Shown here: piece by piece, positions 1 to 30,035 of the stretch
Numbering within the stretch: position 1 is the first letter of the stretch
Layout: the number at the start of each line of letters is the position of its first letter
From: a virus
IMG/VR virus record: IMGVR_UViG_3300025466_000134
Coordinates: 1 to 30,035 of that record
Direction: 5' to 3' (one strand)
DNA length: 30,035 nt
Notes under the pieces: generated by a model
Told to the model about the DNA's origin: nothing
Database searches by the model: none
What the model saw: the letters and a program-made list of their open reading frames with translations, nothing else
Translations under genes and position numbers: made by a program

Positions 1-2
1 TA

Positions 3-530
3 GAAGCCTGTCAGTATTACTTAGGTGAAATCGAAGCAGTTTCTAAAGGGTCTAAGTTGTTTTGGCCTATGGGCAACCATGACCAAAGACTTGAAATGTC
101 TATTATTGCTAATCTTCCTACATTTGAGGGTGTGTTTGGTACTTCATTGCGGGATTACTTTCCTATGTGGCAGCCTTGTTGGTCTTTTTGGGTCAATGAA
201 GATACTTGTATTAAGCATCGCTGGAAAGGTGGTTGGACTGGTGGTAGGAATAATGCAGTCAATTCCGGTGTAAATATGATTACAGGTCATACCCATGTCT
301 TATCTTCTATTCCATTTAACGATTATAACGGCACACGCTGGGGAGTCCAGACTGGGACTTTAGCTGACCCTATGGGGCAACAATTTGCCTATACTGAGGA
401 TACTCCTAAAGACTGGAATAGCGGTTTTGTAATGCTATCGTTTGACCATAGCAAGATGCTTCAGCCTGAGATTATTCGTGTATGTGGTGAAAATGCTGTA
501 GATTTTAGGGGGCGAATTCACAAGGTTTAA
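3..530 (+). CDS. Calcineurin-like metallophosphoesterase (5' end outside window)
   Basis: The reading frame is open from the window edge, so the true start lies upstream and only the C-terminal part is visible. It has two signature motifs of the calcineurin-like phosphoesterase fold: GNHDQR near the start of the visible part (metal-binding Asn and His) and GHTH about 75 residues later (metal-binding histidines). Members hydrolyse phosphomono- or diesters using two metal ions. In phages they are often annotated as DNA-repair or nucleotide-processing enzymes, but the substrate here cannot be told. The stop overlaps by four bases the end of a convergent HNH endonuclease gene. The next + strand gene is the SprT-like peptidase, so the two may have formed one operon before the HNH gene entered. 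Confidence 0.85.
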   Translation, partial: EACQYYLGEIEAVSKGSKLFWPMGNHDQRLEMSIIANLPTFEGVFGTSLRDYFPMWQPCWSFWVNEDTCIKHRWKGGWTGGRNNAVNSGVNMITGHTHVLSSIPFNDYNGTRWGVQTGTLADPMGQQFAYTEDTPKDWNSGFVMLSFDHSKMLQPEIIRVCGENAVDFRGRIHKV

Positions 531-1018
531 CCATTATTTGCAAAATCTTTATGATATTTTTTTCTTGCCTCAGTTGAAGCATTTACAGCTTCTTCTAATG
601 TTTTAAATATACCCAAATGTATTCTTTTTCCTTGGTTATAAATTTCAACACAAAATCTATCTTTATATCTTGAATGTTGATAAATTCCTTTTGCTGGATA
701 TTTTGATGTTTTTATGCGTTTTCTATTGTGATTATTTTGTGATGATGTAGCTTCACGCAGATTTTCTATGCGATTGTCTGACCTATTTCCGTTTATATGG
801 TCTATGTATTTAGGCAAATAACCTTTAAACATTAAAAATATCACCCTATGTTGAAGATATATTTTTCCAGAAAAACCAACTTGTCTATATCCGCAAGAAT
901 TTAAAGTTCCCGCAAGCTCTCCAGGTCTGACAATTAGTCTATTAACTTTCCAATACAAAAGTCCCATGTCATATTTAAACATTTCTTTTGCTAATTCTTG
1001 TGTTAGGATAGTTTTCAT
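527..1018 (-). CDS. HNH homing-type endonuclease with C-terminal AP2 domain
   Basis: The middle of the protein has the classic HNH_3 pattern: an HRVIF segment, then IDHINGNRSDNRIENLR, the metal- and DNA-binding core. The last ~50 residues (GIYQHSRYKDRF through HLGIFKTLEEAVNA) match the AP2/ERF-like DNA-binding domain that accompanies many phage homing endonucleases. I prefer the ATG at 1018 to the one at 1024 because an AAGGA sits six bases before it, while it abuts the upstream ATG. The gene is antisense to its neighbours and splits two + strand genes, as expected for a free-standing mobile endonuclease. It probably cuts DNA of related phages that lack the insertion and spreads by repair. 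Its AT-rich codon use is consistent with recent acquisition. Confidence 0.9.
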   Translation of the reverse strand: MKTILTQELAKEMFKYDMGLLYWKVNRLIVRPGELAGTLNSCGYRQVGFSGKIYLQHRVIFLMFKGYLPKYIDHINGNRSDNRIENLREATSSQNNHNRKRIKTSKYPAKGIYQHSRYKDRFCVEIYNQGKRIHLGIFKTLEEAVNASTEARKKYHKDFANNG

Positions 1019-1068
1019 TCCCATTCCTTTTTAGTGGTTTTAATAATTATACACTATATGAAAGAAAA

Positions 1069-1422
1069 ATGAAGCTGACTACTCCAATCCTTCGTAACTT
1101 TTATAATGCCCTGGTTGTTTGCCATCCATTTACTAAATGGGATATGCCATTAGCAGCCCAAATAGACTTTGTAGTTGATTCAGATGACGCTATTATGGGT
1201 AGCTATATGTATGAAGATGGGGAAAAGTATGAGCATACTATTACTATTTCATCGGCAAAATGTGGGCATATATCGACTGTAATTCGAGTCCTCTGTCACG
1301 AAATGGCACATTGTAGTTTTCATCGGCAAAAAGGTGACAAATGGTTACAACATGGCAAACCATTTAGGACTCGTTGCAAGATGATTTCTGACGAATTAGG
1401 TTTTGACCCACTTGAGCTTTAA
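1069..1422 (+). CDS. SprT-like zinc metallopeptidase
   Basis: A 117-residue protein with a zincin motif HEMAH at residues 77-81 and a likely third ligand His95 in the sequence LQHGKPF. This layout (HExxH, a short spacer, then HGxxF) is that of SprT/Spartan-type peptidases, which in cells cut DNA-protein crosslinks. Small phage versions with only the catalytic domain are common and their targets are unknown. There is no zinc ribbon after the domain. A four-codon open frame (ATGAAAGAAAAATGA) begins at 1058 and its stop overlaps this start, which may be a remnant of a translational coupling point. The 3' end overlaps a convergent small gene by about 59 bases. Confidence 0.8.
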   Translation: MKLTTPILRNFYNALVVCHPFTKWDMPLAAQIDFVVDSDDAIMGSYMYEDGEKYEHTITISSAKCGHISTVIRVLCHEMAHCSFHRQKGDKWLQHGKPFRTRCKMISDELGFDPLEL

Positions 1423-1549
1423 TCAGCTTTTCTAATTCCCTAGCAAATCTATAGCGTGTTTGCCATTCATTAGCGGAAGCAACGCCTCGTAATCCTAAAG
1501 AATACCAAGCGTTTTCAATTTCTTCATCTGTCAACTCAGCACTATCCAT
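1364..1549 (-). CDS. Small accessory protein of the LTDEEI...FAR type
   Basis: A 61-residue protein starting MDSAELTDEEIENAW and continuing to YRFARELEKLI. The same order of a T-D-E-E/K-I helix and a F-A-R-A helix about 25 residues later occurs in two rightward proteins of this window (7724-8176 and 8286-8633), so it is a member of that module family and not a chance frame. The function of this widespread phage module is unknown. It is the last gene of the leftward operon. Its start lies inside the end of the 25-residue membrane peptide gene, and its 3' end overlaps the SprT-like gene on the other strand. Confidence 0.6.
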   Translation of the reverse strand: MDSAELTDEEIENAWYSLGLRGVASANEWQTRYRFARELEKLIKAQVGQNLIRQKSSCNES

Positions 1550-1608
1550 AGTGCGATTAAAGGTGCGAATAGCACAAATACACCAAAATATAGTAAAAGG
1601 TCATTCAT
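1531..1608 (-). CDS. 25-residue membrane microprotein
   Basis: A short frame reading MNDLLLYFGVFVLFAPLIAL followed by WIVLS. It is almost wholly hydrophobic and could form one transmembrane helix. Its ATG overlaps the stop of the Ref-like nuclease gene as ATGA, the same arrangement used by most neighbours in this operon, and its end overlaps the next gene by 19 bases. This context supports translation by coupling. The small size means chance cannot be excluded. No function can be assigned. Confidence 0.45.
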   Translation of the reverse strand: MNDLLLYFGVFVLFAPLIALWIVLS

Positions 1609-1874
1609 ATTAGGGCTAACAAATCTTCTTCAGAGAAACCCCAATGCTTTTCAAACCCTTTATGTCCAAGCTGGTGAATACTGGTATCGCCAAGTCGATG
1701 ATGAATGGCGCACAAAGGGATGACAGGTGCAAGGCTTCTTTTACCTCCATATCTTCTGATGTGGTGCATTTCAACAGGGGAATCGTCAAGGTTTCGCACA
1801 TCTGTTTGTTTGCACAATATACAGCCCAGTCGTGCCAGTTTTGCATAATTGTCTTTTTCTGCTTTAGTTGCCAT
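1605..1874 (-). CDS. Ref-like (RecA-dependent type) HNH nuclease
   Basis: An 89-residue protein with two early cysteines (LGCILC, residues 18 and 21), HHIR at 37-40, PLCAIHH at 54-59 and a C-terminal GxxSIHxxGxKxFExxxG segment ending in LL. This is the order seen in the C-terminal nuclease domain of phage P1 Ref, a RecA-dependent HNH nuclease that cuts at displacement loops. P1 Ref also has a long basic N-terminal region, which is absent here, so this is a minimal form as in many phages. I use the ATG at 1874; the in-frame TTG at 1886 is less likely. It overlaps the preceding PD-(D/E)XK gene, suggesting two nucleases made together. Confidence 0.72.
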   Translation of the reverse strand: MATKAEKDNYAKLARLGCILCKQTDVRNLDDSPVEMHHIRRYGGKRSLAPVIPLCAIHHRLGDTSIHQLGHKGFEKHWGFSEEDLLALI

Positions 1875-2235
1875 CTGCCCATTCAAACCATTGTTTGTAA
1901 TACGCTATAAATTCTTGCTTGGATGTACCAATTTTGATACATGACCCATGTGGCTGCACTAAGAAAAATTCTTCAATTTTCATACCATTGTCAGTATCAC
2001 CTATTACTATAACAACAATAAAATCAGCTTTACCAGCTAGTGCTTGCAACATAATACGCTGACCGGTGCTTACTTTTTCTTTGGGGCGCTTCCATTCCAT
2101 TACAAAAAACTTGCCATTTCTTTCAGCAATACCATCTAAATCACTAGGCGTAAATTTAGGACTATTGGGGATTACCCCAACAAAATCCCCATAATCAACA
2201 TGAGAAGCTAATAAAGACCGCATTAAGACAGCCAT
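1864..2235 (-). CDS. PD-(D/E)XK-like (VRR-NUC-type) nuclease
   Basis: The N-terminal half has SDLDGIAERNGKFFVMEWKR: an Asp at about 34, then E47-W-K49, then a Gln in STGQ at 59. The D...ExK...Q series is the active-site pattern of small PD-(D/E)XK nucleases such as VRR-NUC and phage-type Holliday-junction resolvases. Length (123 aa) fits these. It may act in recombination or genome processing together with the adjacent Ref-like nuclease. Two starts are possible: ATG at 2235, or ATG at 2223 which overlaps the preceding stop as TAATG. Residues before MRSLLASH carry no recognised motif, so the choice is open. Confidence 0.65.
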   Translation of the reverse strand: MAVLMRSLLASHVDYGDFVGVIPNSPKFTPSDLDGIAERNGKFFVMEWKRPKEKVSTGQRIMLQALAGKADFIVVIVIGDTDNGMKIEEFFLVQPHGSCIKIGTSKQEFIAYYKQWFEWADGN

Positions 2236-2399
2236 TGTTTTCTTATCTGGTCATAAGTAGCAAATTCTAATTTAATGGTTTCTTCTGATAACTCATGGGC
2301 TAATTGTGTAGCTAATTCATAATCACATTTAAGCGTAGCGTTATGGTAAGACTTCATTAATCTTTGAAGTTTAAGGTAGTTTTCTGAATAATCATTCAT
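2223..2399 (-). CDS. Hypothetical 58-aa charged protein
   Basis: A frame of 58 codons starting MNDYSENYLKLQRLMKSYHN and ending IRKQWLS, mostly helical and charged. Its ATG overlaps the TGA of the preceding gene (ATGA) and its TAA runs into the nuclease gene, so it fits without gaps into the operon. Without it there would be a 160-base hole in an otherwise packed gene string. I recognise no domain. A small DNA-binding or regulatory role is possible but nothing shows it. Confidence 0.6.
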   Translation of the reverse strand: MNDYSENYLKLQRLMKSYHNATLKCDYELATQLAHELSEETIKLEFATYDQIRKQWLS

Positions 2400-2725
2400 C
2401 GTGTCATTTTTTCTATGTTTCTATTACTGGCTTCTTGTGTGCGCCATGCCTCAAAACGCATCTTGGCAGCTTCTAATTTCCATCTAAGTGCTTCGGCTTT
2501 TTCTGTCGCCAATCCAATGGCCTTACATAATGACTGGTAAGCCTCGCTACGATACGCTTCTCTTTCTTGCGCCCCAAGGCTTTGTTCTGACGATTCAGAC
2601 ATTTTAATAGCCTTAAGGCTAGACTTAAATGCCTCCAATTCAGCGAGTTCACCTTTCGCTTTGGCATATAGCGGTGCATTTGTGTATATATAGTCGATAG
2701 CGTCATTTGGGTCATATTCTTTCAT
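2396..2725 (-). CDS. Conserved phage coiled-coil protein of unknown function
   Basis: About 109 residues, nearly all predicted helix, with a long Glu/Lys/Ala-rich central segment and a C-terminal signature (ALRWKLEAAKMRFEAWRTQE then ASNR) that I recognise from a widespread family of small phage proteins in early or recombination regions. No enzymatic motif is seen. The ATG at 2725 overlaps the stop of the upstream membrane microprotein as ATGA, so I prefer it to the in-frame TTG at 2740. The family function is not known to me. Confidence 0.7.
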   Translation of the reverse strand: MKEYDPNDAIDYIYTNAPLYAKAKGELAELEAFKSSLKAIKMSESSEQSLGAQEREAYRSEAYQSLCKAIGLATEKAEALRWKLEAAKMRFEAWRTQEASNRNIEKMTR

Positions 2726-2871
2726 TTGAGTGCCATCCAAAGTCCAATTTGGCTAAAGCTATAACCAGCCCAAATCATTGCGTTTGGTATAGACCCTTTT
2801 TTAAGCTGAATAACTGCGACTATGCAATAAGAAAACCCTGTCATTGCAATCAATATTTTATCTAAAGCCAT
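2722..2871 (-). CDS. 49-aa membrane microprotein
   Basis: Begins MALDKILIAMTGFSYCIVAV and ends SQIGLWMALK, giving two hydrophobic segments separated by a QLKKGS loop, so probably two membrane helices. A GGGGAG Shine-Dalgarno lies about eight bases before the ATG. The stop overlaps the next start as ATGA. The gene starts inside the end of the preceding 59-aa gene. It could be a membrane anchor, a host-takeover or exclusion factor, or an early toxin; the sequence does not discriminate. Confidence 0.6.
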   Translation of the reverse strand: MALDKILIAMTGFSYCIVAVIQLKKGSIPNAMIWAGYSFSQIGLWMALK

Positions 2872-3041
2872 TTGTTTATTTCTCCCCGATTCCCTTTTTC
2901 ATATTGCGTATAAAAATCTTGAAGTAGCTTATCGTCAAGTTTATATTTAGTAAGATAAAGTCTAAACTTTTGCAGACCCCATTCTTTACGCCATTTGCAT
3001 AATTGTCTTACACCACAGCGATGTTTAGCTTCCTCATACAT
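2862..3041 (-). CDS. Hypothetical 59-aa basic protein (small phage family)
   Basis: The frame starts MYEEAKHRCGVRQLCKWRKE and ends with YEKGNRGEINKWL. Basic and aromatic residues dominate. The pattern resembles a family of tiny phage proteins with a conserved C.VRQL..WR core, perhaps related to DUF7696, but I hold that loosely. It overlaps the end of the replication-like gene by 34 bases in another frame and the start of the membrane microprotein by ten. Placement next to a helicase-loader-like gene suggests an early, DNA-related role (inference). Confidence 0.55.
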   Translation of the reverse strand: MYEEAKHRCGVRQLCKWRKEWGLQKFRLYLTKYKLDDKLLQDFYTQYEKGNRGEINKWL

Positions 3042-3379
3042 TTTTGTTTAAGACTATCGTAAGAATCGTAACCAGTACCAAAAACACCAAGTTCTCTAGC
3101 TTTAGTTTCAATACCATTATTGCTAAACATCCACTTTTTATCAATCTTTTCTTTCTTGGGTTCAATTACTATTTCATCTTCGTAGCGTTCACCTTTAAGC
3201 CAAGTGCTTGCATGGGGTATAAATTCTAACTCAACTTCTTTAACTTTCCAGTATTCGCAATGTGTATTAATAGCTTTTGCAGCCATAAGTTGTTGTTCTG
3301 CGGATAATTTTTCCCATGACTTTCTTGCAGCTGCTTTAGCAATTTTTCGTGGATATAAAGACCAGAATTCATCAAACAT
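3008..3379 (-). CDS. Short replication initiation / helicase-loader-like protein
   Basis: Starts FDEFWSLYPRKIAKAAARKSWEKL and includes FIPHASTWLKGERYED (residues ~53-68). These two blocks are the conserved C-terminal region of many phage replication proteins (lambda O/DnaT/replisome-organiser-like) that recruit the host helicase. Here the protein is only 123 aa and lacks the usual N-terminal winged-helix origin-binding part, so it may be a stand-alone loader or adapter. A strong AGGAGAGGAGA ribosome site precedes the ATG. It is the fourth gene after the leftward promoter near 3.93 kb if the short gene at 3694-3864 is counted first. Confidence 0.65.
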   Translation of the reverse strand: MFDEFWSLYPRKIAKAAARKSWEKLSAEQQLMAAKAINTHCEYWKVKEVELEFIPHASTWLKGERYEDEIVIEPKKEKIDKKWMFSNNGIETKARELGVFGTGYDSYDSLKQKCMRKLNIAVV

Positions 3380-3388
3380 TCTCCTCTC

Positions 3389-3697
3389 CTATTGTAGGGT
3401 GCGTGGGCTTGTAGGTGTAGATGGACTAGATGGTGTTGTGTATTGCGGTGTACCTACTACGCCAGTTGTATAACCACTTGGGCTTGTAAATACAATCTGA
3501 TTAGGATAGATAGTAGCAGTCTGAGTGGTGTAACCCATAGGATTTACAAACTGTGCTGTATTACCTTGAATCTGTACTGTACCTTGACTGTAACCTTGTG
3601 GGTTTGTCATCTGATAAGTTTGTGCGTGGGCTGACCCATAACCAAACATACAACCGAGTAATGCCCCCAATAAACAGCTACCTATAAAGTCTTTCAT
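3389..3697 (-). CDS. Secreted repeat protein with signal peptide
   Basis: Residues 1-26 form a signal peptide: MKDF, a hydrophobic run of Leu/Gly/Cys, then cleavage after AHA. The mature part has three copies of a roughly 20-residue repeat beginning NPQGYS, NPMGYT and SPSGYT, each followed by Thr/Val/Ile-Gln strands, then a Ser/Thr/Pro-rich tail. Such a short secreted beta-repeat protein is unusual in an early operon beside replication genes. A periplasmic or surface role after infection, for instance exclusion of other phages, is possible but not shown. Its ATG overlaps the stop of the preceding 56-aa gene (ATGA). Confidence 0.65.
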   Translation of the reverse strand: MKDFIGSCLLGALLGCMFGYGSAHAQTYQMTNPQGYSQGTVQIQGNTAQFVNPMGYTTQTATIYPNQIVFTSPSGYTTGVVGTPQYTTPSSPSTPTSPRTLQ

Positions 3698-3864
3698 TTT
3701 TGACCTTTCAATGCTGTAATTGCTTGGTCTAAAACTGCGGAAGAAGAAACTCCATAAAACTTAAAAGTTTTAGGAATTTGACCCAATTGGTTTTTTTGGT
3801 CAAAAAAGTTAGGAATTTCACTAACCCAAAAATTGTTTTGTTGAAATACTTTAATATCTTTCAT
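3694..3864 (-). CDS. Hypothetical 56-aa protein, first gene of leftward operon
   Basis: Starts MKDIKVFQQNNFWVSEIPNF and ends AITALKGQK. A GGGGAATTAA ribosome site precedes the ATG, and the stop overlaps the next start as ATGA. It is the first gene after the predicted leftward promoter at 3921-3950. The short sequence with Phe/Tyr and a C-terminal helix shows no domain I recognise. Confidence 0.6.
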   Translation of the reverse strand: MKDIKVFQQNNFWVSEIPNFFDQKNQLGQIPKTFKFYGVSSSAVLDQAITALKGQK

Positions 3865-3882
3865 TTAATTCCCCTTTAATTA

Positions 3883-3906
3883 CTAGACAAAGTAATTTGT
3901 GTCTAG
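3883..3906 (-). repeat. Inverted repeat in leader of leftward operon
   Basis: CTAGACAAA and TTTGTGTCTAG face each other around GTAA, giving a stem with a two-base bulge just upstream of the ribosome site of the 3694-3864 gene. It could be a leader hairpin or a protein site; no U-tract follows, so a terminator is unlikely. Confidence 0.4.
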
Positions 3907-3920
3907 GAATTTAGTTTCTT

Positions 3921-3950
3921 ATTATTTTTAGCTACTGTCACCTATGACAA
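3921..3950 (-). promoter_or_regulatory. Predicted sigma70-type leftward promoter
   Basis: On the minus strand TTGTCA (-35, one mismatch) is followed after 18 bases by AATAAT (-10, one mismatch). It points at the 56-aa gene and the following leftward operon. The palindrome at 3957-3974 lies seven bases upstream of the -35 box, a position suited to control. Confidence 0.5.
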
Positions 3951-3956
3951 ACTTTT

Positions 3957-3974
3957 AGTTGTATATTTACAACA
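3957..3974. promoter_or_regulatory. Operator-like palindrome, copy 1
   Basis: AGTTGTATATTTACAACA: six-base arms GTTGTA/TACAAC around TATT. It matches the site at 7130-7147 in 16 of 18 bases and sits just upstream of the predicted leftward promoter. Confidence 0.5.
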
Positions 3975-4216
3975 TAGGTTGACCAAGGGTGATAGGAAAC
4001 TATCAACTGACCCATTAGTAACTTATATGTTACTAACCAGTCCTACCTGAGTTAATGGTCATTCGATTAAAGGTCTTGTATCACCTTGTCCCTAAAATCT
4101 TGTGTAGTCGCCATTTAACGCTACTAGGCTGAAGTGGGGTGCATCACTCGCCTATCTTTTCTTCCACGCCACCGATTTAGGTGCTTAGTACGCCTGGAGT
4201 GCGGACTGCAATAATA

Positions 4217-4771
4217 CTACAAGTATTTACTCATGTGAAAATCCCCATGAAAACCAAAGGTTTGCAGATTTGATAACTCTCTTTCATAGCTAAAATACCT
4301 TGCTAACTCTTCCGGTGCAAACTTTATTCCGTTGCTAACCAGGTAATCACGATTTAAATGACAGATTAAATCATCTTCGTTTTTATTGTCGTAAACAAAC
4401 TTAGGAGTGTTGGTTAATTCCAACAGTTTCTTGCTTCTAAGGGAAAAACCTCCGTTACCAACTCTTAGTCCTTCAGGATGCCAAGGCCATACAGCACCTA
4501 TGTAATCGTAATCTAAAAATTGAGGTTGCCAGGCGCTTGCGTCAATTACCCACCCATCCCATTGCACTATTAAAACAAAGTCCGTATGGATGTATTTATG
4601 CAACTCCTGAAGGATAAATTTGCTATACGCTTGCCGACTGTTAATACTCATGTGGTCAATAAACAATTCACCACCAAATTCAATGTTTCTTTTACTTCTT
4701 TCTATGGCTTTTTTAGCTTTGTCTGGTTGTACTGAATCTATGGCGCAAATGGTTACATTACTCAATTTCAT
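4217..4771 (-). CDS. DUF5672 glycosyltransferase-like protein
   Basis: Contains FVLIVQWDGWVIDASAWQ, then LDYDYIGAVWPW, then RVGNGGFSLRSKKLLEL and IKFAPEELARYFSYE. These blocks define DUF5672, a family related to nucleotide-sugar glycosyltransferases and usually found in O-antigen and capsule loci. The QWDGW and DYIGA segments take the place of the DxD region. In this setting it may modify host surface sugar or a phage component. I start at the ATG at 4771, since the frame could extend only to a TTG at 4783. It overlaps the regulator gene by 14 bases and is probably co-transcribed with it. A glycosyltransferase directly behind a Cro-like gene is unusual and suggests a lysogeny- or early-expressed accessory gene. 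Confidence 0.8.
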   Translation of the reverse strand: MKLSNVTICAIDSVQPDKAKKAIERSKRNIEFGGELFIDHMSINSRQAYSKFILQELHKYIHTDFVLIVQWDGWVIDASAWQPQFLDYDYIGAVWPWHPEGLRVGNGGFSLRSKKLLELTNTPKFVYDNKNEDDLICHLNRDYLVSNGIKFAPEELARYFSYERELSNLQTFGFHGDFHMSKYL

Positions 4772-5033
4772 CTTGTTTGCCAAAACTGTTGTTTTTTAAC
4801 AACTCTGGCCAAATAAGCCAAAAGTTAGTAGGAAATATATCTTGGCGAGTTACAAGCCCATGACTAGCTTCTTCAATCCTAGCCCCAAGAAACATAAATT
4901 TAGCTGCTGGTATCCCACGAATACGCCAATTAGATACGGCTGCGGGGTCGCATTTACACATTCTTGCTACCTTTGCAGTACCACCAAGAAGGTCAATAAT
5001 TGCGCTGTCGGTAAGTTTTAATTTAATGTTCAT
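4758..5033 (-). CDS. Cro/YdaS-like helix-turn-helix regulator
   Basis: 91 residues with LLGGTAKVARMCKCDPAAVSNWRIRGIPAAK near residues 15-45, a clear helix-turn-helix (VARMCKCDPAAVSNWR as helices 2-3), followed by VTRQDIFP and FWLIWPEL, a tail common in phage Cro-like proteins. It is transcribed away from the rightward recombination operon and so stands where a Cro or antirepressor-type regulator would be. Likely DNA targets are the palindromes in the divergent gap and at 3957 and 7130 (inference). No CI partner is seen in the window. Confidence 0.85.
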   Translation of the reverse strand: MNIKLKLTDSAIIDLLGGTAKVARMCKCDPAAVSNWRIRGIPAAKFMFLGARIEEASHGLVTRQDIFPTNFWLIWPELLKNNSFGKQDEIE

Positions 5034-5052
5034 TCACGAAGTTTACCTTTGT

Positions 5053-5071
5053 TGTTGTTTATTTGCAAACA
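5053..5071. promoter_or_regulatory. Operator-like site, copy 2, in divergent gap
   Basis: TGTTGTTTATTTGCAAACA shares its first twelve bases with the site at 7130 but the right arm is degenerate. It lies between the divergently transcribed regulator and the rightward operon, where control of both would be expected. I see only weak promoter matches in this 110-base gap. Confidence 0.4.
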
Positions 5072-5109
5072 CTTTGCTTTTTTTGTTTTCTTCTGTTAAA
5101 GTCTTACTT

Positions 5110-5125
5110 ATAGCAATTTTGCTAT
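5110..5125. repeat. Inverted repeat before rightward early operon
   Basis: ATAGCAA-TT-TTGCTAT is a perfect seven-base palindrome 18 bases upstream of the 5144 start codon. It could be a second operator type or a hairpin in the leader. Confidence 0.35.
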
Positions 5126-5143
5126 GTATCTAAGGGGAATTAG

Positions 5144-5374
5144 ATGTCACAACTTAATCAATTAATGATTGAAATGGAAGAGCGCTTAGAAATAGCGCTA
5201 GACAACATGGAATTTGGCACAGAGTTAGCACAAGACGATATAGATGTTATTCGTGCAGCTTGTGGCAAACCTAACAACAAACGCAATGTGTTACTACAAA
5301 ATGTATTTGAAGACTTTGGTGGTATTTTTGGAAATCCTCTTGAGTCTTTTCCAACAATTAGAGGTGCAAAATGA
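5144..5374 (+). CDS. Hypothetical 76-aa acidic early protein
   Basis: First gene of the rightward operon, preceded by AAGGGGAATTAG. The acidic N-terminal half (MEERLEIALDNMEFGTELAQ) is predicted helical and the C-terminal part has NPLESFPT. No known domain is recognised. Its stop overlaps the ERF gene start (ATGA), so it is probably made together with the recombination proteins. Confidence 0.7.
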   Translation: MSQLNQLMIEMEERLEIALDNMEFGTELAQDDIDVIRAACGKPNNKRNVLLQNVFEDFGGIFGNPLESFPTIRGAK

Positions 5375-5793
5375 TTACTTCTGACTCCATTGCTAACCTA
5401 ACTTTAGCTTTATCTATCGTGCAAGGAAAAATGACCCATGCGATTAAAGACTCTGCTAATCCTTTTTTTAAGTCTAAATATGCTGACCTTGAGTCTGTTT
5501 GGGATGCTTGCCGTAGCCTTCTTTCTGAAAATGGGCTGGCGGTTATGCAATTCCCTGGCGAATATTACGATGGGTCTATGCGTTTAACTACCATTATTTC
5601 CCATAAATCAGGGGAATTTATAAGTCAAGAAATGTCTGTACCAGTTACAAAACCTGATGCACAAGGCGCAGGGTCAGCATTAACCTATATGCGTAGATAC
5701 GCATTAGCAGCAGTAGTAGGAGTAGTACAAGCAGACGATGATGGTAATGCCGCTTCGTCACCTAAACCAGTAGTAAAAGCGAGAGAGATTTAA
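5371..5793 (+). CDS. erf: ERF-family single-strand annealing recombinase
   Basis: The protein has the core of the ERF superfamily: FFKSKYADLESVWDACR at residues 32-48, then GLAVMQFP, and the glycine/aromatic block GSALTYMRRYALAAVVGV at 101-118 followed by ADDDGNAA. ERF proteins form rings on single-stranded DNA and anneal complementary strands, serving phage genome circularisation and recombination. At 140 aa it is near the minimal length, with only a short tail after the core. It is followed by an SSB-tailed protein and a PD-(D/E)XK exonuclease, which together make a complete annealing recombination set. Confidence 0.92.
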   Translation: MITSDSIANLTLALSIVQGKMTHAIKDSANPFFKSKYADLESVWDACRSLLSENGLAVMQFPGEYYDGSMRLTTIISHKSGEFISQEMSVPVTKPDAQGAGSALTYMRRYALAAVVGVVQADDDGNAASSPKPVVKAREI

Positions 5794-5795
5794 TC

Positions 5796-6053
5796 ATGGC
5801 TTATATTCCAAAAGAAGGTAGTGGCTCACTATTTAAAAATGACCGCAAAACAACCGAAAATCACCCAGACTATACAGGCACTATCATGGTTAATAACCGT
5901 GAATGTTACTTATCTGCGTGGGTTAAAGAAGGCAAAAAAGGCAAGTTTTTTAGCGTATCTATTGGCAAAGAAAAAGCACCGGTAGGATTTAAAGCTAGTG
6001 GTAGCGATGAAATCCAGCGCCATACCATTGAAGATTCTGACCTTCCATTTTAA
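5796..6053 (+). CDS. Small protein with SSB-like acidic C-terminal tail
   Basis: 85 residues. The N-terminal part GSGSLFKNDRKTTENHPDYT matches a small phage family with a single beta-rich domain (TIMVNNRECYLSAWVKEGKK, then FFSVSIG). It ends IEDSDLPF, close to the acidic DDDIPF end by which bacterial SSB recruits repair partners. I read it as a likely single-stranded-DNA-associated protein working with ERF and the exonuclease. The OB fold itself cannot be confirmed by eye. Confidence 0.6.
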   Translation: MAYIPKEGSGSLFKNDRKTTENHPDYTGTIMVNNRECYLSAWVKEGKKGKFFSVSIGKEKAPVGFKASGSDEIQRHTIEDSDLPF

Positions 6054-6062
6054 GGAATAGCC

Positions 6063-6260
6063 ATGCTGAGTCACATCAAAGATGTTATTGGCGAAAAAGC
6101 CATTATTACTATGGAAGCCTATGGGGTTGATGAAGAAAGGCGGTTAATTTCTTTTGAACCCCAAGACTTAGAGTTAATACTTAAAGATGTGATTCAAGTA
6201 TGCGCTGATATGTGCATTACTGAAGTAGATAGAAATGCAATTTTAGAATTACTCAACTAA
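6063..6260 (+). CDS. Hypothetical 65-aa acidic protein
   Basis: Starts after AAGGAATAGCC and sits between the SSB-tailed protein and the exonuclease. It has a short beta-like N-terminal half and an acidic helical second half with two cysteines (VCADMCITEVD). No domain is recognised. A role as a small partner of the recombination proteins would be a guess from position. Confidence 0.6.
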   Translation: MLSHIKDVIGEKAIITMEAYGVDEERRLISFEPQDLELILKDVIQVCADMCITEVDRNAILELLN

Positions 6261-6279
6261 GCATTTAAAGGGGAAATAA

Positions 6280-7026
6280 ATGTCAGAACATTGGTACTGT
6301 GCTCAAACAGGCGCACCACGCTATACAACTACAGGTAAAAATGGAAAAGAAAGAAATACAACGCTTAGAGATGCCAAAGCTAACCCAGGCACTCTCGTAC
6401 CTTCCGTTTCTACAATTAACAGCCAATTATCTAAAGCTGGACTTAATACATGGTTTCAGACTGAGGCCATTAAAGCTGCCGCAGAAAACCCAAGAGGTCT
6501 GCAAGAAGAAGAAAAAGACTATATATCCAGAATATTAGAGTTATCTAAAAGAAAATCCCAAGATGCTATGGCTAGGGGTACTCTTATACATGACTTCATA
6601 GAATCGTTTTACAACCAAGATTACCTACCGGATATGCCAGCGTATGTCCGTGTCGTAGATGACGCCATAACAGCCCATTTTGGTACTCAGTTATGGATTC
6701 CTGAGCAGTCCCTAGTAAACCAAGAAGGCTATGGTGGTAAGTGCGATTTGTATTGCAAACCACGCCATGACTTTACTGGGGTCGTAATTGACTTTAAGAC
6801 TACGGAAAAAAGCCCTGGTGACCTAACACCCTATACAGAGCATACACTACAGCTTGCAGCGTATAGAGAGGTTTTAGCCCCATCTGCACGATGCGCCAAT
6901 GTATACATTAATGGCGAAACAAATGAAGTAGCCATTTATGAGCATAGTGAGCAAGACCTTAAAGACGGCTATGAGATGTTTCTAGCGTTGCTTAAAATAT
7001 ACAAATTGAAAACTGGTTTAAACTAA
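6280..7026 (+). CDS. PD-(D/E)XK exonuclease (RecB/Cas4-like)
   Basis: 248 residues with the full active-site series: RGTLIHDFIESF (His104), GGKCDLYCK (Asp156), VVIDFKTTE (Asp171 and Lys173) and TLQLAAYREV (Gln191, Tyr195). This is the RecB-type nuclease pattern found in PDDEXK_1 phage exonucleases. Next to an ERF annealase it probably resects DNA ends to give single strands for annealing, as lambda Exo does for Beta. AAAGGGGAAATAA precedes the ATG. It ends the recombination group; a 260-base gap follows. Confidence 0.88.
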   Translation: MSEHWYCAQTGAPRYTTTGKNGKERNTTLRDAKANPGTLVPSVSTINSQLSKAGLNTWFQTEAIKAAAENPRGLQEEEKDYISRILELSKRKSQDAMARGTLIHDFIESFYNQDYLPDMPAYVRVVDDAITAHFGTQLWIPEQSLVNQEGYGGKCDLYCKPRHDFTGVVIDFKTTEKSPGDLTPYTEHTLQLAAYREVLAPSARCANVYINGETNEVAIYEHSEQDLKDGYEMFLALLKIYKLKTGLN

Positions 7027-7129
7027 TCACGAGGCTGGCTTGGTTTCCCCTTCCATTACTCCTTGACACGAGAGTCAGCCTCACCTTCCAATGGGCGAAA
7101 GCGTAAAGAAGCAAGTAGCCCACCTTCTT

Positions 7130-7147
7130 TGTTGTTTATTTACAACA
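7130..7147. promoter_or_regulatory. Operator-like palindrome, copy 3
   Basis: TGTTGTTTATTTACAACA has perfect six-base arms (TGTTGT/ACAACA) and is the best of the three related sites. It lies in the gap upstream of the second part of the rightward operon. Confidence 0.5.
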
Positions 7148-7201
7148 CATTAGGGTATGTCTTTATGTAAAAGTGCATGAAACTTTAATAAATTACTTAC
7201 A

Positions 7202-7270
7202 TAGCAGGTCTTGACACTATTCAGCTTTATGGCCCTTGGGGATTTCAAACTAAAAAGACCTGACCTGCTA
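7202..7270 (+). promoter_or_regulatory. Leader with two mutually exclusive stems
   Basis: TAGCAGGTC (7202-7210) can pair perfectly with GACCTGCTA (7262-7270). CAGGTCTT (7205-7212) can instead pair perfectly with AAGACCTG (7255-7262). Both use the same left strand, so only one can form. The structure ends 16 bases before the 7287 start codon, close to its AAGGGG ribosome site. Confidence 0.4.
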
Positions 7271-7286
7271 CTTTTATTAAGGGGAT

Positions 7287-7538
7287 ATGGATACATACAT
7301 TAGACGAGTATTTGAAGCTGAAGCACCTTGCGACAAATGCACTCAAAAAACAGATTGCCAAGAGTTTGAGTTGGCTTGTAGGGCATTTTCTTACTATGTT
7401 TTGCATGGCACATTTCACGCCCATACAGTAAGGATGCCTACGCATAACCTATTTAACAAAATATTCAAAGAAGATGACAAGGCTTTAAAAACCTATATGA
7501 AGTCTTTAGCAGCTAAAGAAGGGGGTATATGTGGATAA
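7287..7538 (+). CDS. Cys-rich small protein, putative zinc binding
   Basis: 83 residues with four cysteines in the first 32 (APCDKCTQKTDCQEFELACR), spaced C-x2-C-x5-C-x6-C, followed by AFSYYVLHGTF and MPTHNLF. The layout recalls a phage family of small Cys4 proteins, probably binding a metal. Function unknown. TTAAGGGG precedes the ATG. It opens a string of small accessory genes. Confidence 0.65.
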   Translation: MDTYIRRVFEAEAPCDKCTQKTDCQEFELACRAFSYYVLHGTFHAHTVRMPTHNLFNKIFKEDDKALKTYMKSLAAKEGGICG

Positions 7539-7737
7539 GCGTATTCGTACCAAATCAGCGTTTAGAGAGATGTTTAAGTATAAAAACCACATTACGCATA
7601 CTCTTGAAAAGCTAGTTGCTATTGAAAGCAAAAGACGGATTGTAGAAGTGTCTAGTGGGCCATTATGGTACATCTTTGGCTACAAATTAGTGTCTAAACC
7701 TTGGCTAACTTATGGGGAAATGTATGACTGCAAATGA
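7531..7737 (+). CDS. Hypothetical 68-aa basic protein (GTG start)
   Basis: Starts with GTG at 7531, after GGGGG with five-base spacing, and overlaps the preceding gene by eight bases. It is basic at the N-terminus (MDKRIRTKSAFREMFKYKNH) with an aromatic C-terminal half (GPLWYIFGYKLVSKPWLTYG). No domain is recognised. Confidence 0.6.
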   Translation: MDKRIRTKSAFREMFKYKNHITHTLEKLVAIESKRRIVEVSSGPLWYIFGYKLVSKPWLTYGEMYDCK

Positions 7738-8176
7738 ATTAGCTGATGAATTAGATAAGTCTAGACAAAAACCCTATACATCTGAGCATTTAGTTGGTAA
7801 AGCCGCCAATATGTTGCGCCAATTTGGGCTTGCAGAAAGCATTGTTAAACAGCAAGCACTTGATATAGAAGAATGGAAACGCAAGTACAAAGATATGCAC
7901 AATTTGGCAACACAGGCAATGAGCAAAGTACATCAATTAGAAAAAGAGGCACAAATGAACAATAAACCAGTAGCGTGGATGGCGGCTAACGAATTACTTT
8001 TTAGTGTGGTTAAAGACGAGATTTACCATATTCCACTCTACACCCATCCAGTAAAAGAACTAACAGATGAAAAAATAACCGCAATATCCAAAAAGATATT
8101 TAAAGACTACAAGAACTTTCACCACTACCAAATTGACTTTGCAAGAGCAGTAATAAAGGAGGTAAGTGCGAAATGA
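7724..8176 (+). CDS. Two-module accessory protein (MTANELA + LTDE/FARAV)
   Basis: 150 residues from the ATG at 7724, chosen because GGGGAAAT precedes it and the paralogue at 8630 starts with the same MTANELA; an in-frame ATG at 7712 is possible. Module A is MTANELADELDKS followed by KAANMLRQFG and a coiled coil. Module B is KPVAWMAANELLFSV, IPLYTHPVKELTDEKI and FARAVIKEV. Genes at 8286 and 8630 carry B and A separately. Such mosaics are common in phage accessory regions and their job is unknown. The spread of modules over neighbouring genes points to duplication and shuffling. Confidence 0.65.
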   Translation: MTANELADELDKSRQKPYTSEHLVGKAANMLRQFGLAESIVKQQALDIEEWKRKYKDMHNLATQAMSKVHQLEKEAQMNNKPVAWMAANELLFSVVKDEIYHIPLYTHPVKELTDEKITAISKKIFKDYKNFHHYQIDFARAVIKEVSAK

Positions 8177-8289
8177 ACGGATACTGGTGTGTTATTTGTA
8201 TGCAATTTTTGCCGAGCATTGATGGTGTAATTATTCACGATGATGTAGTACATCCTGACGATATGAACTTTGAGGAAACAGAACAATGA
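8173..8289 (+). CDS. 38-aa CxxC microprotein
   Basis: The frame starts MNGYWCVICMQFLPSIDGVI and ends DMNFEETEQ. It has one CxxC pair and an acidic tail. Both ends overlap neighbours as ATGA, so it fills the only gap between the two module genes exactly. It may bind metal as a dimer. The family is not identified. Confidence 0.6.
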   Translation: MNGYWCVICMQFLPSIDGVIIHDDVVHPDDMNFEETEQ

Positions 8290-8633
8290 AACCAATAGCA
8301 TGGATTGCCGTAGGCGACAACACAAGCGTATTTTTTGATTTAGATTGTGCTTTGGCAATTGATGAAAACCCAACACCACTTTACACCCATCCAGCAAAAG
8401 AACTACACCTATCACTTCAAAAAAGTAAAGAAACAGGTGAACTATTAGCCGTTACTTATACAGATGATGAGCATAGGATTGTGGAAGTGTTATGGCAAAA
8501 ACCACCAGCAAAGACACTAACAGATGAGGAAATAGAAGATTTAATTGATAGTGAAATACCTATGATTCTTTTAGGTGGAAGATTATTTTATCGTCAATTT
8601 GCTAGAGCAATACTAAGAAAGGCACAAGAATGA
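8286..8633 (+). CDS. Module-B accessory protein
   Basis: 115 residues: MKPIAWIAVGDNTS, then TPLYTHPAKEL, an acidic middle and KTLTDEEIEDLI with FARAILRKAQE at the end. It is homologous along its length to the second half of the 7724 protein, with an insert of about 35 residues between the THPAKEL and LTDEEI parts. Coupled at both ends by ATGA. Function unknown. Confidence 0.65.
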   Translation: MKPIAWIAVGDNTSVFFDLDCALAIDENPTPLYTHPAKELHLSLQKSKETGELLAVTYTDDEHRIVEVLWQKPPAKTLTDEEIEDLIDSEIPMILLGGRLFYRQFARAILRKAQE

Positions 8634-8824
8634 CTGCAAATGAACTAGCTATTTTATTGGAAGTGGATAGTTGGTACAAGCTGGTAACTAGAGAAGAAAT
8701 AGCCACCATGCTACGCCAGCAACAATCTGAAATAGAGGCGTTGAAAGCAGAAAAAATTAGGGCTTATGACAATGGATATGAAGATGGTAGAAAGCCTAAT
8801 ACAAATAAGGCACAAGAGAAATGA
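8630..8824 (+). CDS. Module-A accessory protein
   Basis: 64 residues: MTANELAILLEVDSWYKLVT, then EEIATMLRQQQSEIEALKAE. The start and the ATMLRQ block match the N-terminal half of the 7724 protein, followed by a coiled coil and a GYEDGRK segment. Coupled by ATGA to both neighbours. No known function. Confidence 0.6.
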   Translation: MTANELAILLEVDSWYKLVTREEIATMLRQQQSEIEALKAEKIRAYDNGYEDGRKPNTNKAQEK

Positions 8825-9024
8825 GCCTAATTGAAATGCGTGAAGATTTATGCACCCAAAAACGAGTTAGTAGGTCAAGAGTTACCTACGATATTAACTA
8901 TGACCAAGAAGTTATTTATACCCAAGAAGGTTGGAATGATGGTCAAAAGACTGTTTGGGACAACGAAATTGGTATTGTGTTGGTAGATGCTTTAACTAAA
9001 CATGGAAAGGTACAAGAAAAATGA
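8821..9024 (+). CDS. Hypothetical 67-aa protein
   Basis: Begins MSLIEMREDLCTQKRVSRSR and ends LVDALTKHGKVQEK. The ending KVQEK resembles the NKAQEK end of the preceding gene, both made by similar DNA around the ATGA junctions. No domain is recognised. Confidence 0.55.
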   Translation: MSLIEMREDLCTQKRVSRSRVTYDINYDQEVIYTQEGWNDGQKTVWDNEIGIVLVDALTKHGKVQEK

Positions 9025-9188
9025 ATATTCAAATAGAAATAGTCAAAGAAAACAAAGATGGGTCAGCAGACGCATTAGTGCATTTTGACAAAGAAGGTTT
9101 GGGTATGCTGGTAGAAGAAGGAATTATCAGCATATTACGAAAATACATTGAGCAACAAAAAAATGCTAATAAAAGAAAAAAACGGTAG
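9021..9188 (+). CDS. Hypothetical 55-aa protein (DGSAD..HFDKEG type)
   Basis: Starts MNIQIEIVKENKDGSADALV and continues HFDKEGLGMLVEEGIISILR, ending with a Lys/Arg-rich tail. The pattern of a short beta hairpin, DGSAD, HFDKEGL and a helix is one I have seen among small phage proteins, function unknown. The ATG overlaps the previous stop. Confidence 0.6.
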   Translation: MNIQIEIVKENKDGSADALVHFDKEGLGMLVEEGIISILRKYIEQQKNANKRKKR

Positions 9189-9405
9189 TTATACAGTTAA
9201 TGTAAATGGGGGAGAAGTAACTATGTCTACAAGAAGTTTTGGAATGGTTGGTAAAACCTATAAATCAGCATCAGAGGCGCTTAAAGATGCTAGTTGGTGT
9301 ACAGCTATACAAAGACCTGATAAAAGCGAATACAGCCACTTCTGGTCGATTCTAGGGGTATTGTCAGCATTAGGCTTAGTGCTATTTGTAGCTATCCGTT
9401 TTTAG
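9163..9405 (+). CDS. Small protein with C-terminal membrane helix
   Basis: 80 residues from the ATG at 9163, with a soluble beta-like N-terminal part (GSYTVNVNGGEVTMSTRSFG) and a C-terminal hydrophobic helix (SILGVLSALGLVLFVAIRF). A second ATG at 9223 has a much better ribosome site (GGGGGAGAAGTAACT) and would give a 60-residue form, so the start is uncertain. It is the last rightward gene and its end overlaps the convergent endolysin gene by 14 bases. Confidence 0.55.
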   Translation: MLIKEKNGSYTVNVNGGEVTMSTRSFGMVGKTYKSASEALKDASWCTAIQRPDKSEYSHFWSILGVLSALGLVLFVAIRF

Positions 9406-9901
9406 CCATATCTAAGGCTTGTTTTTCTTCATTATCTACCCTTGCAAGCCAGCCTTTACCAAAAATAGGAAAAGTCTTTAATGACTTGTAATATTCTCTC
9501 CTAGTTTCAGAGAATTTTGCGATAAGAGTTGCACTATTACTTGCGAGAATAAGGCTTCTTGTTGCTGGGCCAATAACTCCGTCAGGTACACATCCAAGAG
9601 ATTGTTGAAGAAGTTTAACTGCCCTGCCTGGGCCTGCGTTAACTGCCATTGAAAAACTAAGCAGGTCGACTCCCCTAGGTAATACTTCTCCATAACAAGG
9701 TCTCCAGTAGCGTTGCTCATACAAAGGGGCTACAAGGTCTTTAGTAAGGTTTTTCATGGTAGCGACAGGATGACCTACCCATTCTTCCCAAACTGCCTTA
9801 GTGACCCCTAAATTCGTTTCACCGCCAGGGTCTTTTAAATTATTAACCCAGCCACCTTCAGACTTTAAAACTAAGTCTAAACACTCTTTAAAATCATTCA
9901 T
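9392..9901 (-). CDS. Endolysin, glycoside hydrolase family 108 muramidase
   Basis: Starts with the GH108 signature: LVLKSEGGWVNNLKDPGGET then NLGVTKAVW, with Glu15 of SEGG as catalytic acid. The second half has VNAGPGRAVKLLQQSLG and VPDGVIGPATRSL, a peptidoglycan-binding-like helical region usual in this family. At 169 aa it is full length. No signal peptide is seen, so release depends on the holin. It is the last gene of the late operon. Confidence 0.93.
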   Translation of the reverse strand: MNDFKECLDLVLKSEGGWVNNLKDPGGETNLGVTKAVWEEWVGHPVATMKNLTKDLVAPLYEQRYWRPCYGEVLPRGVDLLSFSMAVNAGPGRAVKLLQQSLGCVPDGVIGPATRSLILASNSATLIAKFSETRREYYKSLKTFPIFGKGWLARVDNEEKQALDMAKNG

Positions 9902-10302
9902 TTAATGTCAATCTGGGCGTTTATCCAGTCTTGCAGGCTGACTACTTGTTGCGTTGTGGCAGCGCATTGTCCAGCAAGAAGATTGTAGGCGGTTGCAACA
10001 TCAGCGACTGTGGGGGCTGTGGAAATGCCGGACACTTTACTGCTACTGGGGTTATTCCACACGCTAGTAGCCCGATAGTAGTTACGCAAAGCAGTAAGTT
10101 TAGCTTCATATTCATTGGCTATTCCTTTAGTGACTAATTCGTGTTGTTTTGTGATTGATTCGACTTTGGATTCTTGTTCTTTGGCGGCAATTTCAACTGA
10201 TTTTTTGTAATCAAGATATTTAGAATAGCCCAACCACCAGCCACTACCAAAACAAATAGATACAACCACAGTAATAATGATAATTTTGACATAATCAATC
10301 AT
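9898..10302 (-). CDS. Rz: Rz-like inner-membrane spanin
   Basis: One N-terminal membrane helix (IIIITVVVSICFGSGWWLGY), then a coiled coil (AAKEQESKVESITKQHELVT) and a C-terminal helix with QCAATTQQVVSLQDWINAQ. This is the plan of i-spanins, which span the periplasm with the outer-membrane partner and disrupt the outer membrane in the last step of lysis. A lipoprotein gene is nested in another frame (9942-10115), which strengthens the call. It overlaps endolysin and holin genes by a few bases. Confidence 0.85.
   Translation of the reverse strand: MIDYVKIIIITVVVSICFGSGWWLGYSKYLDYKKSVEIAAKEQESKVESITKQHELVTKGIANEYEAKLTALRNYYRATSVWNNPSSSKVSGISTAPTVADVATAYNLLAGQCAATTQQVVSLQDWINAQIDIK
9942..10115 (-). 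CDS. Rz1: Rz1-like outer-membrane lipoprotein, nested in Rz gene
   Basis: In the +1 frame inside the Rz gene is a 57-codon frame starting MNMKLNLLLCVTTIGLLACG. It has a basic start, a hydrophobic run and a lipobox LLAC with Cys19 as the lipidated residue, followed by a short Pro-rich region (CPAFPQPPQSLMLQPP). This is exactly the makeup of Rz1 o-spanins, and nesting inside Rz is their usual arrangement. AAAGGA lies seven bases before the ATG at 10115; a second ATG at 10109 is in frame. The C-terminus extends ~15 residues past the Pro-rich part, which is a little longer than needed. Confidence 0.82.
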   Translation of the reverse strand: MNMKLNLLLCVTTIGLLACGITPVAVKCPAFPQPPQSLMLQPPTIFLLDNALPQRNK

Positions 10303-10483
10303 TTATAGGCCCAGTAGTGAGAAAACGCAATATAGCGACAATAACACCAACAATAACCAACAATATGCCATAGTACCTTTGGTCAATAACAGATTGTAAA
10401 TAGGAAAAGTTATCAAATAATGCGCCAAAAATGACAAGCGCAAAAGAAAATAACATTGTCCTGCTGTGGAAAATTTGTTTCAT
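10295..10483 (-). CDS. Holin-like membrane protein
   Basis: 62 residues from the ATG at 10483, which overlaps the preceding stop as ATGA; the frame is open further upstream but that part is antisense to nothing functional and reads as non-coding. Two hydrophobic helices (MLFSFALVIFGALF and YYGILLVIVGVIVAILRFLT) separated by DNFSYLQSVIDQR. Position between an XhlA-like protein and the spanin supports a holin or pinholin role in timing lysis. Confidence 0.72.
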   Translation of the reverse strand: MKQIFHSRTMLFSFALVIFGALFDNFSYLQSVIDQRYYGILLVIVGVIVAILRFLTTGPIND

Positions 10484-10695
10484 TTGCCTGTAATGTAATG
10501 GGCTACAAAACCTACAAAAGTGGAAAAGGCAGACACAATAACCATGCCAGCCCAAAAACCGCCCCTGCCTTTATTGGCTAACTCAAGTAGTTGCTTAACA
10601 TCTTTGCGTAATTCAGCTACTTCATATTCCATGTTTTCTACTTTTTGCCAAGTTACGCCAAATTTTACAGGGTCAATTTCCACAAGATTACTCAC
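10480..10695 (-). CDS. XhlA-like lysis-associated protein (GTG start)
   Basis: 71 residues: an N-terminal coiled coil (VENMEYEVAELRKDVKQLLE) and a C-terminal membrane helix (FWAGMVIVSAFSTFVGFVA). This matches the plan of haemolysin XhlA-type phage proteins, which cooperate with holins. The start is GTG, overlapping the TGA of the previous gene (GTGA). It heads the lysis group with the holin, spanins and endolysin. Confidence 0.7.
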   Translation of the reverse strand: MSNLVEIDPVKFGVTWQKVENMEYEVAELRKDVKQLLELANKGRGGFWAGMVIVSAFSTFVGFVAHYITGK

Positions 10696-10844
10696 TTTTT
10701 AGTTGTTTTTGTTTTTTTGGCGACAACTTTAGTGGCTTTTTTGGCTACTTTTTTGACGGCAGGCTTTTTAACAGGAAAGTCAAAAGTTTCAATTTTGGGT
10801 GTAAAGCCAAATTTGTCTAATATCCATGTAAATGTGAAGTTCAT
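10692..10844 (-). CDS. 50-aa peptide with histone-like Lys-rich tail
   Basis: Starts MNFTFTWILDKFGFTPKIET and then turns into a tail of KKPAVKKVAKKATKVVAKKT repeats typical of histone H1-like and bacterial AlgP-like proteins. The first half is aromatic and hydrophobic. ATGA and GTGA overlaps on both sides support translation. It could bind DNA or the negatively charged membrane; either is inference. Confidence 0.65.
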   Translation of the reverse strand: MNFTFTWILDKFGFTPKIETFDFPVKKPAVKKVAKKATKVVAKKTKTTKK

Positions 10845-11002
10845 GCTAATTCCTCATCTGTTGGTTTAGCTAGTGTAGGATGTTCCCATTTAGCAATGTA
10901 ATCGCCTTTACCGTCTGAATCGTTTTGGAGTGTGATTACAGTCAAGAAATCCTGTTGTGTAAGGCTAGGATATAGAGCCATGATTTTTTCGTATAAAGTC
11001 AT
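10841..11002 (-). CDS. XkdW-like small tail-region protein
   Basis: 53 residues: MTLYEKIMALYPSLTQQDFL then ITLQNDSDGKGDYIAKWEHP and KPTDEELA at the end. The YPSL...DF...I.LQNDSDG..I..W..P....P..EEL pattern is that of XkdW-type small phage proteins that follow tail-fibre genes. They may help fibre assembly, though this is not established. It overlaps the fibre stop as TAATG. Confidence 0.7.
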   Translation of the reverse strand: MTLYEKIMALYPSLTQQDFLTVITLQNDSDGKGDYIAKWEHPTLAKPTDEELA

Positions 11003-11697
11003 TATGCCGTCCTTACTAAAATGCCACTAAATCTTGTAATTCCAATAAAAGCAGAAGTATTTGCCGTAGTTCCTACATTTCCGTATAACTCAACATAATC
11101 TGTAGAGCCATTCAAATAGACAATATCGCAAACGCTTGATGGGTATGCTGCTGTAGTTGCAGAACCACCACGAGCATATTCAGTACCATTTTTAAAGATA
11201 CCTGCATAAGCAATATTTGTTGATGTAATTGCTACTGCACCATTGATTTGATAATAACCAGCTACTTGTGGTGTAAAACGATAATTTGTTGTTGAATCAA
11301 AAGCATTGGCAGTATCAAAAATTTCAGTATTGATTGTTATTTTTGTCCAAGTATTTGTAGAAATAGATTGAGTTGCATTTGAATAAGCACTAAACGCTGG
11401 CATATTACCGCTAACCATTACTGTGCCAGTAGTCGCTGGAAATGTTGCTGTATTACTTCCTGCAACGGCAGGCGCAGCAAGAGTTACAGCGCCAGAAGTA
11501 GCGCCATTAACATTTGGAAATGTTGCGGCAGTTTTAGTGGCCAAAGTCTGCACAACACCGCCAGAGTCTTTATAAAATAACTTGCCATCAGCAGTATTAA
11601 TAGCTAATTCGCCAGCGACTAAGTTACCAGCCGTAGGGACATTAGTAGTTGTTGAGCTATAGTACAGGCTGATAGGCGTGAACGAAGTTGCGGCCAT
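11002..11697 (-). CDS. Tail fibre / receptor-binding protein with C1q-like domain
   Basis: 231 residues. The N-terminal part contains LVAGELAINTADGKLFYKDS, a fibre motif found in many phage structural proteins. A Thr/Ala-rich linker follows, and residues ~98-231 (PAFSAYSNATQSISTNTWTK through FRFSGILV-like strands YVELYG and RFSGILVRTA) look like a C1q/TNF jelly-roll head. Such heads trimerise and bind host surface ligands. An AAAGGATTTAATC site precedes the ATG after a 77-base gap. Confidence 0.75.
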   Translation of the reverse strand: MAATSFTPISLYYSSTTTNVPTAGNLVAGELAINTADGKLFYKDSGGVVQTLATKTAATFPNVNGATSGAVTLAAPAVAGSNTATFPATTGTVMVSGNMPAFSAYSNATQSISTNTWTKITINTEIFDTANAFDSTTNYRFTPQVAGYYQINGAVAITSTNIAYAGIFKNGTEYARGGSATTAAYPSSVCDIVYLNGSTDYVELYGNVGTTANTSAFIGITRFSGILVRTA

Positions 11698-11774
11698 GAT
11701 TAAATCCTTTTAAAAGTAAAGCCTTTGTTGTTGATTTTATTGGTAATTAAGTATGCTTGCATAACCTTATTTTA

Positions 11775-12014
11775 TCAGTATGTCCCGCCAAATATGCCTG
11801 TTAAGGCTGTTAATGTACCAACATTATTAATGTTGTTTGTTGCCATGTTTAAAGCCCCTGACATAGGTGTTTGTCCGTCTGCTGAAACAGACTGAGTAAG
11901 TCCGTCAGCTATGTTTTGCATAGTTGTGTTAGCCCAGCTACTTGTAATAGTAGTACCTGTTACTACTGGGTTACCTATGGGGAGGTTATATACTCCGCTA
12001 CCGTTTCTACTCAT
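11775..12014 (-). CDS. Short fibre-like protein (79 aa)
   Basis: Reads MSRNGSGVYNLPIGNPVVTG then SSWANTTMQNIADGLTQSVS and DGQTPMSGALNM. This is the N-terminal virion-attachment-like segment I know from much longer phage tail fibres. Here it stops after GIFGGTY. It may be a split fibre, with the receptor-binding part in the next gene at 11002-11697. The last residues resemble those of the 60-aa protein at 25047 (GIAGGTF). The ATG overlaps the stop of the preceding gene (ATGA). Confidence 0.65.
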   Translation of the reverse strand: MSRNGSGVYNLPIGNPVVTGTTITSSWANTTMQNIADGLTQSVSADGQTPMSGALNMATNNINNVGTLTALTGIFGGTY

Positions 12015-13672
12015 TTTGTAACTCCTTCTTGCGCTGCTTTAATCATTAATAATTGCGCTAAGCGCTTTTGTTTATCTGACATATTTGTAGTAGGTATTTT
12101 ACTAGCTAATTGACCTGCTTTATAGGCTGCTTCTCCAACTAAACGAGGGCTTGTTGATGCCATTGTTGCCGCTAAAGCTGGTAAATGTGTTCCACCACTT
12201 AAAATAGCGCCTAATCCGGCACTTACATCCAACCCTTGACCTACTATTCCTCTTGGAGTCCATGAGGAAAGTGATTGTCCTGCTAAAGCTGGCATTAAAT
12301 TGCGACCACCTTCAGTCATTAATTTATTGGCTATTTCTTGGCGATAACCATAGTTTGCATTGACATTGTTACGCATTAAAGATTGAAGTTTATTCAATCC
12401 TGTTGCTACAGAAGCCTTTTTGCCTAAACTAAGCGATTTTTCAATTTCACGAATTAACTCAGCACTTTCGCTGTAATCTTTCATTACATTGCTATAAACA
12501 GGTGCTTGTGTATTAATCGTTTCTTTTACAGAATGGTATATATCATCAGCAACATTTCTAGCTTTAGTATTATATGGAATATCCTCTAAAATAGCGCCAA
12601 TGCGTTGTTTTAAAGCATCCATACCTTCTGGAGTGTGATATTCAGCAGGGTCTAATTTTTTCCAACGATTTACAGATTTTTTAATATCTTCTAATGCTTT
12701 AATGGCGTTAGGATTAGTAGTTTCACCTTTAAATGACCCAATATTTGCAGCTTCTTTAATTTTCTTTTCAATATCACCAAAACTTAATACTGTCTTATCT
12801 GCGCTAATATCTTCCATTCCTGACCGATAAGCTGTATTTTTTGCTTGACGCATATCAGATAAGTTGGCTTTAGCTGCATTAAGCACATTTTCCATTGGTG
12901 CTTCGCCACGCATATTAGTTAAAAACTCAGGGTTTGCAGTTTTACCAGCTTGATATGCTTCTTCAATAGCTTTAGAGCCTGCGCCTGTAGATATACCAGC
13001 GCCTTTTGTAAGTAATGCTTTAGCTAATTGACCACCAGCAGAAGCAACGCCTGGAATAGCGCCTAAACCGCCACTTATGCCAATATTTTTAGCTTGTTCT
13101 TTGTAATAATCTTTACCAGTTAAACCTTGTTCTTGTGGAGTAATAGCACCTTGCGCTGCACCATAACCAATTCCTTGTGCAACTGGAGTGATATAAGGTG
13201 CAATATGTGGCATTGCTTGAGATAAAGCCCCTTCTGCTTTAGCAAAAGAAGGAATCATTCCAACTCCTTTTACCATGCCAGCAGCAGGGGCAACAGAGCC
13301 AGCAACTTGACCTGCTAAATAAGAGCCTGGATTAGCTTCTTGATAAGGTTTAGCTTCTTCAGCATATCTTTGTGCTGCTTGACCGCCTACTTTTCCACCG
13401 CTTAATAATTGTGCAATACCTAATACTGGGTCTGTAATAATAGATTTTCCAGCGCCAGTAAGTGCAGATTCTAATGGGCGAATTTCAGGTGATATTTGGG
13501 CAACATTGCGTGTTGGTCTACCCAAAGCAGCGCCACCACCAGTTTCAGCAAATTGAGTTTGTGGTTTATATAGCTTTTGTGCTTGTGCAATAACATCAGC
13601 TTGACTAGCACCTTCTGGGCCAGTTAAGACAACAGTATTACCATCAGGCGCTTGTACTGTATATTCTGCCAT
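12011..13672 (-). CDS. Large internal virion / DNA ejection-type protein
   Basis: 553 residues. The start AEYTVQAPDGNTVVLTGPEG with ASQADVIAQAQKLY is a short domain found at the N-terminus of many phage virion proteins. The middle is Gly/Ala-rich with repeated glycine-zipper segments (residues ~90-225), suited to crossing membranes, and the second half is helical. Position after two other low-complexity virion genes suggests an ejection protein that enters the host with the DNA. No enzymatic motif is seen. Confidence 0.65.
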   Translation of the reverse strand: MAEYTVQAPDGNTVVLTGPEGASQADVIAQAQKLYKPQTQFAETGGGAALGRPTRNVAQISPEIRPLESALTGAGKSIITDPVLGIAQLLSGGKVGGQAAQRYAEEAKPYQEANPGSYLAGQVAGSVAPAAGMVKGVGMIPSFAKAEGALSQAMPHIAPYITPVAQGIGYGAAQGAITPQEQGLTGKDYYKEQAKNIGISGGLGAIPGVASAGGQLAKALLTKGAGISTGAGSKAIEEAYQAGKTANPEFLTNMRGEAPMENVLNAAKANLSDMRQAKNTAYRSGMEDISADKTVLSFGDIEKKIKEAANIGSFKGETTNPNAIKALEDIKKSVNRWKKLDPAEYHTPEGMDALKQRIGAILEDIPYNTKARNVADDIYHSVKETINTQAPVYSNVMKDYSESAELIREIEKSLSLGKKASVATGLNKLQSLMRNNVNANYGYRQEIANKLMTEGGRNLMPALAGQSLSSWTPRGIVGQGLDVSAGLGAILSGGTHLPALAATMASTSPRLVGEAAYKAGQLASKIPTTNMSDKQKRLAQLLMIKAAQEGVTK

Positions 13673-15033
13673 TATTGTGTGCTTCCAGGGACAACTTTAA
13701 TAATTCCCCATTGTCCTTTTTCAACAACAGGTGGTCTATAAGCTGGATTTACAGGAGGGGCTTTAGGTGTAGCAGCCTCTTCTTCTGTCATAGTTACAAA
13801 TTGACGCAAATTCTGAGGCACAATTTTTTGATGCACTTTGTATTCATTATTGATTACATTAGCAGCATAATTCTTTTGATTATTAGCTATTTGTTGTGCA
13901 GTTTTTTGTGTTACCAACAATGTTGATGGATTATTAAAGTTAGGCTGTAAACCACTTAAAATTCTTTCATCGCCACCATTAAGGACACCAAGATTAAATG
14001 CTTCTTTACCTGTCAAAGTAACAGTATTGTAGGCTTCACTTAACAAAGCCCTTTTTTGTGGATTTGCCATATCAGCAACACTAAAATTAGAAATTAAGTT
14101 TTTATAATTATCTAATGATTGTTGATAGTTAATAGCGCCTGATACTTTTTTAGCAGGCTCACCTACTAATGGCTCAGAGGCTTTAGTAAACCATTCTCTA
14201 TTTTGTTTTGGCGATAATCCAGCAGGAGGTTGTGGAGTTTCAAAAGTAGGTTGTTTTGCAGTAGGCTGTACTGGTTGTGCTGGCATTGTTACTGCGCCTT
14301 GCGCATAAGCAGGTGCATTTGGGGCTAAAGAAACTGGTGGTTTAGCCAACACAGGAGAACCAGGGTTAATTGTTTGTGCTGGAGGTTGTCCACGCAATGC
14401 TTGTGGCATATTGCCACCACCAAAAGGTATTCCTTCGTCACTTAATCTAGCAGCTTCAGCAGGAGATACGCCTTTTGCAAATCTTTGCAATACTTTAGTT
14501 GGGTCACGAGGGTCACGCAATTCAATCGCATTACCAGTATCTACATGAATAGGTGGATGATATTTTTCTCCACCTTGTCCAACAGTTTCCATTTGACCTG
14601 TAGATAGATTTATTCGCTTACCAATTTCACCTTCGCCATATTTCTGAATTTTTAAATCTTCAGCAACCATTGATTTTAATGTAGGATTTTGTGAATTAAG
14701 TCCATATTGAATAGCTTTAGCAGGGTCAGTTTGTTGTAGTCTTGCATATTCTTGAATTTCAGCAGCATTTCTTCCTCTTAAAGCTGTAGCTAATTCAGTC
14801 TGTTTAGTGTCTAAATTAGCATTAGTCATACCGCCAATAGCAGCGTTAATCATTGGCAATGCTTGTTGCAATGCAGAAGGTTTAACATAATGCCCGCTAA
14901 TAACTTGACCTTGTGGGGCATTAAAGGCTTGACCTGTCAGCAAATTAGCTAACTGGCGTTGTCTTTGTAAACCCAAGACTTCGGGGTCTTGTGATAGAAA
15001 TTGTTGGTCTGAAAGGTTTGTTGTGTCTGCCAT
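13672..15033 (-). CDS. Internal virion protein, Gln/Pro-rich
   Basis: 453 residues, Gln- and Asn-rich N-terminal half, a Pro-rich linker around residues 205-275 (PPVSLAPNAP, PAQPVQPTAK) and a helical C-terminal third with EAFNLGVLNGGDERILSG. That last block recalls helical domains of phage internal proteins. Abuts the 12011-13672 gene by one base. Ejection or core protein is the best guess from context. Confidence 0.55.
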   Translation of the reverse strand: MADTTNLSDQQFLSQDPEVLGLQRQRQLANLLTGQAFNAPQGQVISGHYVKPSALQQALPMINAAIGGMTNANLDTKQTELATALRGRNAAEIQEYARLQQTDPAKAIQYGLNSQNPTLKSMVAEDLKIQKYGEGEIGKRINLSTGQMETVGQGGEKYHPPIHVDTGNAIELRDPRDPTKVLQRFAKGVSPAEAARLSDEGIPFGGGNMPQALRGQPPAQTINPGSPVLAKPPVSLAPNAPAYAQGAVTMPAQPVQPTAKQPTFETPQPPAGLSPKQNREWFTKASEPLVGEPAKKVSGAINYQQSLDNYKNLISNFSVADMANPQKRALLSEAYNTVTLTGKEAFNLGVLNGGDERILSGLQPNFNNPSTLLVTQKTAQQIANNQKNYAANVINNEYKVHQKIVPQNLRQFVTMTEEEAATPKAPPVNPAYRPPVVEKGQWGIIKVVPGSTQ

Positions 15034-15035
15034 GA

Positions 15036-15956
15036 TTATCCCTGCTTTAGTAATTTAGACAGCGCACTTAAATCCATTGGCTGTGCATCTCTAATAGGTT
15101 GTTGTGCTGTATAAGCAAATGGGCTTTGATTGCCACGCACTAAGTTTGGTAATGCCATTCCTTGCGGATTTGCGCCTTGGGCTAATTGTCCTAATGAATT
15201 TGCTAATCCAGAGCCAACGCCCGATTTTAATAAATTTGTTAATTTAGATAAATTTGCAGGATTTGCAGAAGGGTTTGCAGCTTCATAAGAAGCTAATTGG
15301 TCAGCAGTTAATCCCATTCCAAGATTTGCGCCACCAAGTCCAGCAGCAGCTTCACTACCAGCAATTCCAGCTAAAGAGCCTGCACCAGTAGTACCACCCA
15401 TTCCTACAGAAGTAGGTGCTAAGCCTTCAATAATTCCAGTACCAGAACCTCCTAAACCAGCAGCACTTTGTGTTGCAGCTATTCCAGAAGCACTACCAGC
15501 GCCTCCAGTACCGCCCATACCTAATGTAGATGCAGCGTCTAATCCTGTGCCAGTAGATGCGCCTAATTCAGAAAGAGGTACTGTAGCACCTGTAGCAACA
15601 TCAATAGGTGCTGTTCCAGTAGCTAATGCAGCAGCTTCAGGAGTTATTCCTTCAGACGCAGCTAAAGCCATAACTTCAGGCGCATAAGCAAGCGCAGCGC
15701 CACCAGCAGCTAATCCAGCTACAGTAATCCATCCGCCAGGAATTTGATTGACTGCTTGGTCTATAGAAGCTAAACCACTACCAATAGCAGGGCCAGGGTC
15801 TATAGAAGCTAAAGCACCTAAAGCACCACCACCACTACCATCAGTACCTAATGCAGATGAGATAGAGTCTGTAATACCGCTAAAGCCACCACCACCACCA
15901 CCAAAAGGAGTGCGCTTTAATTCCCAAGTCCAACCAGAATGTTTACTTTTAAACAT
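15036..15956 (-). CDS. Gly/Ala-rich virion protein
   Basis: 306 residues. It opens MFKSKHSGWTWELKRTPFGG followed by a glycine run, then long Ala/Gly/Ser stretches with near repeats (LGMGGTGGAGSASGIA and VGMGGTTGAGSLAGIA), and ends with a polar SALSKLLKQG. The composition suits a membrane-active internal protein. The start lies directly after the stop of the 285-aa gene. No domain is recognised. Confidence 0.55.
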   Translation of the reverse strand: MFKSKHSGWTWELKRTPFGGGGGGFSGITDSISSALGTDGSGGGALGALASIDPGPAIGSGLASIDQAVNQIPGGWITVAGLAAGGAALAYAPEVMALAASEGITPEAAALATGTAPIDVATGATVPLSELGASTGTGLDAASTLGMGGTGGAGSASGIAATQSAAGLGGSGTGIIEGLAPTSVGMGGTTGAGSLAGIAGSEAAAGLGGANLGMGLTADQLASYEAANPSANPANLSKLTNLLKSGVGSGLANSLGQLAQGANPQGMALPNLVRGNQSPFAYTAQQPIRDAQPMDLSALSKLLKQG

Positions 15957-16814
15957 TTATCCGCCGTATGTACTTAACCAATTACCACCAGCCGTGCTAG
16001 TTGATGGAATACTATTAAACAATCCAGTAAGTCCAGTATAAGCACTATTTACTAATCCAGGATTAGCCGCCAAACCTAAGATACCAGCAGAGCCTAAACC
16101 ATACAAACCAGCAGTTTGATTAGTAGCTTGTCCTAATGCAGCATTTTGCGCTGCAATATTAGCGTTAGTTTGAGTAGCCAAAGCACCTGTGTAATCAGGG
16201 CCTGCAACCGCAGCTTGTTGCGGTGCATTAATAAGGTTAGGTGTAGTTAAAGATTTAATCTGTCCAGCTTGTGTGCCTTGCAGCGCTTGAGCTTGCAAAC
16301 CAGTATTCATACCTTGTACTTGGGCGCTTGTCAGTAAATCGTTTTGACCTTGCTGGAATGTACGCATAGCATTGTCATAAGCCTGTGTACCAGGGACAAT
16401 TCCTTGATTAGCTAAAGCAGCTTTATTTGACTCTGCGGATTGCGCCATTTGTGGCTGTAAACGTTGCATAATTGCATCGCTGTATGTTTGACCAGGATTA
16501 ATGCCATAAGCAGGGTTATTAATACTTGCTTGTAATCCAGCTAAAGATGAATTTACAAGCCCTTGAGTTTGGTCAGTACCAGTTTGATTAGCAGTCCATG
16601 TAGGATTACCATTAGCATCTGTACCTTGTTGGTAGTTTAAGCCACCATAAAGCGTATTTTGATTAACTCGATTAGCTTGAGTAGCTTGTTGTGCGCCAGC
16701 AAGATTGCCTAAAGTTTGTGCTTGTGCTGCGCCAAAATAAGGGCTTGTTGTACCGCCATACGGATTAGCCGTATTAGCGTTAGCACCTTGCGAAAATGTT
16801 GAACCTGCACCCAT
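15957..16814 (-). CDS. Virion protein of the LYGGLNYQ...NQGI.PGTQAYD type
   Basis: 285 residues, Gln/Ala/Asn-rich. The segments TLYGGLNYQQGTDANGNPTW and ALANQGIVPGTQAYDNAM are recognisable from a family that sits just after the tail-tube/adaptor genes of many podovirus-like genomes, probably as an internal or ejection protein. The C-terminus has LYGLGSAGILGLAANPG, a glycine-zipper-like segment. AAGGAGATAGTA precedes the ATG. Confidence 0.65.
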   Translation of the reverse strand: MGAGSTFSQGANANTANPYGGTTSPYFGAAQAQTLGNLAGAQQATQANRVNQNTLYGGLNYQQGTDANGNPTWTANQTGTDQTQGLVNSSLAGLQASINNPAYGINPGQTYSDAIMQRLQPQMAQSAESNKAALANQGIVPGTQAYDNAMRTFQQGQNDLLTSAQVQGMNTGLQAQALQGTQAGQIKSLTTPNLINAPQQAAVAGPDYTGALATQTNANIAAQNAALGQATNQTAGLYGLGSAGILGLAANPGLVNSAYTGLTGLFNSIPSTSTAGGNWLSTYGG

Positions 16815-16824
16815 TACTATCTCC

Positions 16825-17217
16825 TTATGCCCATTTACAATATTCTGGGCGCATTTCTAGAATTACCAAATCCCCATCGTCATGTGCATCAGGGATAAAA
16901 GCAACATCTTTGAAACCAAGGTGTCGGTCTAGTCTTAGGGCTTTTTTGTTACTCCCTGCAACTGTGCCAATTATAACCTTTAATTTCAATGTGTTAAACG
17001 GATAATCAAAGACCTTTTTAAGAAAGTCTTTAGTTGCCCAATGCTCACCTTCTGACCCAACATGAATCATGCAAGATTTACCATAAAAACCGCAAAATAC
17101 CACTACTGCCCTAATTTCATCATTTAATACCTGACCGACATAATGTGCGTCAGGTGGAGTCGGAATCTTATGTTTAATAGCCCAGTCTTTAAGACTTTGC
17201 TGATTAATAAGAATCAA
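16825..17217 (-). CDS. GNAT-like acetyltransferase fold protein
   Basis: 130 residues with AVVVFCGFYGKSCMIHVGSE, VIIGTVAGSNKKALRLDRHL and GFKDVAFIPDAHDDGDLVIL. The N-KKALRLDRHLGFK block corresponds to motif A/B of GNAT folds (the alpha helix before the last strands). Members placed between tail and internal protein genes occur in many podovirus genomes, yet whether they acetylate anything is unknown. The usual Q/RxxGxG/A acetyl-CoA loop is degenerate (GTVAGSNKKA), so activity is uncertain. Confidence 0.65.
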   Translation of the reverse strand: MILINQQSLKDWAIKHKIPTPPDAHYVGQVLNDEIRAVVVFCGFYGKSCMIHVGSEGEHWATKDFLKKVFDYPFNTLKLKVIIGTVAGSNKKALRLDRHLGFKDVAFIPDAHDDGDLVILEMRPEYCKWA

Positions 17218-19220
17218 ATGACACCACCTTTTTCCATAATATAGTCGGTACTAGCCCAATGTAATTCAATGTTTCTTGATGCCACATTAATGTTAATAGA
17301 GCCACTAAAACCTATTCCTGTGACACCTTGCCATACTTTAGTAGTAATAAGTCCACCACCCCAAACATTGCCATCCCAAGTTGATGTATCCCAAATACCT
17401 TCAGATTGTGTAGCAGGGTTAAACGAAACTGCGCCTAACTGTGATTGAGTGTCAAAATCTACGCTTAAACCGCATAAAACGGCTGGTACGCCACCTGTAG
17501 ACTGAAGTATAGGTCTTACCATCACAAAGCGTTTTAATTGACCTGGTGACTCAAAATAAGAATAAGCTGTTTGTGCAGTTGCAGAAATATTTGCGCCATT
17601 ATCTGATAAAGAAGAGTACAAAGTACCTACAAATCCATCGCTACCAAAGTGCATATCAGCATCACCGGATACTTCCCAACAATAGCCTTGGATACCTGTA
17701 AATCTTGCCCATGCTTTAGTAATGGTGTGCATTACATACTGTTCCATACCTATATCGGTAGGAATAGACAAAATCAGCATATTTTCACTAGCAAAGTAGT
17801 TAATTTGCCAACCGAAGTTAGCATAGTAATTAGTAGTAGCTTGACTAATAGGGTAAAAAATCTTGTCTGTTAAGTTAATTCTTGGGTCTAGTCGGCTAGA
17901 TTGAAGCGCAGAAGCAAGAGGCACTAAACCATCTTGAGTAAGTAAAAGTAAATCACCAGCCCATTTAAAGAAACAGCGTCTTGCAAAGGTTTGACCTAAT
18001 TGCCATACACCTTTTAAAGCCCAATTTAAAGGGTCTGTAGGGTCTGTTCCATTGTAGACAATGGTTTCACCCATCGAGGTAATCCAAACTGCATAATCGT
18101 CTGCACCCTGTCCAGCATCTAATGTCCAAGTACCCATTGCTTGCAAATAACCACCATTTCGTGCAATTCCACCGAAATAAAGAGGAGAAGCAACGCCAGC
18201 AATAGAATTTACATCTAAAAACCAACAAGCAAGAGTGTCTTTTTGCGTAAAATATAGGCGATTTTTAAACAGGTTTACATTAATAAAAGTTGATGAATCT
18301 GCGCCTGTAATGCCTAAAACTGTGTATGTACCAACTACTGTAGCGTTAGCAGCAGGCGTTGTTGCCATAGTATAAGTAAAGGTACTTGCACCTGTTTTTG
18401 TAATGACATAAGAGCCGTTATAAGCTGATTCAGTAGCGCCAGAAATAGTAACATAATTGTTACTAACTAAACCATGTGGCGCAGAAGTTGTTAATGTTGC
18501 TACATTACCTACATGGGTAATTGTGCTAATTGTTTGCGCTGTACTTGTCGTGGCAATAAAAAACCAAGAAGTACCATTAAAGACCATTACAGGGTCAACA
18601 CCATTACAAGCTACTAAAAATGACCCTGCGCTATTAGTAATGTTGACAAATTGCAGTTTATCGCTAGTAATACCTGTAAAATAAGACACCGCAGTAGCAG
18701 GTTTACAGTCATAAATAGTGTTTCCACACGCCCCAAATAGCTTATAACCGCTATTAGTAGGGTAATCCATTAGTGTATGGATTGGGGTATTTATTTTAAT
18801 AGTATAAGCACCCACTACAGTAGCATTAGTAGCTGGTACAGAAAGCATTGTGTAAGTAAAGGTTGATGCACCTGTTACTTTAATACTAAACACTCCGTTA
18901 TATTCGGTTGGAGTAGCGCCAGAAACAGAAATATATTCGTTATCTATTAAACCATGTGCTGTAGCAGTTGTAACCGTTGCTGTCACACCTGAGTGTGTAA
19001 TGCTTGAAATTGTTTTAGCGCCAGTAGAAGTAGTAACAATAGATACTTGGGTATAACCTTTACGCAATGTCACATCGCTAGGTGTAGGATAAAAGTTAAC
19101 CATTTGTACTGCATCTGTAGGGGGCATCTCAGCAAGAGAATCCCTACCATTCCAACCACCAATAGGTGCAGGAATAGAAGCAGTAGTAGCAGAGTTTTGC
19201 TTCGCTCTAGTTAATAGCAT
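17214..19220 (-). CDS. Tail stabilisation-like protein with two FCCH-type repeats
   Basis: 668 residues. The start has PAPIGGWNGRDSLAEMPPTD and MVNFYPTPSDVTLRKGY, the mark of a family of podovirus tail or DNA-stabilisation proteins (P22 gp10-like position). Two similar ~74-residue domains lie at residues 69-142 and 229-302, both with HGL, ISGAT, YNG and GASTFTYTM. The rest has propeller-like repeats (YAVWITSMGETIVYNGTDP). It follows the adaptor gene and precedes the GNAT gene, with one- to four-base overlaps. Probably seals the tail channel. Confidence 0.72.
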   Translation of the reverse strand: MLLTRAKQNSATTASIPAPIGGWNGRDSLAEMPPTDAVQMVNFYPTPSDVTLRKGYTQVSIVTTSTGAKTISSITHSGVTATVTTATAHGLIDNEYISVSGATPTEYNGVFSIKVTGASTFTYTMLSVPATNATVVGAYTIKINTPIHTLMDYPTNSGYKLFGACGNTIYDCKPATAVSYFTGITSDKLQFVNITNSAGSFLVACNGVDPVMVFNGTSWFFIATTSTAQTISTITHVGNVATLTTSAPHGLVSNNYVTISGATESAYNGSYVITKTGASTFTYTMATTPAANATVVGTYTVLGITGADSSTFINVNLFKNRLYFTQKDTLACWFLDVNSIAGVASPLYFGGIARNGGYLQAMGTWTLDAGQGADDYAVWITSMGETIVYNGTDPTDPLNWALKGVWQLGQTFARRCFFKWAGDLLLLTQDGLVPLASALQSSRLDPRINLTDKIFYPISQATTNYYANFGWQINYFASENMLILSIPTDIGMEQYVMHTITKAWARFTGIQGYCWEVSGDADMHFGSDGFVGTLYSSLSDNGANISATAQTAYSYFESPGQLKRFVMVRPILQSTGGVPAVLCGLSVDFDTQSQLGAVSFNPATQSEGIWDTSTWDGNVWGGGLITTKVWQGVTGIGFSGSININVASRNIELHWASTDYIMEKGGVI
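18315..18536 (-). repeat. Second copy of ~74-residue repeated domain
   Basis: Codes for residues 229-302 of the stabilisation-like protein. It matches residues 69-142 in order and spacing (ISxIThxG, HGL, ISGAT, YNG, GASTFTYTM, NATVVGxYT); the two copies are offset by exactly 160 codons. Confidence 0.7.
18795..19016 (-). repeat. First copy of ~74-residue repeated domain
   Basis: Codes for residues 69-142 of the stabilisation-like protein and is the partner of the copy at 18315-18536. The two differ at many third positions, so the duplication is not recent. Confidence 0.7.
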
Positions 19221-20131
19221 TATGAGCCGTAGCCAGTATCAGGAATATTAGCGTAACCAATAAGCACTCTACTTGGTTGTGGCGCAAAAGATAAGTTAGG
19301 CGCACCTTTATCGTTAGCTTTAGCAACTGATAAATAGCGTTGATAATCTTGAGAAACGACTGTTGTATCAAAGCCTTTAATGCCCCAATACTTCATTTTT
19401 GTCAACAAAACCATAATACGGTCATCCAAAACTGTAGTATCTGAGTCAGCAGTAAAACTATTTTTTACTGTATTATCTGCGGCTCTCGCCCAACCTTTTG
19501 ACCTATATTCCCATCCCAAGTATTCTTGGGTATTCATAATAGGCCATATACAGAATTGATTATCTAGGATACGCCAGCGTACTCTTGGGCCTGTAGAGAT
19601 ATAACCAGACTTTAGCCATTGCCATTGTTGTGCATCTTCAGCGCCCAACATTTCCCAATGTTTCGATTTATCCCACATAGTGCGGTTTGTAATCGTTTCA
19701 AAGTCATCAGGAAGGTCATAAGCAGTCTGAGCGCATACTACTGACTGTACGCCATTGCCTGTAGCAAATTGACTCATTACAACAACTTTAGTCGTGTTAT
19801 TAGCACTTACAACATAAGTATCTTGAGGAATGTTATAGCCTGATAATTGCCATTGGCTTGTAACATTGCTTAAATCTGTGCCAGCCTCAAAAGTTAATGT
19901 AGCAGAACCATTAACAGTTGTGGCATTGGCGGTAAAAGATTGCGTATAAAAACGATACTGCACCTGGAGTGCTTGCCAATCATATTCTTTTAGCAAGTCA
20001 TAACCAGCACCATTCATCAGGGCTAAAATCTGTTGTACATCCTGAGAAGTGTTGCCGACAACAAAAGAAGGTACAGCCAAGTTTAACTCGGCTGCGGTCT
20101 GTTGCACCATTTGAAGCATCGTTTGGGACAT
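19220..20131 (-). CDS. Tail adaptor / gp4-like protein
   Basis: 303 residues: MSQTMLQMVQQTAAELNLAV, then ILALMNGAGYDLLKEYDWQ (helical head), a beta-rich centre, YDLPDDFETITNRTMWD at ~140-155, and LLTKMKYWGIKGFDT with a long C-terminal helix. This matches the adaptor family (P22 gp4-like) that joins portal to tail in short-tailed phages. The position after scaffold, coat protein and before the stabilisation-like gene agrees. No peptidoglycan hydrolase motif is seen. Confidence 0.75.
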   Translation of the reverse strand: MSQTMLQMVQQTAAELNLAVPSFVVGNTSQDVQQILALMNGAGYDLLKEYDWQALQVQYRFYTQSFTANATTVNGSATLTFEAGTDLSNVTSQWQLSGYNIPQDTYVVSANNTTKVVVMSQFATGNGVQSVVCAQTAYDLPDDFETITNRTMWDKSKHWEMLGAEDAQQWQWLKSGYISTGPRVRWRILDNQFCIWPIMNTQEYLGWEYRSKGWARAADNTVKNSFTADSDTTVLDDRIMVLLTKMKYWGIKGFDTTVVSQDYQRYLSVAKANDKGAPNLSFAPQPSRVLIGYANIPDTGYGS

Positions 20132-20132
20132 A

Positions 20133-20750
20133 TTAAGCCTTTACTACTTTCGGTTTGCGTGGTTTCTTTTCCGCAACAGCCGCAAGTAGCGCTTCCATTT
20201 GTTCCTGCATTTTGGATAGCTTCGCATCTGTTTCTGCGGTTATTTTAGCATTTTCTTCACGAAGTGCTTGCAATTCTGCTTCTCTATGTGCAACTTCAGC
20301 AGAATCAGTAGCTAAATTCAAGAAAGCCTTAGCTTTTAAGCGGAAATTATGAGGACTCATGCCAGCTACCATGCCAATACGCTGTAATTGCTGGTCAGAG
20401 CAGTCAGCAATAGCTTCTACTGTATGGAATTTAAGCCCACGCAATTCTTCAGCTTGGCTACGAGTAATTTGTGGCCATTGCTCAAGCGGTGTGCCAATAA
20501 TGTCTTGATGATTTGATACTTGATTCTGATAATGCGCCCATTGGCGAGGGAAACGCTGTTTATGGGACTCTTGGGCATAAGTGTCGATTTCTGTCAAATT
20601 ATCGCCAGGAATCATAATACGCACGAAGTCGAATTCTTTAAAAATCGGTCTGCCAGCTTCGTCAGAAGCTAAATCTTGCTTGAGGGACTTTTTATAGAAT
20701 TGAACCGCTAGTCTTGCATCTGCACCTGAAACATCGCTTTCTATTGCCAT
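20133..20750 (-). CDS. Virion protein with C-terminal coiled coil
   Basis: 205 residues. The first half has RPIFKEFDFVRIMIPGDNLT and HKQRFPRQWAHYQNQ, a recurring family between coat and adaptor genes in podovirus-like genomes. The middle resembles a helix-hairpin-helix (EELRGLKFHTVEAIADCSDQ, QLQRIGM), and the C-terminus is a coiled coil ending in a Lys-rich tail. It follows the terminator at 20782-20819, so it may be made at a lower level than the coat protein. Exact role unknown. Confidence 0.65.
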   Translation of the reverse strand: MAIESDVSGADARLAVQFYKKSLKQDLASDEAGRPIFKEFDFVRIMIPGDNLTEIDTYAQESHKQRFPRQWAHYQNQVSNHQDIIGTPLEQWPQITRSQAEELRGLKFHTVEAIADCSDQQLQRIGMVAGMSPHNFRLKAKAFLNLATDSAEVAHREAELQALREENAKITAETDAKLSKMQEQMEALLAAVAEKKPRKPKVVKA

Positions 20751-20781
20751 TTTTAATTCTCCAAAGTAGTTTGGGGGTTTA

Positions 20782-20819
20782 TAAAAAAATAAAAGGGACT
20801 CCCCTTTTGAGGGAATCCC
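20782..20819 (-). terminator. Rho-independent terminator after coat/decoration genes
   Basis: On the minus strand GGGATTCCC pairs with GGGAGTCCC (one G-U) around a TCAAAAG loop and is followed by TTTTATTTTTTT. It lies ~40-75 bases after the decoration-like gene and before the 205-aa virion gene. The stem and U-tract are strong, so it should end much of the coat-protein transcription. Confidence 0.85.
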
Positions 20820-20856
20820 AGTTGTACTACATATTCAATTTAAAAGGGTTAACCTA

Positions 20857-21153
20857 TTAAACAGAAGCAGCGCCAAACCAACCATAGTCACCTGAAGCCA
20901 TAGCGACTGCTGGGCCAGCGTATAAGCCAGCGCCACCAGTTGCTACGAAAGTGGTAGTGTTGATAGAGCAAGTTGCTGTTGAAGCAGCGATAGTTGAGCC
21001 AGCTTTAGCCCATACATAACGCTTACCATCGGAAGCAAATACTTCTGCACCGAGTGGGCCAAATGTTACCAAACCAGCGTTTGCTGTTTGTTCTGCAACA
21101 GTTTGTGTATCGTTTAAATCAATCCCTGAGAGGGGGGTAATGGTATATGCCAT
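20857..21153 (-). CDS. Capsid decoration-like protein
   Basis: 98 residues, mostly beta and small residues: MAYTITPLSGIDLNDTQTVA, LVTFGPLGAEVFASDGKRYV and a Gly/Ala-rich end with GDYGWFGAASV. It follows the coat protein closely, where decoration or head-stabilising proteins are often coded. No specific family is certain. Confidence 0.55.
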   Translation of the reverse strand: MAYTITPLSGIDLNDTQTVAEQTANAGLVTFGPLGAEVFASDGKRYVWAKAGSTIAASTATCSINTTTFVATGGAGLYAGPAVAMASGDYGWFGAASV

Positions 21154-21188
21154 GATATTTCCTTTATTAATTAAGAGGGTAAGTTAAA

Positions 21189-21204
21189 TAGGGGTTTCCC
21201 CCTA
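21189..21204 (-). repeat. Hairpin after coat protein gene
   Basis: Minus strand TAGGGG-GAAA-CCCCTA: six-base stem with a GAAA tetraloop five bases downstream of the coat gene stop codon. The following TATTTAA is a weak U-tract, so it is either a poor terminator or an RNA-stabilising stem. Confidence 0.5.
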
Positions 21205-21208
21205 TAGA

Positions 21209-22189
21209 TTAACTACCTGTCAACAGACCTTGTAGGAATGAGTTAGAAGTAGTCAAGTTACCAGCCCAACCATACAATTTTACAATCGCATCTTGGTTAA
21301 TAGATTGACGCTCACCACCGATAGGTACAAAGTTACGCTCTTTGTGTGGGCGTAGGAAGAGGTAGTTGGTATTCAAGAAATACATATATGTAGCTGTTTC
21401 TTGTGAGCCATAACCACCACCTAATACCACATCAGCAGAAGTACCACCACCGTAGAATTTCAATGAAGCGAAACCAGCAGCGCCAGACTCTTCAGCAGCA
21501 ATACGCTGAATAGCTTGCAATGCGCCTACATAGTAGGAATACAGAGTGTTACCAGCAACAATCAAGTCAGCCTTGTCAGTACCACGAATCTGCTTGATAG
21601 CAGCAGTAGTCATAGCAGCAAGGATAGTTGTTGAAGAAGTAGCACCTGAAGTGATTTGATTCTGCCAGAAAGTCCAAGTAGCACGATTAATACCACCGTA
21701 TGTACCTGTGGTTGGTACAGCAGCAACAGCAGCGCCCAAACCATCTAAGTTTTTACCGCCATTACCTGTACCGTCACCGTATAAGTCACCGGAAATACGG
21801 TTAAGCAAACGAGCCTCAGAAACTTGCATACGACCATCTAACAAGTCGATGATTGCTTCTTTGCTTGAGTTTTGCAACATTTCTAAGCCAGACATTGTAA
21901 CTGCATCAGCGTACTGAGCAATTTTGTACTGGGCAGCAGAAATAGGGCTATCTGGAGCAATGTTTAATACTTCATAGCCACTATAGCTATTAGCATTGTT
22001 GGTTGTGGTGTCATCATACATAATCTCTTCCAAGATTACATTACCGCCTGAGAATGGGCGTACATTGCCCTTCTGATTCAAGCGCTGAAGAATAGCGTTG
22101 TTTTGTGTTAAGTTATCTGCCAATTCACCGCTACGACTTTGAATCGTGGTAGCGATAATATCGGTGATTGCTGAGTTAGCAAATGCCAT
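21209..22189 (-). CDS. Major capsid protein (HK97-fold, podovirus type)
   Basis: 326 residues. N-terminal MAFANSAITDIIATTIQSRS, then NVILEEIMYDD, the QYKIAQYADAVTMSGLEMLQ block, ISGDLYGDGTGNGGK with GLGAAV, and LRPHKERNFVPIGGERQSI near the end. This order is that of coat proteins of Bcep-type and environmental podovirus-like phages. Its place after the scaffold gene and before the decoration-like gene agrees. It should be the most abundant virion protein, and the hairpin and terminator downstream fit high separate expression. Confidence 0.88.
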   Translation of the reverse strand: MAFANSAITDIIATTIQSRSGELADNLTQNNAILQRLNQKGNVRPFSGGNVILEEIMYDDTTTNNANSYSGYEVLNIAPDSPISAAQYKIAQYADAVTMSGLEMLQNSSKEAIIDLLDGRMQVSEARLLNRISGDLYGDGTGNGGKNLDGLGAAVAAVPTTGTYGGINRATWTFWQNQITSGATSSTTILAAMTTAAIKQIRGTDKADLIVAGNTLYSYYVGALQAIQRIAAEESGAAGFASLKFYGGGTSADVVLGGGYGSQETATYMYFLNTNYLFLRPHKERNFVPIGGERQSINQDAIVKLYGWAGNLTTSNSFLQGLLTGS

Positions 22190-22227
22190 GATATATATCC
22201 TTAAAAAAATGTGCCAAAATTGGCTAG

Positions 22228-23274
22228 TTAAACCCTGCGGCTCATTGCTTCACCTAATTGGTCAGCAATTAAAGACCGTCTATCCTTTTTATCTTCTGGA
22301 TTACTCACTTTTCCACTAGGAGTAGTGGACTTTGGACTAACCGCAGCAGCCTTAGCCTTCGCTACTTGCTGTGCTTTGATTGAGGACTGTTTGGCATCTT
22401 TTAGGAGTCTATCCTGTTCGATTTCCCAAACATCATCATTCATACGCACGGCTTTCTTGTAGGCCGTTTCTAGGTCTTGGGCTTTCCCTAGCTCAAGTAG
22501 TTGAGCCATTTCTTCCCTTACCACATCAAAATGCGGAAACTTCTCCACATTACTTCTTACTCTTTCAATTTCACCCATTAAGCGTTGATTTTCCTCTTGG
22601 GCAAATCGACCTTTAATGCTTGAAACTTCCTGATTTACCATATTTAACTGATTCATCAGTTGTTGCGTATATGGGTCAAGTTGTGTTACTTGTCCATTTC
22701 CGTTTAATTGTATACCATAATCTGCTGCAAGTTTCTGAAATACTTGGACTTTTTGGTCATAGCCAGCATTAGATAAGATTTGTTCTGCACGGACTAGGTT
22801 TTCAATGTATTGAGTAGGTTGAATACCTCTGCGTTGTAAGTCTTGGGCATAAGGCGCAATAGCATTTTCATAGGATTTAGCCCTATCAGCTTCAGCTTTA
22901 TAAGTGCTTACGCCTTTCTTATATTCAGACTCACGCTGGTTAGCATATTCGGCAAACTTAACAAAATCTTCTTTGTCGATTTGTTCACCTTTCTCCATTT
23001 TGTCCCAAATATTGACATATTCTTTCTTCCAGGTTGAAGGGCGAGAAATCTTTACTTCTTCCTCCTGTGCTTCATCCTTAGACGCAAATTCAAGTTCTTC
23101 AGCATCTTTGGTAGATTCTTCGTTACTCTCATTTCTATTTTCAACCTTAGCGGATTCATCGGTAATATCATCTTCAGATGTATCAATTTCTTTCTCGATT
23201 GGTGCTTCAAGAGTACCCTCCTCTGCTGCGTCTAAAGCTGCTTCCAATGCTTCTCTGCGGTCTAAGTCTGCCAT
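22228..23274 (-). CDS. Capsid scaffolding protein
   Basis: 348 residues, highly charged and helical. The first ~80 residues are Glu/Asp/Ser-rich and disordered. STWKKEYVNIWDKM and FVKFAEYANQRESEYKKGV follow, then YAQDLQRRGIQPTQYIENLV and a coiled coil (QLNMVNQEVSSIKGRFAQEE), with a basic C-terminus (DRRSLIADQLGEAMSRRV). The RGIQPTQYIENLV block and position directly before the coat gene are typical of scaffolds, which fill the procapsid and leave before DNA entry. Confidence 0.82.
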   Translation of the reverse strand: MADLDRREALEAALDAAEEGTLEAPIEKEIDTSEDDITDESAKVENRNESNEESTKDAEELEFASKDEAQEEEVKISRPSTWKKEYVNIWDKMEKGEQIDKEDFVKFAEYANQRESEYKKGVSTYKAEADRAKSYENAIAPYAQDLQRRGIQPTQYIENLVRAEQILSNAGYDQKVQVFQKLAADYGIQLNGNGQVTQLDPYTQQLMNQLNMVNQEVSSIKGRFAQEENQRLMGEIERVRSNVEKFPHFDVVREEMAQLLELGKAQDLETAYKKAVRMNDDVWEIEQDRLLKDAKQSSIKAQQVAKAKAAAVSPKSTTPSGKVSNPEDKKDRRSLIADQLGEAMSRRV

Positions 23275-23282
23275 GATTTTTC

Positions 23283-23678
23283 CTAGTATTTAAGTTTTTC
23301 GTAAGCCAATTCAGCAATTTGGCGTTTTCGTGCTTCCATAGACTTTTTGCTGAGTTCTGGTGGTTTTTGTTGCATAGGTACATCGTTGCCAATTTCAATA
23401 CAATGGTTGCGTTTTAGGTTTTCTCTATGCTTTGACCGACTATCAATCCAGCTACCATCAGCCATAGAAATATGCCCTTCAATGTCAGAAATCACCGTAG
23501 GGGCTTCTTTTGGGGTCATTTCTAACTTTTGTTTCCAGGCTTTGTCGGCTTCTTCGCCTTCAAAAGGCAAATTCCAATAAGCAAGGTATTTTTCCCTATC
23601 ATCGTACTGTTTAGGGTCATATTCTTCGTGGTCTACTTTACAATGGGCGCAGGTTACTTGGACTTTTACTAAAGCCAT
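23283..23678 (-). CDS. Zn-ribbon (FmdB-like) phage protein
   Basis: 131 residues. CAHCKVDHEEYDPKQ near the start is a CxxC unit, and the middle has SDIEGHISMADGSWIDSRSK followed by HRENLKRNHCIEIGNDV. The latter GSWI.SRSKHRE.LK...CIEIGND pattern is well known from a phage protein annotated FmdB-like or zinc ribbon, found between portal and scaffold genes. Function unknown. It starts where the glycosyltransferase gene ends. Confidence 0.72.
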   Translation of the reverse strand: MALVKVQVTCAHCKVDHEEYDPKQYDDREKYLAYWNLPFEGEEADKAWKQKLEMTPKEAPTVISDIEGHISMADGSWIDSRSKHRENLKRNHCIEIGNDVPMQQKPPELSKKSMEARKRQIAELAYEKLKY

Positions 23679-24589
23679 TACATTCTCCTTATTAAATCGG
23701 GTACTTGGTTATATTCTTCTTGACGCAATGCAATAACAGAGTCATACCATTTGGTATTTTTCCATCTCCAACAGATATATTCATCTTTAGGCAGTAATAC
23801 AATGGTTTTAACGCCTAATGCGCCTGCAAGGTGGGCTGTGCCTGTATCGACTGTCACAATGCCCTTCATAGCCTTCATGTGGCTTGCTGTGACTGCCCAA
23901 TCAGTTTTCCAACCATCATCAGGAAGTGGGTGAAAAAAACCATTGTGTTCCGGTGAAAGCGAATAGCAGTTATCGCCTACTAAGCTATACATTTGATGGT
24001 CAGGAATAGACTTAATATGAAATAAAATGTTGCGACTTGCGCCCCAATTTACCCCTATTTTAGGCTCAATATTTGAGGGTTTTGCATACATATAACCTTC
24101 AGAGCCTACTATTTTCTTAGCATTTAAAGGGAATAATGACTTAGCATAGGGTGTAACGCATGAAATATAGTAAGGAAGACTCATGTTGCCTATCCAATAG
24201 TCACATTCGACCACATCAGGACATTCAGGCTGATTCGTTAATACATCAATACATTCAAATTGCCCTAAAACCCTTAATAATGAGCCATGCGTTAGCAATA
24301 CGACCTTTTTAGCGCCCATAACCTTTAAAAATGGAAGAAACCTGGCAAACATAAAAATATCGCCAAAGCCTTGTTCCATCTGAATGACAATAGTCTTGTC
24401 TAAAAGGCTTTCCCCACGCCATACAGTAGGGCCTTGGGGTTTTTGCGTATAAGGAGTAACTTGATTAGCAAGGACTTCAGAGTGCCAACGATATTCAAAT
24501 AACCTAAAGCCAGCGTCATAGCGACCAGCGTGTAGGTGTTCGTAAGATTCTTTGTACTTAGCGTGTGGGTTTACAGGATTATAGCTAAT
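23678..24589 (-). CDS. Family-9-like glycosyltransferase with predicted ATT start
   Basis: Visible motifs: MEQGFGDIFMFARFLPFLKV, WGASRNILFHIKSIP and TVDTGTAHLAGALGVKT followed by WRWKNTKWYDSV, the pattern of TPR-associated glycosyltransferase family 9 (heptosyltransferase-like) phage proteins. The first ATG (24379) would begin inside the nucleotide-sugar fold, right at EQGFGD. The frame upstream is open for 70 codons and codes for conserved-looking sequence (SYNPVNPHAKYKESYEHLHA, FEYRWH, VWRGESLLDKTIVIQ), with no ATG, GTG, TTG or CTG. Homologues I recall begin M-SYNP-NPHA, so the ATT at 24589 is the expected start. GAAGAGG lies four to five bases before it. Overlaps the coiled-coil gene by 19 bases. 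A frameshift from that gene is an alternative. Confidence 0.75.
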   Translation of the reverse strand: MSYNPVNPHAKYKESYEHLHAGRYDAGFRLFEYRWHSEVLANQVTPYTQKPQGPTVWRGESLLDKTIVIQMEQGFGDIFMFARFLPFLKVMGAKKVVLLTHGSLLRVLGQFECIDVLTNQPECPDVVECDYWIGNMSLPYYISCVTPYAKSLFPLNAKKIVGSEGYMYAKPSNIEPKIGVNWGASRNILFHIKSIPDHQMYSLVGDNCYSLSPEHNGFFHPLPDDGWKTDWAVTASHMKAMKGIVTVDTGTAHLAGALGVKTIVLLPKDEYICWRWKNTKWYDSVIALRQEEYNQVPDLIRRM

Positions 24590-25047
24590 AGGGCCTCTTC
24601 ATCGTCTAATTCTGCTTGACGCTTGGCTTCTAAGATTGCTAACTCTTGTTCTAACCTAAGTTTTGCACTTCTTATTAATACAGCGTTTTGCAGGTCTTGT
24701 TGTTGTTGCTCAAGATTAGCGATGTATCGGTCAATGTTTGCTAGGTTTGACGGTATATCAACGCTAACTTCTTGATTGGATTGTATATTACTTTGTTGTG
24801 TCTTTGCAACAGGTTTAGGGTTAACTAAATCTGTAATAGTTTGTTTTCTTGCTTTTTGGTCAGCTTTTAATGCTGCAATGCGTTTAGCTTCTGCCAGGCG
24901 CAGTTTCTTTTGAATACCTTTAAGTCGTTTTAACTCTTCTCTTGTCCAAAGCGCATCATCCCCACCATTCTTTAAATTGGTAGGGGTAATAACAATCTGA
25001 AATGCGTCATTCTGAAACGCATTAACTTGGAAAGCAGTTTGAAACAT
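24571..25047 (-). CDS. Coiled-coil virion-region protein
   Basis: 158 residues. The start repeats AFQ units (MFQTAFQVNAFQNDAFQIVI), seen at the N-terminus of several phage head-region proteins. A basic segment (REELKRLKGIQKKLRLAEAK) and a long coiled coil (NIDRYIANLEQQQQDLQNAV) follow, ending in acidic DDEEALLAIIL. Stop TAA overlaps the glycosyltransferase 5' region. The start overlaps the preceding stop as TAATG. Function unknown. Confidence 0.65.
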   Translation of the reverse strand: MFQTAFQVNAFQNDAFQIVITPTNLKNGGDDALWTREELKRLKGIQKKLRLAEAKRIAALKADQKARKQTITDLVNPKPVAKTQQSNIQSNQEVSVDIPSNLANIDRYIANLEQQQQDLQNAVLIRSAKLRLEQELAILEAKRQAELDDEEALLAIIL

Positions 25048-25229
25048 TAGAATGTGCCGCCAGCTATACCTGATGTAGCTGTTACTGTTGTAGCAGTAAT
25101 TGCAGCAGGAGTTACCCCACCTATTGTTCCATTAATACTTCCAACTGTTATAGCTATTGATGCTGGAATACTTAAAGTACCTGTAGATGGGGTAATTTTA
25201 TCTGCCGATTGGTCAAGGTTCATTGCCAT
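25047..25229 (-). CDS. 60-aa fibre-like or head-associated protein
   Basis: MAMNLDQSADKITPSTGTLS and then TVGSINGTIGGVTPAAITAT and TSGIAGGTF. Polar beta-strand-like repeats and the GGTF end resemble the end of the 79-aa fibre-like protein at 11775. It starts just after the stop of the 88-aa gene. The role is unknown; a small fibre or decoration is plausible. Confidence 0.6.
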   Translation of the reverse strand: MAMNLDQSADKITPSTGTLSIPASIAITVGSINGTIGGVTPAAITATTVTATSGIAGGTF

Positions 25230-25496
25230 TTAGCAGTCCTCTGCGCCTTCGTACTGGGTAAAAGTCTTTAAGACCTCATAGATAGCAGGTATTAAATCGC
25301 CTTTTAAGTCCTCAAGGGCAATGTAATGTGCGTTTTCTTTGACTGTACTCATGTTTTGATGGCGAGCATCTTCGTTGTAGTAGATAGCTACTTGAACTTG
25401 GATTTGGTCTTTTGTACCAAAAAAGTTAGTAATTCGTGCATAAGCGTCAGGTGCTGGTGCGCCAAATTGTGTTTGAACAGATAATCGTAATGCCAT
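25230..25496 (-). CDS. Conserved 88-aa protein of fibre region
   Basis: MALRLSVQTQFGAPAPDAYA, then QIQVQVAIYYNEDARHQNMS and IYEVLKTFTQYEGAEDC. A compact alpha/beta protein without a motif I can name. It has the look of a family coded next to fibre genes in related phages, and could be an adapter or chaperone. AGGAGAAATACT precedes the ATG. Confidence 0.6.
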   Translation of the reverse strand: MALRLSVQTQFGAPAPDAYARITNFFGTKDQIQVQVAIYYNEDARHQNMSTVKENAHYIALEDLKGDLIPAIYEVLKTFTQYEGAEDC

Positions 25497-25510
25497 AGTA
25501 TTTCTCCTAG

Positions 25511-28318
25511 TTAAAATGTTACTTCGGTTGTATCCACACGAGCTACAGTTCTAATTGTAGTACTAGCCTGTCCTGTAAAGGTAATAGCTAAACCACCATT
25601 AGTCGTATCTGCTGTGGCGGTTACTGTCCAAGTTGATGCTCCAGCGTCAGCCGCTACGATATTAGTCGTAACTGACCCCACTATAGCTGTTGTTCCTACT
25701 CCTGAACCACGCTTAATAGCACCTTCTAGTGTCCATGCCTTTGTGTTTCCACCACCTGTCACATTGGCAATAACGCTGACTTTAAAGTAATAAGCAGAGT
25801 TATTAGGTAGTATTACTTGGTTTGTTGTTCCTGCGGCTGCGCCATCAGAGGTGAGAATTGTGGCTGTTGCGTCTGTGGTTTGTTTAGCAAGAACTAATAA
25901 TGAGGATTGAGAAACTCCCAAAACACCAATAGGCGTTGTGCAAGGAGAAGAAGATATTATTCCACTTATGCCTCTTGTCGTAGCATTTAAACCAATAGCT
26001 GTTGAGTAAGAACCATTTGATGTATTTCCAATCCCAATTAATGCTGCGCCTGTACCACTAGCTGTGTTGCCCCAACCACCAGCAACAAATGAACCCAAAC
26101 CGCTTGCAGTATTTCCTTGACCAGCACCATTAAATGTACCACCACCAGCAATAGTTGAGCCTATTCCTGATGCCACATTTTTTTGACCTCCACCTACCGC
26201 ACTCCAATCACCACTAGCCACATTCCTATTAGCAGCAGTACCAGCATCACCACCACCACCGATAAATGAATAACTACCAGTAGCTTGGTTGTTTCCTCCT
26301 CCTACTACTACTCCATGAGGAGTGTAGAAAGATAGGGTAGGTGTTCCTGTAGCGTTAGCGTTTTGAGACAGTGTTAAGGAAGTGCCAGAGATAGCGGCTA
26401 CATAAGTTCCGCCAACAATACCTGTGCCAGTAATTAATTGACCGACTTTAATTGCGGCATTTGATGCTGCCAATGTTACGGCAGTAGAACCGCTTGTAAC
26501 ACCATTGGTTGCGGCTGCTTGGGTTGTTACAGCACTTCCACTTGTTCCAGAATTAGCAAAACCGCCACCAATAAAATTGTAATATCCGTTAGCAGTATTA
26601 GACCAACCACCAACAATTGAAGAAAATGTCCCGCCAACAAGATTTGAATATCCTCCAGCAATAACTGAATCAGAACCAGAGCTTGATATGCTGTTTAATG
26701 CCCCTCCAGCAATAGTAGATTCTGAAGCGGCTACGGAATTTCCTCTGCCACCCGAAACAGTAGAATTTGTAGAACTAGATGTAATATTTTGTCCACCACC
26801 AATAGTTGAATAAGCACTAGAAGCTACTTGTGAGGCTGATGACCTTGTAGTCTGCCAATCAACAGCATTAGCACCCCTAGCATTACCACCTGTTGCTGTT
26901 GAATCAGTCTTTTGTGCTTGTAATGCACCTGTTCCTAATGGGGATAACACTAATGGGGTATTTGTACCACCAGTAGCCTTAATCATTGGGTAACTAGCAT
27001 CACCAGTAATGGTTACATAAGTAGTAGAAGCAGAAGCTAAAGTAGCTGTGCCAGTTGATTCTAAAGTAGTAAATTTACCCGTGTTAGGTGCTGTATTTCC
27101 TATTGTCGGTGGGCTAGAAAGGTCTAAAGTACCACCTAAAGTGACTGTTCCTGTAGTCGTTATTGGGCCACCAGTTAAAGTCAATCCATTGACTGTTCCT
27201 TTTGTAGCTACTGAAGTTACAGAACCTGAACCTTTGCTATTAAAGGTATTCCAGTCGGTGCTTGTAAGGTAGCCATTTGTGGTGGTATTAGCGGCCGCCA
27301 TACTGATTGCAGGGGTAGCACCACCGCTAGACACTACTGGTGCAGTACCAGTTACGCTAGTAACGACACCTGTAAGTCCTGAACCTGAGCCACTAAATGA
27401 AGTAGCAGATACAGAACCAGCAAAAGTAGCTGATTTATCTTGGTCTATTGTTAAAGCGGTAACTTGAGTAATCGTAGTATTTGGCGTAACTTTAACTACA
27501 GCCTTTGCACCCCTAGCAGTAGCACCCCATACCTCTGTTGTTACGCCTTCTAATGATACTTGTGGGTAGGCATCTGCTGAAGTCGTGCCATAACCTGCTA
27601 ATTCAAACTTACCTAGACTATCACCGCTAATAGGTGCTTGTGGTGCGGCAACAGTACCCCTAAACTTACTTACACGAATAGCCGAGCTATTAGCGTCACT
27701 AGAATAGCCACGCATAGCAATGCGAGAAGTTGAGTTGTTATCTCCGACTGCTCTAATTTTAATAGTCGGTACAGTATTTGTATTAACTCCAAGATTAGAA
27801 ACATTAACCAATGTCTTAGCGTTTAAATCGACTGCGCCTGTAGCACCTGTATAGGGTACTGCGCTTACATCTGCGGCAGTTAATACGACTGTGCCTGTAT
27901 ATCCGTTTACGCTTGTTACAGCGTCAGTATTGTCTATCTTCTGCCATACAGAGCCGTTAAATACAGCCCAGTCACCGATTTGCCAGTCAGTAATACCGTT
28001 TAAATTAGTTGTGCCTGCAACGCTTACAACATAGTAATAACCCTTAGTTCCAGTTGAGGATGTAAGTGTAGGGCTATTTGTGTTTGCATTCCAAGCACCT
28101 TGATAGTTTAAATCACCTAGTGGTGGAAGTTGAGAAAGTGGTACTTGCCCACCAGAGTCAAGTGTAGCTACTCCATTAGCAACACCAGCATCTAAAGAAG
28201 CGGCAGTACCAACGCCGACTAAAGTATGAGTAGCGTTCCAATCACTAGGGCGTACAACAGATGTGTCTGTTCCGTCAGGTATTGCCGAAACCTTACTATG
28301 GGTGACTGTAATAGTCAT
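25511..28318 (-). CDS. Large tail fibre with YadA-head-like repeats
   Basis: 935 residues. N-terminal MTITVTHSKVSAIPDGTDTS with VVRPSDWNATH is a common fibre anchor; VNGYTGTVVLTAADVSAVPY is a collar-type repeat; TSATSFSGSGSGLTG-like strands form the shaft. Residues ~504-780 contain IGGG/IAGG...N.A.G repeats of the YadA adhesin head (for example STIGGGQN, TIAGGALN, SVIAGGYSN). An extra ~78-residue domain (591-668) interrupts them. The final ~145 residues (LVLAKQTTDATATILTSDGA through TRTVARVDTTEVTF-like strands) form a likely receptor-binding jelly roll. It sits between portal and scaffold genes and overlaps the portal stop as TAATG. Probably binds host receptor. Confidence 0.82.
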   Translation of the reverse strand: MTITVTHSKVSAIPDGTDTSVVRPSDWNATHTLVGVGTAASLDAGVANGVATLDSGGQVPLSQLPPLGDLNYQGAWNANTNSPTLTSSTGTKGYYYVVSVAGTTNLNGITDWQIGDWAVFNGSVWQKIDNTDAVTSVNGYTGTVVLTAADVSAVPYTGATGAVDLNAKTLVNVSNLGVNTNTVPTIKIRAVGDNNSTSRIAMRGYSSDANSSAIRVSKFRGTVAAPQAPISGDSLGKFELAGYGTTSADAYPQVSLEGVTTEVWGATARGAKAVVKVTPNTTITQVTALTIDQDKSATFAGSVSATSFSGSGSGLTGVVTSVTGTAPVVSSGGATPAISMAAANTTTNGYLTSTDWNTFNSKGSGSVTSVATKGTVNGLTLTGGPITTTGTVTLGGTLDLSSPPTIGNTAPNTGKFTTLESTGTATLASASTTYVTITGDASYPMIKATGGTNTPLVLSPLGTGALQAQKTDSTATGGNARGANAVDWQTTRSSASQVASSAYSTIGGGQNITSSSTNSTVSGGRGNSVAASESTIAGGALNSISSSGSDSVIAGGYSNLVGGTFSSIVGGWSNTANGYYNFIGGGFANSGTSGSAVTTQAAATNGVTSGSTAVTLAASNAAIKVGQLITGTGIVGGTYVAAISGTSLTLSQNANATGTPTLSFYTPHGVVVGGGNNQATGSYSFIGGGGDAGTAANRNVASGDWSAVGGGQKNVASGIGSTIAGGGTFNGAGQGNTASGLGSFVAGGWGNTASGTGAALIGIGNTSNGSYSTAIGLNATTRGISGIISSSPCTTPIGVLGVSQSSLLVLAKQTTDATATILTSDGAAAGTTNQVILPNNSAYYFKVSVIANVTGGGNTKAWTLEGAIKRGSGVGTTAIVGSVTTNIVAADAGASTWTVTATADTTNGGLAITFTGQASTTIRTVARVDTTEVTF
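26315..26548 (-). other. Insert domain inside YadA-like head repeats
   Basis: Codes for residues ~591-668 of the fibre. The segment (TTQAAATNGVTSGSTAVTLA ... VGQLITGTGI ... SLTLSQNANATG) has no GG-N-A-G repeats, and the repeat series resumes directly after it with VVGGGNNQATG. It resembles small beta domains found in other phage virion proteins. Confidence 0.6.
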
Positions 28319-30035
28319 TAATGTACTCCTACAATTTTGCCGTTTTCGTCACGCAATACAGTTTTAGGTCTGTTGTGCTGTTGGTTGATTGTATCTACTA
28401 AAGCAGCGATAGCTTGTGCCATTTGGTTATTTCCTTGACCAATAGCGTTAGCAATAGGTTGCATAGGATGTTCTTGCGCTTTGACATATTCTTCTTCAGT
28501 CAAATAAGCCTGTGCGCCATCGTCATCTTGTGCGCCAATTCTAGCAACTTCAATTTTTGCGCCATTGTTGATGTGAGCAAGCAAGACCTGAGTGTTTCTC
28601 TCAGTCATCATCTTCATTTGGGCTACTTTAAGTTCCATATCCCTATCTGCTTGATTTCGTTGCTGTTCTAACTGGAATTTAAGCTGATTCTCTTGGGCTT
28701 GGTACTCTTGTTTAGCTTTTTCAAGCTGCATTTGACCTTGTAACTTAGCTTGTTCAACCTGGGCTTGCATCTGAATCTGTTGCATCTTCGATTGGTTGTC
28801 CATTTGCGCCTTCTGAATCTCAGGAGGAGGCGGTTTAGGTTGACCTTGTGATTGTTGTGCAGAAATACGCAATTTATCGGCTGTTTCGTCAATAATACCT
28901 TCTAATTGCTTACCGGCTTTAAAGGCTGTAACACCAAATTTCAGCATTTCAAGCGCCATAGGTGCTAACTCAGGGCTATTTTGTACCATTGGTACAGCTT
29001 GGGCCATAAATCCACCGACTGCTTGCAAGAATTGCATCCTATCTTGCTTTTCTTGCTGTTCATCTTGGTAAATCATCGAATCAGAAGTAACTTCAATGCG
29101 GAAATTCTTACTAGCTTCGTTTCTTAATAGTTCTATTGCTTGTGGAATCATCTGTTTATCTTGCTCAGACAATTGCATTGCACCACTAATCTTAACTAGC
29201 GTTTCATCAGTAAAGTGATTGCAGATAATCTGCGCTTTAATAGACAACAGAGATGTTGCGAAATCTACTACTGCGTGTTGCTGAGTCTTTAGACGACCAG
29301 CAGCGTTATTTGACTTGATAATCTGTGCGCCAAGCGTGTCATTAGGGTCTGATTGACCTCTTTGAATGTCAGAAATACCCATTAACTCATAGATTTGATT
29401 CTTAACTTGTTCCATTGCTTGATAACAAGCCATTAAAGCAGTCGAGAATGGGGCTAAGTCTACTAAGTCAATAGCACCTTTCATACCTTGCTTTTCAGCA
29501 AAAGCCATCCAGTTAGCTACTGGAATCATGGTGTTATTTTCGCCTTCAGAAAATAAGCGTTGTAGCTCACTTGCTGAAGCATCGTATACACCACGCACTT
29601 TAAGGGCGTTAATCAAGCCATCTATGCGGTCACATAGCGTGTCTAACTCTCTAGCTTGGTCTTGGTAGATAGTAAAGTCAGGAATAGGCTCTAGCGAGTC
29701 TGTAGTAAGAGTAGCGTAAAGTGGTTTAGGACAAGGCCAGAAGTTCTCTAATCCTAGTGGGTCATCTCTTTCGTCAACAATCTTGCCGAGTGACTTAGAA
29801 ATCCATAATACTTTGCCTGTTTCTTTATCCCAGACTTCATAGATAACGGCTTCATACACTCCGTCATCTGACTTGTAAGATTGTTTTAAATCGTCTGGCT
29901 TGGTATCTAATGGGATTTTATGACCCATTTCTTCGCCAAATCTTTCAACCAAAGCAGGGCGAGACATATAGACTCTGCGCCATACTGCGGTGACTTCTTC
30001 CCAAGTCCTAGCGATTGTGTGACCAAAATCCCGCC
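28318..30035 (-). CDS. Portal protein (5' end outside window)
   Basis: The frame is open to the window edge; upstream of the first internal ATG it reads RDFGHTIARTWEEVTAVWRR, typical of portal proteins, so the true start is beyond 30035. Visible features: SRPALVERFGEEMG, the clip/wing region (FWPCPKPLYATLTTDSLEPI, IYQDQARELDTLCDRIDGLI), IYELMGISDIQRGQSDPND with AQIIKSN, and a C-terminal Gln-rich coiled coil (MDNQSKMQQIQMQAQVEQAK) forming the long barrel-like extension. These match the podovirus portal family. It forms the DNA entry ring and assembly nucleus. Confidence 0.88.
   Translation of the reverse strand, partial: RDFGHTIARTWEEVTAVWRRVYMSRPALVERFGEEMGHKIPLDTKPDDLKQSYKSDDGVYEAVIYEVWDKETGKVLWISKSLGKIVDERDDPLGLENFWPCPKPLYATLTTDSLEPIPDFTIYQDQARELDTLCDRIDGLINALKVRGVYDASASELQRLFSEGENNTMIPVANWMAFAEKQGMKGAIDLVDLAPFSTALMACYQAMEQVKNQIYELMGISDIQRGQSDPNDTLGAQIIKSNNAAGRLKTQQHAVVDFATSLLSIKAQIICNHFTDETLVKISGAMQLSEQDKQMIPQAIELLRNEASKNFRIEVTSDSMIYQDEQQEKQDRMQFLQAVGGFMAQAVPMVQNSPELAPMALEMLKFGVTAFKAGKQLEGIIDETADKLRISAQQSQGQPKPPPPEIQKAQMDNQSKMQQIQMQAQVEQAKLQGQMQLEKAKQEYQAQENQLKFQLEQQRNQADRDMELKVAQMKMMTERNTQVLLAHINNGAKIEVARIGAQDDDGAQAYLTEEEYVKAQEHPMQPIANAIGQGNNQMAQAIAALVDTINQQHNRPKTVLRDENGKIVGVH

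Follow-up and report, generated by a model that had tools for sequence, protein, structure and literature searches.

Sequence comparison supports an ATT start codon for a phage glycosyltransferase gene that overlaps a coiled-coil gene

The glycosyltransferase frame and its N-terminal extension

Where does translation begin in a gene whose reading frame offers only an ATT near the N-terminus? The question is raised by a GT9-like glycosyltransferase (GT) gene in IMG/VR virus record IMGVR_UViG_3300025466_000134, of which positions 1 to 30,035 (30,035 nucleotides; hereafter the window) were analysed. The GT frame, on the minus strand at 23678-24589, is open over 303 codons followed by TAA, and the ATT at 24587-24589 is its only possible start near the N-terminus. 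The first in-frame ATG (24377-24379) is not the start and falls within the invariant QMEQGFGD, 70 codons inside the conserved protein; an earlier sequence-only reading, which had placed this ATG in an EQGFGD motif, was correct on this point. The same reading had described the 70 upstream codons as open, typical of the family N-terminus and free of NTG codons, and the frame itself agrees, with zero ATG, GTG, TTG or CTG between the ATT and the ATG at 24379. GT is preceded on the same strand by a coiled-coil gene (cc; 24571-25047), an ATG-initiated ORF of 158 amino acids with the C-terminus DDEEALLAIIL, and the two overlap by 19 nt (24571-24589), the first base of GT being the third of a cc codon. 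The ATT is embedded in the pentamer TATTA (24586-24590, minus strand; T at -1, ATT, A at +4). Four nucleotides before it lies a Shine-Dalgarno-like GAAGAGG (24600-24594), also noticed in the earlier reading, and an in-frame TGA (24599-24601, minus strand) closes the GT frame upstream.

The N-terminal extension has the properties of coding sequence. Over the 63 codons that follow the overlap, up to codon 70, the window and 73 relatives gave a pN of 0.177 against a pS of 0.60, a ratio that agrees with the coding character ascribed to this region beforehand, and stop codons were found in 0/74 sequences in the GT frame but in 74/74 in each of both other frames. By this comparison the extension is under purifying, protein-level selection and is coding, and the possibility that GT is a pseudogene was rejected on account of that selection. 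Every other ORF of at least 100 codons on the minus strand of the window, the strand that bears the genes, has an ATG, GTG or TTG within its first 28 codons; in GT the open frame reaches codon 73 before one appears. The identical ATT occurs in close relatives that come from many independent metagenomes, which rules out a sequencing error and led us to reject a private mutation, and the error concealing a true ATG at 24589 that the earlier reading had named as its refutation was not seen. An internal GTG or TTG start was likewise rejected, since such codons occur in some relatives at scattered positions, none of them family-wide, and 24/129 have none at all. Elsewhere in the window, the gene at 16825-17217 has a TTG, overlapping the preceding stop as TTGA, as its only NTG start near the N-terminus, and its first ATG lies far inside.

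The GT product probably resembles glycosyltransferase family 9 (TibC, WaaC, WaaF), as judged from a Pfam GT9 match and a tentative GT-B type fold match. The Pfam match (PF01075, Glyco_transf_9) passed narrowly, with 22.9 bits against a cut-off of 22, and covered residues 234-268 only. An AlphaFold model with a mean pLDDT of 71 gave TibC, 3tov and WaaC as best PDB matches, with E values of 7.5e-6 to 7e-4 but TM scores of 0.4-0.5 at that model confidence. GT differs from the family in being only about 10-14% identical to solved structures, and a sequence search of the PDB gave no match. Relatives in prokaryote genomes amounted to one distant match in a MAG (L263, 27% identity), a protein that combines TPR repeats with a GT9-like part, which suggests that the N-terminus of GT is a remnant TPR helix pair. 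PHROG matches around GT were to portal, tail and major head proteins, that is, phage structural genes. The major capsid and portal proteins (window 21209-22189 and 28318-29967) are closest to those of Myxococcus phage Mx8/Mx9, Stenotrophomonas BUCT555 and Bradyrhizobium ppBjS10J-1, with up to 51% and 39% identity.

Three types of junction and a natural start-codon swap

Five protein-based scans of viral contigs (IMG/VR) yielded 196 distinct cc-GT junctions, which fall into three types; L078, which looks like a chimeric contig end, was left out of the evidence. In type I (n=23) the genes are separate and GT starts with an ATG, 16-42 nt past the cc stop in the listed cases, and in type II (n=37) they share a 4-nt ATGA overlap, again with ATG as the GT start. 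Type III (n=136, window included) comprises the overlapping junctions, which lack an NTG start near the GT N-terminus and have TATTA in 136/136, against 7/37 in type II and 1/23 in type I. The ATT is the sole near-cognate codon common to all 136 distinct type III junctions, other near-cognate positions near the GT start being occupied in at most 32/136 each. Examination of the start-codon base in related genomes, a check suggested in the sequence-only reading, returned ATT throughout the overlapping junctions; the statement in that reading that homologues have an ATG before SYNP proved right for the other junction types and wrong for the direct homologues, which have ATT. Among the true type III cc-GT junctions returned by a DNA pattern scan that made no use of the GT sequence, all had ATT and none had ATG, ATC or ATA; the remaining matches of the scan were unrelated genes, one type II locus and loci without GT.

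GAGG is present in 133/136 type III junctions, 4 or 7 nt before the ATT, and in 8/37 of type II and 17/23 of type I, so that it is not specific to type III, being common in type I as well. At the cc codon pair that bears the Shine-Dalgarno sequence, GAAGAA was found in 0/136 type III junctions versus 27/60 in types I and II together. On the GT tree the junction types cluster strongly and three changes are needed in total, so that type III has nearly a single origin, from which there was one escape. Type III being essentially one clade, its 136 sequences are not independent origins. The N-termini of cc are highly variable (L149, L028, L095), some with repeated ITGTISATDGNDTANITG-like units, and the leucine-rich C-terminal tail is constant.

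In one locus, L065, a cc and spacer of type I are followed by a GT of type III, with an ATG exactly at the position of the ATT codon. The cc and spacer are closest to type I (91% amino acid identity to L273), with a DNA match that ends about 15-20 nt or less before GT begins, and the GT is closest to type III (83% identity to L044), with a DNA match that begins within about 10 nt after the start. The GT N-terminus, M-SSNLNPHQQYK, aligns with I-SSNTLNAHQQYK, and the cc tail is devoid of TATTA, having ATT CTG instead. On this comparison L065 is a natural swap of the start codon from ATT to ATG. The recombinant junction spans L065:1354-1400, and the spacer contains a short GTG frame (VTTYADNGWSDEF) that overlaps the GT ATG.

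Probable initiation at ATT and its possible retention through the overlap

We consider it highly probable that, taken as a whole, the following account is correct: GT is separately translated from the ATT at 24589, the ATT has been retained through the phase of the overlap, and type III arose by deletion. The initiator tRNA would read the ATT as formyl-methionine, and GT would be made as a protein of its own. The initiation site, inside the end of cc, would consist of the ATT with T at -1 and A at +4, preceded at 4-7 nt by a GAGG-type Shine-Dalgarno sequence, and would support ordinary Shine-Dalgarno-led initiation, with possible help from the ribosomes that translate cc and reach its stop codon just downstream. 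The T at -1 could pair with A37 of the initiator tRNA. Likewise, an A at +4 has been proposed to help initiation by pairing with U33 of that tRNA (PMC9841429), a proposal that the invariant A at +4 of type III would fit. Gene pairs with an ATGA overlap and termination-reinitiation coupling (PMC6728339) resemble the type II junction; type III shares their reading phase but differs in having ATT and in overlapping more deeply, which puts the cc stop downstream of the GT start.

The phase of the overlap offers a reason for the retention of ATT. An ATG, GTG, TTG or CTG in the GT frame within the overlap would impose a TGN codon (Cys, Trp or stop) on cc, whereas ATT would give TTA (Leu), compatible with the leucine-rich tail that cc appears to require. 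This tail, of the DDExxLLLLL type, is conserved in relatives and kept in all three junction types, so that an ATG in the overlap would be expected to damage it; we infer that ATT persists because any ATG breaks the leucine tail while ATT reads as Leu. As to origin, a deletion most probably took the spacer together with the old type I or II ATG and drew the GT frame into cc. The type I locus L196 suggests this: its cc tail, DDEEALLALIL, matches the common tail of type III exactly, and in alignment its ATG falls a few codons downstream of the ATT of type III. The constraint imposed by the overlapping gene may be a sufficient reason for ATT; since an ATG just past the cc stop is conceivable and yet absent from type III, it is perhaps not the whole reason.

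From known AUU starts, those of E. coli in the case of IF3, the yield of GT would be expected to be low relative to the cc protein and sensitive to host IF3, and low-level, IF3-sensitive synthesis is plausible. This leaves room for a tentative alternative, concerning the reason for retention and not another start site, the regulatory idea of the sequence-only reading, in which the main reason for keeping ATT would be a benefit from weak, IF3-tuned initiation, through less enzyme relative to cc or through a link to the translation state of the host. The fixation of ATT across a diverse clade in which an ATG past the cc stop was conceivable is in line with such tuning, as are the stoichiometry of sigR-rsrA in Streptomyces, set by a non-standard start and IF3 repression (PMC5472188), and the AUU and AUA starts of S. 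aureus that gave roughly 10% of the AUG signal (PMC13009471). The same gene pair, however, does well with ATG in relatives, including those with tight ATGA coupling, and the overlap constraint alone would account for the lack of an ATG inside the overlap, with no need of a regulatory benefit.

Known genes offer partial parallels. The E. coli gene for IF3, infC, has an autoregulatory AUU start; it is like GT in using AUU as a real start and in the IF3 sensitivity that we propose for GT, and differs in not being locked in the tail of another gene, GT being a phage enzyme with ATG-type relatives. Binns and Masters reportedly described in 2002 an AUU start for pcnB of E. coli. In S. aureus, cvfC1 has an AUU start (PMC13009471). 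Both are similar to GT in that a conserved or inefficient AUU start with a Shine-Dalgarno sequence serves an ordinary protein gene; they differ in being bacterial chromosomal genes, for which the accessible text describes no overlap constraint. The GTC start of Streptomyces sigR, through which IF3 sets the ratio of a gene pair (PMC5472188), is a likely analogue inasmuch as one of two co-expressed genes has a non-standard start, the strength of which would determine their ratio. There, GTC stands on the upstream gene and IF3 repression was shown by experiment, whereas in our case ATT stands on the downstream gene and the argument comes from sequence comparison.

Selection on the codon, other readings and significance

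On a GT tree built from 132 type III sequences, parsimony gave 0 changes at each of T-1, A1, T2, T3 and A+4, even though the cc frame leaves A1, T2 and A+4 largely unconstrained; other third-codon positions of cc in the same stretch and on the same tree had 3-27 changes. The cc leucine codon under the ATT is TTA in 130/130, while most other well-conserved Leu/Ile columns of the cc C-terminus underwent 14-45 codon changes. In five sequences (L099, L192, L231, L234 and L250) the ATT, its relation to GT preserved, lies one codon further along cc and the vacated cc codon has become CTA, which argues that selection tracks the GT frame. Taken together, these comparisons indicate that AUU is conserved as a codon beyond what protein or overlap constraint would impose. 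The T of the upstream in-frame TGA (window 24599-24601) is kept in 126/132, above expectation for the third base of an Asp codon, and this TGA may guard against read-in from upstream.

It is improbable that TATTA is kept for some other DNA or RNA reason, such as a promoter -10 element or cc codon choice, with GT starting elsewhere. Two further cc columns are indeed codon-conserved (3 and 4 changes), and two loci have cc and TATTA with no GT, namely L356, which is the same contig as L251, and L379, so that TATTA is not strictly tied to GT. Both are probably GT losses, which may be recent. In L379 the next gene, a relative of that at window 23283-23678, starts via ATGA at the cc stop. Against another role for TATTA, the stretch from the upstream stop to codon 70 has no alternative start-like codon shared family-wide, the pentamer, where it shifts, follows the GT frame and not cc, it is lost where GT has its own ATG, and its position lines up with the ATG of L065. 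A pure cc codon effect was accordingly rejected from the shifted cases and from types I and II, with the GT-less loci as a caveat.

Less probable still is a programmed -1 frameshift near the end of cc, the alternative raised in the sequence-only reading, which would produce a cc-GT fusion and dispense with a separate GT start. GT does lie in the -1 frame of cc, and around TATTA about 9-11 codons are open in both frames, but there is no X XXY YYZ heptamer and the frame-0 codons NTA TTA would re-pair poorly after a -1 slip. An alignment of 18 sequences gave 0 pairs of conserved RNA structure, and single type III sequences folded no better than shuffles (z-scores of -0.6 to +1.6). Furthermore, cc ends separately with the same tail in types I and II and in L065, where GT begins on its own at an ATG, and an in-frame TGA is retained just upstream of the ATT, all of which disfavours a fusion and points to two separate proteins. 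A mini-frame starting at the ATG of GATGA and followed by a +1 slip (CCC T, window clade) was rejected because the slip sequence is absent from other clades. Initiation of GT at the ATT, as first proposed from the window, is in our judgment strongly supported by its presence in 136/136 junctions, its 0 changes on the tree, the shifted cases and L065.

Non-canonical starts that have been characterised in bacteria are very few (PMC5472188), and a simulation study of gene overlaps considered the ATT start codon extremely rare (PMC3887535). A literature search, with subscription papers outside its reach, found no phage gene described as having a conserved ATT start, and the locking of a gene onto a near-cognate start by an overlap appears to be new. 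For annotation this means that, in these phages, gene callers limited to ATG, GTG and TTG would either put the start of GT in the wrong place or remove as many as 70 residues from it. That the ATT is a permanent, selected, IF3-discriminated attenuator of a virion- or host-modifying glycosyltransferase, whose output would track the initiation-factor state of the host and stay below that of the cc protein, seems to us rather doubtful. What the comparison offers is a rare non-canonical start conserved across a phage clade, with a natural ATG swap in L065: a lineage-wide near-cognate start in uncultured phages for which natural ATG versions of the same gene pair serve as controls, and what would be an example of an overlapping gene locking its neighbour into a near-cognate start.
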